From Rhodoluna limnophila (GTDB taxonomy: Bacteria; Actinomycetota; Actinomycetes; Actinomycetales; Microbacteriaceae): a DNA stretch of 64,000 nt. The stretch lies in assembly GCF_005845365.1 (NCBI RefSeq), contig NZ_CP040509.1, positions 434,001 to 498,000 on the forward strand, written 5' to 3'. The notes below the pieces were generated by a model. That model was given only the letters and a program-made list of their open reading frames with translations. It did no database searches and was not told the DNA's origin. The position numbers and the translations under genes are program-made. This document shows, in pieces, positions 1 to 64,000 of the stretch. Every line of letters begins with the position of its first letter. Position 1 is the first letter of the stretch.

Positions 1-212
1 GCGACACTGGTTCTCCAGAGGTTCAGGTTGCTGTGCTAACCAAGCGCATCAAGGACCTAACTGAGCACCTAAAGGAGCACAAGCACGACCACCACTCACG
101 TCGTGGTCTGTTGATCCTTGTTGGTCAGCGCCGCCGCCTACTCGGCTACCTACAGGGTGTCGACATTGCTCGCTACCGTGCACTAATCGAGCGCCTAGGG
201 CTTCGTCGCTAG
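1..212 (+). CDS. rpsO: 30S ribosomal protein S15, C-terminal part
   Basis: The window opens inside this gene; the reading frame runs from base 3 to a TAG at 210-212. The visible 69 residues include [16 protein letters not shown] near the start and the basic [10 protein letters not shown]...RRRLLGYL region, which are hallmarks of S15. S15 is a primary 16S-binding protein of the small-subunit platform. It is followed by an intrinsic terminator and then pnp, the standard bacterial rpsO-pnp order. The N-terminus lies outside the window. Identification is confident; nothing odd is visible. Confidence 0.97.
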
Positions 213-250
213 TTCGCCTCCGGCAAACGGCCGCGATTCAATACTTTCGA

Positions 251-282
251 AACCGCCTTCCTTCGGGAGGGCGGTTTTGTTT
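251..282 (+). terminator. Intrinsic terminator after rpsO
   Basis: An 11-bp stem (251-261 with 266-276, one G-T pair) closes on a TTCG tetraloop and is followed by TTGTTT. It lies 39 bases past the rpsO stop and should separate rpsO from pnp transcription, or attenuate read-through. Confidence 0.88.
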
Positions 283-529
283 AACCTGACATTCACCCAG
301 TACCTAGGTAATTCAGCGGTCTGCTGGTAACCTTGCAAGAGAGCATCGCAGCAGGTTTGCTGGTCTCCGGTTGTGGATCTTGAGAGTTGAACTTCAAGGT
401 TTTCTACTGCAGACCAGGGCATCCCTCCAATGTGGGCAAGTTAACTTGCCGCGAACGCTCACGCGCGCCGCCAAAAATAGCCATTCTCGGCCATGGCGGA
501 TGCGCAAAGAGGATAAAAGAGGAGGGACC
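283..529 (+). promoter_or_regulatory. Long pnp leader with a perfect palindrome
   Basis: About 250 bases separate the rpsO terminator from the pnp start. No convincing gene is seen. GGCAAGTTAACTTGCC at 435-450 is a perfect 16-base palindrome that could form a hairpin with a TTAA loop. A weak promoter candidate is CTGACA at 286-291 with TAATTC 17 bases later, the -10 being poor. In other bacteria PNPase represses its own mRNA through a leader hairpin, so a similar role is possible but inferred. Confidence 0.4.
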
Positions 530-2746
530 ATGGAAGGTCCAGAAATCAAAGCAACAGAAGCAGTAATCGACAACGGTAAGTACGGAAAGCGCGTTATTCG
601 CTTCGAAACCGGTCGTCTAGCACAGCAGGCACAGGGTGCTGCGGCTGTTTACATCGATGAAGAAACCATGCTGTTCTCGGCTACCACTGCAAGCAAGCAG
701 CCAAAAGACCAGTTTGACTTCTTCCCACTAACCATTGACGTTGAAGAGCGCATGTATGCGGCAGGCCGCATTCCAGGAAGCTTCTTCCGTCGCGAAGGTC
801 GCCCATCAACCGAGGCAATCCTTGCCTGCCGTTTGATCGACCGCCCACTACGCCCATCATTCGTTGATGGTCTGCGTAACGAGATTCAGGTTGTAGTAAC
901 CGTTATGGCAATCGAGCCAGACGAGCTTTACGACGTTGTAGCTATCAACGCTGCCTCAATGTCTACCCAGCTTGCAGGCTTGCCATTCTCTGGTCCTATC
1001 GGTGGTGTGCGTGTTGCACTTATCGACGGCCAGTGGGTTGCGTTCCCTAAGCACTCACAGCTTGAGCGCGCAGTTTTCAACATGGTTGTTGCTGGTCGCG
1101 TACTAGTTGAGAACGGCGTCGAAGACGTTGCAATCATGATGGTTGAGGCTGAGGCTTCAGAAAACGCCATGGACCTAATTGCTGCTGGCGCCAAGGCTCC
1201 ATCAGAGGACGTTGTTGCTGAGGGTCTTGAGGCTGCCAAGCCGTTCATCAAGGCTCTAGTAAAGGCTCAGGCTGACCTAGCTGCTGTTGCTGCAAAGCCA
1301 ACCGCTGACTACCCAACCTTCTTGCCATACACCGATGAGGTATTTGCTGCCGTCGAGGCTGCTGCAGGTACCGAGTTGGCCAAGGTTTACCAGATTGCCG
1401 ACAAGGTTGAGCGCCAGGATGCAGACGATGCACTCAAGGCTGCCACCAAGGAGAAGCTAGAAGCTTCACTTGACGAGGCACAGATGGCTCAGTTCTCAGC
1501 TGCCTACAAGTCAGTAACCAAGAAGATCATGCGTACCCGCGTTCTAAAAGAGGGAATCCGCATCGATGGCCGTGGCCTGCGCGACATCCGTAACCTAGAC
1601 GCAGAGGTAGCAGTTATTCCTCGCGTTCACGGTTCAGCAATCTTCCAGCGTGGAGAGACCCAGATCCTGGGTGTAACCACCTTGAACATGCTGAAGATGG
1701 AGCAGCAGATTGACTCGCTAAGCCCAGTCACATCAAAGCGGTACATGCACAACTACAACTTCCCACCATATTCAACCGGTGAAGTTGGTCGTGTAGGTAC
1801 TCCAAAGCGTCGCGAAATTGGCCACGGTGCTCTTGCCGAGCGTGCGTTGGTTCCGGTTCTTCCAAAGCGTGAAGACTTCCCATACGCGATCCGTCAGGTT
1901 TCTGAGGCCCTTGGCTCAAACGGTTCAACCTCAATGGGTTCTGTCTGTGCGTCTACCCTTGCCTTGCTAAACGCGGGTGTGCCTCTTCGTGCACCAGTTG
2001 CTGGTATCGCCATGGGTCTTATCTCAGACACCGTAGACGGCAAGGTTCAGTACGCTGCGCTTACCGACATCCTTGGTGCAGAAGACGCCCTTGGTGACAT
2101 GGACTTCAAGGTCGCCGGTACTCGCGATTTCGTTACTGCTATTCAGCTTGACACCAAGCTGGACGGTATTCCTGCCTCAGTTCTAGGTGGCGCACTTACT
2201 CAGGCTCGTGAGGCTCGTCTTCACATCCTTGACGTAATGGGCCAGGCAATCTCTGAGCCTGACGAGATGGCTCCAACCGCTCCACGCGTTATCGCAGTGA
2301 AGATTCCGGTTGACAAGATTGGTGAAGTCATTGGTCCAAAGGGCAAGATGATCAACCAGATCCAAGAAGACACTGGCGCAGACATCTCAATCGAGGATGA
2401 CGGTACCGTTTACATTGGCGCAACCGATGGCCCTTCAGCTGAGGCTGCTAAGGCTGCGGTTAACGCGATTGCAAACCCACACGTTCCTGAGATTGGCGAG
2501 CGCTTCCTTGGAACTGTTGTGAAGCTAGCTACCTTCGGTGCTTTCGTTTCACTGGTTCCAGGCAAGGATGGCCTGTTGCACATCTCTGAGCTGAAGAAGC
2601 TTGCTGGCAAGCGCGTCGAGAACGTCGAGGACGTTCTTGAGGTTGGTCAGAAGCTACAGGTTGAAATCACCAAGATCGACGACCGCGGCAAGCTTTCACT
2701 TGCTCCAGTTGTTGAGGGTGAAGACGCCTCAGCAGACGAAGAGTAA
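530..2746 (+). CDS. pnp: Polyribonucleotide nucleotidyltransferase (PNPase)
   Basis: The 738-residue product is a 3'-5' phosphorolytic exoribonuclease acting in mRNA decay. Two RNase PH-like domains are visible; the second contains [14 protein letters not shown] and [14 protein letters not shown], then the catalytic-region [21 protein letters not shown] domain ([24 protein letters not shown]) and an S1 domain ([26 protein letters not shown]) end the protein, which finishes in an acidic tail. The frame is open from 371, but ATG 530 is chosen because AGAGGAGG lies just upstream and [16 protein letters not shown] matches family N-termini. An M16 peptidase gene follows, as in other actinobacteria. 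Confidence 0.97.
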
Positions 2747-2787
2747 TAACCCCTAGCCCCACAACTACAGAAAGCTTCTGGTCACCC

Positions 2788-4122
2788 ATGAGTGAAATCT
2801 TTTTTCCACTAGACCAGAGCGATCTATCGTTCACCGCTTCGGGAGGTAGTTCGGTTCGCCGTTCTATCCTCCCAAGCGGTGTTCGCGTTTTAACCGAACA
2901 CATTCCGGGTTCGCAGAGTGTCGCAGTGTCTTTCTCGGTCGCAGTTGGTTCTCGCGACGAGACCAACGGACACTTTGGCTCGACCCATTTCTTGGAGCAC
3001 CTGCTCTTCAAAGGGACTAAAAAACGCACCGCTCTAGACATTGCAGTGGCCTTTGATTCGGTCGGCGGATCATCAAATGCCTCAACCGGCAAAGAGCACA
3101 CCAGCTATTACGCTCGTGTGCAAGATAAAGCTCTGCCAATTGCCGTTGATGTAATCGCCGATATGCTTACCTCCTCGCTCATCGATCCAAAAGAGTTTGA
3201 GAATGAACGCACCGTCATTCTTGAAGAACTTGCGATGAATGACGATGACCCACAGGATGTGGCGCACGAACTTTTCAGCGAGGCCGTCCTCGGTGACCAT
3301 CCGCTCGGGCGCCCTATCGGGGGCACCCAAGAAACCATCAACTCGGTCACGCGTGAGGCGGTTTGGGAGCACTACCAGGCAAATTATCGGCCGCAGGATC
3401 TAGTGATTGCTGCTGCTGGTGGTGTTGATCATTCAAACCTAATCCAGTTGGTTGAAACCGCTTTGGTTGACGCTGGCTGGGATCTCGATGCCAAGGCTGC
3501 ACCGGTTGAACGCAGGCTCCTGCACCCTGCCGAAATTACCCGTGGAACGGCTTTGAAGGTTGTTCACCGCCCAATTCAGCAGGCAAACATTCTGTTGGGT
3601 ATGCAAGGCCTGGTAGCAGATGATGAGCGCCGGTATGCCATGGGCATTCTCAACACAGTTCTAGGTGGGGGAATGAGCTCACGTATGTTCCAGGAGATTC
3701 GCGAAAAGCGTGGCCTGGCCTACTCGGTTTATTCGTTCAACACCGGATACTCGGACGCTGCCTACTTTGGGCTCTACGCAGGTTGCTCACCAGCGAAAAG
3801 CACTGAGGTAACCCGGCTAATGATTGAAGAGCTCGAAAAGATTGCCAATGAGGGCATTCGCCAAGACGAGCTCACTCTTGCCCAGGGAAACATTTCTGGT
3901 GGATTGGCGCTCAAGTATGAGAGCACCATGGCAAGAATGAATCGACTTATTAGCGCCGAAGTCATCAATGGAGAGTTTTTTGACCTCGATGATTCACTTG
4001 AGCACGTTCATGCCGTGACGCTCGAGCAGGTGCAGTCTTTGGCCGCTGATCTTGCAGGTCGTGAGCGCTCTATCGTTGCGGTTGGCGACATTTCTGAGTC
4101 AACCTTCGAAGAGTTTCTTTAG
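2788..4122 (+). CDS. M16 family zinc metallopeptidase
   Basis: This 444-residue protein has the inverted zinc motif HFLEH (His67, Glu70, His71) with a downstream glutamate near residue 147 (ILEELAMNDDDP), as in insulinase/processing peptidase-like M16B enzymes. The C-terminal half carries the conserved GGGMSSRMFQEIREKRGLAY segment of the second M16 domain. There is no signal peptide, so it is probably cytoplasmic. It lies 41 bases after pnp and 9 bases before dapB, the same order as gpsI-pepR-dapB in M. tuberculosis. Substrate is unknown. The ribosome-binding site before ATG 2788 is weak. Confidence 0.92.
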   Translation: MSEIFFPLDQSDLSFTASGGSSVRRSILPSGVRVLTEHIPGSQSVAVSFSVAVGSRDETNGHFGSTHFLEHLLFKGTKKRTALDIAVAFDSVGGSSNASTGKEHTSYYARVQDKALPIAVDVIADMLTSSLIDPKEFENERTVILEELAMNDDDPQDVAHELFSEAVLGDHPLGRPIGGTQETINSVTREAVWEHYQANYRPQDLVIAAAGGVDHSNLIQLVETALVDAGWDLDAKAAPVERRLLHPAEITRGTALKVVHRPIQQANILLGMQGLVADDERRYAMGILNTVLGGGMSSRMFQEIREKRGLAYSVYSFNTGYSDAAYFGLYAGCSPAKSTEVTRLMIEELEKIANEGIRQDELTLAQGNISGGLALKYESTMARMNRLISAEVINGEFFDLDDSLEHVHAVTLEQVQSLAADLAGRERSIVAVGDISESTFEEFL

Positions 4123-4131
4123 GATTGAATT

Positions 4132-4872
4132 GTGACTATCAAAGTAGCCGTTGTCGGCGCCACCGGAAGAATGGGCAAACTTGCCCTAGACCTTATTGAT
4201 GCTTCTCAGCACACCACCCTCCACTCAGCTCTGGACTCTAAGAGTGAGCTAAAGGAGGTCCTGGGCGCTGATGTTATTTTCGAGGTCACTCGTCTTGAGG
4301 TAAGTGAATCAGTGGTTGACTTTGCGGTCCGTCACGGAATGAAAGTTGTAGTCGGAACCAGTGGTTGGTCGGCGGCAAAACTTGGCGAACTTGAGGCCAA
4401 GTTAGCAGCACACCCGGATTCAGGCGTTGTGGTAATTCCAAACTTCTCAATCGGGTCGATGTTGGCCAGTTCATTTGCTGCTCAGGCGGCTAAATTCTTT
4501 GAGTCAATTGAGATCGTGGAGGCTCACCACGCTGGGAAGATAGATTCCCCTTCTGGCACAGCGGTTCGAACCGCTGAAATGATTCAGGAATCCCGAGCTG
4601 GCCTGACCCAGCCGCTGATCCCAGGTGTGGGTCAAATCGCCCGTGGCGAGGTTGTTGCCGGAGTGCCAATCCACAGCCTGCGCCTTGCCGGCGTTGCTGC
4701 TAAGCAAGATGTTTATTTCGGTGGCGTGAGTGAACTGCTAACCATCAGCCACGAGACCACTGCGGTCAACGCGTATTCTCACGGAATTCTGTTGAGCTTG
4801 CGAGTTGCTGCTCAAACCACCGGGCTAAAGGTTGGCCTGCAATCGGTCGTTGACGCTTCGGCTCAACTTTAG
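4132..4872 (+). CDS. dapB: 4-hydroxy-tetrahydrodipicolinate reductase
   Basis: The 246-residue enzyme performs the NAD(P)H-dependent step after DapA in the diaminopimelate/lysine pathway. The N-terminal nucleotide-binding motif VAVVGATGRMGKLA and the active-site stretch EIVEAHHAGKIDSPSGTA, with its substrate-binding lysine and SGTA, are clear. Translation starts at GTG 4132, 9 bases past the M16 gene, so co-transcription is likely. dapA (7115) and dapF (18623) are also in this window. The gene contains a perfect 18-bp palindrome at 4559-4576, probably by chance. Confidence 0.96.
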   Translation: MTIKVAVVGATGRMGKLALDLIDASQHTTLHSALDSKSELKEVLGADVIFEVTRLEVSESVVDFAVRHGMKVVVGTSGWSAAKLGELEAKLAAHPDSGVVVIPNFSIGSMLASSFAAQAAKFFESIEIVEAHHAGKIDSPSGTAVRTAEMIQESRAGLTQPLIPGVGQIARGEVVAGVPIHSLRLAGVAAKQDVYFGGVSELLTISHETTAVNAYSHGILLSLRVAAQTTGLKVGLQSVVDASAQL

Positions 4873-4884
4873 AACGGCACACCG

Positions 4885-5337
4885 ATGAAAATCAGCGCTA
4901 AATTTGGCGCCTTGTTCATGTCTGCGCTTCTAATGGTCTACGTACTTTTACTGGGGCAAACCGGATTGCTGTTACTCCAAGAGGAGGAGCCAATTGCAAT
5001 TGCCATGGGTGCGCTCATCCTGGTGTTTCCATTTTTTGGGGCATGGGCAATCGTAAAAGAGCTGACTTTCGGTCTGAAAGTTGAGCAGCTCTCCAAACAA
5101 ATCCTGCGCGAAGGCACTTGGCCTAACTTTGATCTCCAACTGCGCCCCAGTGGCCGAGCAGTACCTGAATCAGCTGCAAAAATGTTTGATCACTACAAAG
5201 CCATTGTTGAAACCGAACCAAACGATTTTCATAATTGGTTCAACCTAGGCATTGCCTACAATGCAGCCGGTGATCGCCGACGAGCACGTCAGGCGCTTCT
5301 AAAGGCTCTTGAGCTGGCCAAGCTCAATCAAAGCTAA
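4885..5337 (+). CDS. Two-helix membrane protein with a TPR motif
   Basis: The 150-residue product has two hydrophobic segments at about residues 8-30 and 38-60, followed by a soluble tail. The tail contains a tetratricopeptide-like unit near residues 108-145 (HNWFNLGIAYNAAGDRRRARQALLKALEL). It follows dapB by 12 bases and overlaps the convergent DUF4395 gene by 4 bases. Similar small TPR membrane proteins are common beside dapB in Microbacteriaceae as far as I recall, but no function is established. A role as a membrane-tethered protein-interaction module is only inferred. Confidence 0.75.
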   Translation: MKISAKFGALFMSALLMVYVLLLGQTGLLLLQEEEPIAIAMGALILVFPFFGAWAIVKELTFGLKVEQLSKQILREGTWPNFDLQLRPSGRAVPESAAKMFDHYKAIVETEPNDFHNWFNLGIAYNAAGDRRRARQALLKALELAKLNQS

Positions 5338-5801
5338 AACTTACGAATAAGGCCAATGCGCTGAAGACCAACATAGATCTGGCAGCCAAGGCAAAATGCA
5401 AACGCAGCATTCAAGAACGCTGCAACAAAGGCCATCCCTGCAAAAATCGCAATAGCGTTTGGCACACCAACAAGGTGTAGAGCAACTCCCAACCCAGCAA
5501 CCAATAGACCAACTAGTTGAGCAAATTTTGGCGGACGTGGGTCTTCAAGCTCTTTCGGTGCAGCCAAGCGTGGGCGTACAAACTTCTTGAAGATCAGGCC
5601 GAATGGGTGCTTGCTGTTGCCAAAAATTGCCCCAATTGCGAAGAGTCCGGTTGCAACCAGCAAAAGAACGAATGCGGTGTCAATAGTTGCTCCATCGAGC
5701 GCAAAGAACACAGTGGTCAGCAACAGCGCTGAGGTAATTGCGGCACCAAATCGAGGGCCTCTAGGGTCAATGCCGGCTGGGGTTTTCTTTGATTCGCTCA
5801 T
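5334..5801 (-). CDS. DUF4395 membrane protein
   Basis: The 155-residue product has about four hydrophobic segments (SALLLTTVFFAL, TAFVLLLVATGLFAIGAIFG, LVGLLVAGLGVALHLVGV, AIAIFAGMAFVAAFLNAAFAF) and ends with the DUF4395 hallmark FCLGCQIYVGL, containing a CxxC pair. The start codon overlaps the stop of the upstream thioredoxin-like gene by one base (TAATG), so the two are likely translated together. Association of DUF4395 with thioredoxin-like genes suggests membrane thiol redox chemistry; this is inference. It converges with the TPR gene. Confidence 0.85.
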   Translation of the reverse strand: MSESKKTPAGIDPRGPRFGAAITSALLLTTVFFALDGATIDTAFVLLLVATGLFAIGAIFGNSKHPFGLIFKKFVRPRLAAPKELEDPRPPKFAQLVGLLVAGLGVALHLVGVPNAIAIFAGMAFVAAFLNAAFAFCLGCQIYVGLQRIGLIRKF

Positions 5802-6244
5802 TAGATTTCGAAGTTTCCTAGTTCGTCTTGGATGGTTTGAGGTTTGACAGCGCCGGCAATTCTTGAGGTCACGCGACCCTTAGCATCTAGCACCAAGGTT
5901 GTTGGGGTCTGCAGAATGTTGAACTTGTTAGCCAGGTCAAGCCGATCCGTGATGTCGACTTCGATGTGCAACACATCGTCGTGAATCTTCTCTAGCTCAC
6001 CGTAAAGTCGTGCTGTTTGCTTACACATGGTGCAGAACTCACTCGAGAACTGGAGAAAGGTTGCCTTTTTGCCAAACTTGGTGACCGGCAGCCCATTTTT
6101 GATGGCGCCTAGTTCGGCTAGGTCGATGACTTCGCCGCCCGAAACCGCCTTTGCTCGACCTGTGCGAGCACGCCAAATTAGTCCGGCAGCGGTTGCAGCA
6201 GCAAGCAGCGCGACAACGATGATCACTTTGGTCTCAAAAGGCAT
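5801..6244 (-). CDS. Membrane-anchored thioredoxin-like protein
   Basis: The 147-residue protein begins with one hydrophobic anchor (about residues 7-24, VIIVVALLAAATAAGLIW) and continues as a thioredoxin fold. The active site reads FSSEFCTMCKQT, giving CTMC instead of the usual CGPC, and the cis-proline region is NILQTPTTLVLD. It is therefore probably an extracytoplasmic thiol-disulfide protein. It is the first gene of a minus-strand pair with DUF4395. The divergent neighbour is thyX; the 114-base gap must hold both promoters. Confidence 0.88.
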   Translation of the reverse strand: MPFETKVIIVVALLAAATAAGLIWRARTGRAKAVSGGEVIDLAELGAIKNGLPVTKFGKKATFLQFSSEFCTMCKQTARLYGELEKIHDDVLHIEVDITDRLDLANKFNILQTPTTLVLDAKGRVTSRIAGAVKPQTIQDELGNFEI

Positions 6245-6346
6245 GCAACAAGGTTAAGGTCCTTCGACGAGCCCTGCCCAATTGTGAAGATTTGTTTCCT
6301 AAAGACCTACCCCGTAACCGTTCAACGCTGAAAGTCTCGCAACCGG

Positions 6347-6352
6347 TAGGCT
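6347..6352 (+). promoter_or_regulatory. TAGGCT -10 box, leaderless thyX
   Basis: TAGGCT ends 6 bases before the GTG start of thyX, which would place transcription initiation at the start codon itself. No convincing ribosome-binding site or -35 box is seen. The same spacing recurs before ftsK, the DUF3046 gene, dapF, hisC and the 48-residue ORF at 48050. Confidence 0.5.
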
Positions 6353-6358
6353 TATGGG

Positions 6359-7093
6359 GTGTCAGATATCATTTTCCGCAGCGACGTAACTGTCGAACTA
6401 GTCCGTGCCAACGCAGCCGACTCCGATGTCCTTTTTGCAGCGCGTGTTTCAACTCAGGGTGAACAAACCCTTGAGGCCGCTGCTGCCCAGACCGACGCGG
6501 CTGACGATGAAAAGCGCTCCAAGGGGCTTATCAACTACCTAATGCGCGACCGCCACGGTTCGCCATTCGAGCACAACTCGATGACTTTCTATGTCCAGGC
6601 TCCAATCTTTGTGTTCCGCGAATTCATGCGTCACCGCATTGCCAGTTACAACGAAGAATCTGGCCGTTACAAGGAGCTAAGCCCAGTTTTCTACGTACCG
6701 GGTCCAGACCGTAACCTCATCCAGGTTGGTAAAGCCGGTGCCTACGAATTTTTGCCGGGCACTGCCGAGCAAACCGCTTTGGTTGAGCAAGAGGCTCGCA
6801 CGACTTCTCAGAATGCCTACGAGTCTTACCAGCGCATGCTTGAAGCCGGTGTAGCTCGCGAGGTTGCGCGGATTGTGCTCCCACTAAACATCTACTCGAG
6901 CATGTACGTGACTATGAATGCACGTGCCTTGATGAACTTCTTGAGCCTTCGCACCAAGCGCGAGGGAACCCACTTTCCGTCATTCCCACAGCGTGAAATT
7001 GAAATGTGCGCCGAAAAGATGGAAGACGAGTTTGCCAAGCTTATGCCTTACACCTACGAGGCATTCAACGCCAACGGTCGAGTAGCACCGTAG
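6359..7093 (+). CDS. thyX: Flavin-dependent thymidylate synthase ThyX
   Basis: The 244-residue enzyme makes dTMP from dUMP using methylene-tetrahydrofolate, FAD and NADPH. The ThyX signature RHRIASYNEESGRY is at residues 91-104. The C-terminal RALMNFLSLR region, including the dUMP-binding segment, is also present. The start is GTG 6359 with no Shine-Dalgarno; a TAGGCT box 6 bases upstream suggests leaderless translation. dapA follows 21 bases later, the same thyX-dapA-rnj order as in mycobacteria. Confidence 0.97.
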   Translation: MSDIIFRSDVTVELVRANAADSDVLFAARVSTQGEQTLEAAAAQTDAADDEKRSKGLINYLMRDRHGSPFEHNSMTFYVQAPIFVFREFMRHRIASYNEESGRYKELSPVFYVPGPDRNLIQVGKAGAYEFLPGTAEQTALVEQEARTTSQNAYESYQRMLEAGVAREVARIVLPLNIYSSMYVTMNARALMNFLSLRTKREGTHFPSFPQREIEMCAEKMEDEFAKLMPYTYEAFNANGRVAP

Positions 7094-7114
7094 TTATTTC
7101 GAAAGGCTCAGCCA

Positions 7115-8095
7115 ATGTCTAAAGAACAAAAAAACCTATTTGGTCAGGTTCTTGTCGCGCTTGTCACACCGATGACCGCCGAGGGTGAAGTTGACTGGGC
7201 AGCCACCGAAAAGCACATTGATTACGTAATCTCGAACGGCGCTGACGGTGTTGTTGTAACCGGCACTACCGGTGAGACCAGCACGCTGACTGACGCTGAG
7301 AAGATCAAGCTAGTTGAGGTCGGAAAGTCAGTTTCGGGCGGCCGGGCCAAAATTATCACCGGTGGTGGTTCAAACGAGACTGCACATGCAATGCAGCTTT
7401 ACAAGGCTTCTGAAAAAGCCGGTGCCGACGGCGTAATGATCGTCACTCCGTACTACAACAAGCCGACCCAGGCCGGCGTGCTAACTCACTTCCGTATGAT
7501 TGCTGACTCAACCGACCTACCGGTCATTCTTTATGACATTCCCGGTCGTGCCGGCATTGCCATCTCGCATGACACCTTCTTGCGTGCTTCAAAGCACCCA
7601 AACATCATGGCGGTAAAGGATGCCAAGGGAGACCTCGCACAGGCATCTCGAATCATGAACGAAACCGGCTTGCTTTACTTCTCGGGTGATGATTCAAACG
7701 TTTTGCCTCACCTTTCAATCGGCGCCACCGGCCTTATCGGTGTGACAGCAAACGTAGCCCCAGCTGCGTACCGCGCCATGGTCGATGCAACAAACAACAA
7801 TGATTTCCACGCAGCACTCAAGGTCCACAACAGCCTCGAGCCGCTTCAGCGTGCGCTGATGACTAACGTGCCAGGCACAGTGGCCGCTAAATACGTGCTG
7901 CATGCACTTGGTTTGATTTCAAGCCCGCGAGTCCGTTTGCCTTTGGTTGGCCCTGAAGATGCCGAAGCAGCACGCATCGAAGATGGAATCGACATTGTCG
8001 GCGACATCGTTGGCCTAAGTTTTGAGAATTTCCGTCCAGACCGCAACGCAGCAGCCGGTGGTGCTCTGCCAAAGGTGGCTGGCACTACGCGCTAA
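7115..8095 (+). CDS. dapA: 4-hydroxy-tetrahydrodipicolinate synthase
   Basis: The 326-residue enzyme condenses pyruvate with aspartate semialdehyde, the first committed step to diaminopimelate and lysine. The TIM-barrel aldolase features are visible: GTTGETSTLT (residues 50-59), catalytic Tyr140 in ILYDIPGRAGIA, and the Schiff-base Lys168 in MAVKDAKGDL. It lies between thyX and the RNase J gene with short gaps, suggesting one operon. ATG 7115 is preceded by GAAAGG. A GCGC-TAAAA-GCGC hairpin over the stop codon is too short to call a terminator. Confidence 0.97.
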   Translation: MSKEQKNLFGQVLVALVTPMTAEGEVDWAATEKHIDYVISNGADGVVVTGTTGETSTLTDAEKIKLVEVGKSVSGGRAKIITGGGSNETAHAMQLYKASEKAGADGVMIVTPYYNKPTQAGVLTHFRMIADSTDLPVILYDIPGRAGIAISHDTFLRASKHPNIMAVKDAKGDLAQASRIMNETGLLYFSGDDSNVLPHLSIGATGLIGVTANVAPAAYRAMVDATNNNDFHAALKVHNSLEPLQRALMTNVPGTVAAKYVLHALGLISSPRVRLPLVGPEDAEAARIEDGIDIVGDIVGLSFENFRPDRNAAAGGALPKVAGTTR

Positions 8096-8119
8096 AAGCG
8101 CCTTTAGAAAAGAGAACCA

Positions 8120-9796
8120 GTGGTTCAAGTACTACCTGCTCCAGCTCCACTCAAACCAGGCGTGATGCGCATCATCCCGCTCGGCGGAATCGGTGAGATT
8201 GGTCGAAACATGACCGTCTTCGAGATCGATTCGAAAATTCTGATTGTTGACTGCGGTGTGCTCTTCCCTGAGGAGCACCAACCGGGTATTGATGTCATTC
8301 TGCCGGATTTTGGCTATCTAAAAGACCGAATGGATGACGTCGTTGGTATCTTCCTAACCCACGGCCACGAGGACCACATCGGTGGTGTTCCATACCTGCT
8401 CCGCATGAAGCCGGATGTGCCTCTACTGGGTTCGGCGCTAACGCTGGCATTTGTTGAGGCCAAACTCAAAGAACACAAAATCACCCCATACTCAATGGTG
8501 GTGGCTGAGGGTCGCCGCGAAAAGCTCGCTGGTTTTGACCTTGAATTCATTGCGGTGAACCACTCGATTCCAGATGCCCTTGCCGTTGTGATTCGGTCTG
8601 TTGCCGGGTCGATCTTGCACACGGGTGACTTCAAGATGGACCAACTGCCACTTGATGGGCGCCTCACCGACCTGCGTGCTTTTGCGCGCGTTGGTGAAGA
8701 GGGCCTAGACCTCTTCATGAGCGATTCAACCAATGCCGATGTTCCTGGGTTTACCCCGCTCGAAAAGGAAATTGGGCCGGTAATTGAGAGCGTGATTGCA
8801 CGTTCCAAGAAGCGCGTGATTGTTGCCTCGTTTTCAAGCCACGTTCATCGCGTTCAGCAGGTTGTGGATGCAGCTAAGGCCAATAACCGCAAGGTAGCGC
8901 TAGTTGGCCGGTCGATGGTTCGCAACATGCAAATTGCCATCCAGATGGGCTACCTAAACGCTGAAACCGAAGATTTTGTTGACCTCAAGCAGGCTGCCAA
9001 CATGGCCCCGGATCAGGTTGTTTACATGTCAACCGGCTCGCAGGGTGAGCCAATGGCCGTCCTGGCGCGAATGGCCAATCTTGAGCACGACATTGAAATT
9101 GCTGAGGGTGACACCGTAATTCTGGCCAGCTCGTTGATTCCCGGAAACGAGAATGCCGTTTATCGCGTTATTGACGGGCTGACCAAGCTGGGCGCCAACG
9201 TAGTTCACAAGGGTAATGCCAAGGTTCACGTTTCTGGCCATGCTGCGGCGGGGGAGCTGCTCTACTGCTACAACATCTTGAAGCCCAAGAATGTCATGCC
9301 TGTCCATGGCGAATACCGTCACCTAATTGCCAATGGCAAGTTGGCGGAACAAACCGGAGTTCCGCACGAACGTGTGCTGATTACCGAGGATGGCTGGGTT
9401 ATCGACCTAGCGGACGGTGTGGCCGAGGTTGTTGGCGCGGTCGAATGTGGCCTGCTATTTGTTGACGGAAAAACTGTTGGCAAGATCACCGAAGATGACC
9501 TGCATGACCGTCGAGTGCTCGCCGAAGAAGGTTTCATCTCCATCTTCTGTGTCATCGATGCCGAGACCGGTCGGGTCAAAGTCGGTCCAGAAATCCGTGC
9601 CCGTGCATTTGCTGAAGATGACCATGTGTTTGATGACGTCAAGCCGCTGATTTCCAAGGCTCTCGCAGAGGCAGCCGGCCAGGGAGTTCGCGATACCTAC
9701 GCTCTACAGCAGGTAATTCGCCGAACCATTGGAACTTGGGTTAATCGTGCTCACCGCCGCCGACCTATGATCATTCCGGTGGTTATTGAAGGCTAG
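8120..9796 (+). CDS. rnj: Ribonuclease J
   Basis: The 558-residue enzyme belongs to the metallo-beta-lactamase/beta-CASP family, acting as endonuclease and 5'-3' exonuclease in mRNA decay and rRNA maturation. The metal-binding motif HGHEDHIGG is at residues 81-89, followed by HTGDFKMDQ and the beta-CASP segments SDSTNAD, SSHVHRVQQ and PVHGEYRHL. It starts at GTG 8120, 24 bases after dapA. With pnp upstream, two major RNA-decay enzymes lie within 10 kb. Length is normal for the family. Confidence 0.97.
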   Translation: MVQVLPAPAPLKPGVMRIIPLGGIGEIGRNMTVFEIDSKILIVDCGVLFPEEHQPGIDVILPDFGYLKDRMDDVVGIFLTHGHEDHIGGVPYLLRMKPDVPLLGSALTLAFVEAKLKEHKITPYSMVVAEGRREKLAGFDLEFIAVNHSIPDALAVVIRSVAGSILHTGDFKMDQLPLDGRLTDLRAFARVGEEGLDLFMSDSTNADVPGFTPLEKEIGPVIESVIARSKKRVIVASFSSHVHRVQQVVDAAKANNRKVALVGRSMVRNMQIAIQMGYLNAETEDFVDLKQAANMAPDQVVYMSTGSQGEPMAVLARMANLEHDIEIAEGDTVILASSLIPGNENAVYRVIDGLTKLGANVVHKGNAKVHVSGHAAAGELLYCYNILKPKNVMPVHGEYRHLIANGKLAEQTGVPHERVLITEDGWVIDLADGVAEVVGAVECGLLFVDGKTVGKITEDDLHDRRVLAEEGFISIFCVIDAETGRVKVGPEIRARAFAEDDHVFDDVKPLISKALAEAAGQGVRDTYALQQVIRRTIGTWVNRAHRRRPMIIPVVIEG

Positions 9797-9845
9797 CCCC
9801 TGGGCGCAAACGCCGTGCCTAAGCGGTTCTGACCTTCGCGGCTGT

Positions 9846-9851
9846 TAGTTT
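9846..9851 (+). promoter_or_regulatory. TAGTTT -10 box, leaderless ftsK
   Basis: TAGTTT ends 6 bases before the ATG of ftsK. No ribosome-binding site is visible, which fits leaderless initiation at 9858. The -35 region is not recognisable. Confidence 0.45.
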
Positions 9852-9857
9852 TGACGC

Positions 9858-12512
9858 ATGGCTACACGCAAACCAACTTCTGCCCGCAAACCGGCGCCTC
9901 GAGCGCCACGACCGCGCGCAGCTCAGGCACCAACGCGCGGTTCAGGTTTCGGGCATATTTTGACTGCGATTTACATGGGTTTGGCTCACACCGTGGGTGG
10001 GGCAGCCCGAGCCTTGAGCCCTGAAAAAATTGCCAAAGAAGACCGCCGTGACGGTCTGCCGTTTTTCCTGTTTTTGCTGGGCATCAGCGGTGCTCTGCTG
10101 AGCTGGGTTTTGGTAAAGCAGGACTGGGCGATTGGTCTCCACGTTTGGACCTTTGGCGCCCTTTTTGGGCGGGTAGCTTTTGCGCTGCCGGTAGTTTTGG
10201 TGGTGTTCGCTCTGTACCTAATGCGGTACCCGGCCACAATCAAAGACAACGGCCGAATCGGCATCGGCCTGTTTCTTTTCATCGTTTCGATGTCTGGATT
10301 TTTCCACGTGTTCGGCTCTCAGCCAGACCCTTCTGACGGAGAGTGGCCATTGGCTTTTGCCGGAGGAATCTTTGGCTGGCTCATATCGGTTCCATTTTTG
10401 AGCACAATCACCATCTGGGGTGCTGTCCCTGTTCTGATTGCCTTCACCTTCGGTTCGCTACTTATCATGACTAAAACCGCCCCGAATCGCATCCCTGAGC
10501 GCTTCCGCGAACTATCCGTGTACCTATTCGGAGAGTCAAAAACCGCCGGTGCAGAATCTCAGGCGGTTGAAGAAATCCCTGATGCTTTCGACGGCACTCG
10601 AGTGCCTTGGTGGCGCCGCGGCAAGTCTGACGATGAACCAGCATTTGATACCCCGTTGGTGCCAGATGTTTCCTCGGTCGTCGAGCCAGATGACTTTGAT
10701 GGCCTGTTTGGTGAGGCTCCGGTTCAGCCGGTACCTTCGGTAGATTCGATCGATGCAACGCAACCGATAGAGCTGCCGAAAGCGCCGATGTTTGTCCAGC
10801 CTGCCGCCGCCCAGGCGCCTGCGGCCAGTCCATCGCCGGCATTCCCAGGCCGTGCCAGTCGGCCTTATGTTTTGCCAACCCTAAACTTCTTGGCACCAGG
10901 CACTCCACCTAAGGCCAAGTCGGCAGCAAATGACCAAATCGTTGCGGCCATAACAAGCGTTTTCCGAGAGTTTGGAGTCGAGGCTGCAGTCGTTGGTTTC
11001 CAGCGTGGCCCTACTGTAACGCGATACGAGGTCGAGCTCGCCCCGGGTGTCAAGGTTGAAGCCGTGACTCGTTTAGCAAGCAACATTTCCTATGCGGTTG
11101 CCAGCAACGAGGTTCGAATTCTGGCGCCAATTCCGGGCAAGTCACTTATCGGCATCGAGATTCCGAACACCGACCGCGAGACTGTTTCGCTCGGTGATGT
11201 TCTAAGGTCTGAGGTCGCTGCCAAGAGTCTTCACCCGCTAACTATCGGAATTGGTAAAGACGTCGAAGGCGGTTTTGTAATTGCCAACCTTGCCAAAATG
11301 CCGCACCTTTTGGTGGCTGGTGCAACCGGTGCGGGTAAGTCAAGCTTCGTAAACTCAATGATCACTTCCATCCTCATGCGCGCTAAACCGGCCGAGGTCA
11401 GAATGGTTCTAATCGACCCTAAGCGTGTCGAATTAGCCGCCTATCAGGGTGTGCCACACCTGATTACTCCGATCATCACCAACGCAAAAAAAGCAGCTGA
11501 AGCTCTTCAGTGGGTCGTCAAAGAGATGGACATGCGTTATGACGACTTGGCCAGCTTTGGTTTCAAACACATCGATGATTTCAACCGTGCCGTCGTTGCT
11601 GGTGAAGTGAAGCTGCCTGAAGGAAGCAAGCGGGTCCTTCAGCCTTACCCATACTTGTTGGTCGTTGTAGATGAGCTAGCCGACCTCATGATTGTTGCGC
11701 CGCGAGACGTTGAGGACTCTATCGTTCGCATCACTCAGCTGGCTCGCGCCTCTGGAATCCACCTGGTTTTGGCAACGCAGCGACCATCTGTTGACGTCGT
11801 TACCGGACTCATCAAGGCCAACGTGCCAAGCCGTTTGGCATTTTCTGTGACCTCGCTCACCGACTCGCGAGTGATCCTTGACCAGCCGGGTGCTGAGAAA
11901 CTAATCGGACAGGGTGACGCACTGTTCTCACCAATGGGCACCAACAAGCCAATCCGTGTTCAAGGCGCATGGCTTGCCGAATCAGAGCTTGCCAAGATTG
12001 TTGAACACGTGAAGCTTCAGATGGAGCCTGAATACCGCCAAGATGTTCAAGAGGCGGCCGTCTCCAAGGTCGTCGATGCAGACATTGGCGATGACCTGGA
12101 TGTCTTGCTTCAAGCAGCTGAGCTAATCATCAACTCCCAGTTCGGTTCCACTTCGATGCTTCAGCGCAAACTTAGAGTTGGTTTTGCCAAGGCTGGGCGA
12201 CTCATGGATCTCCTCGAGTCGCGCCAAATTGTTGGCCCATCCGAAGGGTCAAAGGCTCGCGATGTCCTCGTCAAGCCAGAGGATCTACCAATGGTTTTGG
12301 CCCAGCTGCGTGGCGAGCCAGGCTCTATGGCGACTCCGCAGGTTCAGCAGGCCGCTGCGCTTATTGACTTTCCAGATGAACCCGTTGGCGCCATGGCGGC
12401 TGGGGAATTTGATGACTTCATCCCTCGCGCGAATGTAGATCGCTCGATAATAACTACCGGTGATGAAGACGATGGCGACGAAGATGCGTGGCAATTGACA
12501 GGTCGAAACTAA
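9858..12512 (+). CDS. ftsK: DNA translocase FtsK
   Basis: The 884-residue septal motor pumps chromosome termini and supports XerC/XerD dimer resolution. A basic proline/alanine-rich N-terminus is followed by four membrane segments (about residues 68-205), a low-complexity linker of about 100-150 residues rich in Asp, Pro and Ala, and the RecA-like motor with Walker [10 protein letters not shown] near residue 488 and a [12 protein letters not shown] Walker B. A winged-helix gamma domain ([22 protein letters not shown]) near the C-terminus would read the polar DNA motifs. Its TAA stop overlaps the ATG of pgsA. The recombinase partner xerD is at 53931. Confidence 0.96.
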
Positions 12513-13081
12513 TGATTGAAAAAAACGCCAAATCGATTTTTAACCTGCCAAACATCATCACGATGGCTCGCATCCTGGCGGTGCCGTTCTTCATCTGGTC
12601 ACTGATGGCCGTTGCTGATCCGGCCAGCTCAATGCGCTGGGTCTCCACAGGTATTTTCATTCTGATTATGGCCAGTGACGGTATCGATGGCGCGATTGCT
12701 CGCAAGCGCGGACTGGTCACCAACCTTGGCAAACTGCTCGATCCAATCGCAGATAAAGCCCTGCTCGGGGGAGCGCTGATTACCCTTTCGGTGCTCAACG
12801 AAGTCTCGTGGTGGGTGACCATCGTGATTTTGACTCGTGAACTCGGCATTACCGCCTATCGATTTGTGGTGATCAAAAAGCGCGTGGTTCCAGCTTCGGC
12901 CGGCGGCAAGCTTAAGACCATCTTCCAGGGCATCATGGTTGGTTTTGTGGTTTCACCATTTCAGGGTTACTTCGGTGAATGGTACGACTGGCTTGAAAAC
13001 ACATTGGTTGCAATTGCTGTTGTGCTCACTGTTTGGACCGGCCTCCAGTACCTAATTGCAGCCTCCAGAGCCAAGCGGTAA
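12512..13081 (+). CDS. pgsA: CDP-diacylglycerol-glycerol-3-phosphate transferase
   Basis: The 189-residue integral membrane enzyme makes phosphatidylglycerol phosphate. The CDP-alcohol phosphotransferase motif is complete: Asp56, Asp59-Gly60, Ala63-Arg64, Gly73, Asp77 and Asp81. Several hydrophobic helices cover the rest. The frame extends to a GTG at 12488, but ATG 12512 forms TAATG with the ftsK stop and gives a family-like N-terminus, so it is preferred. The gene overlaps cinA the same way. The position after ftsK matches pgsA3 in mycobacteria; substrate assignment is by homology only. Confidence 0.9.
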   Translation: MIEKNAKSIFNLPNIITMARILAVPFFIWSLMAVADPASSMRWVSTGIFILIMASDGIDGAIARKRGLVTNLGKLLDPIADKALLGGALITLSVLNEVSWWVTIVILTRELGITAYRFVVIKKRVVPASAGGKLKTIFQGIMVGFVVSPFQGYFGEWYDWLENTLVAIAVVLTVWTGLQYLIAASRAKR

Positions 13082-13584
13082 TGAACCACTTAGCGGCGCT
13101 CGAGCTGATCGAGTCTCTTCGCGACCGGGGGTTAAAACTGGCGCTAGCAGAATCCATCACCGGCGGCGCCCTCGCAGCCGAGTTGGTTTCGGTACCCGGT
13201 GCCTCAAAAGTGCTGGCCGGTTCTGTGGTGGCCTACGACACCAACCTAAAACGTGACCTGCTGGCGGTCCCTGCCAGCCTCCTCAAACAACACGGTGCAG
13301 TTCACCCCGAGGTTGCGGTGGCCATGGCCGAGGGGGCTCACCGCCTAATCAGCAAGGCCATCGATGGATTGCCGACCAATGTGGTTGGGCTCGCTACCAC
13401 CGGCGTTGCCGGGCCCGATCAACAGGATGGCGTATCCGTCGGCACTGCATTCATTGCGGTAACTGGGCTCGGAGCTCCGGAATCGAAAGTTTTTGAACAT
13501 CGATTCCTTGGAGATCGGAATGAGATTCGCAGTCAATGCGTAACAGCCTCAATCGAGCACCTTCTGGATCTGCTTCGTCAATAA
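13081..13584 (+). CDS. CinA C-terminal domain amidase
   Basis: The 167-residue protein corresponds to the stand-alone CinA C-terminal (PncC-like) domain, which deamidates nicotinamide mononucleotide in pyridine nucleotide recycling. Motifs include LAESITGGALAAELVSVPGAS, SVVAYDTNLKRDLLAV and ATTGVAGPDQQDG. The N-terminal molybdopterin-binding domain of full CinA is absent, as is usual in actinobacteria. ATG 13081 overlaps the pgsA stop (TAATG). Competence-related function is not implied. It sits between pgsA and clgR as in related genomes. Confidence 0.9.
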   Translation: MNHLAALELIESLRDRGLKLALAESITGGALAAELVSVPGASKVLAGSVVAYDTNLKRDLLAVPASLLKQHGAVHPEVAVAMAEGAHRLISKAIDGLPTNVVGLATTGVAGPDQQDGVSVGTAFIAVTGLGAPESKVFEHRFLGDRNEIRSQCVTASIEHLLDLLRQ

Positions 13585-13702
13585 GCAGGAACAAATCAGC
13601 CCCGGAGCCGGTTCTGTTTCAAGTAACACTCAGGTAAATCTCAGGCGGTCGGTTTATCGTTTGTCTGAGGCAACGGGTAGGTTATTTACAAAGGAGGCAC
13701 AA

Positions 13703-14011
13703 ATGGTTCTAGTTCGTCAAGAAATCGGAGACGTGCTTCGCGACTTTCGTTTGCAGAAGGGTCGAACCCTTCGCCAGGTCGCAGGGCGCGCTAGCGTGGC
13801 TTTGGGCTATCTAAGTGAGGTAGAGAGAGGACAGAAAGAGGCTTCTTCTGAGATTCTCGCTTCTGTCGCTGAGGCACTTGATGTCCCAATCTCGCAGATC
13901 ATGCGTGAGGTTAGTGACCGCCTTGCTTTGCTTGAGGGAGTCACCATCCCTGACACAATTCCGGCAGAGTTTGTAGCTAACTACGATTCCGCTCTTGCTG
14001 GAGCTCGCTAG
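13703..14011 (+). CDS. clgR: ClgR-like helix-turn-helix regulator
   Basis: The 102-residue protein has a Cro/CI-type helix-turn-helix at about residues 10-65 (LRDFRLQKGRTLRQVAGRAS, GYLSEVERGQKEAS). Sequence and position between cinA/pgsA and recA match ClgR, which activates clp protease and stress genes in other actinobacteria. ATG 13703 is chosen because AAGGAGG lies 5 bases upstream; the open frame begins at a TTG at 13661. A strong terminator follows. The C-terminus is short and ends without the alanine-alanine degradation tag known for some ClgR proteins. Confidence 0.85.
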   Translation: MVLVRQEIGDVLRDFRLQKGRTLRQVAGRASVALGYLSEVERGQKEASSEILASVAEALDVPISQIMREVSDRLALLEGVTIPDTIPAEFVANYDSALAGAR

Positions 14012-14032
14012 CTCCAACAACAACTGGCTCTG

Positions 14033-14064
14033 AAAGACCCCCGGTATTGTCGGGGGTCTTTCTG
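14033..14064 (+). terminator. Intrinsic terminator after clgR
   Basis: AAAGACCCCCG at 14033-14043 pairs perfectly with CGGGGGTCTTT at 14051-14061 around a 7-base loop, followed by a short pyrimidine tail. It closes the ftsK-pgsA-cinA-clgR group. Confidence 0.9.
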
Positions 14065-14082
14065 CATATCTCAAAGCTTGGG

Positions 14083-14088
14083 TAGGGT
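14083..14088 (+). promoter_or_regulatory. TAGGGT -10 box, leaderless DUF3046 gene
   Basis: TAGGGT ends 6 bases before the GTG start at 14095, only 19 bases past the preceding terminator tail. No ribosome-binding site separates them, so leaderless translation is likely. Confidence 0.5.
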
Positions 14089-14094
14089 CGTAAG

Positions 14095-14322
14095 GTGCGC
14101 TTGAGTGAATTTCGTGAATACATGACCGATGAATTTGGTCGCGGTTATGCGCTTGTCGTGGCAGAAGACCTAGTTATCGGTGAATTGGGTGATCTAACCG
14201 CCAACCAAGCGCTGGCCAAGGGTGCAGCGCCTAAAGAGGTGTGGCTCGCGGTCTGCCACGCTGCTGGTGTGCCAAAAGAGCGGTGGCACGGGGCTGTCAA
14301 AGACAAGCCAACAGGCCGCTGA
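14095..14322 (+). CDS. DUF3046 protein
   Basis: The 75-residue protein (MRLSEFREYMTDEFGRGYA..., later VWLAVCHAAGVPKERWHG) matches the DUF3046 family, small actinobacterial proteins encoded just upstream of recA. Function is unknown. It has its own terminator-proximal promoter candidate and starts with GTG directly after a -10 box. The 215-base gap behind it contains the recA SOS box. Genomic linkage to recA is conserved, but a DNA-repair role is unproven. Confidence 0.85.
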   Translation: MRLSEFREYMTDEFGRGYALVVAEDLVIGELGDLTANQALAKGAAPKEVWLAVCHAAGVPKERWHGAVKDKPTGR

Positions 14323-14362
14323 ACAAAAACCCGAAGAAACGACACGCCAAATAAATTAACTA

Positions 14363-14378
14363 TCGAAATCTTGTTCGA
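14363..14378 (+). promoter_or_regulatory. LexA (SOS) box upstream of recA
   Basis: TCGAAATCTTGTTCGA matches the Gram-positive/actinobacterial SOS consensus TCGAACNNNNGTTCGA at 11 of 12 defined positions. A TAGGTT -10 candidate lies at 14386-14391, so the box would overlap the -35 region and allow LexA repression of recA-recX. The remaining leader to 14537 is AT-rich with no gene seen. Confidence 0.85.
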
Positions 14379-14537
14379 ATGCGTGTAGGTTAATAACAAC
14401 GAGTTTTGCGGTGCAGTTTTCAACAATTTGAGTCGGTTTTTCAGCAATGTCAGACCGGCAAAATAAAGTCGGATTTTAGAAATCAAAACCACCTGAAGTT
14501 CATCAGCAACGGCGATTAGCCAGAATCAGAGGACCAA

Positions 14538-15611
14538 ATGCCATCACCATCAGATCGCGAAAAGGCACTAGACACTGCTCTTGCCCAGATTGACCGTCAG
14601 TTCGGTAAAGGCTCAGTTATGCGCCTTGGTTCAGATGATCGCGCACCGGTAGAGGTAATCCCAACCGGCTCAATCGCTCTAGACGTGGCATTGGGTACCG
14701 GTGGCCTGCCAAAGGGTCGCATCGTTGAGATTTACGGCCCAGAGTCTTCAGGTAAGACCACCGTTGCACTGCACGCAATTGCTAACGCCCAGCGCAACGG
14801 CGGAATCGCTGCTTTCATCGATGCTGAGCACGCACTCGACCCTGAGTACGCAAAGGCCCTTGGTGTTGACACCGATGCACTTTTGGTTAGCCAGCCAGAC
14901 ACCGGAGAGCAGGCTCTAGAAATTGCCGACATGCTGATTCGCTCGGGCTCAATCGACATCATCGTCATCGACTCTGTTGCAGCACTTGTACCACGTGCCG
15001 AGATCGAGGGTGAAATGGGAGACTCGCACGTCGGTCTGCAGGCACGTTTGATGTCGCAGGCACTGCGCAAGCTGACCGGTGCTTTGAACAGCACCGGCAC
15101 CACCATGATCTTCATCAACCAGCTCCGCGAGAAAATCGGTGTGTTCTTCGGCAGCCCTGAAACCACCGCCGGTGGTAAGGCGCTAAAGTTCTACGCTTCG
15201 GTCCGCTTGGACATCCGCAGAATTGAAACCCTGAAGGACGGCACTGAGGCTGTCGGAAACCGTACTCGCGTCAAGGTCGTAAAGAACAAGATGGCGGCCC
15301 CGTTCAAGCAGGCAGAATTCGACATCATTTACGGAATTGGTATTTCTCGCGAGGGAAGCCTGATCGACTTCGGTGTCGAACAAGAGATTGTGAAGAAGTC
15401 AGGTGCCTGGTACACCTACGAGGGTGAACAGCTTGGTCAGGGTAAAGAGAATGCCCGTAAGTACCTCATCGAAAACGGCAAGGTTGCCGACGAGATTGAG
15501 AAGAAAATCAAAACCAAGCTAGGTATCGGTGTACCGCGCGCGGTTGCCGATTTGCCGGCCGAATCCGCTCCAGACGCTTCAACCAAAGCAAAGGCTGCCA
15601 ACGCAGGCTAA
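14538..15611 (+). CDS. recA: Recombinase RecA
   Basis: The 357-residue RecA forms filaments on single-stranded DNA, drives strand exchange and stimulates LexA self-cleavage. Walker [10 protein letters not shown] is near residues 67-75; further hallmarks are [13 protein letters not shown], the Walker B-like [22 protein letters not shown] and [11 protein letters not shown]. No intein interrupts it, unlike some mycobacterial recA genes. The ATG follows an AGAGGACCAA ribosome-binding region. recX starts 2 bases after the stop. Regulation by LexA is indicated by the box at 14363. Confidence 0.99.
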
Positions 15612-15613
15612 GA

Positions 15614-16195
15614 ATGGTTTACCAACGAGGTCGGTCCAAACGCGTCAAATCAGGCTCTGAGGAGTCTTTTGAGGCGAACGAGGGCCGGCCTCGCCCAGTT
15701 AAAGACAAGCCACAGCCAAGCCCAGAGAGGCTTGAGCAGCGAGCACGAAATGTCCTCCTTTACCAACTTGCCAAGAGTGCAAAGTCCAAGCAGCAACTTC
15801 GTGAAATTCTTGAAAAGCGCGAAATTCCGACTGAAATTGCTGAGCCGATTCTCGAGCGGTTCACCGAAGTTGGCCTGATTGATGATCAGGCCTTTGCGGC
15901 TACTTTAGTTTCAAGCAGGCGTTCATTTCGCGGGCTATCTAAGTCCGCTATCCGCCAGGAGTTGAAGACCAAGGGGGTTGAGCCCCAAGTCATCGAAACG
16001 GCGCTTGAGACAGTTTCCACCGAAGACGAACTCCAGTCGGCACAAGAACTTGCTCTCAAAAGGTTCAACCAAATGTCTCACCTTGATAAAACAACTCGAG
16101 ACCGGCGTCTGGCGGGTTTCCTTCAGCGCAAAGGGTATTCCAGCTCGGTCACCTTCGCGGCTATCCGCTGGGCCGAGAGCCAAGAGCTAAAATAG
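15614..16195 (+). CDS. recX: Regulatory protein RecX
   Basis: The 193-residue protein is made of RecX-type three-helix repeats ([75 protein letters not shown]). RecX limits RecA filament extension. It carries a basic, disordered N-terminus of about 45 residues before the first repeat. Start ATG 15614 lies 2 bases after the recA stop, so it is probably co-transcribed and SOS-induced with recA. Confidence 0.93.
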
Positions 16196-16202
16196 TCACC
16201 TA

Positions 16203-17684
16203 ATGACAAATGCAACCCGCACCTACGAAGTGCGCACCTACGGCTGCCAGATGAACGTTCACGATTCTGAGCGTCTAACTGGACTTCTTGAGGGCGCTGG
16301 CTATGCGCCAGTCGAGTCTGGTTTGGCCGACATCATCGTTTTCAACACGTGCGCCGTGCGTGAAAATGCAGATAACAAGCTGTATGGCAATTTGGGAATG
16401 CTCGGCGAAATTAAGCGTGAAACCCCAGGCATGCAAATTGCCGTGGGTGGTTGTCTGGCTCAAAAAGACCGCGACACCATAATCAAGCGCGCGCCATGGG
16501 TTGACGTCGTATTCGGAACCCACAACATCGGCTCTCTTCCGGCGCTACTCGAGCGAGCCCGCCACAACCAAGAGGCCCAGGTCGAAATCCTTGAGGCACT
16601 GGAAACTTTTCCAAGCGATTTGCCAACCAAGCGAGACTCAACCTACGCGGGCTGGGTTTCGATCTCGGTGGGTTGTAATAACACCTGCACCTTCTGCATC
16701 GTTCCGAGCCTCCGAGGCAAAGAGAAAGACCGCCGTCCTGGCGATGTCCTTGCCGAGGTTCAAGCCCTGGTAGATGACGGTGCCGTCGAGGTCACTCTTC
16801 TCGGCCAGAACGTAAACACCTATGGTGTTGAGTTTGGAGACAAGGGGGCGTTTGCCAAGTTGTTGCGCGCCTGCGGCGAGATCAAGGGCCTTGAGCGCGT
16901 GCGTTTTACCAGCCCCCATCCTGCAGCCTTCACCGATGACGTCATCGAGGCTATGGCTGAGACCCCTAACGTCATGCCATCGCTTCACATGCCACTGCAG
17001 TCTGGCAGCGATAAGGTCCTCAAGGACATGCGTCGTAGCTATCGCAGCGATAAGTACCTTGGCATCATTGAGCGAGTTCGTAATTTGATTCCCGATGCTG
17101 CCATCACAACCGACATCATCGTCGGATTTCCAGGCGAGACCGAAGAAGACTTCCAAGAAACCATGCGGGTGGTAGCGGAGTCTCGCTTCAGTGCGTCATA
17201 CACGTTCCAATACTCCAAGCGCCCTGGTACTCCAGCCGCCGATCTTCCTGACCAATTGCCTAAGGCAGTTGTGCAGGAGCGATACGAGCGCCTGATGGCC
17301 TTGGTGAATGATGTGGCGTTGAAAGAAAATCAACTCCAAATTGGTCGAACCGTTGAAATCTTGGTTGCCAACAACGAGGGTCGTAAGGATGAAGCCACTA
17401 ACCGAATGAGCGGTCGTGCCCGGGATAATCGTCTGGTGCACTTTGAGATTCCTGAGGGTGCCGAGCGTCCACGTCCTGGCGACATGATTACAGCACGCAT
17501 CACGGGCGCTGCTCCTTACCACCTGCTAGCTGACGACCTAAGTGCCTACAGCGTCAGACGGACAACTGCGGGCGATGCCTGGGACCGAGCTGAGGCTGCG
17601 AGCTGTTCCGTTCCGGCTACCTCCAGTGGCGGCGCTGCCCAGTCGGTTTCACTAGGCTTACCAACTCTAAAAAAGCCGGAATGA
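16203..17684 (+). CDS. miaB: tRNA-2-methylthio-N6-dimethylallyladenosine synthase MiaB
   Basis: The 493-residue radical SAM methylthiotransferase modifies A37 of tRNAs after MiaA. The N-terminal MTTase domain holds Cys15 (YGCQMN), FNTCAVREN and GGCLAQ cysteines for one Fe-S cluster; the radical SAM motif CNNTCTFC begins near residue 158. A TRAM domain follows. The last 40 residues are a poorly conserved tail rich in Ala, Ser and Gly. It starts 8 bases after recX and its TGA overlaps the miaA ATG (ATGA). Confidence 0.96.
17653..17658 (+). promoter_or_regulatory. TAGGCT -10 candidate for miaA
   Basis: TAGGCT lies inside the 3' end of miaB, 22 bases before the miaA start. Initiation near 17665 would give a short leader containing a GCCGGA ribosome-binding candidate. 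It belongs to the recurring TAGGCT set but could be coincidental coding sequence. Confidence 0.3.
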
Positions 17685-18613
17685 AGCCCAAACTTATTGC
17701 TGTAGTTGGTCCTACCGGAAGCGGCAAGTCTAACCTCGCGATTGAAATTGCTAAACATGTTTTGTCCCACGGGGGCCGAGCAGAGATTATCAACGCTGAT
17801 TCAATGCAGTTTTATCGAGGCATGGACATTGGTACTGCAAAACTTTCCGTCGAGGAACGTCAAGGAATCACTCACCACCTCTTTGACTGGCTTGAGATCA
17901 CGGATGAGTCCACCGCAGCCGAGTATCAAACCGTAGCGCGGCCACTAATCGAGGAGCTTCAGGCCGAGGGTGTGGTTCCTATTTTGGTTGGTGGTTCAAT
18001 GCTTTACGTTGCCGCCGTTTTGAATAATTTTGAGTTTCCGGCCCGCGATGCACAGCTTAGGGCCCAACTAGAGGCCGATCTTGAGCTTGTCGGTCCGCAC
18101 GAGTTGCATCGAAGGCTGGCTGCTATTGATCCGGTGGCTGCCGGAAGAATCACCCCAGAAAACGGCCGCCGAACTGTGCGTGCCCTTGAGATCGTCACAC
18201 TTACTGGCCAGCCGTTTGCGGCGGCATTACCCGATGAGATTGTCGACTGGCAGCCTGTGCTCGAGATAGGCACCAATGGGCCGCGAGAGGACCTCAGGGC
18301 GCGGCTGGAGGCCCGAGTGCACCAAATGTGGGCAAACGGTTTGCTGAACGAGGTTGAGCGTCTTATTCCGCTAGGAGTTCGAAACGGAAAAACATCATCC
18401 AGGGCCATTGGCTACGCGCAGGCGCTAAACCAAATTGATGGCTTGATGAGTGAAGAAGAGGCAATCGCCGACACCGTGCGTTTGACCCAAAAATATGCCC
18501 GCCGCCAGATGTCTTGGTTCCGTCGTGATCGACGAATCAACTGGCTTGATTACCAAGACGTTCAGTTTCAGAGCAAGGCCCTGCAGCTGGTTACCAATTG
18601 GCTTGACCTTTAG
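17681..18613 (+). CDS. miaA: tRNA dimethylallyltransferase
   Basis: The 310-residue enzyme adds the dimethylallyl group to A37 of tRNAs reading U-starting codons, the substrate for MiaB encoded just upstream. The P-loop [15 protein letters not shown] is at the N-terminus, followed by [18 protein letters not shown] and the ...[15 protein letters not shown] catalytic segment. The ATG overlaps the miaB stop. Its TAG stop forms the first three bases of the TAGGCT box that precedes dapF. Confidence 0.97.
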
Positions 18614-18616
18614 GCT
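18611..18616 (+). promoter_or_regulatory. TAGGCT -10 box, leaderless dapF, shared with miaA stop
   Basis: The TAG of this box is the miaA stop codon, and the box ends 6 bases before the dapF ATG. No ribosome-binding site intervenes, so transcripts from here would begin at the start codon. Confidence 0.5.
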
Positions 18617-18622
18617 TGTCGC

Positions 18623-19507
18623 ATGGCTAATTTGATAAATTTCACCAAAGGGCACGGCACCGGCAACGACTTTGTGCTGTTTCTCGACTCTGATGGAGAG
18701 ATCAAACTCACTGCTGCGCAGATTGCCAAGATTTGTGATCGCCACTTCGGCATTGGAGCCGACGGTCTAATCCGCGTGATTAAGTCCGAGGCGCTACCCG
18801 AAGGTGCCGCCGTGCTTGATGAAGAGCCAAATGCCACCTGGTTCATGGATTACTACAACGCAGATGGCTCGACTGCGGAAATGTGCGGCAACGGAACCCG
18901 TGTCTTTGCTCGGTATCTGACCGAAAAGGGCTTGATTGAACTTCACGATGGTGAAACCTTGTCTATCGGCACGCGCGCAGGAGTTAAAGATCTGCAGCGC
19001 AACATGGCTGGCTTTGCTATCGACATGGGTCGCTGGAAGCTCGAGGGGGAGAGCCTGGTCAAGGCCTCAAACCTGGAGGTATCGCGCCCAGGTCTGGGGA
19101 TCAATCTCGGAAACCCACACGTTGTCGTAGCGCTAGCCGAGCCGGAGGAGCTTGCCAATCTGGATCTAACTCGCAAGCCTGCAATTGAGCCGGAACCTGT
19201 CAAGGGCGCGAACGTGGAATTTGTTGTTCCATCTGACCCAATGGTCAAAGATGGGGTTGGCAGCATCCAGATGCGCGTTTACGAGCGTGGCGTTGGTGAA
19301 ACGCTGTCTTGTGGAACCGGGATTGTGGCGGCCGCTTTGGCTACTCGTCACTGGGCCGGCGCAGGTGCTCCGAATCAGTGGACAGTACGGGTGCCCGGCG
19401 GAACTTTGGGTGTGCGCATGTTCGCAGCCGAAGACGGCGAGCACGTTGGTCTCAGCGGTGCCGCTGAACTGGTTTATGACGGCCAGATCGACATCAGCAT
19501 TCTTTAG
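18623..19507 (+). CDS. dapF: Diaminopimelate epimerase
   Basis: The 294-residue, cofactor-independent enzyme converts LL- to meso-diaminopimelate. Both catalytic cysteines are present: Cys88 in [10 protein letters not shown] and Cys230 in [12 protein letters not shown]. The N-terminus has the typical [10 protein letters not shown]. It is the third dap gene in the window, and the miaA-dapF-hflX-lexA order is shared with mycobacteria. The start directly follows a TAGGCT box with 6-base spacing. Confidence 0.97.
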
Positions 19508-19527
19508 GTTGGGGTGTCCCTAGAGGC

Positions 19528-20139
19528 CTAAGCGCGGTTCTTGACCCGCAAAACTCTGAATGATTTGGCTGTTTCGACTCGGATAGTCGAGAAGCCTTCG
19601 GGTAGTTCCACCTCAAGCCATCGGTGCAGTGAATCAGCACCCAAATTCTTTTGAACCACGAGGTATCCCTCGGCACCAGCGCTCAAACGTGGCAGCCAGG
19701 TCAGCAAGATCTCGTGAAGGGCATCCTTGCCAACCCGAATTGGAGGGTTTGACCAGATGGCACTGAAGGCGAGATCCTTCGGCACGTCCTCTGGCTTGCA
19801 AGTGTTGATGTTGGTAAGACCAAGTTTGGCGGCGTTGGCCGCAGTGAGTTCCAATGAACGCTCGTTGACGTCCACCGCCCAGATTGTGGCTTTGGGTGAG
19901 CGAACCGCAAGCGATAGGGCAATCGGCCCCCAACCGCAACCAATGTCAAGAATGTTTCCGCTCGGCGGAGCTTCATCCAAGTGCTGTAACAGTATTTGCG
20001 TACCCTGATCGATGTGGTCTGGGCTGAAAATACCACCTGCAGTGGTCACCGTTACCGCGCGACCATCAATGGTTACCTGAATTTGCTTGGGCTTGAAATT
20101 GCTGCCTGGGGTTTCCGAAAAGTAGTGTTCAGAAGCCAT
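19528..20139 (-). CDS. RsmC/RlmG-like class I methyltransferase
   Basis: The 203-residue protein has the SAM-binding motif GNILDIGCGWGPIALSLA, an ATIWAVDVNERSLELTAANA acidic loop, and the catalytic IWSNPPIRVGKD motif (NPPxR), which is typical of MTS-domain enzymes methylating guanine in rRNA. The N-terminal SETPGSNFKPKQIQV region fits the short actinobacterial form lacking the duplicated domain of RsmC. ATG 20139 gives a family-like N-terminus; the longer open frame to 20229 overlaps hflX and is not favoured. Target nucleotide unknown. Confidence 0.85.
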   Translation of the reverse strand: MASEHYFSETPGSNFKPKQIQVTIDGRAVTVTTAGGIFSPDHIDQGTQILLQHLDEAPPSGNILDIGCGWGPIALSLAVRSPKATIWAVDVNERSLELTAANAAKLGLTNINTCKPEDVPKDLAFSAIWSNPPIRVGKDALHEILLTWLPRLSAGAEGYLVVQKNLGADSLHRWLEVELPEGFSTIRVETAKSFRVLRVKNRA

Positions 20140-20168
20140 AGTGGAAACAGTAATACAGATAGGCAAAC

Positions 20169-20174
20169 TAGTGT
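20169..20174 (+). promoter_or_regulatory. TAGTGT -10 candidate for hflX
   Basis: TAGTGT ends 7 bases before the preferred GTG start of hflX at 20182, consistent with leaderless or near-leaderless initiation. It lies between the divergent methyltransferase and hflX. Confidence 0.4.
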
Positions 20175-20181
20175 TAGTTGC

Positions 20182-21696
20182 GTGGACGACGAGCTTTTTG
20201 CTGAAGATGATCAACCAACTTTCACTCATGGCACCTCACGGGGTGATGAGGTCGTAGAACGCATCCTGCGCCGCGGTGAGCGTGCGGCTGCGCTGGGTGC
20301 CGAAGAGACCCACAATTTCAATTCTTATGACGGCGATCAGTCCGAGCGCGAGGATCGATCTGCTCTGCGACGGGTTGCCGGTCTTTCCACCGAACTCGAA
20401 GACATCACGGATGTCGAGTACCGACAGCTCCGCCTCGAAAAAGTAATCCTGATCGGCCTTTGGGGTGAAAACACGCTGCTAGATGCTGAAAATTCTCTTC
20501 GCGAGCTTGCAGCGCTCGCCGAAACTGCAGGTGCAACGGTTCTTGACGGTCTCCTGCAGCGACGTGCCCACCCAGACCCTGCCACCTATCTGGGAAAGGG
20601 TAAGGCACAGGAGCTCAAACAGCTCGTTGCCGCGGCTGGGGCAGACACTGTCATCGCCGACACTGAGCTAGCACCAAGTCAGCGACGTGCACTCGAAGAC
20701 GTAGTCAATGCCAAGGTGATTGATCGGACCGCAGTTATTCTCGACATCTTTGCCCAGCACGCCAAGAGCCGTGAGGGTAAAGCTCAGGTAGAACTTGCTC
20801 AGCTTGAGTACCTACTGCCGCGCCTTCGAGGCTGGGGTGAGTCGATGTCGCGTCAGGCCGGTGGTCAGGCTGCCGGTGGCGTTGGTATGGGTTCACGCGG
20901 ACCCGGCGAAACAAAGATTGAGCTCGATCGTCGAAGAATCAATACCCGGATGGCCAAACTTCGCAAGCAAATTATTGCGATGAAGCCAGCGCGCGAAACA
21001 AAAAGGGCTAATCGAAAAAAGAATGCTGTGCCAGCCGTGGCAATCGCGGGCTACACCAACGCGGGTAAGTCATCGCTACTCAACCGCATGACCCAGGCCG
21101 GTGTTTTGGTTCAGAACGCACTGTTTGCAACCCTTGACCCAACCGTCCGTAAGGCAAAAACTCCCGACGGCCGAGACTTTACTTTTGCCGACACAGTGGG
21201 CTTTGTTCGCAACCTGCCGCACCAACTTGTCGAAGCCTTCCGGTCCACCCTCGAAGAAATCGCCGACAGCGACCTAATCGTTCACGTTGTTGATGCCTCG
21301 CACCCCGATCCTGCGGGTCAAATCGCCACGGTGCGTGACGTTATCGGTGAGGTTGGGGCCCGAGGGATTCCGGAACTTATCGTCTTTAACAAGATCGACC
21401 TAGCTGATGAAACTCAACGTATGGCTCTACGCGGTATGGAGCCTGCCTCGATCGGGGTTTCTGCTCGTACCGGTGAAGGAATCGAAGAGCTCATGCAGGT
21501 CATCGCCGACTTGCTGCCTGAGCCAAATGTGGAGATTGCCGTTTTGATTCCATACAACCGTGGTGATTTGGTATCCAAGCTGCACCTGAATAGTCGAATC
21601 ATGATGCTTGACTATCGCGAAGGTGGCACTTTTGTTCGGGCAATGGTTAAACCAGAAACGGCAGCCGAACTTGCCGACTACCGTTTGGTGATTTGA
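20182..21696 (+). CDS. hflX: GTPase HflX
   Basis: The 504-residue ribosome-associated GTPase rescues or splits stalled ribosomes under stress in other bacteria. An N-terminal HflX domain (LLQRRAHPDPATYLGKGKAQELK) precedes GxG-rich GGQAAGGVGMGSRGPGETKIE and the G domain: G1 GYTNAGKSS near residue 290, G3 DTVGFVRNLP, G4 NKIDLA. The frame is open from 19996, but GTG 20182 is preferred because it avoids a long overlap with the divergent gene and follows a -10-like box. An acidic N-terminus of about 60 residues is present. Confidence 0.93.
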   Translation: MDDELFAEDDQPTFTHGTSRGDEVVERILRRGERAAALGAEETHNFNSYDGDQSEREDRSALRRVAGLSTELEDITDVEYRQLRLEKVILIGLWGENTLLDAENSLRELAALAETAGATVLDGLLQRRAHPDPATYLGKGKAQELKQLVAAAGADTVIADTELAPSQRRALEDVVNAKVIDRTAVILDIFAQHAKSREGKAQVELAQLEYLLPRLRGWGESMSRQAGGQAAGGVGMGSRGPGETKIELDRRRINTRMAKLRKQIIAMKPARETKRANRKKNAVPAVAIAGYTNAGKSSLLNRMTQAGVLVQNALFATLDPTVRKAKTPDGRDFTFADTVGFVRNLPHQLVEAFRSTLEEIADSDLIVHVVDASHPDPAGQIATVRDVIGEVGARGIPELIVFNKIDLADETQRMALRGMEPASIGVSARTGEGIEELMQVIADLLPEPNVEIAVLIPYNRGDLVSKLHLNSRIMMLDYREGGTFVRAMVKPETAAELADYRLVI

Positions 21697-21713
21697 GGTT
21701 TTTGGGCTGGGGC

Positions 21714-22385
21714 TTAGACCGAGCGGAGAACCGCAACAACTTTGCCCATGATTACTGCATGGTCGCCAAGAATTGGTGCAAATTCTGAGTTCCTAGGCAA
21801 CAGCCAAGTGTGGCCGTCCTGCTGCTTGAAGGTCTTTACTGTGGCCTCGTCCTCTAGCAGGGCCGCAACGATGTCTCCGTTTTCGGCATTCTGCTGTTGG
21901 CGCACAACTACCCAGTCGCCATCGCAAATTGCTGCGTCAATCATCGACTCGCCTTTTACTTTCAATAGGAACAAATCTCCCTTTCCGACTAGCTGTCGGG
22001 GGAGGGGGAAAATCTCCTCAACGTTCTGCTCGGCGGTGATTGCGGTACCAGCCGCAATTTGACCGACCATCGGAACCATGGCCGCATCGCCGATCGGGGT
22101 TGCGTTTTCGCTGCTTTCGGAGCTTTGTCCCTCCCAGCCCGGCAGTTCGATCAAGACGTCAATTGTGCGAGGGCGCTTAGGGTCTCGGCTGATGTAGCCG
22201 GCAAGTTCAAGTTGATTCAACTGGTGACTAACGCTGGCAGGTGAGGCCAGCCCAACTTCTTCACCGATTTCGCGCATGCTTGGCACGTAACCACGTTCAG
22301 CCTTAGATCGTTGAATAGCCTGCAGAATTCTCTCCTGCATTGGGCTCAAGCTGGATGCACGTCTCGTGGAGCGCTTTTCTTCCAT
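21714..22385 (-). CDS. lexA: SOS repressor LexA
   Basis: The 223-residue repressor has an N-terminal winged helix ([24 protein letters not shown]), a linker, and the self-cleaving domain with the Ala112-Gly113 scissile bond (GQIAAGTA), Ser147 (KGESMID) and Lys184 (DEATVKTF). ATG 22385 is chosen because GAAAGG lies 7 bases upstream; an in-frame ATG at 22409 would add 8 residues. A degenerate SOS box at 22435-22450 suggests autoregulation. The divergent gene is the SOS-controlled LysM gene. Confidence 0.97.
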
Positions 22386-22434
22386 CGCCAGGCCTTTCGT
22401 GATTGTCATGGGTACCTGTTTGAATCTAGAACTA

Positions 22435-22450
22435 TCGAAAGAGTATTCGT
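22435..22450 (-). promoter_or_regulatory. Degenerate SOS box before lexA
   Basis: TCGAAAGAGTATTCGT resembles TCGAACNNNNGTTCGA with three mismatches. On the minus strand a TATACC -10 candidate lies at 22462-22457, so the box would overlap the transcription start of lexA. The weak match suggests early derepression. Confidence 0.5.
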
Positions 22451-22496
22451 AAAACAGGTATAAATCAAACACATTTTCGAATAAAACAAATTTTTC

Positions 22497-22527
22497 TTGA
22501 CAAATTGTCGGTGGTTATTTGTATTCT
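22497..22527 (+). promoter_or_regulatory. Promoter of the SOS LysM gene
   Basis: TTGACA at 22497-22502 is a perfect -35; TATTCT at 22522-22527 is the best -10 (19-base spacer), or TGTATT with a 17-base spacer. The SOS box at 22537-22552 lies at the expected start point. Confidence 0.55.
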
Positions 22528-22536
22528 TGTTCTAAA

Positions 22537-22552
22537 GCGAACAACTGTTCGA
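22537..22552 (+). promoter_or_regulatory. LexA (SOS) box before the LysM gene
   Basis: GCGAACAACTGTTCGA matches the SOS consensus at 11 of 12 defined positions. It lies 31 bases before the ATG and just downstream of the TTGACA promoter, a position suited to repression. Confidence 0.8.
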
Positions 22553-22582
22553 AACAAAGGTTTCAATTGAGAGGTGTTTCAG

Positions 22583-22942
22583 ATGTCTAGCTACACACCA
22601 ACCACTCGCATGGTCCGTCCAACCGTTCGTGTTGAGAACCAGGTCAAGTTGAGCACTGCTGGTCGACGCTTTGTTAGAAGCGCAATCATCCTTGCGGTTG
22701 CAACTGCGGGTTTCATCGCAACAGCCAACGGTTTCGGCGCCAGCAATGCCAACGCAAACTCATCAGCAGCTCAAGTCACGTTTCAGTACGTAACCGTTTC
22801 TGCCGGCCAAGACCTTTGGAGCATGGCTGAGGAGCTAGCTCCAAACCGTGACCCTCGCGACTGGATCGTGGACGTTGTGAACCTAAACGGCCTCGGAACC
22901 ACCGAGGTGCAGCCAGGGCAAAAGATCGCGCTTCCTAACTAG
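22583..22942 (+). CDS. SOS-controlled LysM membrane protein (YneA/ChiZ-like)
   Basis: The 119-residue protein has a basic N-terminus, one transmembrane segment at residues 31-49 and an extracellular LysM domain at about 69-118 (YVTVSAGQDLWSMAEELAP...VQPGQKIALPN). It is divergent from lexA and has its own SOS box. This matches the position of Bacillus YneA, a division suppressor, and mycobacterial Rv2719c (ChiZ). I infer a DNA-damage checkpoint role delaying septation. ATG 22583 follows GAGAGG by 8 bases; a GTG at 22574 is less likely. Confidence 0.85.
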   Translation: MSSYTPTTRMVRPTVRVENQVKLSTAGRRFVRSAIILAVATAGFIATANGFGASNANANSSAAQVTFQYVTVSAGQDLWSMAEELAPNRDPRDWIVDVVNLNGLGTTEVQPGQKIALPN

Positions 22943-22973
22943 TCGTTCCGAGGTTCTCGGCACCGCCCTCCGG

Positions 22974-22979
22974 TAACCT
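22974..22979 (+). promoter_or_regulatory. TAACCT -10 box, leaderless hisC
   Basis: TAACCT ends 6 bases before the GTG start of hisC, the same geometry as at thyX and dapF. No ribosome-binding site is seen. Confidence 0.45.
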
Positions 22980-22985
22980 AGTCGG

Positions 22986-24077
22986 GTGGCTAATCTAGAA
23001 GACCTTCCCCTACGCAGTGACCTACAAGGGCGCAAACCCTACGGTGCACCTCAACTTTCCGTTCCTGTTGCGCTAAACGTGAACGAGAACACACACCGTA
23101 TTCCCGAAGACGTCGCAGTCGACATCATCGGCCGTTTGGCTGCAGCGGTTTTAGACATCAACCGGTATCCAGATCGTGAATTCACTGCACTTCGTCAGGC
23201 ATTAGCCGATTATCTTGACGCTGACCTAGCAGTCGAAAACATTTGGGCTGCTAACGGTTCAAACGAGGTCCTCCAACACATCTTCCAAGCCTTCGGTGGC
23301 CCCGGGCGCAAGGCCCTTGGTTTCAATCCGACCTACTCGATGTACGGCCTAATCGCTCAGGGTACGGGAACCGATTACGTCGATTACCCGCGTCTTGATC
23401 GCTACGAACTGACTCCCGAGCACATTCGTAGTGCAATCCTCGCTGAGCGTCCGAACATCGTCATGCTGTGTTCACCAAACAACCCAACCGGTACGCCCCT
23501 CAGCCTGAGTTGTGTTGAGGCTGCTTATGACGCTGTCTCAGAGGCAACTGGCGGCATCGTTGTGGTTGACGAAGCCTATGCCGAATTTGGCGGAGTCACC
23601 GAGGTTAGCGCTGTAAGCCTCTTGCCTGGTCGTGAACGCCTTCTAATTAGCCGAACCATGTCAAAGGCTTTCGCGTTTGCCGGTGCCCGAGTGGGGTACC
23701 TCGCTGCAGACCCGGCTGTCGTGGATGCCCTACGGCTTGTGCGACTGCCGTATCACCTGAGCGCATTTACTCAGGCAGCTGCTGAAGGAGCCCTGGCTCA
23801 CTCTGAAACAATGCTGGCCACCGTTGACGACATTCGATACCAGCGCGACCGAATCGTCATCGAGCTGAAGGACATGGGGCTAGATCCATTCCGATCCGAC
23901 GCAAATTTTGTGTTATTCGGAGGGCTCGAGGACTCGAATGCTGTTTTTGAAGCCCTCTTGGCCAAGGGTGTCCTAATTCGCAACGTTGGCATTCCAGGAA
24001 CCCTTCGAGTATCCGCAGGTACTGAGGCTGAGACCACGGCTTTCCTGGAGGCACTGCGCGAAGTCCTAGCAAAGTAG
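22986..24077 (+). CDS. hisC: Histidinol-phosphate aminotransferase
   Basis: The 363-residue PLP enzyme transaminates imidazole-acetol phosphate in histidine synthesis. The fold-type I aminotransferase features are clear: NGSNEVLQHIFQAFGGPG, CSPNNPTGTPLS, VVDEAYAEFGG and the PLP lysine in SRTMSKAFAFAGARVGYL. It opens the hisC-hisB-hisH-priA cluster; hisD, often the first gene, is not here. GTG 22986 directly follows a -10-like box. Related enzymes may also act on aromatic amino acids, but context favours HisC. Confidence 0.95.
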   Translation: MANLEDLPLRSDLQGRKPYGAPQLSVPVALNVNENTHRIPEDVAVDIIGRLAAAVLDINRYPDREFTALRQALADYLDADLAVENIWAANGSNEVLQHIFQAFGGPGRKALGFNPTYSMYGLIAQGTGTDYVDYPRLDRYELTPEHIRSAILAERPNIVMLCSPNNPTGTPLSLSCVEAAYDAVSEATGGIVVVDEAYAEFGGVTEVSAVSLLPGRERLLISRTMSKAFAFAGARVGYLAADPAVVDALRLVRLPYHLSAFTQAAAEGALAHSETMLATVDDIRYQRDRIVIELKDMGLDPFRSDANFVLFGGLEDSNAVFEALLAKGVLIRNVGIPGTLRVSAGTEAETTAFLEALREVLAK

Positions 24078-24085
24078 CAATTCGC

Positions 24086-24091
24086 TAGACT
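24086..24091 (+). promoter_or_regulatory. TAGACT -10 candidate for hisB
   Basis: TAGACT lies 37 bases before the hisB ATG, leaving a leader of about 31 bases with a GCGAAAGG ribosome-binding site. It would allow hisBH-priA expression apart from hisC. The -35 is unclear. Confidence 0.35.
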
Positions 24092-24128
24092 TAGAGAATT
24101 CGAAAATCGCTTTGCGAAAGGTAAAACT

Positions 24129-24728
24129 ATGAGCCGGTCTGCATCATTGCAGCGCAGCACCTCAGAGTCTTCAATTGAGTTGACGCTCAACCTTGATGGC
24201 ACTGGTCGCGCGGACATCTCGACTTCTGTCCCGTTCTTTGACCACCTGCTAACCGCATTTGCAAAGCACTCACTCGTCGACCTTTCGGTCCGCGCCACCG
24301 GAGATACTCACATCGATGTGCACCACACAGTTGAGGACACCGCGATTGTTTTGGGTCAGGCGATTCGTCAGGCTCTGGGCGACAAGGCTGGTATCGGGCG
24401 CTACGGCGACGCGACCGTCCCGCTAGATGACGCACTTGCTCGCGCTGTTGTTGATGTTTCAGGCCGCCCTTACCTCGTTCACACCGGTGAGCCTGCAGGA
24501 TTTGAATTTCACCTAATTGGTGGGCACTTCACTGGTTCGATGATTCGCCACGTTTTTGAGGCTATTTCTCTAAATGCGGGCATCACGGTGCACGTGACTG
24601 TTCTTGACGGCCGCGATCCGCACCACATCGCCGAAGCTGAGTTCAAGGCGTTTGCTCGTGCATTCCGTAAGGCCGTTGAAAACGACGCACGTGTAGTCGG
24701 CATTCCTTCTACCAAGGGTGCTTTGTGA
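24129..24728 (+). CDS. hisB: Imidazoleglycerol-phosphate dehydratase
   Basis: The 199-residue enzyme is the stand-alone HisB dehydratase without a phosphatase domain. Metal-binding histidine clusters are visible in [44 protein letters not shown] and [16 protein letters not shown]. The TGA stop overlaps the GTG start of hisH, so translation is probably coupled. It acts upstream of HisC in the pathway. Confidence 0.97.
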
Positions 24729-25357
24729 TTGCACCCCGCGTAGTCGTTTTAGATTACGGCAGCGGTAACGTCCACTCAGTGGCCCAGGCCTTAGAGGTAG
24801 CTGGCGCCCGCGTTGAACTCACTAAAGACCGTGAAGCCGTGCTTGCGGCTGATGGTTTGGTGGTTCCGGGTGTCGGCGCCTTCACTGCCGTTATGGAGCA
24901 ACTCAATGATGTGAAGGGTGCCGAGCTTATCGACCGCAGATTGGTCGCCGGCAAACCGGTACTTGGAATTTGCGTTGGGCTCCAGGTTATGTTCGAGCAA
25001 GGCCTAGAACACGGGATTGAGACCCAAGGCCTCGGGCAGTGGCCAGGAATCGTTGAAAAACTCGACGCACCAGTTCTGCCGCACATGGGTTGGAACACTG
25101 TTCAGCCCCCTGCGGCCACCAAATTGTTCAGCGGAATCGAGCAGGAGCGTTTCTACTTCGTTCACTCTTACGGAGTAAGAAACTGGCAGATGGATGAGCA
25201 GGGGCCGTTGACCCACCCTCAAGTTACCTGGGCAGAATATGGCTGCCGCTTCATCGCAGCTGTCGAAAATGGTCCGTTGTCGGCCACCCAGTTTCACCCA
25301 GAGAAATCCGGGCAAGCGGGCATCAAACTTCTCAGCAATTGGCTGGGCACTTTTTAG
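24725..25357 (+). CDS. hisH: Imidazole glycerol phosphate synthase, glutaminase subunit
   Basis: The 210-residue class I glutamine amidotransferase supplies ammonia to HisF. The nucleophile lies in [13 protein letters not shown] and the His-Glu pair in [10 protein letters not shown]; the N-terminal [12 protein letters not shown] and PGVGAF are typical. hisF, its obligate partner, is not in this cluster or elsewhere in the window and must lie outside it. The GTG start overlaps the hisB stop (GTGA). Confidence 0.96.
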
Positions 25358-25377
25358 TATCAAGGAAAGAGATTTAA

Positions 25378-26109
25378 ATGGCTAACTACCTAGAGTTACT
25401 TCCAGCTGTCGATGTTGCTGACGGAAAGGCCGTTCGCCTAACCCAGGGTGAAGCAGGTTCAGAGACCGATTACGGCAGCCCACTTGAGGCGGCCCAGACC
25501 TGGATCCAGGCTGGCGCTGAGTGGATCCACCTAGTCGATCTAGATGCCGCATTCGGACGTGGCGATAACCGCGCCATCATTCGTGACGTTGTTGACTCGG
25601 CTTCATCGGTAAAGATCGAACTCTCCGGTGGTATCCGTGACGATGCTTCCCTTGAGGCGGCCCTCGAGGCTGGCGCAACCCGCGTCAACTTGGGCACAGC
25701 AGCTCTAGAAAACCCTGACTGGACCGAGCGCGTCATTGCCAAATTTGGTGATGCAATTGCCGTCGGTCTAGATGTTCGCGGTACCACCCTCGCTGCACGC
25801 GGTTGGACTCGCGAGGGCGGCGACCTCTGGGAGGTGCTCGCTCGTCTCGAGGCAGCAGGTTGTGCTCGTTACGTGGTTACCGATGTAACCAAGGACGGCA
25901 CCCTTCGTGGCCCAAACATAGATTTGCTTCGTGAGGTCATGAAGCGCACCGATAAGCCAGTTGTGGCATCTGGAGGCATCAGCTCACTGCAGGACATCCG
26001 TGATTTGCGAGCTTTGGTAGGAGAGGGGCTTGAGGGTGCAATTCTCGGTAAGTCGCTTTACGCCAACAAATTTACGCTCGGAGAAGCACTCGAGATCGCA
26101 AACGCCTAG
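25378..26109 (+). CDS. priA: Phosphoribosyl isomerase (PriA/HisA)
   Basis: The 243-residue TIM-barrel isomerase converts ProFAR to PRFAR in histidine synthesis. Catalytic Asp12 is in [14 protein letters not shown] and the second acid is in [22 protein letters not shown] and [10 protein letters not shown] are the phosphate-binding loops. In many actinobacteria this enzyme (PriA) also performs the TrpF step in tryptophan synthesis; whether that holds here depends on a trpF elsewhere. AAGGAAAGAG precedes the ATG. Confidence 0.93.
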
Positions 26110-26112
26110 ATC

Positions 26113-26898
26113 ATGAAAAGCCACGACCACGAGCACATCAACACCAATCCGCTAGCGGATTCAGCTGGTGTGCCGTGGGAGGGCCGCAGCTTCGAACAAA
26201 ATCCATTTTCCGACGACGATGGATCCGCGCGACCAGAGCTAATCCTGGCAATTGCTGAATTTCAAATGTCTGGCGATGCGAGCAAGGTAATCGCAGAAGT
26301 GTCGAAATCCCGCCTGTTGATTCCACTGTTGGCTGACCTTGGTGAATCAGGTCAGGGTGCGCATGGTCAGACTGTCGACAAAAGTGCCGACCTCTCCATC
26401 GTGACGGTTAAGACTCCCGATGGCGAGACCGGGCTTCCGGTGTTCAGCTCGGTAACAGCAATGTCGGCTTGGAATACCAAAGCCCGCCCAGTACCAAGTG
26501 ATGCAGTGCGGGTCGCGCTGGCTGCTGCGAGCGAAGGCACCAAGCGGGTGATTCTGGATCCGGGTTCACCAACCGAATTTGTAATTAGGCGCCCTGCGAT
26601 TGAGGCGTTGGCCAAGCAGAAAGCCTGGATTCCTCCGCATCTCAATCGCGAACTCTTTGGGGCGTTCACCGCACAATTGGGAAGTCAGCCAGCTGTTCGT
26701 TCGCTGAATCTACGTTCTGGTGACCTCATGTCGAGACTATCGGGGCCTGAATTGGTTATCTCACTCGAAATGAAACCGGGCCTGGCCCAGGCAGAACTGC
26801 AGAGTGTTGTGACTCAACTTGTGAATCAGTGGTCCACAATCCCAAACCTTGGTGACGTAGTTGACTCGATGAAGGTTGAGATTCAGCAAGCCCGATAG
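26113..26898 (+). CDS. SseB family protein
   Basis: The 261-residue protein resembles the SseB family: the N-terminal domain includes LLIPLLADLGESG, VKTPDGETGLPVFSSVTAMSAWNTKARPVP and the RVILDPGSPTEFVIRRPAIEAL stretch, followed by a second domain. Function is poorly defined; E. coli SseB affects serine sensitivity. It starts 3 bases after priA, so it belongs to the his transcript, and converges with the DUF1844 gene. No membrane segment or signal is seen. Confidence 0.8.
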   Translation: MKSHDHEHINTNPLADSAGVPWEGRSFEQNPFSDDDGSARPELILAIAEFQMSGDASKVIAEVSKSRLLIPLLADLGESGQGAHGQTVDKSADLSIVTVKTPDGETGLPVFSSVTAMSAWNTKARPVPSDAVRVALAAASEGTKRVILDPGSPTEFVIRRPAIEALAKQKAWIPPHLNRELFGAFTAQLGSQPAVRSLNLRSGDLMSRLSGPELVISLEMKPGLAQAELQSVVTQLVNQWSTIPNLGDVVDSMKVEIQQAR

Positions 26899-26905
26899 TT
26901 GGCGG

Positions 26906-27244
26906 CTAGTTGACCGGTCCGGTGAATTTTTCGCCCGGGCCTGCTCCCGGAGCATCTTTGATTGCCGAAGCCTCTCGGAAAGCCAACTGAAGCGATCGAA
27001 GTCCGTCGCGCAATGGCCTCGCGTGGTGGTCACCGATCTCCGCTGCTGAAGCGGTAACTAGACCTGCTAGAGCATTGATTAGCTTTCGCGCTTCGTCCAG
27101 GTCACCCTTTGAACCATCCTCGCTCAAACCGCACTGAACCGCGGCGGCGCTCATCAAGTGCACAGCAGTGGTGGTAATAACCTCTACCGCTGGAACCTCC
27201 GCAATATCGCGTACCTGGTCAGCAACATCTTTGAACTCAGCCAA
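26906..27244 (-). CDS. DUF1844 protein
   Basis: The 112-residue protein matches the DUF1844 family (VEVITTTAVHLMSAAAVQCGL...DEARKLINALAGLV), a small helical domain common in actinobacteria beside infC. A glycine/proline-rich C-terminal tail follows. Function is unknown. It lies on the minus strand, divergent from infC; AGGAGAAG sits just upstream of its ATG. It converges with the SseB-like gene with only 7 bases between stops. Confidence 0.85.
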   Translation of the reverse strand: MAEFKDVADQVRDIAEVPAVEVITTTAVHLMSAAAVQCGLSEDGSKGDLDEARKLINALAGLVTASAAEIGDHHARPLRDGLRSLQLAFREASAIKDAPGAGPGEKFTGPVN

Positions 27245-27272
27245 GGGGCTTCTCCTTTTGTAATCTTTCTGC

Positions 27273-27278
27273 TAGGCT
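27273..27278 (+). promoter_or_regulatory. TAGGCT -10 box of the infC operon
   Basis: TAGGCT lies 5 bases before an ATG at 27284. Initiation near 27284-27286 would give infC a leader of about 160 bases. Confidence 0.5.
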
Positions 27279-27283
27279 AACCC

Positions 27284-27446
27284 ATGGCTCCGAGGTTTAT
27301 CCTCGGTCAGAAGTGGATTCATTTCCCACCCGCGTCTACCGACTCTTATAGGTTGCCGGGTAAAGCTTATGAAACTTTCGTTTCTGTGCGCTCATCGGCA
27401 TTTGCCGCAAGCGTGGCCATTCATGTCACGTTTAGAGGAGCAACTT
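27284..27446 (+). promoter_or_regulatory. infC leader with hairpins and an overlapping ORF
   Basis: The leader begins with a perfect hairpin, CCGAGG at 27290-27295 and CCTCGG at 27301-27306 with a 5-base loop, and has a second short one, CGGCATTTGCCG at 27396-27407. A 76-codon frame starts at ATG 27284, directly at the expected transcript end, and stops at 27514 inside infC in another frame. The peptide ends in a run of arginines and may be non-functional. The region may regulate the infC-rpmI-rplT operon; this is inference. Confidence 0.4.
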
Positions 27447-28070
27447 ATCAGCGATCCCCGTATCAACGAGCGCATCCGCGTGCCAGAGGTTCGCCTCGTC
27501 GGCGCCGCAGGTGAGCAGATTGGCGTTGTCCGAATTGAAGATGCCTTGCGCATGGCGCAGGAGCAGGACCTTGATCTAGTCGAGGTTGCCCCAACTTCTA
27601 AGCCACCAGTTGCAAAGCTGATGGACTTCGGCAAGTTCAAATACGAAGCTGCACAGAAGGTTCGCGAGGCACGTAAAAACCAGGTCAACACCATTCTTAA
27701 GACCGTTCGTTTCGGTCTAAAGATTGATGCTCACGACTATGGCACAAAGCGTGGCCAGATCGAACGCTTCCTCAAGGCCGGTGACAAGGTCAAGGTGATC
27801 GTGGTTTTCCGTGGTCGCGAACAGTCTCGCCCAGAAATGGGTATCAAGTTGCTTCAGAAGCTTGCCGAAGAAGTAGCCGAGTTGGGTGCAGTCGAATCGA
27901 ATCCTTCGATCGACGGACGAAACATGGTTATGGTCATCGGTCCGCTAAAGAACAAGGCAGATGCCAAAGCAGAAGCCAAAAAAGCGGCAGACAAGGTGTC
28001 TAAGGCAGCAGCCAAAGACCAGGTAAGCCCAGAACAGCCAAAGGAATCGGCAGCAGAAGCTGCCGAGTAG
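27447..28070 (+). CDS. infC: Translation initiation factor IF-3, probable ATC start
   Basis: The 207-residue IF3 binds the 30S subunit and checks the start codon. The conserved body begins [18 protein letters not shown] and continues with [31 protein letters not shown] and MFRGREQ-like [14 protein letters not shown]. The start is set at ATC 27447 because AGAGGAG (27434-27440) is 6 bases upstream and the family begins here. In-frame ATGs at 27369 and 27423 lack good ribosome-binding sites. The last 35 residues are an Ala/Lys/Glu-rich tail. infC-rpmI-rplT is the standard operon. Confidence 0.92.
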
Positions 28071-28085
28071 AAACAGGAGATAGCA

Positions 28086-28280
28086 ATGCCAAAGCAGAAG
28101 ACCCACTCGGGCGCCAAGAAGCGTTTCCGCTTCACCGGTAGCGGCAAGATCATGAAAGAACAGATCAACATGCGCCACAACCAGGAGCACATGTCGAACC
28201 GTCGCAAGCGTCGCCTAAACGTAGACCAGGTTGTCTCAAAGGCCGACTACAAGACCCTAAAGACCCTTCTCGGCAAGTAA
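28086..28280 (+). CDS. rpmI: 50S ribosomal protein L35
   Basis: The 64-residue basic protein ([23 protein letters not shown]) is a clear L35, a late-assembly component of the large subunit. An AACAGGAGA ribosome-binding site precedes the ATG. It lies 15 bases after infC and 35 before rplT, the usual IF3 operon arrangement. Confidence 0.98.
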
Positions 28281-28315
28281 GCCCGAGTTCTTTCAAACTT
28301 CACTAGGAGCATCAA

Positions 28316-28699
28316 ATGGCAAGAGTAAAAAACGCGGTTAACGGCGCTAAGAAGCGTCGTACCGTACTAGAGCGCGCTAAGGGTTACCGCGGCCAGCGCT
28401 CACGTCTGTACCGCATGGCAAAGCAGCAGATGCTGCACTCGTTGGTTTACGCATACAACGACCGCCGTGCCCGCAAGGGTGACTTCCGTCGCCTCTGGAT
28501 CCAGCGCATCAACGCAGCAGCTCGCCTAAACGGCATGACTTACAACCGCTTCATCCAGGGTCTTAACCTTGCTGGTATTGAGGTTGACCGTCGTATCCTG
28601 GCTGACCTAGCTGTAAACGATGCCAAGACTTTCGCAACCCTAGTAGCAACCGCAAAGGCTGCACTTCCTGCAGACACCTCTGCACCAAAGGTTAAGTAA
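28316..28699 (+). CDS. rplT: 50S ribosomal protein L20
   Basis: The 127-residue L20 binds 23S rRNA early in 50S assembly. Diagnostic segments are [28 protein letters not shown] and [34 protein letters not shown] precedes the ATG. In Bacillus L20 represses this operon via a leader structure; whether the leader here does so is unknown. A SpoU methyltransferase gene follows 5 bases later. Confidence 0.98.
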
Positions 28700-28704
28700 G
28701 TCAA

Positions 28705-29505
28705 TTGCTAACTGATCCCAAGGCCGCCAAGGTCCGTGGGGTTGCCAAGCTCACTAAGAAAGACGCCCGGTCCTCGACCGGGCTCTTTCTGCTTGAGGGA
28801 CCTCAAGGACTCAAAGAGGCACTCGAACGACCGAGGCTAATCGTCGAGTTGTACGCAACCGAGGAAGCCGTTTCGCGCTACCCGGAACTCTTTGATCGAG
28901 CAGAATCCAAGCGCATTCAGGTGCAACTGGTAACTGAGCCAGTGCTCAAAGCACTTTCTGACACCACAACCCCTCAGGGCGTAGTTGCCGTATGCGAGCA
29001 ACTGGATGTCTCACTGGATGATGTTCTAGAGTCCAAGCCAACTTTGATTGCCTTTCTGGCAAACATTCGGGACCCTGGCAATGCTGGTACCGTCCTTCGT
29101 GCCGCAGACGCTGCGGGTGCCGATGCTGTCATTTTCAGCAGCAACAGTGTCGATGTTTACAACCCGAAGGTAGTTCGCTCTACGACCGGATCAATTTTTC
29201 ACCTGCCGATTGTCATCGACATCGACATTGAAACCGCAATCGATAAATTCAAGGCGGCAGGAATTCAGGTGTTTGCGGCCAACGGCGGCGGCGAACAAAT
29301 CCCTGATCTTAAACCTGAGGTTTTGCAGGCTCCAACCGCTTGGGTATTTGGTAACGAGGCGTGGGGTTTCGAGCAAAGCACTCTCGAGCAGGTTGACCGT
29401 GAGGTTGCAGTTCCCCTTTACGGAGCCGCAGAGTCGCTGAACCTAGCCACAGCTGCGAGCATCTGCCTCTACGCCTCTGCCTTCGCTCAAAATACTGGAG
29501 CCTAG
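28705..29505 (+). CDS. TrmH/SpoU family RNA 2'-O-methyltransferase
   Basis: The 266-residue protein has an N-terminal substrate-binding domain (FLLEGPQGLKEAL) and the SPOUT knot motifs NIRDPGNAGTVLRAADAAGADAV, VFGNEAWGFE and VPLYGAAESLNLATAASI. It probably methylates a ribose in rRNA or tRNA; the exact site is unknown. TTG 28705 is taken as start, 5 bases after rplT; the ribosome-binding site is weak. Position between rplT and pheS is conserved in actinobacteria. Confidence 0.9.
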   Translation: MLTDPKAAKVRGVAKLTKKDARSSTGLFLLEGPQGLKEALERPRLIVELYATEEAVSRYPELFDRAESKRIQVQLVTEPVLKALSDTTTPQGVVAVCEQLDVSLDDVLESKPTLIAFLANIRDPGNAGTVLRAADAAGADAVIFSSNSVDVYNPKVVRSTTGSIFHLPIVIDIDIETAIDKFKAAGIQVFAANGGGEQIPDLKPEVLQAPTAWVFGNEAWGFEQSTLEQVDREVAVPLYGAAESLNLATAASICLYASAFAQNTGA

Positions 29506-29527
29506 GGCAGTAATCTGCGGTAATCAG

Positions 29528-29533
29528 TAGACT
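29528..29533 (+). promoter_or_regulatory. TAGACT -10 candidate for pheS
   Basis: TAGACT ends 9 bases before the pheS ATG; initiation would leave at most a few leader bases. No ribosome-binding site is visible. Confidence 0.45.
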
Positions 29534-29542
29534 TAGAAGCCT

Positions 29543-30583
29543 ATGTCTGCTGAAAATCCAATCACTCAATCCGCTGTAGATTCGGCCGTTGCTGAGGCAC
29601 TAGTTGCAATCCAAGCAGCCGAAGATCTCGCGGCCCTCAAGGCTGCTCGCGCCCAGGCTATCGGTGAGCAATCGCCAATTGCTAAGTTGAACGCCCAGAT
29701 GCGCAGCGTTCCAAACGAATTCAAAGCAGCCGCCGGTGCCATGATTGGTCAAGCCCGCGGCCAACTTAACGCAGCATTTAGCGCCAAGGAGGCAGAGTTC
29801 TCTGCCATCGAAGAGCAGGCAAAGCTTGCGGCTGAATCGGTCGATGTCACGGCAGCAGCTCAAACATCACGCATCGGCGCACGCCACCCATTGAGTTTGC
29901 TCCAGGACACCATCGCTGATGTTTTCGTAGGCATGGGCTGGGAGATTGCCGAAGGCCCTGAAATCGAAAGCGAATGGTTCAACTTCGACGCTTTGAACTT
30001 TGACGCTGACCACCCTGCGCGAGCAATGCAGGACACATTTTTTGTTGAGCCGGTGGAGGCCAATTTGGTCCTTCGCACCCACACTTCTCCAGTGCAGGTT
30101 CGTTCCATGCTCGAGCGCGACCTACCACTGTATGTGCTCTGTCCTGGGCGCGTTTTCCGCACCGATGAACTCGATGCCACCCACACCCCGGTCTTCCACC
30201 AGGTTGAGGGCTTGGCGATTGACAAGGGCCTGACCATGGCCGACCTGCGCGGTACTCTCGAGCATTTCGCTCGCATCATGTTTGGTCCCGATGCACAGAT
30301 TCGCTTGCGTCCTTCGTTCTTCCCGTTTACCGAGCCATCGGCTGAGTTGGATGTTTGGCATCCTGGCGCCAAGGGCGGAGCTCGCTGGGTCGAATGGGGT
30401 GGTTGCGGAATGGTGAACCCAAACGTCCTAAAGGCCGCGGGTATTGATCCTGAGGAGTACACCGGGTTTGCGTTCGGTATGGGTATTGAGCGCACCCTGA
30501 TGTTCCGAAATGATGTGCGAGACATGCACGACATGGTTGAAGCAGATGTTCGCTTCAGTGAGCAGTTTGGAGTTTCGATCTAA
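29543..30583 (+). CDS. pheS: Phenylalanine-tRNA ligase alpha subunit
   Basis: The 346-residue catalytic subunit has an N-terminal coiled-coil arm (residues about 1-95) and a class II core: motif 2 region RVFRTDELDATHTPVFHQVEGL and motif 3 GFAFGMGIERTLM. HTSPVQVR is the typical substrate-binding stretch. The TAA stop overlaps the pheT ATG (TAATG), coupling synthesis of the two subunits. Leaderless translation is suggested by the TAGACT box just upstream. Confidence 0.98.
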   Translation: MSAENPITQSAVDSAVAEALVAIQAAEDLAALKAARAQAIGEQSPIAKLNAQMRSVPNEFKAAAGAMIGQARGQLNAAFSAKEAEFSAIEEQAKLAAESVDVTAAAQTSRIGARHPLSLLQDTIADVFVGMGWEIAEGPEIESEWFNFDALNFDADHPARAMQDTFFVEPVEANLVLRTHTSPVQVRSMLERDLPLYVLCPGRVFRTDELDATHTPVFHQVEGLAIDKGLTMADLRGTLEHFARIMFGPDAQIRLRPSFFPFTEPSAELDVWHPGAKGGARWVEWGGCGMVNPNVLKAAGIDPEEYTGFAFGMGIERTLMFRNDVRDMHDMVEADVRFSEQFGVSI

Positions 30584-33105
30584 TGCGCGTTCCACTTTCA
30601 TGGTTGGCGGAGTACGTCGATCTCCCTGGCGATGCCACCCCAGACAGTGTGATGGCCGAGCTCGTAAAAATTGGCCTTGAAGAAGAAGGCTCGCACTCAT
30701 TTGGTGTCTCTGGACCGGTGGTGGTTGGCCAGGTGCTCGAGTTCACCCCAGAAGAACAGTCAAACGGTAAGACCATTCGCTGGTGTCAGGTTCGTGTCGC
30801 AGCCGAGGGTATGAAGGCTGCTGATGGTGGCGATGACGTTCGAGGAATCGTCTGCGGTGCCAGCAATTTTGAAGTCGGCGACAAAGTTGTTGTCTGCTTG
30901 CCGGGTGCAGTTCTACCGGGTGATTTTCACATCACTCCGCGCAAGACTTACGGTCACGTTAGTGACGGAATGATGGCCTCGGCCCGAGAACTCAACCTCA
31001 ACGATGACCACGCTGGCATCATCCGGCTTCACGAGCTGGGTCTTGATCCGAAGGTTGGCACAGACGCGCTAGAGGTGCTGAACCTCAATGAGAAGGCAGC
31101 AGAAGTCAACGTCACTCCAGACCGTGGCTACTGTTTCTCAATCCGCGGTATCGCCCGCGAGTATTCTCACGCCACCGGTAGCGACTTCCGCGACCCAATT
31201 GGTAACGTGCACCCAGAGGCTGGGCACGGATTCTCACTGAAGATTGACGACCAGTCACCGATTCGAGAGAAGATCGGTTCGGAGCGTTTTGTCCTTCGAA
31301 CCGTTAAGGGCGTAGATGCCAAGCGCCCAACACCACCATGGATGGTCGCGCGCCTAAAGCTTGCAGGCATGCGGTCAATTTCGCTGATTGTTGACATCAC
31401 AAATTACGCGATGCTTGAACTCGGCCAACCTATTCATGCTTACGACTTGGATAAAATCCAGGGCGGTATGGTCGTTAGGCGAGCAAAGGCCGGCGAAGTT
31501 TTGGTCACCCTTGACGGGCAGGAGCGAAAACTCCACCCTGAGGACCTAGTAATTGCAGATGATTCTGGTGCAATCGGTCTAGCCGGTGTTATGGGCGGTC
31601 TAAGTACTGAAGTTTCAGAAACCACAGTCAACGTTCTGATTGAGGCTGCCCACTTTGAGCCAATTTCCATCGCTCGAACTGCCCGCCGTCACAAACTTCC
31701 GTCTGAGGCGTCCAAGCGATTTGAGCGGGGCGTAGATTCAAACATCGCTGAGTTCGCGGCCGGCCGAGTGGTTCAGCTTCTCGAGGTTCAAGCTCTCGGA
31801 ACAGCCGACTCTTTGGGTGCTGACTTCCGCAGCCACCGTGCTGCGGCACCAATCTGGTTACCGGCCGATTTTGCATCGGGTTTGGTTGGGGTTGACTACA
31901 CAGCCAAAGAGATCGTAGACACCCTTACTCTCATCGGCTGCGTCGTAGCTTCGGTCGATGGCGGTTTTGAAGTAATACCGCCAACCTGGAGGCCTGACCT
32001 CCGACACAAGACTGACCTGGTTGAAGAAGTTGCCAGAATCACCGGCTATGACCGAATCCCAACTCGCCTTCCAGTTGCACCTCCGGGCAGGGGATTGACC
32101 GCAAGTCAGCGTCATCGCCGTTCGGTGATCACTGCGTTGGCTAACTCCGGCCATGTAGAGGTCCTGAACTACCCATTTGTTTCTGCTCAGCAGAACACGT
32201 GGTTTGCTGCATCTACTGACACTGCCAGAGTTCGATTGGCTAATCCGATGCAGGGTGACCTCAATGAAATGCGCACATCAATCCTGCCTGGCTTGATGGA
32301 TGCTCTTCGCAGGAACATCGCTCGTGGCTTGACTGACGTTGCAATTTTTGAAGAGGGCTCGGTTTTCATTCCAGCACCGCCTGTCAAGGTAAATCCAGGG
32401 TTGCCTGCCGGAGATGCACGTCCGACAGACGCTCAACTACAGGCACTGGCATCAACAATTCCGGTCCAGCCCAAGCGCATCGCCGGTGTATTTGCTGGCA
32501 ATAGAGTCGCCCAGCAGGTCGGTGTCAGTGCTGTTGAAACTACATACCAGGATGCAATTCAGGCAGCCCGAGTTGTGGTTCGGTCCGTCGGGCTAGACCT
32601 AGTTGTTCGTCAGGCCAGCCCAGCGGGTTTCCACCCGGGCAGAACCGCCGAGCTTTCGGTCTCAACTGCAGCTGGAACCTTTGTCCTTGGCTACGCCGGA
32701 GAACTAGATCCAAAACTCACTTCCGAGAACGATCTTCCTCGTCGCGTGTCAGCATTCGAAATTGATCTTTCGCAGTTGTATGCCGTTGCGCCAAAAGTCA
32801 TTCAAGCGGGTGCGCTCGGTGTCATGCCGGCCGCAACCCAAGACCTTTCGCTGCTGGTTCCTTCATCCGTTCCGGCTGCTGATTTGCAGGCCGCGATCAC
32901 TGAGGGCGCAGGTCCATTATTGGAGCGCATCGTCTTGGTTGACGACTATCGGGGTGCCAACTTGCCTGAGGGGCAGAAGTCGTTGACCTTCGCGCTCAGA
33001 TTCCGCGCCGAAGATAGAACACTCACGCAGGTAGAAGCTTCTGAGGCTCGCGACAGTGCAGTCTTTCTCGCTAGTGAGCGCTTTGGCGCATCGCTGCGGG
33101 CATAG
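30583..33105 (+). CDS. pheT: Phenylalanine-tRNA ligase beta subunit
   Basis: The 840-residue beta subunit has the N-terminal tRNA-binding OB fold (VVGQVLEFTPEEQSNGKTIRWCQV), B3/B4 editing domain, B5 domain, a catalytic-like core (TDLVEEVARITGYDRIPTRLP) and the C-terminal anticodon-binding FDX-ACB domain (MPAATQDLSLLVPSSVPAADLQ). Length is normal. It follows pheS with a one-base overlap and precedes argC by 14 bases, so the arg genes may partly share transcription. Confidence 0.98.
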   Translation: MRVPLSWLAEYVDLPGDATPDSVMAELVKIGLEEEGSHSFGVSGPVVVGQVLEFTPEEQSNGKTIRWCQVRVAAEGMKAADGGDDVRGIVCGASNFEVGDKVVVCLPGAVLPGDFHITPRKTYGHVSDGMMASARELNLNDDHAGIIRLHELGLDPKVGTDALEVLNLNEKAAEVNVTPDRGYCFSIRGIAREYSHATGSDFRDPIGNVHPEAGHGFSLKIDDQSPIREKIGSERFVLRTVKGVDAKRPTPPWMVARLKLAGMRSISLIVDITNYAMLELGQPIHAYDLDKIQGGMVVRRAKAGEVLVTLDGQERKLHPEDLVIADDSGAIGLAGVMGGLSTEVSETTVNVLIEAAHFEPISIARTARRHKLPSEASKRFERGVDSNIAEFAAGRVVQLLEVQALGTADSLGADFRSHRAAAPIWLPADFASGLVGVDYTAKEIVDTLTLIGCVVASVDGGFEVIPPTWRPDLRHKTDLVEEVARITGYDRIPTRLPVAPPGRGLTASQRHRRSVITALANSGHVEVLNYPFVSAQQNTWFAASTDTARVRLANPMQGDLNEMRTSILPGLMDALRRNIARGLTDVAIFEEGSVFIPAPPVKVNPGLPAGDARPTDAQLQALASTIPVQPKRIAGVFAGNRVAQQVGVSAVETTYQDAIQAARVVVRSVGLDLVVRQASPAGFHPGRTAELSVSTAAGTFVLGYAGELDPKLTSENDLPRRVSAFEIDLSQLYAVAPKVIQAGALGVMPAATQDLSLLVPSSVPAADLQAAITEGAGPLLERIVLVDDYRGANLPEGQKSLTFALRFRAEDRTLTQVEASEARDSAVFLASERFGASLRA

Positions 33106-33119
33106 CAGGTGGTAGGCAG

Positions 33120-34184
33120 ATGGTTTATTCAGTAGCTGTAGCTGGTGCAAGCGGCAACGTTGGCGGAGAGCTTCTACGCTTGATCGCCGTGCACCCAGAT
33201 CTTGAGCTCAAGACCGTCACTGCGAGCAGCATGGTAGGGGAGCGCGTGGCCGCTCTGCATCCATCTGTGACCAAGTATGCCGACGTTGTGTTCAAAGAAA
33301 ATAACGCCGAAAACCTATCGGGGCATGATGTTGTTTTTCTAGCCCTTCCGCATTCAAAATCTGCAGAGGTCGCAGCGTGGCTTCAGGGGCAGGACACCCT
33401 GATACTCGACTGTGGTGCCGACTTTAGGCTCGACAGCGCCTCTGACTGGGAAAAGTTCTATGGCGGCACCCATGCCGGAACCTGGACCTATGGCATGCCT
33501 GAATTGCTGGTCCAAGGCGGTTCTGCAAAGCAGCGCGAGGCCCTAAAGGCCACAAAAAGAATTGCAGTGCCAGGTTGCAACGTCACGGCCATCACAATTG
33601 GATTGGCGCCGGCCCTGTCTGCCCACCTCGTTGAACCTGCTGACATCGTCAGTATTTTGACGGTTGGAACATCGGGTGCCGGTCGCGGCGCTACCGAGAA
33701 ACTTCAGGCCGAAGAACCCACCGGTTCGGCCTACGCCTATCAAGTTGGCGGCATCCACCGTCACACCCCAGAGATTGAGCAAAATCTTGCCAAGGCTGCG
33801 GGTGAACCCGTCCAAGTTTCATTCACGCCTGTTCTGGCCTCACTCGAACGCGGAATCCTCGCGGTGAACACCGCCGTACTCAAGCCAGGCGTGGATTTGC
33901 TTCAAATTGTCACCGCTTACGAAGAGGCTTACGGCAATGAAGCGTTCATCGAGGTATTGCCTAGCGGTGAATTCCCAAAGACCTCAGGCATTATCGGAGA
34001 GAACAAGGCCACGATTGGCTTGGCAATCGATGAGCACGCGAATCGCTTGATTTCGGTATGCGCAATCGACAACCTAGTAAAAGGAACCGGCGGAGCCGCG
34101 ATCCAGTCGATGAACATAGCTCTTGGGCTTCCAGAAACTGCGGGACTCACTTCTATATCGCTTGGCCAGAACGGAGATAACTAG
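33120..34184 (+). CDS. argC: N-acetyl-gamma-glutamyl-phosphate reductase
   Basis: The 354-residue enzyme reduces acetylglutamyl phosphate to the semialdehyde in arginine synthesis. The NADP-binding VAVAGASGNVGGELLRL is N-terminal, the catalytic cysteine is in RIAVPGCNVTAITIGLAP, and HRHTPEIEQNL with FTPVLASLERGIL are family signatures. AGGTGG lies 7 bases before the ATG. argJ starts directly at the next base after the stop. It opens argC-J-B-F-H. Confidence 0.97.
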   Translation: MVYSVAVAGASGNVGGELLRLIAVHPDLELKTVTASSMVGERVAALHPSVTKYADVVFKENNAENLSGHDVVFLALPHSKSAEVAAWLQGQDTLILDCGADFRLDSASDWEKFYGGTHAGTWTYGMPELLVQGGSAKQREALKATKRIAVPGCNVTAITIGLAPALSAHLVEPADIVSILTVGTSGAGRGATEKLQAEEPTGSAYAYQVGGIHRHTPEIEQNLAKAAGEPVQVSFTPVLASLERGILAVNTAVLKPGVDLLQIVTAYEEAYGNEAFIEVLPSGEFPKTSGIIGENKATIGLAIDEHANRLISVCAIDNLVKGTGGAAIQSMNIALGLPETAGLTSISLGQNGDN

Positions 34185-35339
34185 ATGACCGTCACACATG
34201 CAAAGGGGTTCACCGCAGCGGGTGTTCACGCTGGCCTCAAAAAATCGGGCAACTTGGACTTGGCGCTGGTTGTTAACCAGGGGCCACTGAATGCGGCCGC
34301 TGCCGTTTTTACCACCAACCGCTGTCAGGCCAATCCAATCATCTGGAGCAAACAGGTAATCGCTGATGGTCAGGTCGCGGCAATTGTTTTGAACTCGGGT
34401 GGCGCAAACTGCTACACAGGTCCTCAGGGGTTTCAGACAACCCATGCCACTGCAGAGAAGGTTGCAGAGGTTCTCGAGGTCTCAGCAGGTGACGTATTGG
34501 TGTGCTCTACCGGTCTAATCGGCGAGCAACTCGATCGCGAAAAACTGCTCAACGGTGTCACTGCCGCACATGCCATTCTTAGTCAAGATGCAGGGCCAAG
34601 TGCGGCTCAGGCCATCATGACTACCGACTCAGTGGCAAAGGTTGCACACCACACGAGTCCATCTGGTTGGGCAATCGGCGGCATGGCTAAGGGTGCCGGG
34701 ATGTTGGCTCCTGGGTTGGCAACCATGCTGGTCGTCATCACCACCGATGCAGTCGTTGACTCTGATGCGCTCGACCGAGCATTACGGTCTGCAACTCGAG
34801 TTTCATTCGACCGTCTAGATTCAGACGGCTGTATGTCGACCAACGACCAGGTAACTTTGATGGCTTCTGGTGCCAGCGGAGTTAGCCCAAGTGAGTCTGA
34901 ATTTCAAACCGCTTTGACCGATATCTGTATGAGCCTGGCCCTCCAGCTGTTGCGTGATGCAGAGGGCTCTAGCCATGACATTGCCATCGAGGTTGTCAAC
35001 GCTGCCAGTGAAGCAGATGCCGTGGAAGTCGGTCGCTCAGTGGCCAGAAACAATCTCTTTAAAGCAGCCATTTATGGAAATGACGCCAACTGGGGTCGCA
35101 TCTTGGCGGCGGTAGGTGTGACGAGTGCTGAGTTTGATCCGTATGACATCGATGTCGATATCAACGGTGTGAGCGTTTCACGCAAGGGACAGCCAGACCA
35201 GCCACGTGAATTAGTTGACCTGACACCTCGTGAAGTTGCCATAAAAATCTCATTGAATGCTGGCCCGTACTCGGCCACCATTTATACCAATGACCTAACT
35301 CACGAGTACGTGACCGAGAACAGCGCATACTCAAGCTAA
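34185..35339 (+). CDS. argJ: Glutamate N-acetyltransferase ArgJ
   Basis: The 384-residue enzyme transfers the acetyl group from acetylornithine to glutamate and, in bifunctional forms, also uses acetyl-CoA. The self-cleavage site is Ala179-Thr180 in GLATMLVVITTDA, where Thr becomes the nucleophile of the beta chain. FTTNRCQANP and GNDANWGRILAA are further signatures. Its stop overlaps the argB ATG (TAATG). Recycling by ArgJ means no ArgE deacetylase is needed. Confidence 0.97.
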   Translation: MTVTHAKGFTAAGVHAGLKKSGNLDLALVVNQGPLNAAAAVFTTNRCQANPIIWSKQVIADGQVAAIVLNSGGANCYTGPQGFQTTHATAEKVAEVLEVSAGDVLVCSTGLIGEQLDREKLLNGVTAAHAILSQDAGPSAAQAIMTTDSVAKVAHHTSPSGWAIGGMAKGAGMLAPGLATMLVVITTDAVVDSDALDRALRSATRVSFDRLDSDGCMSTNDQVTLMASGASGVSPSESEFQTALTDICMSLALQLLRDAEGSSHDIAIEVVNAASEADAVEVGRSVARNNLFKAAIYGNDANWGRILAAVGVTSAEFDPYDIDVDINGVSVSRKGQPDQPRELVDLTPREVAIKISLNAGPYSATIYTNDLTHEYVTENSAYSS

Positions 35340-36232
35340 TGATTCCTTCAGCTCAGCAAGATCAAAACCTGGCGGCAATCAAAGCCGAGACTCTGATTGA
35401 GTCCCTGCCTTGGTTGCAGGCTTTCCACGGCAAGGTCGTGGTGGTGAAGTTCGGCGGCAACGCCATGGTTGACGAGGCTCTGCAGAAGGCATTTGCCGAG
35501 GACATGGCCTACCTTCGCTGGGTGGGCATCAAGCCAGTAGTTGTTCACGGTGGTGGTCCACAGATTTCAGCTCGATTGGCCGAGCTCGGTATCGAGAGTG
35601 AGTTCCGCGGTGGCTTCCGCGTTACTACAGATGAAACCATCAGTGTGGTTCGCGATGTACTGCGAGAGCAGATTTCAGCCCAACTTGCAGCGATGATCGA
35701 GCAGGCCGGTGCCGAGACCGTGATTATGTCCGGTGAGGACGCCAACCTGTTCCGCGCTGAAAAGACAGTTCTCGACTCTGAAACCGGTCCAGTAGATATC
35801 GGTCTGGTCGGCGAGGTCACTCAGGTAAATCCGAGGATTGTGTTTGAAGCCCTAGACGCGGGACGAATTCCGGTGGTTTCCACCGTCGCGCCAACTATCG
35901 CCGGTGAACTTCTAAACGTGAACGCTGACCTAGCGGCGGCATCACTGGCTGTAGCGCTTGGTGCCGAAAAGCTTATGGTTCTGACCGATGTCCCAGGTCT
36001 TTACAGTGACTGGCCAAATCGTGATTCACTCGTGTCAGAAATCACCACCGGGGAGCTTGAGGAATTGCTGCCAAAACTCGAGTCCGGCATGATTCCAAAA
36101 ATGCAAGCCTGCTTGCGCGCTGTTCAGGGTGGTGTGCCAAGTTCGCACGTCATTGATGGCCGCACGCCACACAGCATCCTGCTAGAAATTTTCACTGTCT
36201 CCGGCGTCGGCACAGTTGTGCACCCAAACTAG
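35339..36232 (+). CDS. argB: Acetylglutamate kinase
   Basis: The 297-residue amino-acid kinase phosphorylates N-acetylglutamate, usually the arginine-inhibited control step. Signatures are VVVKFGGNAMVD, VVHGGGPQISARLAELGI, LNVNADLAAASLAVALGAEKLMVLTDVPGLY and SGMIPKMQACLRAV. The N-terminal helix present in arginine-sensitive enzymes appears to be there (residues 1-25). argF follows after 12 bases; argD, normally in this gap, is absent. Confidence 0.97.
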   Translation: MIPSAQQDQNLAAIKAETLIESLPWLQAFHGKVVVVKFGGNAMVDEALQKAFAEDMAYLRWVGIKPVVVHGGGPQISARLAELGIESEFRGGFRVTTDETISVVRDVLREQISAQLAAMIEQAGAETVIMSGEDANLFRAEKTVLDSETGPVDIGLVGEVTQVNPRIVFEALDAGRIPVVSTVAPTIAGELLNVNADLAAASLAVALGAEKLMVLTDVPGLYSDWPNRDSLVSEITTGELEELLPKLESGMIPKMQACLRAVQGGVPSSHVIDGRTPHSILLEIFTVSGVGTVVHPN

Positions 36233-36244
36233 AACGGAATCACT

Positions 36245-37168
36245 ATGCCTAGACACTTTTTGAAAGATGATGACATCTCTCCAGTCGAGCAGGCTGAGAT
36301 CCTCCGCCTAGCTCTGGATCTAAAGAAGGCCCCATACTCGCAAAAGCCATTCGAGGGGCCGCAGACGGTGGCACTGATTTTTGATAAGACCTCTACCAGA
36401 ACGCGTGTTTCATTTGCTGTTGGTGTGGCAGACCTCGGCGGCGTCCCGCTGATCATAGATAGCCAGTCCAGTCAGATGGGGGCAAAAGAGTCGGTAGCTG
36501 ACACTGCTCGTGTGCTCGGGCGGCAGGTTTCTCAGATTGTTTGGCGCACGTACGCTCACGCAGGGTTAGAAGAGATGGCGCAGCATGCTGGGGTGCCGGT
36601 AATCAACTCTCTGAGCGATGACTACCACCCATGTCAGATCCTGGCCGACCTGCTAACCATTACCGAGCACAAGGGTAACCTTGCCGGCTTAAAGATTGCC
36701 TACGTCGGCGATGCCAGCAACAACATGGCCAACAGTTATTTGGTTGGCTGCGCCACAGCCGGCATGCACGTTTCAGTGGCCGGCCCAGCTAACTACCTGC
36801 CTGATGGGGGAGTAGTAGCGCGGGCTGCAGCTATCGCAGATCAGACCGGCGGTTCGGTATCGGTATTTGGTGAACCTCACCTAGCGGTGGCTGACGCAGA
36901 TGTTGTTGTCACAGATACCTGGATCTCGATGGGGCAAGAAGCCGAAAAAGAGCAGCGCATCCGCGACTTTGACGGTTTCACCATTGACCAGGAGATGTTC
37001 AACGCGGCTAAGTCAGACGCCATATTCATGCACTGTCTGCCTGCCTATAGGGGCTATGAAGTTAGTGCCGATGTTATTGACGGGCCTAGGTCTGTAATTT
37101 GGGATGAAGCCGAGAACCGCCTGCACGCGCAAAAAGCCTTGATGCTGTGGTTGTCTCAGCGCGCCTAG
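36245..37168 (+). CDS. argF: Ornithine carbamoyltransferase
   Basis: The 307-residue enzyme makes citrulline from ornithine and carbamoyl phosphate. The carbamoyl-phosphate motif STRTRVSF, HPCQILADLLT and the ornithine-side MHCLPAYRG are all present, so it is a true OTCase rather than a relative. It follows argB directly. The 73-base gap to argH contains no argR or argG, unlike the common actinobacterial argCJBDFRGH order. Confidence 0.96.
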   Translation: MPRHFLKDDDISPVEQAEILRLALDLKKAPYSQKPFEGPQTVALIFDKTSTRTRVSFAVGVADLGGVPLIIDSQSSQMGAKESVADTARVLGRQVSQIVWRTYAHAGLEEMAQHAGVPVINSLSDDYHPCQILADLLTITEHKGNLAGLKIAYVGDASNNMANSYLVGCATAGMHVSVAGPANYLPDGGVVARAAAIADQTGGSVSVFGEPHLAVADADVVVTDTWISMGQEAEKEQRIRDFDGFTIDQEMFNAAKSDAIFMHCLPAYRGYEVSADVIDGPRSVIWDEAENRLHAQKALMLWLSQRA

Positions 37169-37241
37169 GTGGCTAAAAGGCTCCAAGTAAGATTTATTGA
37201 AATCCACATTGCATAGCAGTGTCTATTGAATTTAGGAATAT

Positions 37242-38651
37242 ATGACTAGCCAGGCATCAGGTTCAAACGCTCTCTGGGGAAGCCGATTCGAGGGCGGGCC
37301 GTCAGACGCCCTAGTCGCTCTCAGTCGTTCGGTGCACTTTGACTGGCGACTCGCGGGTTATGACATAGCTGGCACCCGTGCACATATCATGGCGCTTCAG
37401 TCTGCCGGCTACCTTACTCTCGCCGAGCACGAGAAACTTGACCGCAGCCTAGTTGAGCTGCTCGGGCGAGTTCAGCAGGGCAGTTTTGTGGCAAAGCCTT
37501 CCGATGAGGACGTCCATTCGGCACTTGAGCGCGGACTAATCGAAATCGCCGGAGTTGAACTTGGCGGCAAAGTTCGCGCCGGTCGTAGCCGAAACGACCA
37601 GATAGCAACTTTGATTCGCACCTACCTGCTGGACCAAGCTAACGAGATTTCGGCAATGGTCATTGATCTCGTTGAGGTTTTGGTATCGCGTGCCGAAGAG
37701 CACCTCGGTGTAGCAATGCCGGGTCGCACTCATTTCCAGCACGCCCAGCCGGTTGCACTTTCCCACCACCTGCTTGCTCACGCATGGCCATTGGTCCGAG
37801 ACCTAGAGCGCCTTCACGATTGGCGCAAGCGAGCAAATCTTTCTCCATACGGTGCAGGAGCGCTCGCCGGAAACACCCTGGGTCTAGATCCAAATTTGGT
37901 GGCTCACGAGCTTGGACTTGCTGGGCCAACGCAAAACTCAATTGATGCCACAGCCAGCCGCGATGTTGTCGCAGAGTTTGCTTTTATCGCTAGCCTGATC
38001 GGCATCAACCTGTCTCGCTTCTCCGAAGAAATAATCATCTGGGCTAGCGCTGAGTTTGACTACGTGAAGCTTCACGACGCCTACTCAACTGGTTCGTCGA
38101 TCATGCCGCAGAAAAAGAACCCTGACATCGCCGAGTTGGCTCGCGGAAAATCGGGCCGCCTCATCGGCGACCTAACCGGACTTCTGGCAACACTCAAGGG
38201 ATTGCCATTGGCCTATAACCGTGACCTGCAGGAAGACAAGGAACCTGTCTTCGACATGGTCGACACCTTGACAGTCTTGCTTCCTGCATTCACCGGCATG
38301 GTGGCCACACTTGAGTTCAACCGCAGTCGCCTCGAGCAGCTTGCTCCGGCAGGGTTCTCTCTTGCGACTGACGTTGCCGAGTGGCTAGTCAAGAAGAAGG
38401 TTGCCTTCCGCGACGCTCATGACATCACCGGCCGCATGGTTTCTTTCTGCGAGCAAAACAAGCTTGAGTTGCACGAGGTTCCTGACGCCGACATGGCAGC
38501 CATCTCAGTGCACCTAACCCCTGATGTTCGCGACGTCCTAACTGTGGGCGGTTCGATTAAAGCGCGCGCTGGTGCTGGTGGTACAGCACTGCCTCGGGTG
38601 CTCGAGCAAATTGCCGCGCTGCGTAAAATCGCACCTAAGCGTGAGGCATAG
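37242..38651 (+). CDS. argH: Argininosuccinate lyase
   Basis: The 469-residue enzyme splits argininosuccinate into arginine and fumarate. The superfamily signature [12 protein letters not shown] holds the catalytic serine; other hallmarks are [32 protein letters not shown] and [13 protein letters not shown]. argG, which supplies its substrate, is not in the window. Its ATG follows an AT-rich 73-base gap that may hold a promoter; TTGCATA there resembles half an arginine-repressor box but is not convincing. tyrS follows by 2 bases. Confidence 0.97.
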
Positions 38652-38653
38652 TC

Positions 38654-39949
38654 ATGGCAACAGCTGAATTTCTTCGCGGTCAGAGTAACGACCCTTCCTT
38701 TCCGCACATCCTGGACGAGCTCAAGTGGCGTGGTCTGGTGGCACTATCCACCGATGAAGACGAGCTGCGCGCGGCCCTCTCAGAAAAGCTGACCTACTAC
38801 TGCGGCTTTGATCCAACCGCCGCGAGTTTGCACCTAGGTAACCTGGTGCAGCTTTTGACCATGCGTCGCCTCCAACTTGCTGGCAACAGCCCCTTGGCGC
38901 TAATCGGAGGTTCGACCGGATTGGTCGGCGACCCAAGGCCAACCGCAGAGAGAACTCTGAACACCAAAGAAACCGTTGCCGAGTGGGTCGAGAAACTCGG
39001 AACTCAGGCATCTCGCTTTCTTGCATTCGAGGGGCCAAATGCGGCTCGGTTGGTAAACAACCTTGACTGGACCGCGCCGCTAAGCGCAATTGATTTTCTG
39101 CGAGATGTTGGCAAGTACTTCCGTGTTGGCAAGATGCTGTCTAAAGATGCCGTTTCGGCCCGCCTAAATTCTGAGCACGGAATCAGCTACACCGAATTCA
39201 GCTACCAGATCCTCCAGGGTTTTGACTTCCTAGAATTATTCCGCCGTTACGACTGTGTGCTTCAGACTGGTGGATCCGATCAGTGGGGAAACCTAACTTC
39301 TGGCACCGACCTGATTCACAAGGTTGAGGGCAAGAGCGCTCACATTTTGGCGACGCCGTTGATTACCAACAGCGATGGCAAGAAATTCGGTAAATCTGAG
39401 GGCAATGCGGTTTGGCTAGATGCTGAACTAACCAGCCCTTATGCGTTCTATCAGTTCTGGCTAAATGTCGAGGACGCAGATGTCATCGACCGCCTGAAGG
39501 TTTTCACATTCCTAACTCGAAACGAGATTGAAGAACTCGAACGCCAAACGCTTGAAGCACCATACCTTCGAGCTGCACAAAAGCGTCTAGCGCTTGAAGT
39601 AACCACTCTGGTCCACTCCGCTGAAGCAGCGCAGGCAGCAATCGATGCCTCAGCTGCTCTTTTCGGTAATGGTGAGCTGGCCAACCTAGAAGCGTCAACC
39701 CTGGCTGCAGCGTTGGGGGAGTTGCCAAACGCAACCGCCACTTCGGGAACTCTGATTACAGATCTGTTAGTTGAAACCGGTTTGGTTGCTTCAAACTCTG
39801 CTGGCCGCCGGGCCATAGCTGAGGGTGGCGTCTACCTAAACAATGAAAAAGTCACTGATGAACAGGCAACCCTGGACACTTTCATCCAAAATCGGTTTGC
39901 AGTTCTCCGCCGAGGCAAAAAAACTTTGGCCGGCGTTTTTAAGGCGTAA
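38654..39949 (+). CDS. tyrS: Tyrosine-tRNA ligase
   Basis: The 431-residue class I synthetase has the HIGH-like HLGN motif (ASLHLGNLVQL), the tyrosine-binding SYQILQGFDFLELF and GSDQWGN, a KMSKS variant KFGKS, and a C-terminal S4 domain (RRAIAEGGVYLNNEKVTDEQ). It lies immediately after argH and is closed by a strong terminator. In M. tuberculosis tyrS likewise precedes the TPR-HAD-tlyA-nadK-recN block; here the rRNA operon separates them. Confidence 0.97.
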   Translation: MATAEFLRGQSNDPSFPHILDELKWRGLVALSTDEDELRAALSEKLTYYCGFDPTAASLHLGNLVQLLTMRRLQLAGNSPLALIGGSTGLVGDPRPTAERTLNTKETVAEWVEKLGTQASRFLAFEGPNAARLVNNLDWTAPLSAIDFLRDVGKYFRVGKMLSKDAVSARLNSEHGISYTEFSYQILQGFDFLELFRRYDCVLQTGGSDQWGNLTSGTDLIHKVEGKSAHILATPLITNSDGKKFGKSEGNAVWLDAELTSPYAFYQFWLNVEDADVIDRLKVFTFLTRNEIEELERQTLEAPYLRAAQKRLALEVTTLVHSAEAAQAAIDASAALFGNGELANLEASTLAAALGELPNATATSGTLITDLLVETGLVASNSAGRRAIAEGGVYLNNEKVTDEQATLDTFIQNRFAVLRRGKKTLAGVFKA

Positions 39950-39951
39950 AT

Positions 39952-40123
39952 CCTTATAAACAAAGGGCAAGCGGGCACATACCTTCACTGGATGTGCCCG
40001 CTTTTTGGTTAAAAATCACCCTAAAAATCAAAAATTTTCAAAGATTTTTAAGGTTTTTTCGCTGTCTGGCCCAAAAACGGACAAAAACCGGCCAGTTGGC
40101 AAATACCAGAACCCTTATAAACA
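39952..40123 (+). repeat. 11-bp direct repeat CCTTATAAACA around the tyrS terminator
   Basis: CCTTATAAACA occurs at 39952-39962 and again at 40113-40123, 161 bases apart. Only the two copies are repeats; the span includes the terminator. Meaning unknown. Confidence 0.5.
39970..40006 (+). terminator. Intrinsic terminator after tyrS
   Basis: AGCGGGCACAT at 39970-39980 pairs perfectly with ATGTGCCCGCT at 39992-40002 across an 11-base loop, followed by a run of five T (40002-40006). It isolates the tyrS transcript from the rRNA region. Confidence 0.92.
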
Positions 40124-40163
40124 CTGGGATGTAGGACCGTCGAAACTAAATGTGCACTTGGAT
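40007..40163 (+). other. AT-rich region upstream of the first rrn promoter
   Basis: The first 60 bases are A-tract-rich (runs of 4-6 A or T at about 10-base intervals), suggesting curved DNA or an upstream-activating element. A 73-codon open frame from 40005 has low-complexity Lys/Asn-rich translation and no ribosome-binding site, and is not accepted as a gene. Nothing else is recognised. Confidence 0.45.
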
Positions 40164-40192
40164 TTGACATTGCCGTTACCTACCCGTAATGT
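40164..40192 (+). promoter_or_regulatory. Strong promoter P1 upstream of rrn
   Basis: TTGACA at 40164-40169 and TAATGT at 40187-40192 are separated by exactly 17 bases. Initiation is expected near 40197-40200. A terminator-like hairpin follows after about 70-90 bases, so this promoter may drive a separate small RNA. Confidence 0.75.
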
Positions 40193-40196
40193 TTTA

Positions 40197-40296
40197 CCTG
40201 TTGCCGAAACGCCGAGGAAGTTCTGATAAGAACCCCGGATCAAGAGCAACAAATCCTAAACCAGGTCAAAAAGCCTCTTGCAGGCTTTTGTTTTTG
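40197..40296 (+). ncRNA. Candidate structured small RNA between the rrn promoters
   Basis: Between promoter P1 and a terminator lies an RNA of about 100 bases that folds well. GTTGC (40200-40204) pairs with GCAAC (40246-40250), extended by ACCT (40196-40199) with AGGT (40263-40266) across a bulge. Inside, CCG/GG/GTTCT (40212-40224, two small bulges) pairs with AGAAC/CC/CGG (40229-40238) under a GATA tetraloop. The terminator stem is at 40269-40289. I do not recognise a known family: no SRP GGAA core, no tmRNA and no C-rich 6C loops. It may instead be an rRNA leader element. Confidence 0.5.
40269..40296 (+). terminator. Terminator-like hairpin between P1 and P2
   Basis: AAAAGCCT at 40269-40276 pairs with AGGCTTTT at 40282-40289 around CTTGC, followed by GTTTTTG. 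It has the form of an intrinsic terminator of modest stem strength. Confidence 0.7.
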
Positions 40297-40342
40297 TGTT
40301 TATGATTATGACTTCCAAGAAAAGTAGTCGGCGTGTCAGATT

Positions 40343-40370
40343 TGACAAGTAGACGAAACATGGTAAGTTA
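40343..40370 (+). promoter_or_regulatory. Main rRNA promoter P2
   Basis: TTGACA at 40343-40348, a 16-base spacer and TAAGTT at 40365-40370. It lies downstream of the terminator-like hairpin and about 245 bases before the 16S gene, so it is the likely principal promoter. Confidence 0.75.
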
Positions 40371-40376
40371 GAGAAG

Positions 40377-40614
40377 TTGCCCTGGAGGCAAGTAGAGATA
40401 CAAACTCCCAGGAGCATCCGATCCTTGAGAACTCAACAGCGTGCACAATGTCGATACCAAGAACCTCTTGGTTATCTAGCTTGCTAGATAAGCAGAGAAA
40501 ATATTGGATTAGACAGATTGTCAGACAATCTATTTAGTCAGATCAAGCTAAAGGCCCCATTTTCCGGGGCTGAAGTAAAAATTTGGTGGTGAGCTTGCTC
40601 GTCACCTAAAAAAC
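40377..40614 (+). promoter_or_regulatory. rRNA leader with boxA-like and processing elements
   Basis: TTGAGAACT at 40426-40434 resembles the actinobacterial antitermination box and recurs in the spacer at 42447. CAACAGCGTGCA at 40435-40446 is perfectly complementary to 42302-42313, so the two can form the 16S processing stem. Further hairpins: TTATCTAG/CTAGATAA (40473-40492, 4-base loop), AGATTGTC/GACAATCT (40515-40531) and GCCCC/GGGGC (40554-40570). No gene is present. Confidence 0.7.
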
Positions 40615-45622
<5,008 letters not shown>

Positions 45623-45633
45623 ATAACATTTTT

Positions 45634-45656
45634 TGCTTGCGTCCACTATGTGGTTC
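45634..45656 (+). promoter_or_regulatory. 3' arm of the 23S processing stem
   Basis: TGCTTGCGTCCACTATGT (45634-45651) pairs with 42456-42473 over 18 positions with one G-U pair; the pairing continues to 45656/42451 with one more wobble. It brackets the 23S gene and is a probable RNase III substrate. Confidence 0.8.
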
Positions 45657-45713
45657 CCGAAGTATGGGAACCAAAACACACTTTCGTGTGTCGAAGAAAC
45701 CTATTTCAATAGT

Positions 45714-45832
45714 GTTTCGGCGGCCATAGCGGAGGGGAAACGCCTGGTTACATTCCGAACCCAGAAGCTAAGACCTCCAGCGCCGATGGTACTGCAAGGG
45801 TGACCTTGTGGGAGAGTAGGACACCGCCGGAC
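45714..45832 (+). rRNA. rrf: 5S ribosomal RNA
   Basis: The 119-base 5S gene begins GTTTCGGCGGCCATAGCGG, contains CATTCCGAACCCAGAAGC and ends GTAGGACACCGCCGGAC, with complementary ends. It follows the 23S gene by about 90 bases and precedes a strong terminator. The ends may shift by one or two bases. Confidence 0.97.
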
Positions 45833-45842
45833 TTAATTTAAG

Positions 45843-45876
45843 AAAATGGCCACCTTTCGAGGTGGCCATTTTCGTT
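45843..45876 (+). terminator. Intrinsic terminator of the rRNA operon
   Basis: AAAATGGCCACCT at 45843-45855 pairs perfectly with AGGTGGCCATTTT at 45860-45872 under a TTCG tetraloop; the T run is the 3' end of the stem. It ends rrn transcription before the gene at 45910. Confidence 0.92.
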
Positions 45877-45909
45877 TAACATGCATATATCAATACTGAG
45901 GAGAGTCAT

Positions 45910-47067
45910 ATGAACGATCGCGAGTTCGGAAAGCGCCCTGAAAATGGTCGTCCGCGTCGTATTGACAACAATGGTGAGCGTAGCTCGGGCACTGGAAGCG
46001 GTCGTGGCGGCTATGACAAGCGCCAAGATGCACCTTCAGGTCGTGCTGAGCGGACAAGTGGTGGTGCCGAATCTCGTCCAGACTGGCAGAATCGCGTTGC
46101 ACGCCCGTTCAACCCAGACAAGCCAAAGTCTCCTCCGATTCCTGATGAAATAACTGAAAAGGACCTCGAACTGGGGCTACGTGTTCAGTTGAAGACCCTC
46201 ACACCAGAAAATGCTGAGAAAGTTGCACGTCACCTGGCTATGGTTGGCTTGCTAATCGAGCAGGACCCTGATCTCGCGCACCGTCATGCCTTGGCTGCGG
46301 CTGAGCGTGCCGGTCGAATTGCTATGGTCCGCGAGGTTGTTGGCGTTACCGCCTACACAGTTGGTGACTACGCGCTTGGTCTTCGTGAGCTTTTGACTCA
46401 CCGAAGAATTTCAGGTTCTAATGACCAGCTTCCGATCATTGTCGATTGCGAACGCGGTCTCGGTAGGCCTGAGCGTGCTCTTGAGGTTGGCAGGTCCGTT
46501 GATCGGAACAGCCTTCCGGTTAGCGTGCGAGTTAACCTAGCAATCGCGCTCTCTGGTGCTCGCTTGGATCAGAATGAAAATGAACTAGCACTTGCTGAAT
46601 TGCAGATTCCTGAGCTAAATCCGGCGAAGGTCTTTGACTACTCACCTCCGTTGTTCAGAGCTTATGCTGACACCCTTGAGATACTAGGTCGAAACGAAGA
46701 AGCTAAGCGCTGGTTTGATCTAGCAGACAGGGCCGAATTGGCCCTTGCCGGTAACCCTGGCCCTGAGGATGAGGTTTTTCAGGTGCTTGAGGAGATCGAG
46801 ATTCCTGTATTGTCTGAGCGCAAGCCATGGGAACCATCAAACGACAGCGATCGCCCGCGAAACTTTGAGCCTAGAAACCCGCGTCGTGACGATGAACGTC
46901 AAACCCGCAGTTTCTCTCGTGATTCCGATCGTCAACCACGTAGCTTCGGGCCAGATTCGGGCAGGAAATCAGGTGGTTTCGGCTCCGGAAGTAATCGTGG
47001 TCAAGGGGATTCGCGAGGCAAGGGTGGTTTCGGTGGCGGGCGTCCTGGTGGTGCCCGTGGCCGCTAA
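45910..47067 (+). CDS. TPR-like protein with Arg/Gly-rich ends
   Basis: The 385-residue protein has a helical core (about residues 75-290) resembling tetratricopeptide proteins, including LRVQLKTLTPENAEKVARHLAMVGLLI, DPDLAHRHALAAAERAGRIAMVREV and DTLEILGRNEEAKRWFDLADRAE. Both ends are disordered: the N-terminal 70 residues are rich in Arg, Gly and Ser, and the C-terminal 85 end in GGFGGGRPGGARGR. It takes the place of Rv1691. RNA or ribosome binding is possible given the RG tails, but unproven. GAGGAGAG precedes the ATG. Confidence 0.85.
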   Translation: MNDREFGKRPENGRPRRIDNNGERSSGTGSGRGGYDKRQDAPSGRAERTSGGAESRPDWQNRVARPFNPDKPKSPPIPDEITEKDLELGLRVQLKTLTPENAEKVARHLAMVGLLIEQDPDLAHRHALAAAERAGRIAMVREVVGVTAYTVGDYALGLRELLTHRRISGSNDQLPIIVDCERGLGRPERALEVGRSVDRNSLPVSVRVNLAIALSGARLDQNENELALAELQIPELNPAKVFDYSPPLFRAYADTLEILGRNEEAKRWFDLADRAELALAGNPGPEDEVFQVLEEIEIPVLSERKPWEPSNDSDRPRNFEPRNPRRDDERQTRSFSRDSDRQPRSFGPDSGRKSGGFGSGSNRGQGDSRGKGGFGGGRPGGARGR

Positions 47068-48040
47068 GATTTGGGGTCAATACGACGTAGTTTTGTCGGA
47101 CCTTGACGGTGTGGTTTTCGAGGGTACCCATGCGATTGCGGGGGCTCCGAGTTCTTTGCAGGCCATCGCTGATCTTGGAATTCCAGTCGGTTACGTAACT
47201 AACAACTCATCTCGACGACCTGAGGTGATCGCGGATCAGCTTGCAGGTTTTGGCATTTCTTGTTCACCCGATGACATCATCGGGTCAGGTAAAACTGCCG
47301 TCGAATTGTTGGAAACTCTCATTGCACCAAAATCAAAGGTTTTGGTTGTCGGAGGCGAGGGACTTCGAGCTCGTGTACTTGAGGGTGGTTTTGAATTGGT
47401 CGCTGACTCGGATGCACAGCCGGCTGCGGTGGTTCAAGGATTTGCGCCAGATGTCTCGTGGCGTCACCTTGCCGAAGCCGCTTTTGCAATTCAAAAGGGT
47501 GCAAAGTGGGTGGCTACCAACTCAGACTGGACGCTTCCTCAAGAAAAGGGATTGGCTCCTGGCAACGGAACTTTGGTCTCAGCGGTACATACTGTCGTGG
47601 GGCAGTTGCCATTGGTTGCCGGTAAGCCTGAGCCAGCGATTTACAACACTGCTGTGCGTCACTTCAATGCTCAGCGACCAATTTTCATCGGTGACCGTAT
47701 TGATACTGACATTGTTGGTGCAAATCGTGCCGGCATTGACTCGGTATTGGTTCTAACGGGCGTAAGTACCCGGAAAGAGGTACTAGGAATCAACAAAGAG
47801 GGTCGCCCGACCTACATTGTCGGTTCCTTGACTGAGCTTTTGACTGACTACGATTCCCCTAAAAAGACCAAGCGCGGTTTTGCTTGCCGTGATGCAGAGG
47901 TTGAACTTTTGGGCAACAAGGTTTTGGTTACCCACGGTGATCCGAAGAGTTTGGGCGCCTTGCGCGCCGCTTGCTCAGTGATTTACTCTTCAGAGGTTCC
48001 TATCTATGGGCTGGATGTTGAGCCTGCGCTATACGAATAG
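47057..48040 (+). CDS. HAD-IIA family phosphatase
   Basis: The 327-residue protein has the HAD motif VVLSDLDGVVFEG (nucleophile Asp15, acid Asp17), the VGYVTNNSSRRP motif II, and PIFIGDRIDTDIVGANRAGIDSVLVLTGV as motifs III/IV. It resembles Rv1692, described as a glycerol-3-phosphate phosphatase; the substrate here is inferred. The open frame begins far inside the previous gene; GTG 47057 (11-base overlap) gives a family-like start, with GTG 47051 as alternative. Its TAG stop is part of the TAGGCT box at 48038. Confidence 0.88.
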   Translation: MAAKIWGQYDVVLSDLDGVVFEGTHAIAGAPSSLQAIADLGIPVGYVTNNSSRRPEVIADQLAGFGISCSPDDIIGSGKTAVELLETLIAPKSKVLVVGGEGLRARVLEGGFELVADSDAQPAAVVQGFAPDVSWRHLAEAAFAIQKGAKWVATNSDWTLPQEKGLAPGNGTLVSAVHTVVGQLPLVAGKPEPAIYNTAVRHFNAQRPIFIGDRIDTDIVGANRAGIDSVLVLTGVSTRKEVLGINKEGRPTYIVGSLTELLTDYDSPKKTKRGFACRDAEVELLGNKVLVTHGDPKSLGALRAACSVIYSSEVPIYGLDVEPALYE

Positions 48041-48043
48041 GCT
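48038..48043 (+). promoter_or_regulatory. TAGGCT -10 box, shared with the HAD gene stop
   Basis: The TAG of the box is the stop codon of the HAD gene, and the box ends 6 bases before the ATG at 48050. Leaderless transcription of the small ORF and tlyA is suggested. Confidence 0.5.
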
Positions 48044-48049
48044 TAGGGT

Positions 48050-48196
48050 ATGTCTGAAGATTTAGTTTCACAGGTTTCTGAGCAGGTTAGTCAAATAACA
48101 GATCTGCCGCTTGAAGAGCAGCCGGTCGGATTTTCTGCTTTGCGGGATCTCCTTGAGAACGAACTGAATTCTGCTTCGAAAACATCGGTCAACTAG
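48050..48196 (+). CDS. 48-residue conserved-position small protein
   Basis: An ATG at 48050 opens a 48-codon frame (MSEDLVSQVSEQVSQITDLP... ending NSASKTSVN) that stops at 48194-48196 and overlaps the tlyA GTG by one base (TAGTG). The product is acidic with a helical LRDLLENELN segment. It occupies the position of the small gene Rv1693 between the HAD phosphatase and tlyA in M. tuberculosis. A TAGGCT box 6 bases upstream supports expression. Function is unknown; it may simply couple tlyA translation. Confidence 0.65.
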   Translation: MSEDLVSQVSEQVSQITDLPLEEQPVGFSALRDLLENELNSASKTSVN

Positions 48197-49005
48197 TGCG
48201 AATTGACGTAACTCTTGTTGAGCGTGGCTTGGCTCGATCACGAAACCAGGCGGCAACGCTAGTTGAGTCAAACCGTGTCTTGATTAATGGAAAAGCGGCC
48301 AGGAAAGCCTCTCAGAGCGTTCTTGAAACTGACAAAATTTTGGTTCTAGAGGCAGTGGACTATGTCAGTAGAGCGGGTCACAAATTAGCTAATGCCTTGG
48401 ATAAATTTGCTGATCTTGACCTAGTCGGCAAAACGGCGTTGGATGTTGGAGCATCGACCGGTGGTTTCACTGATGTCCTACTCCGCCGGGGCGCAGGCTT
48501 GGTTTATGCGATTGACGTTGGTCACGATCAAATGGTCCCAGAACTTGCAGAGAACCCTAGAGTCATCAGCATCGAGGGGTTCAATGCCCGTGAACTTTCA
48601 ACTTCAGAGCTGGCTCTGCGTGCCGGTAAGGCAAAATCAGAAATTTCGATCGATGTCGTGGTCGGAGACCTATCGTTTATCTCTCTAACTCTGGTGCTTA
48701 GGCAAATTTCAGAGACAGCCCCAGCGGCTGACATTGTCTTGCTGATCAAACCTCAGTTTGAGGTAGGTAAGCAATCTCTCAGCGCACATGGCCTGGTCAC
48801 CGACCACCGTCTGCGTGCCGGCGCCATTAAACAGGTCGTTGACGAGGCACACTCGCTCGGTTTAGGTATCCGAGGCTTAGAAAAGTCTGAGCTTCCAGGC
48901 ACGCACGGGAATGTCGAATACCTGCTGTGGATTAGTTCAAAAGAGCCGGTAAATCGGTCAAAATGGACTGAAAGAATTGAAACCATCGCTAGGGAGAATA
49001 AATGA
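48196..49005 (+). CDS. tlyA: TlyA family rRNA 2'-O-methyltransferase
   Basis: The 269-residue protein has an N-terminal S4 domain (RIDVTLVERGLARSRNQAATLVESNRVLINGKA) and an FtsJ-like domain with the SAM motif TALDVGASTGGFTDVLLRRGA and VVVGDLSFISLTLVL. In mycobacteria TlyA methylates cytidines in 16S and 23S rRNA and its presence affects capreomycin sensitivity; this is family knowledge. GTG 48196 overlaps the small ORF stop and its end overlaps nadK (ATGA). Confidence 0.95.
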   Translation: MRIDVTLVERGLARSRNQAATLVESNRVLINGKAARKASQSVLETDKILVLEAVDYVSRAGHKLANALDKFADLDLVGKTALDVGASTGGFTDVLLRRGAGLVYAIDVGHDQMVPELAENPRVISIEGFNARELSTSELALRAGKAKSEISIDVVVGDLSFISLTLVLRQISETAPAADIVLLIKPQFEVGKQSLSAHGLVTDHRLRAGAIKQVVDEAHSLGLGIRGLEKSELPGTHGNVEYLLWISSKEPVNRSKWTERIETIARENK

Positions 49006-49937
49006 CGGCACGTCGACATGTTCTAGTGGTGTCGCACACCCGCCGCGATGAGGCAATCTCCGCTGCTCGCGAGACTGTTCAGCAGCTGATCACCGCCGGC
49101 ATTACCCCGGTAATGACCGAACAGGAATTTGTTGATTTCCAAAAGCACTCTCCAGAGTCTGGTCTTCTAGATCAAATTCTGAAGCTGGGAGTCGATGTTG
49201 ACGCCAGCGAGTTAGAGCTCGCCATGGTACTTGGCGGCGATGGCACAATTCTGAAGGCCGCCGAAATTGTTCGCGAAGACGCTGTTCCATTGATGGGTAT
49301 CAATCTTGGGCACGTTGGGTTTTTAGCCGAGAGTGAACGCGACGGGTTGTCAGAAGCCGTCGACCGCGTGGCAAAACGCGATTACCTAATCAAAGAACGC
49401 CTGACCCTGGATGTTCGAGTCTTTGTTGATGGTGTTGAGGTTTTTAGGACTTGGGCGCTAAACGAGGCGACCATTGAAAAGAGCGCTCGAGAGCGAATGC
49501 TTGAAGTTGTGGTTGAGGTTGAGCAGCATCCTCTTTCAAGTTTTGGGTGCGATGGCATAGTTATCGCCACCCCGACCGGTTCGACCGCGTACGCATTTTC
49601 GGCAGGCGGACCAATTGTTTGGCCATCGGTCGAGGCTCTGCTGGTGGTTCCGCTAAGCGCTCATGCGCTCTTTGCGCGACCGTTGGTAGTTAAGCCGGAC
49701 GCCTTGGTGGCCGTGGAGGTTCTGCAACGCAGCTCTGGGCACGGAGTTCTTTGGTGCGATGGTCGTCGTACGTGGGAACTTCCGCCAGGCGCACGAGTTG
49801 AGGTTTTGAAATCTTCAAAGCCAGTAAGGTTGGCACGACTTCATCAAAGCAGTTTTACAGACCGATTGGTTAACAAGTTCTCGCTTCCTGTAGCAGGTTG
49901 GCGCGGCGTTGATGAAGTTTCGAGTTCTAAGAGCTAA
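49002..49937 (+). CDS. nadK: NAD kinase
   Basis: The 311-residue enzyme phosphorylates NAD to NADP. The GGDGT motif is in MVLGGDGTILKAAEIV, and CDGIVIATPTGSTAYAFSAGGPI is the second family signature. The ATG overlaps the tlyA stop. recN starts 3 bases after nadK, as in nearly all actinobacteria (tlyA-nadK-recN). Confidence 0.97.
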   Translation: MTARRHVLVVSHTRRDEAISAARETVQQLITAGITPVMTEQEFVDFQKHSPESGLLDQILKLGVDVDASELELAMVLGGDGTILKAAEIVREDAVPLMGINLGHVGFLAESERDGLSEAVDRVAKRDYLIKERLTLDVRVFVDGVEVFRTWALNEATIEKSARERMLEVVVEVEQHPLSSFGCDGIVIATPTGSTAYAFSAGGPIVWPSVEALLVVPLSAHALFARPLVVKPDALVAVEVLQRSSGHGVLWCDGRRTWELPPGARVEVLKSSKPVRLARLHQSSFTDRLVNKFSLPVAGWRGVDEVSSSKS

Positions 49938-49940
49938 ATA

Positions 49941-51629
49941 GTGATTGAAGAAATCTACATTCGTGATCTTGGTGTCATTGAAGAAGCCCGCCTTGAGTTC
50001 GGTCCTGGGCTGACCGTCCTAACCGGAGAAACTGGCGCCGGCAAAACTATGGTCCTCACCGCTCTGGGATTACTACTGGGTGAAAGATCAGACTCTTCTA
50101 GCGTCCGAAGGGGAGAGCAACAGGCGATTGTTGAAGGAAGATGGCTCCTAAGTGACCCGGGAGCCGTTACTGAAAGATTGGCTGCCGCTGGAATCGATCT
50201 AGATTCTGACGAATTGATCCTCAACCGTTCGGTTTCGTCGGAGGGTAGAGGGCGAGCATCGGCTTCCGGCCGTGCCGCACCGGTGAGTTTGCTTAGCGAG
50301 CTGGGCGAACAGCTCGTTGTTGTGCACGGTCAATCAGATCAAATTCGACTCAAGTCTGCCGTCGCGCAGCGCGAAGCCCTCGACCAATATGCCGGCCCTG
50401 ACCTTGCCAGTTTGGCTGAACTTTATACAGTCCATTACCGAAAGTGGAGATCTTTGGAGTCCGAACTCGTCGGTCTTGAGCAAAACTTGGCGGTACGCGA
50501 AACTGAGGTTAAGCAACTTACCGAGATGCTCGCCGATCTTGAGCAGGCGGCGCTTCAGCCCGGCGAAGAGACGATGCTGGCGGAAACCGCAAACCGCTTA
50601 ACCTTTAGCGAAGAATTAAGGCTCGCTGCAGCAGAGGCTCACTCGGCGATATCTTCAGATGGACATGGCGACGACGTAGATGCCATTGGCTTGCTTGGCA
50701 AAGCTAGGAAAGCCCTTGAACAGGTAGCCCATCATGACCCTCAATTTTCAGAGTTCGCCGAGCAGCTGAAAAACCTGGGCTACCAACTCAATGACCTAGC
50801 TGCGGGGTTATCAGGATATCTCGCCGATTTAGAAGGTGATTCAGCGGGGAACCTCGAGGTGGTCCAATCCCGCCGAGCCTTGATTTCCAACCTTTGCCGA
50901 AAATACAGTTGCACTTTTGAAGAATTGCTTGAACTTGAGAAATCTGGCGTTACCCGTTTACTGGAATTGGAGGCCGGGTCTACCAGCGTTGAGGAGCTAG
51001 CCAAAGCCATTGCAGACGAATTAGGCAAGGTTGAAACTCTGGCAGCAGAAATAACTGACATTCGATCCGCTGCAGCCGAGCGCCTGGCCGAGCAAGTGAC
51101 CCTTGAGTTGGAAACTTTGGCAATGCCAGGATCGTCGTTGGTGGTCCAGGTGCAACCGGCCGAGTATGGCCCTTACGGTAAGGATTCAGTTGCAATTCTT
51201 TTGAGTTCCTATGCCGGCGCCGATCCTCGGCCTCTCGGTAAAGGGGCCAGCGGCGGCGAGTTGTCAAGAATTATGTTGGCTATCGAAGTCGTTCTGGCTA
51301 AGACTGAATCGGCTCCAACGTTCATATTTGATGAGGTTGATGCTGGTGTCGGTGGAGCAGCCGCAATCGAGGTTGGGCGGCGGCTTTCGGCTTTGGCAAA
51401 CCGCGCTCAGGTAATTGTGGTAACCCACCTTGCTCAGGTTGCAGCCTTCGCTGACACTCACCTCAAGGTCTCAAAGACCAGCACAGATAGCTACACGGCA
51501 AGTGACGTGGTTGCCTTGCAGGGTGAAAGTAGAGTTAGCGAACTTGCCAGGATGCTTTCGGGTTTGAGCGAGTCGGAGTCGGCGCGTCAACATGCCCAAG
51601 AGCTTGTCGAACTAGCCAAAAAATCTTAA
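49941..51629 (+). CDS. recN: DNA repair protein RecN
   Basis: The 562-residue SMC-like ATPase acts in double-strand break repair. Walker A GETGAGKTMVL is N-terminal, long coiled-coil segments occupy the middle (about residues 150-360), and the signature GKGASGGELSRIMLAIEVVLA with Walker B PTFIFDEVDAGVGG is C-terminal. GTG 49941 lies 3 bases after nadK. No LexA box is seen directly before it, so SOS control, if any, must be indirect or from an upstream promoter. Confidence 0.97.
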   Translation: MIEEIYIRDLGVIEEARLEFGPGLTVLTGETGAGKTMVLTALGLLLGERSDSSSVRRGEQQAIVEGRWLLSDPGAVTERLAAAGIDLDSDELILNRSVSSEGRGRASASGRAAPVSLLSELGEQLVVVHGQSDQIRLKSAVAQREALDQYAGPDLASLAELYTVHYRKWRSLESELVGLEQNLAVRETEVKQLTEMLADLEQAALQPGEETMLAETANRLTFSEELRLAAAEAHSAISSDGHGDDVDAIGLLGKARKALEQVAHHDPQFSEFAEQLKNLGYQLNDLAAGLSGYLADLEGDSAGNLEVVQSRRALISNLCRKYSCTFEELLELEKSGVTRLLELEAGSTSVEELAKAIADELGKVETLAAEITDIRSAAAERLAEQVTLELETLAMPGSSLVVQVQPAEYGPYGKDSVAILLSSYAGADPRPLGKGASGGELSRIMLAIEVVLAKTESAPTFIFDEVDAGVGGAAAIEVGRRLSALANRAQVIVVTHLAQVAAFADTHLKVSKTSTDSYTASDVVALQGESRVSELARMLSGLSESESARQHAQELVELAKKS

Positions 51630-51679
51630 ATAACTCTGTTCAGGTAAGTCTGGGCGTGTTTTTTGAACTCGCAATTTGG

Positions 51680-51685
51680 TAGGCT
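51680..51685 (+). promoter_or_regulatory. TAGGCT -10 box before pyrG
   Basis: TAGGCT ends 8 bases before the pyrG ATG at 51694; no ribosome-binding site is present, suggesting leaderless or near-leaderless initiation. Confidence 0.5.
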
Positions 51686-51693
51686 GGTATTCC

Positions 51694-53376
51694 ATGGTAG
51701 AAGCTATGGATTCCGGTATTACACGTCACATTTTCGTCACCGGAGGTGTTGCATCTTCACTCGGTAAAGGCCTAACCGCCTCGAGTCTAGGCAACCTGCT
51801 TCGTGCCCGCGGCCTTAAGGTCGTAATGCAAAAGCTGGACCCATACCTAAATGTTGATCCAGGTACCATGAACCCTTTTCAGCACGGTGAAGTTTTTGTC
51901 ACCGATGACGGCGCTGAAACCGATCTAGACATCGGTCACTATGAGCGCTTCCTAGACATCAATCTTGGTCAATCTGCCAACGTAACCACCGGCCAAATCT
52001 ACTCAACTGTGATTGCGCGAGAGCGCCGCGGCGAGTACCTCGGTGATACCGTTCAGGTAATTCCGCACATCACCGACGAGATTAAGCGCCGCATGCGCCT
52101 TCAGGCTCACGATGTACCAGCGCCGGATGTAATCATCACCGAAATCGGTGGAACCGTGGGCGACATCGAATCTCACCCATTTATCGAGGCTGCGCGACAG
52201 ATTCGCCACGATGTCGGCCGCGACAATGTCTTTTACGTTCACGTTTCTTTGGTGCCGTACTTGGCAGCATCCGGAGAACTAAAGACCAAGCCGACTCAAC
52301 ACTCTGTTGCCACGCTCAGGTCTATCGGAATTCAGCCAGACGCAGTTGTTTGTCGTTCCGACCGCCCGCTACCGGCCTCGATCAAGAACAAAATTGCGCT
52401 GATGTGCGACATCGATGTTCAGGCAGTGGTTAACGCTGCCGATGCGTCGAGCATCTACGACGTGCCGACCGTCATCAACGACGAAGGACTGGACAGCTAC
52501 ATCATTGAGCGCCTTGGCCTACAGGGTAAAGCTGGAGATGTTGATTGGAGTCGCTGGCAGGGCGTTCTGGACGCAGTTCACCACCCGCAGCACGAAGTAA
52601 ACATTGGTTTGGTGGGCAAGTACATTGATCTTCCTGATGCCTATCTATCAGTGACCGAGGCCCTGCGCGCCGGTGGTTTTGCCAACATGGCCAAGGTGAA
52701 CATCAAGTGGATTGCTTCAGACTCATGCGAGACCGAAGAGGGTGCCAAGGCTGCGCTCTCAAGCCTTGACGCGATCTGTGTCCCTGGTGGATTTGGTGTT
52801 CGAGGTATTGAGGGCAAGTTAGGTGCTTTGAAGTTTGCTCGTGAAAACCAGATTCCGACCCTAGGTCTGTGTTTGGGGCTCCAGTGCATGGTTATCGAAT
52901 ATGCACGCAATGTGGTTGGGCTCGAAGGAGCATCATCTACAGAGTTTGATCCAGAAGCCAAGTATCCAGTTATCGCAACTATGGCTGAGCAGGTAGACAT
53001 TCTTGCCTCAGGTGATCTTGGTGGCACAATGCGTTTGGGTCTTTACACCGCAAAGCTGAAGCCTGGCTCGATTGTCTCAGAGGTTTACGGCACCGATTCA
53101 GTTGAAGAACGTCACCGCCACCGCTACGAGGTAAACAATCACTACCGCCCTCAGATCTCTGAGGCTGGCCTAGTGTTCTCGGGCACTTCACCTGACGATA
53201 ACCTCGTCGAGTTCGTAGAGTTGCCTCGCGAAGTTCACCCGTACTACGTTGCAACACAGGCACACCCAGAATTCCGATCACGTCCTACCAATGCTCACCC
53301 GCTATTCAAGGGTCTGGTGCTCGCAGCAATTGCCCGCAAGGAGTCAAACCAGCTCTTTGAGGTAAACGATGCCTAA
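51694..53376 (+). CDS. pyrG: CTP synthase
   Basis: The 560-residue enzyme aminates UTP using glutamine. The synthase domain begins [22 protein letters not shown], with [25 protein letters not shown] following; the glutaminase domain has PGGFGVRG, the nucleophile loop [16 protein letters not shown] and the His-Glu pair in [13 protein letters not shown] 51694 is chosen over the upstream GTG-type opening because of the -10 box; ATG 51706 is also possible. It overlaps the NUDIX gene by 8 bases. SteA and MctB genes, between recN and pyrG in mycobacteria, are absent. Confidence 0.97.
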
Positions 53377-53938
53377 AGATCAACCCGTCGAGTTTGGGGT
53401 AACCAAACGCGAGGTTGTTTTTTCTGGAAAAATCTGGGACGTTGTGCGTGAGACGTTTGACTACCAGGGCGAACCACTCGTTCGTGAGTTTGTAGCCCAC
53501 ACTGGGGCCGTGGCTATTTTGGCCTTGAATGAGAATCGTGAAGTACTCATGATTCGTCAGTATCGGCACCCAGTCAGGGCCTACCTTTGGGAAATTCCGG
53601 CGGGTCTTTTGGATGTTCCCGGCGAATCGAGTCTCGAGGCCGCCAAGCGGGAACTGTTGGAAGAGACTGGGTTCATCGCCTCCACCTGGCAAGAGTTAAC
53701 GGCGTTCCACACAACTCCTGGCGGCAACGACGAAACCATCACTATTTTCTTGGCCGAGAATCTTCGTCTCCAAGGGCATGACCTCGATCTTGAAGGTGAA
53801 GAGCGAGACATGCAGCTGGAATGGGTTCCTTTACAACAGGCCTTGACGAGTGCTCTTGCTGCAGAAATCAAGAACCCGAGTGCAGTTGTTGGCATCCTTG
53901 CCCTCGCTCACAAGTTGGGCATCTCAGCTAGTGACTAA
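53369..53938 (+). CDS. NUDIX hydrolase, ADP-ribose pyrophosphatase-like
   Basis: The 189-residue protein has a complete NUDIX box, [24 protein letters not shown], near residues 79-102 (GX5EX7REUXEEXGU). The preceding [21 protein letters not shown] and the later [17 protein letters not shown] fit ADP-ribose pyrophosphatases, as does its position after pyrG (Rv1700). It overlaps pyrG and xerD by 8 bases each, so all three are likely co-translated. Substrate is inferred. Confidence 0.93.
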
Positions 53939-54863
53939 GTTGGCGCAACAAATCGATGCCTACCTAAGGCATATTTCGATTGAGCGGGGCCTAGCCAAGA
54001 ATACGTTTTCAGCGTATTCAGCTGATTTGGCCCGGTATCGAGAATTTCTGTTGAATTTTGACGTAGGGACAGCAGAGCAGATAACTGAGCAGCAGGTGCA
54101 GGCGTTCGTTGAGCACCTTGGAAACAATTTGAGTCTTAGGCCAAGCTCAGTGGCCAGAGTTTTGTCGGGCGTGCGAGGGCTTCATCGATTTTGGCTCATT
54201 GAAGGCTTGGTGCCTAATGATGTTTCATTTCGTGTCAAACCGCCCAAACTTCCGAGAAACATGCCCAAGGCCATTTCAGTTACCCAGGTCGAACAGCTCT
54301 TAAGTGCTGCCGGACCAGATCCGCAGGAAACATTACCCGAGGCGACCAACCTAATTCGAATTCGCGACCGAGCCATCCTCGAACTTCTTTACGCGACTGG
54401 CGCTCGAGTGAGCGAGATCACCGGAGTTGATTTGGATGACCTGCTCGATCCGACCCTGATTCGCCTTTTTGGTAAGGGATCGAAGGAGAGAGTGGTTCCG
54501 GTCGGTCGTTTTGCCCAGTCAGCCCTTGAGCAGTATTTGGTTCGCACTCGCCCTTCACTGGTCGTGCAGGGGAGGGGGAGTCCAGCGCTATTTCTAAATC
54601 AGCGGGGTGGCCGCCTGTCTCGGCAAAGCGTTTGGCAAATAATCAGTGACGCCGCAACCGTGGCTGGGATCGAAGCCGAGGTTTCACCGCACACGCTCAG
54701 ACATTCATTTGCCACACATTTGCTCGAAGGTGGTGCCGACGTCCGTGTGGTGCAAGAGCTGCTTGGCCATTCATCGGTTGCAACCACCCAGATTTACACA
54801 CTGGTGACGGTTGACCGACTAAGAGAGATTTACGCCACTGCGCATCCGCGTGCCCGGAATTAG
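53931..54863 (+). CDS. xerD: Tyrosine recombinase XerD
   Basis: The 310-residue recombinase resolves chromosome dimers at dif together with XerC and FtsK. The N-terminal SAM-like domain spans about residues 1-100; catalytic residues are Arg159 (GARVSEI), Lys184, His254 and Arg257 (HTLRHSFATHLL), His280 (LLGHSS) and Tyr289 (TTQIYT). GTG 53931 is the start, overlapping the NUDIX gene. Conserved context with pyrG and scpAB argues for housekeeping XerD rather than a phage integrase. Confidence 0.95.
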   Translation: MTKLAQQIDAYLRHISIERGLAKNTFSAYSADLARYREFLLNFDVGTAEQITEQQVQAFVEHLGNNLSLRPSSVARVLSGVRGLHRFWLIEGLVPNDVSFRVKPPKLPRNMPKAISVTQVEQLLSAAGPDPQETLPEATNLIRIRDRAILELLYATGARVSEITGVDLDDLLDPTLIRLFGKGSKERVVPVGRFAQSALEQYLVRTRPSLVVQGRGSPALFLNQRGGRLSRQSVWQIISDAATVAGIEAEVSPHTLRHSFATHLLEGGADVRVVQELLGHSSVATTQIYTLVTVDRLREIYATAHPRARN

Positions 54864-54877
54864 TCCTTCGAGACCGA

Positions 54878-54883
54878 TAGGCT
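54878..54883 (+). promoter_or_regulatory. TAGGCT -10 candidate for parA-scpAB
   Basis: TAGGCT lies 44 bases before the parA ATG. A leader of about 30-35 bases with a GGGAGGAAATC ribosome-binding site would result, unlike the leaderless cases. Confidence 0.45.
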
Positions 54884-54921
54884 AGGGGGAGCAACAAAGA
54901 GCGGAATTTCGGGAGGAAATC

Positions 54922-55761
54922 ATGGCTGCAGCGAAGAAGAAACCAACGGATACTCGGTTTTCGACACCTAAGCCCCTCGTTTCGCATGGCCCAGCGCGCA
55001 TCATTGCGATGTGTAACCAAAAGGGCGGTGTTGGAAAGACCACAACATCAATTAACATGTCCGCTGCGCTCGCCGAGTATGGCCGCAAGGTCCTTTTGGT
55101 GGACTTTGACCCTCAGGGTGCTCTTTCAGCGGGACTTGGCGTGAACGCCCATGATGCAACCACAATTTACGACTTGATGCTTGACCGCACTATCGATGCA
55201 AAGAGCGCTATTCAGCACACCGAAGTTCCGAATCTGGATGTGATTCCGGCAAACATTGAGCTTTCGGCAGCTGAGATGAAGTTGGTCAACGAGATTGCCC
55301 GCGAGCAAATTCTGGCAAAGATTTTGAAGCAGGTGGCCGATGACTACGACGTCATCATTGTGGACTGCCAGCCTTCACTTGGTTTGCTCACGGTAAATGC
55401 CCTTACGGCAGCTCACGGTGTGATCATTCCATTGGCCACTGAGTTCTTCGCGCTTCGCGGTGTTGCAATTCTCGAAGACATCATCAGCAAGGTTAAAGAG
55501 GGGCTGAACCCTGCACTGCAGCTCGACGGAATCTTGGCGACTATGTTTGATCCGCGTACTCTGCACTCACGCGAGGTTCTTGAGCGCCTACACGATGCCT
55601 TCGGTGAAAAAGTTTTCCGCAGTGTGATCAATCGAACCGTAAAGTTTCCTGATGCCACGGTGGCTCAATCACCAATCACTGTATTTGCACCAGATTCAGA
55701 AGCGGCAAGTTCTTACCGCACTGTAGCTAGAGAGCTTGTTTCTCGTGGCTGTGCTCCATAG
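54922..55761 (+). CDS. ParA/Soj-like ATPase
   Basis: The 279-residue ParA family ATPase has the deviant Walker A KGGVGKTT at residues 34-41, VDFDPQGALSAGLG, and DVIIVDCQPSLGLLTVNAL as Walker A' and B. No parB is next to it; it stands before scpA-scpB as Rv1708 does in M. tuberculosis, so it is probably a second ParA-like protein linked to condensin loading rather than the oriC ParA. That role is inferred. A strong GGGAGG site precedes the ATG. Confidence 0.93.
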   Translation: MAAAKKKPTDTRFSTPKPLVSHGPARIIAMCNQKGGVGKTTTSINMSAALAEYGRKVLLVDFDPQGALSAGLGVNAHDATTIYDLMLDRTIDAKSAIQHTEVPNLDVIPANIELSAAEMKLVNEIAREQILAKILKQVADDYDVIIVDCQPSLGLLTVNALTAAHGVIIPLATEFFALRGVAILEDIISKVKEGLNPALQLDGILATMFDPRTLHSREVLERLHDAFGEKVFRSVINRTVKFPDATVAQSPITVFAPDSEAASSYRTVARELVSRGCAP

Positions 55762-56566
55762 CGAGAACGCGACAGAAGTAGTCGAAAAAGGCTTTGCTGT
55801 ATCCCTCGGAAATTTCGAGGGGCCTTTTGACCTGCTTCTCTCGCTAATTTCCAAGCATGAGATGGACATCACCGAAATTTCGTTGAGTCGGGTCACCGAC
55901 GAATTCATCTCGTACCTTAAGGGGCTAGACGACTCTGAGGAACTCGATCAAGCTTCTGAATTTTTAGTAATTGCTGCTACCTTGCTGGACCTCAAGATTG
56001 CTGGCCTGCTACCTAAGGGTGAGGTTGTTGATGCCGAAGATGTGGCGCTACTCGAGGCGCGAGACCTCCTATTTGCCCGCTTGCTTCAATACCGTGCCTT
56101 TAAGGAAATCAGTAGCTGGTTCAGCACTGCTATGGGCTTGGAGTCCAGTCGAATTGCTCGAGACGTAAGAATTGAAGAGCGGTTCCGCAAGCAAAAACCA
56201 GAGTTAGTTTGGAGTCTGACTTTGGAGGAGTTTGCCAAACTGGCCCAAGAAACTTTGACCCCAAAAGAAATCCCAACGGTTGGGTTAACTCACCTTCACG
56301 CACCGCGAGTGAGTATTCGCGAGCAGGCCAGCGAGGTAATTGCAATGTTGCGTCAAGCCTCGACTCTCACCTTCCGCGAAATTATTGGTTCAGTCCGTGA
56401 CCGGGCAGTGGTTGTGGCCAGGTTTTTGGCCGTCCTTGAGCTCTATCGTCTTGCAGCGATCAGTTTTGAACAGGATGCACCCCTGGGCGACTTGAAGCTT
56501 GCCTGGCGTGCAGAGAAATTTGATGATGAACAACTAGCGACCTTAGGAGCTGACTATGACTCTTAG
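55745..56566 (+). CDS. scpA: Segregation and condensation protein A
   Basis: The 273-residue kleisin bridges the SMC heads with ScpB. The N-terminal FAVSLGNFEGPFDLLLSLISKHEMDITEISLSRVTDEFI is diagnostic, as is EFLVIAATLLDLKIAGLLP; a winged helix ends the protein. The start is uncertain: GTG 55745 follows TAGAGAG by 10 bases and overlaps parA by 17; GTG 55751 is the alternative. It overlaps scpB by 11 bases. Confidence 0.93.
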   Translation: MAVLHSENATEVVEKGFAVSLGNFEGPFDLLLSLISKHEMDITEISLSRVTDEFISYLKGLDDSEELDQASEFLVIAATLLDLKIAGLLPKGEVVDAEDVALLEARDLLFARLLQYRAFKEISSWFSTAMGLESSRIARDVRIEERFRKQKPELVWSLTLEEFAKLAQETLTPKEIPTVGLTHLHAPRVSIREQASEVIAMLRQASTLTFREIIGSVRDRAVVVARFLAVLELYRLAAISFEQDAPLGDLKLAWRAEKFDDEQLATLGADYDS

Positions 56567-57146
56567 TTCAGATGGACGTGCAGTGCCGGCTCAAGGCGAT
56601 GACCTTAGAGGTGCCGTCGAAGCTATTTTGATGGTCACCGATGTTCCGCTGACAGTAGTTGCTCTCGCTACCGCGCTTGAATGCCCGGTTAACGTGGTTC
56701 GCGACCTCATTTCTTCACTGAAACTTGACTACGATGGCACCAACGGCTCAGCCCCGAGAGGTTTTGAGCTTCGCGAAGTTGGTGGTGGTTGGCGAATCTT
56801 CGTGCGCCATGAATATGACTGGGCAGTGAAAATGTTCATCGCCAACGAGAATCCGACCAAACTGAGCCAAGCCGCTTTGGAAACTCTCGCTGTCATTGCC
56901 TATAAGCAACCGATATCTCGAGGGCAAATAGCCTCCATCCGAGCGGTAAACGTAGATTCGGTAGTCCGAACCCTTTTGAGCCGTGGGCTAATTACAGAGT
57001 TGTACACCGACTCTGAATCAGGTGCGATTCACTACGGCACAACTGAGCTTTTGCTCGAAGTGCTGGGCATCAACTCTCTCGATGAGATGCCACTTATCAG
57101 TCCATACCTACCAGACGCGAATAGTGATTTTGATGACAAACTTTAA
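56556..57146 (+). CDS. scpB: Segregation and condensation protein B
   Basis: The 196-residue protein has two winged-helix domains typical of ScpB, including AVEAILMVTDVPLTVVALATAL, LREVGGGWRIFVRHEY and ALETLAVIAYKQPISRGQIASIRAVNVDSVVRTLLSRGLI. It completes the SMC-ScpA-ScpB complex; smc itself is not in the window. It overlaps scpA by 11 bases and rluB by 14, so the genes are tightly coupled. Confidence 0.95.
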   Translation: MTLSSDGRAVPAQGDDLRGAVEAILMVTDVPLTVVALATALECPVNVVRDLISSLKLDYDGTNGSAPRGFELREVGGGWRIFVRHEYDWAVKMFIANENPTKLSQAALETLAVIAYKQPISRGQIASIRAVNVDSVVRTLLSRGLITELYTDSESGAIHYGTTELLLEVLGINSLDEMPLISPYLPDANSDFDDKL

Positions 57147-57939
57147 TGACGAGCCTGAGGGCGTAAGACTACAAAAAGTAATGGCTGCTGCGGGCGTTGC
57201 GTCCCGTAGGGTCTGCGAAGATTTCATTACCCAGGGTCGAGTAAAGGTAAACGGCAAGGTTGTTACCGAGCTTGGAACCAGGATCAACCCTGAGGTGGAC
57301 AAGGTCACCGTGGGTGGGACCCCGATTCAGTTGGACAACTCGCGTGTGTACCTGGCGCTGAACAAGCCGCGCGGAGTAGTTAGCACCATGGCAGACGAAA
57401 ACGGTCGCCCCGACCTTACTCAGTTTGTGATTGGCTACGATCGGGTTTTCAATGTCGGACGTCTGGATTCAGAGACCACCGGTTTGATCATTATGACCAA
57501 CGATGGCGACCTGGCACACAAACTAGCGCACCCCAAGTTCGGTGTGACCAAGACATACGTTGCCCGCGTTGAGGGAGTAGTTACTCCATCGATTATTCAC
57601 AAGCTGTTGAGCGGTTTTGAACTCGAGGACGGCTTTATTAAGGCTGACAAAGCGCACATTGTTGATGTTCAGCCCGAAGAGAGCTTGGTTGAAATTGTCC
57701 TGCACTCAGGGCGAAACCGAATTGTTCGACGAATGTTTGACTTTGTCGGGCATCCGGTAGTCGGCCTCGTTCGCCGCCAATTTGGCCCAATTCAGCTTGG
57801 CCCGCTCAAAGAGGGTCGTGTCCGCGAACTCAGTAAAATAGAGGTTGGCGCTCTACTAAAGGCCGCCGAGGGTAAGCAGGAGCGTGCACCAAGGCCGCCG
57901 AAAGGTCAAAAGGCAGCTCCAAGGCAGAAGAGGCGGTAA
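57133..57939 (+). CDS. rluB: RluB-type 23S rRNA pseudouridine synthase
   Basis: The 268-residue enzyme has an S4 domain (RLQKVMAAAGVASRRVCEDFITQGRVKVNGKVV) and the RsuA-family catalytic motif GRLDSETTGLIIMTNDGDLAHKL, in which the aspartate is catalytic. A basic Lys/Arg/Pro-rich tail of about 25 residues ends the protein. ATG 57133 gives the family N-terminus and a 14-base overlap with scpB. Assignment to RluB over RsuA/RluF rests on the scpB linkage. Confidence 0.9.
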   Translation: MTNFNDEPEGVRLQKVMAAAGVASRRVCEDFITQGRVKVNGKVVTELGTRINPEVDKVTVGGTPIQLDNSRVYLALNKPRGVVSTMADENGRPDLTQFVIGYDRVFNVGRLDSETTGLIIMTNDGDLAHKLAHPKFGVTKTYVARVEGVVTPSIIHKLLSGFELEDGFIKADKAHIVDVQPEESLVEIVLHSGRNRIVRRMFDFVGHPVVGLVRRQFGPIQLGPLKEGRVRELSKIEVGALLKAAEGKQERAPRPPKGQKAAPRQKRR

Positions 57940-57941
57940 TT

Positions 57942-58304
57942 ATGGCGATTAGGGCTATCCGTGGCGCAGTTCAAATTGATTCCGATGAGCGTGAGCACCT
58001 TCTGAAATCCACTGCTGAACTTTTGACCAAGACGCTTCATGCCAATGACATCGATAATGGTCAGCTGGTCTCGATTTTGTTCACAGCAACGCCAGACATT
58101 ACGAGTGAGTTTCCGGCTGTTGCGGCTCGGTCAATCGGCTTGACCGATGTCCCACTGATGTGTTTTGTCGAGATGGATGTAAAGCACGCGCTGCCTCGAA
58201 CTATTCGCATCATGATTACAGCCGACCTAAACAAGAGTCGCGCCGAGATTCAGCACATTTACCTTCGCGGTGCCACTGCACTTCGATCGGACATCGCTCA
58301 GTGA
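57942..58304 (+). CDS. aroH: Chorismate mutase, AroH type
   Basis: The 120-residue protein resembles the Bacillus AroH family rather than the helical AroQ family: MAIRAIRGAVQIDSDEREHLLKSTAELL, LVSILFTATPDITSEFPAVAAR and ALPRTIRIMI are characteristic, with an active-site Arg in RGA and Glu after DSDER. It converts chorismate to prephenate, the substrate of TyrA encoded next; the stop overlaps the tyrA GTG (GTGA). It starts 2 bases after rluB. Confidence 0.93.
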   Translation: MAIRAIRGAVQIDSDEREHLLKSTAELLTKTLHANDIDNGQLVSILFTATPDITSEFPAVAARSIGLTDVPLMCFVEMDVKHALPRTIRIMITADLNKSRAEIQHIYLRGATALRSDIAQ

Positions 58305-59368
58305 ACCACCTAACCGGCACGGTCCGGATAGTTGGTGCTGGTTTGCTAGGAACCAGCATCGGTTTGGCATTGACGAAGCAGGGGTTCGACGTCGTAATTT
58401 CTTCGCAATCCCCAAAGAGTGTCGATTTGGCTGTCGGCTACGGTGCGGGGCGAGTAGCAACAGAAACTGATTTGCCAGAGCTTATTGTGGTGTGCGTGCC
58501 TCCAGCTATGACTGCAAAAATCGTCGCGGATGAGTTGGTGCGCTACCCAAACGCGGTGGTCACTGATGTTGCCAGCGTAAAGGGTTCAGTTTTGCACGAA
58601 CTTCAGGCCTCGGGCACTCCGCTCGAGCGCTATGTTGGTTCGCACCCGATGGCCGGCCGCGAGCGTGGAGGAGCGATTTCTGGACGTGCTGATTTGTTTG
58701 TTGGTCGCCCTTGGGTCATCGCCTCGCACGCTGGTGCAGATGACCGTGGCGTCGATTTAGTTGCCGATCTTGCATCGCACCTCGGATCCGCTGTGGTGCG
58801 CGTCGGCACCAAAGAACATGATCGGGCAGTAGCACTGGTCTCGCACGTGCCCCAGTTGGTGTCCAGCTTGTTGGCTGCCCGATTGGCAACGGCCGCGACT
58901 GAAGACATAGCTTTGGCAGGTCAAGGGCTACGCGACACAACTCGCATCGCGGCCAGCGACCCTGAGCTTTGGCTTCAGATTCTCGAGGCAAACGCCGATG
59001 AGGTGCTGCCGCTCTTGAAGGGATTTGCCGCTGACCTTTCCTCACTTATTTCAGGTTTCGAAGTTCGAGAGCCGCAGGCGCAAATCCGTGCAGTGATGGA
59101 AGCCGGCAACATCGGTGTGGGGCGCATCCCAGGCAAGCACGGTGGTAAACACACGAACTACGCTCAGGTAATCGTTATGGTCGATGACCGTCCGGGAGAA
59201 CTTGCTCGTCTGCTAACCGAAGTCGGTGAGATCGGAATCAACCTCGAGGAATTGCAACTCGAGCATTCGCCGAGTGCCCAAATTGGTCTAGCTGAGCTCT
59301 ACGTTGCCCAAACTGAGGCAGAAAGATTGACCGCTGACCTCGTTGCGCGCGGCTGGAGAATTGCCTAG
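58301..59368 (+). CDS. tyrA: Prephenate dehydrogenase with ACT domain
   Basis: The 355-residue enzyme makes 4-hydroxyphenylpyruvate for tyrosine. The NAD-binding VRIVGAGLLGTSIGLAL is N-terminal; GSHPMAGRERGG is the prephenate dehydrogenase signature. The last 75 residues form an ACT domain (IVMVDDRPGELARLLTEVGEIGINLEEL), suggesting feedback control by tyrosine. GTG 58301 overlaps aroH and the stop overlaps cmk (TAGTG), so chorismate-to-tyrosine steps are coupled. Confidence 0.96.
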   Translation: MNHLTGTVRIVGAGLLGTSIGLALTKQGFDVVISSQSPKSVDLAVGYGAGRVATETDLPELIVVCVPPAMTAKIVADELVRYPNAVVTDVASVKGSVLHELQASGTPLERYVGSHPMAGRERGGAISGRADLFVGRPWVIASHAGADDRGVDLVADLASHLGSAVVRVGTKEHDRAVALVSHVPQLVSSLLAARLATAATEDIALAGQGLRDTTRIAASDPELWLQILEANADEVLPLLKGFAADLSSLISGFEVREPQAQIRAVMEAGNIGVGRIPGKHGGKHTNYAQVIVMVDDRPGELARLLTEVGEIGINLEELQLEHSPSAQIGLAELYVAQTEAERLTADLVARGWRIA

Positions 59369-60048
59369 TGGACAAGTTTGTAGTTGCAGTTGATGGACCA
59401 GCTGGATCGGGAAAATCGAGTGTCAGCAAGCAGGTCGCTAGGCAACTTGGTTACGGGTACTTGGATACCGGTGCTGCCTACCGCGCTTTAGCCTGGGCTG
59501 TGTTGAATTTGCCAAATTTCAAGGGGCTTGACCTGGCCAATGCAGATTTGGGTCGCGAGTTTGATTACTCAATTTCACTGGATCCAGATCTTTATTCGGT
59601 GTCCGTGGCCGGCCACGATGTTACCGCTGCCATTCGTGACAGTCAGGTTGCCGAATACGTATCGCAGGTAGCTAAGTTGCCAAACGTCAGAGCGTTCATG
59701 AAATTACTCACGCAGCGGCTCGTTCTCAGCGCCAGTCAGCCCGGCGTAGTCGTTGAGGGCAGAGACATCACAACGGTGGTTTTGCCTGAAGCGCAATTAA
59801 GAATTCTCATGACAGCCAGTGAAGCCGTTAGACTTAACCGACGTGCTGCTGAACTTTCCGAAGTTTCGGCGGCCAGCCTAAAGCGTCAAGTATCAGAACG
59901 TGACGCCAGCGACTCCAGTGTCGTTGACTTTATGACTCCGGCACCCGGAGTCCAATTAGTGGATTCAACTGATCTCAACTTCAACCAGACGGTCTCAGCC
60001 GTTCTGGCATTGGTAGACCAGAGGAAGCCTAAGGAAACCAATGAGTGA
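59368..60048 (+). CDS. cmk: Cytidylate kinase
   Basis: The 226-residue enzyme phosphorylates CMP and dCMP. The P-loop [30 protein letters not shown] and [24 protein letters not shown] are diagnostic. GTG 59368 overlaps the tyrA stop by one base, and the gene overlaps der by 8 bases. The cmk-der pairing is conserved across actinobacteria. Confidence 0.96.
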
Positions 60049-61552
60049 ACAAGAATTTAATGCCGAACCGGTGAATCCCGAGTTCGTAGAGCGGCTCAAA
60101 AACATGAGCACCGTTGAAGAAGAGACTCGCGTTCGTGCTTTGCGCACCGGGCTTGACGAGTACGACCTTGATGATGAAGACCTCGACGTTATCGACTCAG
60201 ATGATGACTTTGAAGATGGGCCGCGCTACCTGCCAGCCCTGCCGGTGCTCGCAATCGTGGGGCGTCCAAACGTCGGTAAATCTGCTTTGGTGAACCGAAT
60301 CCTCGGTCGACGCGAAGCCGTTGTCGAAGACAAGCCTGGTGTTACCCGTGACCGCGTTTCGTACAAGGCTGAGTGGAACGAACGTAAATTTACCCTTGTT
60401 GACACTGGTGGTTGGGAGCCGGATGCCAAGGGTATCGATCGCTCGGTAGCTCTGCAGGCAGAAATCGCAGTTGAGCTTGCCGACGCTGTCTTGTTTGTTG
60501 TCGATGCCATGGTTGGTGCAACCAGCACCGATGAGCGCGTTGTGAAAATGTTGCGCGCTTCGGGCAAGCCGGTAATTTTGGTCGGAAACAAAATCGATGA
60601 TGTACGTCAAGAGCCAGAGGCTGCAGGTCTTTGGGGTCTTGGGCTAGGGGAGCCTTATCCGGTTTCGGCCCTGCACGGTCGTGGTGTTGCAGACATGCTG
60701 GATGCTGCTATGGCGGTTCTTCCTAAGGTTTCTGGCGTTGCCAAAGAAGAGTTCGGCGGACCACGTCGAGTCGCTCTCATCGGACGCCCAAATGTTGGTA
60801 AGTCATCCTTGCTCAACAAAGCTGTTGGCTCTGAGCGAGCAGTAGTCAACGATCTGGCTGGAACTACCCGTGACCCAATCGATGAGCAGGTAGAACTTGG
60901 TGGAAAGGTTTGGCGTTTCGTAGACACAGCCGGAATCCGTCGTCGTGTTCACCTAACCCAGGGTGCCGACTTCTACGCGTCGTTGCGCACCGCTGCCGCA
61001 CTAGAGCGTGCCGAAGTTGCCGTGGTTCTTTTTGACGTAACTCAGCCAATCAGCGAAGCAGACATTCGAATCGTCGACATGGCTCTGCAGAGTGGACGCG
61101 CACTGGTTCTTGCCTTCAATAAGTGGGACGAACTAGACGACGAGCGCCGCCGCTACCTAGAGCGTGAAATCGAGCAGGATTTGGCGCACGTTGACTGGGC
61201 CCCGCGCGTGAATATTTCAGCCAAAACCGGTCGTCACCTCGAAAAGCTTGTACCAGCCCTAGAGGTTGCGCTGGACTCATGGGACCAGCGAATCGCTACC
61301 GGAAAGCTCAACGCTTTTGTCCAAGAGTTGGCTATGGAAACTCCGCACCCGGTCCGTGGTGGCAAGCAACCAAGAATTCTCTTTGCGACTCAGGCCAGCA
61401 GCCGCCCGCCAAAGTTTGTGCTCTTTACCACCGGATTCTTGGATCCGGGTTACCGCCGCTTTATCCAGCGTCGACTCCGCGAGACTTACGGCTTCGAAGG
61501 TACGCCTATCGAAGTGGGTATGCGAGTGCGCGAGAAGCGCAAGCGCTCGTAG
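60041..61552 (+). CDS. der: Ribosome biogenesis GTPase Der (EngA)
   Basis: The 503-residue protein has tandem G domains with [12 protein letters not shown] (from residue 74) and [12 protein letters not shown] (near 249), each with its NKxD motif (GNKIDD, FNKWDE), and a C-terminal KH-like domain ([27 protein letters not shown]). It acts in late 50S assembly. An N-terminal extension of about 65 residues, very acidic ([19 protein letters not shown]), precedes the first G domain and is longer than in E. coli. Confidence 0.96.
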
Positions 61553-61567
61553 GAATAAAATCTGAAT

Positions 61568-62158
61568 ATGTCGGACCAGCCAGCACTTAGCCTTAGGCAG
61601 CAGTTTCTAACCCTGCCTAACCTGCTGAGTATGCTCCGGTTAGCGCTGGTTCCGGTGTTCCTTACGCTGCTTATCAACAGTCATTTTTATTCAGCGATTT
61701 TGGTATTGGCATTAGCCAGCCTCACTGATTACCTTGATGGCTTTTTTGCACGTAGATGGAATCAGGTCACCCGCCTAGGTCAGCTTTTAGATCCGGCTGC
61801 CGACCGACTCTACATATTTTCTACCCTGGTCGGGCTGGCTATCGCCGGCATCATTCCTTACTGGTTGATGTGGGTCATTATTGCCAGAGATGTGGTGCTG
61901 GCCGTTGCCTACGTGGTCTTGGCCAATCACGGATACGGCCCTCTGCCAGTACATTTCCTCGGAAAAGTAGCCACATTCTCTCTTCTCTATGCCTTTCCGT
62001 TGTTGCTTATGGCTGAGATTTGGCCCTTGATTGCCTGGCTGCTGCCGCTAGCCTGGGCCTTTGCCCTATGGGGCGTTGGGCTTTACTGGTGGGCTGGTTT
62101 TGTTTACCTGCGTCAGGTCAGATCAATCGTGAAAAATGACCCGATTGAAGTCAAGTAG
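61568..62158 (+). CDS. CDP-alcohol phosphatidyltransferase
   Basis: The 196-residue membrane enzyme has the motif DYLDGFFAR followed by GQLLDPAADR, matching D-x2-DGx2AR-x8-G-x3-D-x3-D, and about five hydrophobic segments. It resembles PgsA2-type proteins (Rv1822) placed near garA; the alcohol acceptor, perhaps glycerol phosphate or a phospholipid, is unknown. It is distinct from pgsA at 12512. Its TAG stop is the beginning of a TAGGCT box before garA. Confidence 0.88.
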   Translation: MSDQPALSLRQQFLTLPNLLSMLRLALVPVFLTLLINSHFYSAILVLALASLTDYLDGFFARRWNQVTRLGQLLDPAADRLYIFSTLVGLAIAGIIPYWLMWVIIARDVVLAVAYVVLANHGYGPLPVHFLGKVATFSLLYAFPLLLMAEIWPLIAWLLPLAWAFALWGVGLYWWAGFVYLRQVRSIVKNDPIEVK

Positions 62159-62161
62159 GCT
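62156..62161 (+). promoter_or_regulatory. TAGGCT -10 box shared with a stop codon, before garA
   Basis: The TAG stop of the CDP-alcohol transferase gene forms this box. Transcription would start near 62168 and leave a leader of under 20 bases containing a GAAGGAG ribosome-binding site before ATG 62186. Confidence 0.45.
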
Positions 62162-62185
62162 AATCACCGAAGGAGTATGGGGATC

Positions 62186-62638
62186 ATGAATTTTGCAGAG
62201 TTGGGCTTTGGGGGCTCTTCAGATGAAGTTGGGTCAACCCTGCGTTTTAACGAAGACCTTTTGGCTCAGATGGGGCCCTCTTTATCAAACGACGAAGAAG
62301 CTGCCATCGGTGCATTGCCTTCTGGATCAGCGCTTCTTATCGTCAAGCGCGGCCCGAACGAGGGTTCTCGCTTTTTGCTAGATCAGAACGTCACGACCAT
62401 TGGTCGCCACCCAAATGCTGACATTTTCCTTGACGACGTCACTGTTTCGCGACGCCATGCTGAATTCCACCGCGATGGGGCAGTGTTTGAGGTTAAGGAC
62501 CTCGGCTCATTGAATGGAACTTACTTCGATGGTCAGCGCATTGATGCGGCCAGACTAGTCGACGGGTGCGAAGTTCAAATCGGCAAGTTCCGGTTGACCT
62601 TCTACGCTTCACGAGCAGATCTTGGTCAGGTGAACTAG
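62186..62638 (+). CDS. garA: FHA domain protein GarA/OdhI-like
   Basis: The 150-residue protein carries a forkhead-associated domain: TIGRHPNADIFLDDVTVSRRHAEF (residues 71-94) and DLGSLNGTYFDG (105-116). GarA/OdhI inhibits 2-oxoglutarate dehydrogenase and controls glutamate metabolism until phosphorylated by PknB/PknG. The usual ETTSVFR N-terminal site is replaced by GSTLRF, leaving one threonine (Thr18). ATG 62186 lies 10 bases after GAAGGAG; ATG 62177 is too close. It overlaps the MerR gene by one base. Confidence 0.9.
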   Translation: MNFAELGFGGSSDEVGSTLRFNEDLLAQMGPSLSNDEEAAIGALPSGSALLIVKRGPNEGSRFLLDQNVTTIGRHPNADIFLDDVTVSRRHAEFHRDGAVFEVKDLGSLNGTYFDGQRIDAARLVDGCEVQIGKFRLTFYASRADLGQVN

Positions 62639-63336
62639 TGGCTGAGGTAGCTCCGGCAAGCATTTTTTCTGCGCGGCAGGTAAAACTTTTCAACATTGGT
62701 CAGGTGCTGGCTGTTCTCAATCCAGACTTTCCTGATCTGACCCCTTCAAAACTCAGATTCCTAGAGGAACAGGGTTTGATTTCGCCTCAACGAACTAATT
62801 CGGGCTACCGCAAGTTCACCGAACTAGACATTGAGCGGATTCAGATTGTTCTCGAACTGCAGCGTGATCAGTACCTGCCTCTGAGGGTAATTCGCACCTA
62901 TCTAGCTGACTTGGATGCAGGTAAGCAGCCAACCCTGCCTGGTAGCGGTGCCGCACCGCAATTGGCATCTTCGCGCAATCGAAAATTTACTCGTATCGAG
63001 GTCATCACCGAAACCGGAATTACCGACGGTTTGATCGCTGAGGCGCAGGATGTTTCGCTGATTGGTCAAGAGCCCTTTGAAGCCACCGACCTAGAGATTG
63101 CCAAGTCAATCGTGCACCTGCAACGATTTGGAATTTCACCAAGGCACCTGCGCGGACTCAAAGCCTCTGCTGACCGAGAAATCGGAATCATTGAGGGCGT
63201 TGTGGCGCCGGTCCTTAGTAAAAAAGACACCGGTAGCCGGTCTCGCGCGGCTCACTATGCGGCAGAAATCGAGAGTCAATTTTCGGCTATCCGCTCCGAG
63301 CTAATCCGCGCCGTCGTAGACAAGATTGACGGCTAA
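62638..63336 (+). CDS. MerR family regulator (Rv1828-like)
   Basis: The 232-residue protein has an atypical MerR helix-turn-helix at about residues 18-75 (NIGQVLAVLNPDFPDLTPSKLRFLEEQGLISPQRTNSGYRKFTELDIERI). The rest is a C-terminal domain without metal-binding cysteines. GTG 62638 forms TAGTG with the garA stop. Position after garA matches Rv1828. Targets are unknown; related proteins bind their own promoters. Confidence 0.88.
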   Translation: MAEVAPASIFSARQVKLFNIGQVLAVLNPDFPDLTPSKLRFLEEQGLISPQRTNSGYRKFTELDIERIQIVLELQRDQYLPLRVIRTYLADLDAGKQPTLPGSGAAPQLASSRNRKFTRIEVITETGITDGLIAEAQDVSLIGQEPFEATDLEIAKSIVHLQRFGISPRHLRGLKASADREIGIIEGVVAPVLSKKDTGSRSRAAHYAAEIESQFSAIRSELIRAVVDKIDG

Positions 63337-63446
63337 AAAACCGCCTCTAGACCGCGACACGCCGAGGGTTTAAATTAACAGAGCATAGGGCCTATCAAGG
63401 GCAACAATTAAACCTGTACTTGAACGTTAACTAGAGAGGAGCAGAA

Positions 63447-63995
63447 ATGTCTGAGCACGAATCTGAAACCCAGATCGACTACTCACAAAACATGCTCTTC
63501 ACCGACGGTTTGCCTTCAAGTGACCCAAAAGTTGGCTACCGCGGCACCTCTGCTGCTGCAGCTTGCGGAATTAGCTACCGCCAGCTTGATTACTGGGACC
63601 GCACAGGATTGGTTCAACCAAGTGTTCGCGGTGCGGCAGGTTCTGGTTCACAGCGTCTATACGCCTTCCGCGACATTTTGGTTTTGAAGCTGGTCAAGCG
63701 CCTGCTTGACACTGGAGTTTCGTTGCAGCAGATTCGCGTTGCTGTAGATCAGCTGCACGCTGCTGGTATCCGTGACCTGGCTGAAATCACATTGATGTCT
63801 GACGGTTCGAGGGTTTACCTTTGCACCACCCAAGACGAAGTGATGGACCTATTGGGCCGAGGCCAAGGTGTATTTGGTATTGCCGTTGGTCGAGTGCTCC
63901 GCGAGGTTGAAGCCAGCCTCAGCAGCATAAAAGAAAATCACATCGATGACCTGGATGAACTTTCAGCTCGTCGTCAAAGCAAAAAAGCTGTCTAG
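63447..63995 (+). CDS. ftsR: MerR family regulator, FtsR-like
   Basis: The 182-residue protein has a MerR helix-turn-helix at about residues 30-100 (SAAAACGISYRQLDYWDRTGLVQPSVR, SQRLYAFRDILVLKLVKRLLDTGVSLQQIRVAV). It resembles Rv1830 and corynebacterial FtsR, an activator of ftsZ. GAGAGGAGCAG precedes the ATG. The 110-base gap upstream contains palindromic AACGTT/GTTAAC sites that might bind it. The DUF151 nuclease gene that normally lies between the two MerR genes is absent. Confidence 0.85.
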   Translation: MSEHESETQIDYSQNMLFTDGLPSSDPKVGYRGTSAAAACGISYRQLDYWDRTGLVQPSVRGAAGSGSQRLYAFRDILVLKLVKRLLDTGVSLQQIRVAVDQLHAAGIRDLAEITLMSDGSRVYLCTTQDEVMDLLGRGQGVFGIAVGRVLREVEASLSSIKENHIDDLDELSARRQSKKAV

Positions 63996-64000
63996 CTTTC

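Follow-up and report, generated by a model that had tools for sequence, protein, structure and literature searches.

Upstream of the rRNA operon in the window (by which we mean the whole 64,000-nt stretch of Rhodoluna limnophila DNA that was analysed) lies a short RNA domain that probably forms a conserved, structured 5' leader on the pre-rRNA transcribed from promoter P1, specific to a single bacterial family, the Microbacteriaceae, and with a put-like step as its most likely mode of action. That the element acts in cis as a leader, by one mechanism or another, seems very probable. A put-like step on RNA polymerase in particular is a tentative proposal, suggested by analogy, and it is more speculative still that this is an RNA-only or RNA-led put-like element in the rRNA of a bacterial host, forming a family-specific layer on top of boxA antitermination and possibly gated by a ligand through its internal loop. 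rRNA synthesis is coupled to growth rate, and its control is usually put down to promoters, ppGpp and boxA. The presence of a structured RNA at the start of the rRNA transcript in 62 of 76 sampled genera suggests a further layer of control. The sharp boundaries of the element, its compensatory changes and the existence of operons with and without it in one genome make the proposal directly testable.

An initial annotation of this DNA had placed a structured RNA, under a promoter of its own, immediately ahead of the rRNA genes, and that much is borne out, the arrangement being conserved and the RNA covarying. Two versions were offered. A leader of the rRNA transcript, the second of them, fits better, as the element sits at the expected P1 start and is tied to rRNA operons. 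A free RNA of about 100 bases with its own terminator fares poorly, since terminator-like sites occur in only 26 of 146 loci and the stretch concerned overlaps the pattern of a further promoter, P2. A self-contained small RNA it is probably not.

Promoters and fold of the rrn upstream region

The region lies on the forward strand between an ORF of 431 aa (38654..39949), which we take from its sequence to be the tyrosyl-tRNA synthetase gene tyrS, and the 16S rRNA gene (40616..42135; Rfam RF00177). Promoter P1 (40164..40192) has the -35 hexamer TTGACA (40164-40169), a 17-nt spacer and the -10 hexamer TAATGT (40187-40192). A candidate middle promoter, P2 (40278..40306), comprises TTGCAG (40278-40283), 17 nt and TATGAT (40301-40306), and P3 (40342..40369) is TTGACA-16-TAAGTT. 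Next comes an antitermination-like sequence, GATCCTTGAGAACTCAACAG (40420..40439), labelled boxA by analogy. P1 and P3 had both been pointed out initially, the latter as a second promoter after the element; both are present, and P1 is conserved in relatives. We read the three as tandem promoters ahead of boxA. They are called because they are conserved in relatives and not via a simple scan of the window, which asked for at least four of six matches per hexamer and found no promoter at P1, P2 or P3, with 1.2 expected by chance; by our own count the -10 boxes of P1 and P3 and the -35 box of P2 match the consensus at three of six positions each.

P1 is, on sequence comparison, conserved among relatives. 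A TAA[ACT][CGT]T box precedes the RNA motif in 123 of 146 unique homologous loci, ending 8 nt before it in 95 loci, 7 nt in 27 and 6 nt in one, and the best -35 in these 123 loci stands at a spacing of 17 in 101, 18 in 21 and 16 in one (ties being broken towards 17). The other 23 loci include two truncated contigs, and the rest have different boxes by eye. The motif thus begins 7 or 8 nt past a -10 in 122 of the 146 loci. In the window GUUGCC starts at 40200, seven bases past the P1 -10, and from this distance the P1 start is placed, provisionally, at or next to the first base of the RNA domain. A leader peptide was considered and rejected, as its in-frame ATG (40189) falls within the -10 and is absent from the P1 RNA.

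The P2 pattern, TT[GT]NNN-16/18-TA[AGT]GAT, is present in 72 loci, where shuffles predict 0.3, and absent from the other 74 of the 146. Its spacer is 17 in 49 loci, 18 in 23 and 16 in none, and the off-spacings 13-15 and 19-21 are found in four and two loci, respectively. For P3, the transcript would be expected to start near GTTGCC (40376-40381); of the 120 loci that show both sequences, 98 have GTTG[CT][CT] 46-52 nt ahead of TTGAGAACTCAA. The expected P3 RNA (40376-40439) likewise opens with GTTGCC, and by eye it could fold back on itself.

Two further sequence features surround the promoters. On the reverse strand, directly upstream of P3, lies GGCGTGTC (40330..40337), the reverse complement of GACACGCC, a box that many relatives carry near -61 of P1; in the window it adjoins P3 rather than P1. 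Eight of the 146 loci have the looser form GGCG[CT]GTC ahead of TTGAC. Among 143 loci, GACACGCCCGGG occurs within the 110 bases preceding the RNA in 84, at about -61 from the RNA start (e.g. L053, L126 and L151), and ACACGCC does so in 101, with 84 of these at -61 or -60. All these loci taken together (~0.57 Mb, both strands) contain 85 occurrences of GACACGCCCGGG. Counted genome-wide, it is present in 1 to 10 copies in 18 of the 19 genomes, compared with 0 to 2 copies of the reversed pattern; the window's genome has none. It looks like a regulator site serving rRNA and some other places. The second feature lies in the P1 spacer and -10 region of the window's genus (40170-40192, 28 rows), where GTTA is nearly invariant and the CG before the -10 invariant; spacer and -10 together form an imperfect inverted repeat, GTTAC-N6-GTAAT.

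Near the inferred 5' end of the P1 transcript are two adjacent stem-loops. The core domain of ~51 nt (40200..40250), found by all three of our covariance models (R1, R2 and R3), is closed in the minimum free energy (MFE) fold by an outer stem of GUUGC (40200-40204) with GCAAC (40246-40250). An internal loop follows, whose 3' side, UCAAG (40240-40244), is nearly invariant; in the window the loop is GAA/CAA, where most relatives have CAA/CAA. It leads to a second stem, which contains a U-G pair as well as a bulge, and to an apical hairpin, variable among relatives, that carries a GAUA loop in the window. The second hairpin (P4/P5; 40252..40307) has the arms AATCC (40252-40256) and GATT (40304-40307) and an inner hairpin at 40269-40289. 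The long-range stem and bulged GATA-loop hairpin drawn in the initial annotation accordingly reappear in the computed structure, and they covary in relatives. The fold of 40197-40305 reaches -33.7 kcal/mol against a shuffle mean of -22.0 (z -3.5; one of 200 shuffles as good).

Across the 146 loci the folding energy of the core is moderately below that of shuffles (mean z -1.47, 72% below -1), and that of the 72-nt stretch past the core is lower (mean z -2.23, 82% below -1). The arms of the second hairpin pair better with their own partners than with swapped ones (10.91 against 9.76, sd 0.31; maximum of 50 swaps 10.42), and a helix score of at least 12 is reached by 52% of own and 36% of swapped arms, which we regard as a modest signal of pairing. 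The loop sequence UCAAG could also pair with CUUGA of boxA, over only five to six bases.

Covariation, spread and linkage to rRNA operons

One line of support for the leader is that changes in the core preserve its pairing. In the MAFFT alignment of the window's genus (28 places, 25 distinct rows, structure drawn by eye) 87.1% of cells pair, against 79.0% in shuffles, which here and below ignore the relatedness of rows, and at most 45.3% in slid controls. None of 500 shuffles did as well in the share of cells paired, in cells changed on both sides or in the covariation score; 97 of them reached its six pairs with two-sided changes, and 347 its 18 pair types. In an unfitted MAFFT alignment of 38 high-GC loci, 97.9% of cells are paired (95.5% in shuffles), five of 16 pairs have two-sided changes (1.3 in shuffles) and the covariation score is 0.122, against 0.073 shuffled and at most 0.055 slid. 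The alignment fitted to model R2, which matched 91 of 96 chosen sources (88 distinct rows; the misses were L044 and L046 and the three diverged sources L241, L246 and L248), gives higher values, inflated by the fitting itself: 97.0% of cells paired against 78.1% in shuffles, two-sided changes at 16 of 16 pairs, and a covariation of 0.448 against 0.133 shuffled and at most 0.056 slid. The stems are thus conserved in relatives with compensatory changes.

RNAalifold recovered less of the structure: eight weak pairs in the first genus alignment, the apical hairpin only in a mixed alignment of 47 rows (three long rows of 50 left out), and in the 38-row high-GC alignment the second stem with a shifted outer stem (C5-G51, C6-G50, C7-G49, C8-G47). 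The outer register G1-C53, U2-A52, C3-G51, C5-G50, C6-G49 was kept because it covaries across the family, a choice that leans on the by-eye structures and the model-fitted alignment.

Base conservation also centres on the core. In 101 GTC-type loci the mean information is 0.74 bits at -44..-1 and 1.87 at +1..+14, the latter raised by the fact that many GTC loci were fetched by a pattern requiring part of the core; in 42 other loci (41 of them GTT) the figures are 0.59 and 1.54. At 20-70 nt past UCAAG they are 0.09 (GTC-type) and 0.30 (others), all in ungapped columns, where one-base shifts depress the promoter figure and indels the downstream figure. Taken with the compensatory changes, the alignments indicate that the core is constrained at the RNA level.

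Within the window's genus a 171-base query hit 28 places in 27 of 67 genomes at E 0.001, and 14 of the 22 most complete genomes had a match. The conserved part begins at the expected P1 start, running GUUGCCCAAAG..., a hairpin of varying sequence, and ...GGCUCAAGWGCAAC. At E 0.001 model R1, which includes the window, detected the element in 67 of the 398 family genomes, the high-GC form GUCACCCCAAAGGUGCGG...CCGGCCUCAAGCGGGAC included. Model R2, whose 38 high-GC loci include none from the window's genus, recovered it from 142 of the 199 family genomes with a completeness of 95% or more, and from 62 of 76 genera. The 57 genomes lacking an R2 match include at that cut the window's own; at a permissive cut R2 does match the window at 40200-40259, with E 0.0052 over the loci searched and 0.023 over its own genome. 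R3 matches it at E 4.8e-11, the window being part of R3. An exact-pattern scan of named genomes gave, among the 80 stretches listed out of at least 120, matches in Leifsonia, Cryobacterium, Agreia, Herbiconiux, Salinibacterium, Mycetocola, Subtercola, Humibacter, Plantibacter and others.

Outside the Microbacteriaceae, sweeps of the order and of the class yielded no credible match, under the stricter filters applied to sweeps of more than 40 genomes, by which weak matches are lost and distant forms may be missed. Across the order, R2 matched 11 and R3 19 of 297 genomes, all in the family; across the class 10 of 246 matched, nine in the family and one, G829, outside it. The G829 match (E 4e-4) lies within an ORF of 470 aa with no 16S gene in 1.5 kb on either side, and is taken as chance because about 0.25 false matches are expected in 246 genomes at a cut of 0.001. 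A contig of 3,052 bases labelled as a Frankiales MAG (L190) carries an ordinary family-form leader with boxA, and we suspect that the contig is misassigned. As to a mobile source, exact patterns were not found in viral contigs, and plasmids and phages gave no blastn match to the leader of one relative.

The initial suggestion that the element is possibly undescribed agrees with Rfam 15, which at the gathering threshold gave only rRNA matches in the window and ten relatives. In the permissive search the best sub-threshold matches (E 0.38, on the other strand, and E 0.53) look unrelated, and the window has no Rfam match to 6S RNA. The open-access literature yielded no description of this leader; most subscription papers lie outside that search, and a prior description is possible. 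'Undescribed' here refers to Rfam and the open-access literature.

The linkage to rRNA operons is close. In 33 genomes chosen for contiguity (32 in one contig, one in two), an R2 match lies 324-490 nt upstream of 47 of 60 16S genes, rates that are biased because 28 of the genomes had known matches and five had none. The 46 best R2 matches in these genomes are all upstream of 16S; the 47th (in G190) reaches only E 0.35. Away from rrn there was no match at E <0.04 in the 33 genomes, the first being partial, at E 0.0435. The element is followed within 450 nt by GAGAACTCAA in 88 of 90 R1 loci (not all distinct); of the two R1 loci lacking such a boxA-like sequence, one is on a contig that stops after 62 nt and the other has none in 729 nt. 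Among the pattern-scan loci 66 of 74 have the boxA-like sequence within 700 nt, and the contigs of the remaining eight end within 270 nt. The element therefore stands where an rRNA operon leader should, upstream of both 16S and boxA on the same strand, and the P1 transcript would presumably read on through P2, P3 and boxA into 16S.

There are exceptions. Thirteen of the 60 operons have no recognised copy, and eight of these were inspected. Six, namely two in G182, two in G077 and one each in G096 and G108, retain CGTAATGT or CGTATTGT, followed at unchanged spacing by GTC, past which the sequence differs; those of G086 and G092 show no clear CGTAATGT or CGTATTGT with GTC. G182 has three rRNA operons (L241, L242 and L243), one with a canonical core and two with a similar promoter and diverged sequence behind it. 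As 13 of 60 operons are without a recognised copy, including two of three in G182, the element appears dispensable in places.

Proposed mode of action of the leader

In the mechanism that we favour, transcription from P1 would begin at or next to the first base of the ~51-nt domain, with the second hairpin following at once. The nascent P1 RNA would fold while leaving RNA polymerase, and the folded leader, alone or with a protein, would act on the polymerase to make P1-initiated elongation resistant to pausing or termination, as with HK022 put RNA. A cis-acting leader is preferred because it accommodates all the constraints: selection at the RNA level, the position at the P1 +1, a copy at most of the operons examined, no other context found, no general stop signal, absence from the RNA of P2 and P3, and loss in some operons. 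Among cis mechanisms, action on RNA polymerase is favoured because the layout resembles putL. The element is not, on the promoter layout, needed for all rRNA, because transcripts from P2 and P3 would lack it yet carry boxA.

The question of a stop signal turns on the GC-rich hairpin with a T-rich tail that the initial annotation took for a terminator. The hairpin and its tail exist in the window, at 40269-40289, and a scan of the region found four terminator-like sites against 2.3 expected; a terminator role for it does not generalize. A terminator-like site within +46..+145 occurs in 26 of 146 loci (5.8 expected from shuffles), 17 of them among the 42 loci of the window's type and nine among the 104 GTC-type loci, and 120 of the 146 have none behind the core. 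The inner hairpin is the tip of a longer helix in the fold of the window and of many relatives. Because the P2 pattern is found in 72 of 146 loci and terminator-like sites in only 26, we read this stretch as a middle promoter overlapping a hairpin, and not as a general terminator. An attenuator in the window's own genus is possible, 17 of 42 loci of its type having such sites.

Attenuation is the first rival, possible though improbable: an aptamer-like core would sense a ligand, and the second hairpin would stop or pass P1 transcription according to demand. The near-invariant loop bases within variable outer stems do resemble an aptamer, the window has a T-rich stretch past the second hairpin, and terminator-like sites exceed expectation and are commonest in the window's sequence type. 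They are nonetheless missing from the 120 loci, the T-rich part pairs in the window's MFE fold inside its own helix and not with the core, and no match below E 0.04 was found at another gene in 33 genomes, whereas metabolite switches often govern several genes.

The element might instead serve rRNA maturation or stability, its 5'-terminal stem shielding the precursor or flagging it to a nuclease or an assembly factor. At the very start of the motif the bases are indeed paired (position 1 in 80 and position 2 in 88 of 88 distinct rows), and the P3 RNA, too, opens with GTTGC and may fold back. We find this doubtful, as signals for pre-16S processing usually lie close to the ends of 16S, whereas the element is 324-490 nt upstream, and a near-invariant internal loop is not obviously required for protection.

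A trans-acting small RNA, released from the P1 transcript by cleavage or termination and binding RNA polymerase as 6S or Ms1 does, for example, is distinctly unlikely. Against it stand the 120 loci with no terminator-like site, the absence of copies away from rrn at E <0.04 in 33 genomes, the lack of an Rfam match and the size of the element, 6S and Ms1 both being longer. The RNA is, for all that, compact and 5'-terminal with its own promoter, and a good copy in one of the three G182 operons is what redundancy in trans would allow. Corynebacterium glutamicum, moreover, has an RNA polymerase-binding RNA other than 6S or Ms1, according to the part of PMC11077062 drawn on here. That only DNA-level promoter and regulator sites are conserved and the fold is incidental is highly improbable: promoter patterns do crowd the region, the second hairpin shares bases with P2 and shuffles ignore relatedness, but the two-sided compensatory changes in the core keep pairing and not sequence, and slid controls score far lower.

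Comparison with known systems

Ms1 and CoRP are actinobacterial RNAs that bind RNA polymerase, as given in the cited part of PMC11077062, and like 6S they resemble the leader in being structured RNAs tied to transcription. They differ from it in being reported there as separate transcripts and not as rrn leaders, and the leader gave no Rfam match to them. Bacillaceae-1 RNA is located near rRNA operons. The portion of PMC2864571 used here gives it (RF01690) as a structured RNA of the Bacillaceae that is not marked as cis-regulatory. It is thus likewise a family-restricted structured RNA, but RF01690 matched neither the window nor any of ten relatives.

In E. coli rrn leaders the promoters lie upstream and boxA before 16S. 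Mycobacterial rrn leaders contain a putative BoxA within the CL2 motif, and rrnB is located downstream of tyrS, both as stated in the cited part of PMC10218544. The likeness to these leaders (CL1/CL2) extends to the upstream promoters, the boxA-type sequence before 16S and the position of rrnB after tyrS, as presumably here. The difference is the core domain of the P1 RNA, which in the window lies upstream of P2, P3 and boxA; the portion of that source consulted describes no such fold.

The closest parallel in layout is putL of phage HK022. This ~70-nt RNA consists of two stem-loops immediately past a promoter, its pairing begins at the third nucleotide, and it includes a -10-like sequence; put RNA binds the beta' zinc-binding domain and suppresses pausing and termination (PMC9378689, in the part drawn on). 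The leader described here is similarly a short RNA of two stem-loops just past a promoter, with an internal -10-like box, a likeness to that account of putL in layout only. The -10-like box here has a -35 at 17-18 nt, so it is better read as a promoter. Furthermore, putL belongs to the early genes of a phage and our element to host rRNA operons, where its effect on polymerase is a proposal. If the put-like reading is true, it would be the host, and not a phage, that sets the elongation or termination of rRNA transcription through a leader RNA which binds the polymerase while emerging from it.
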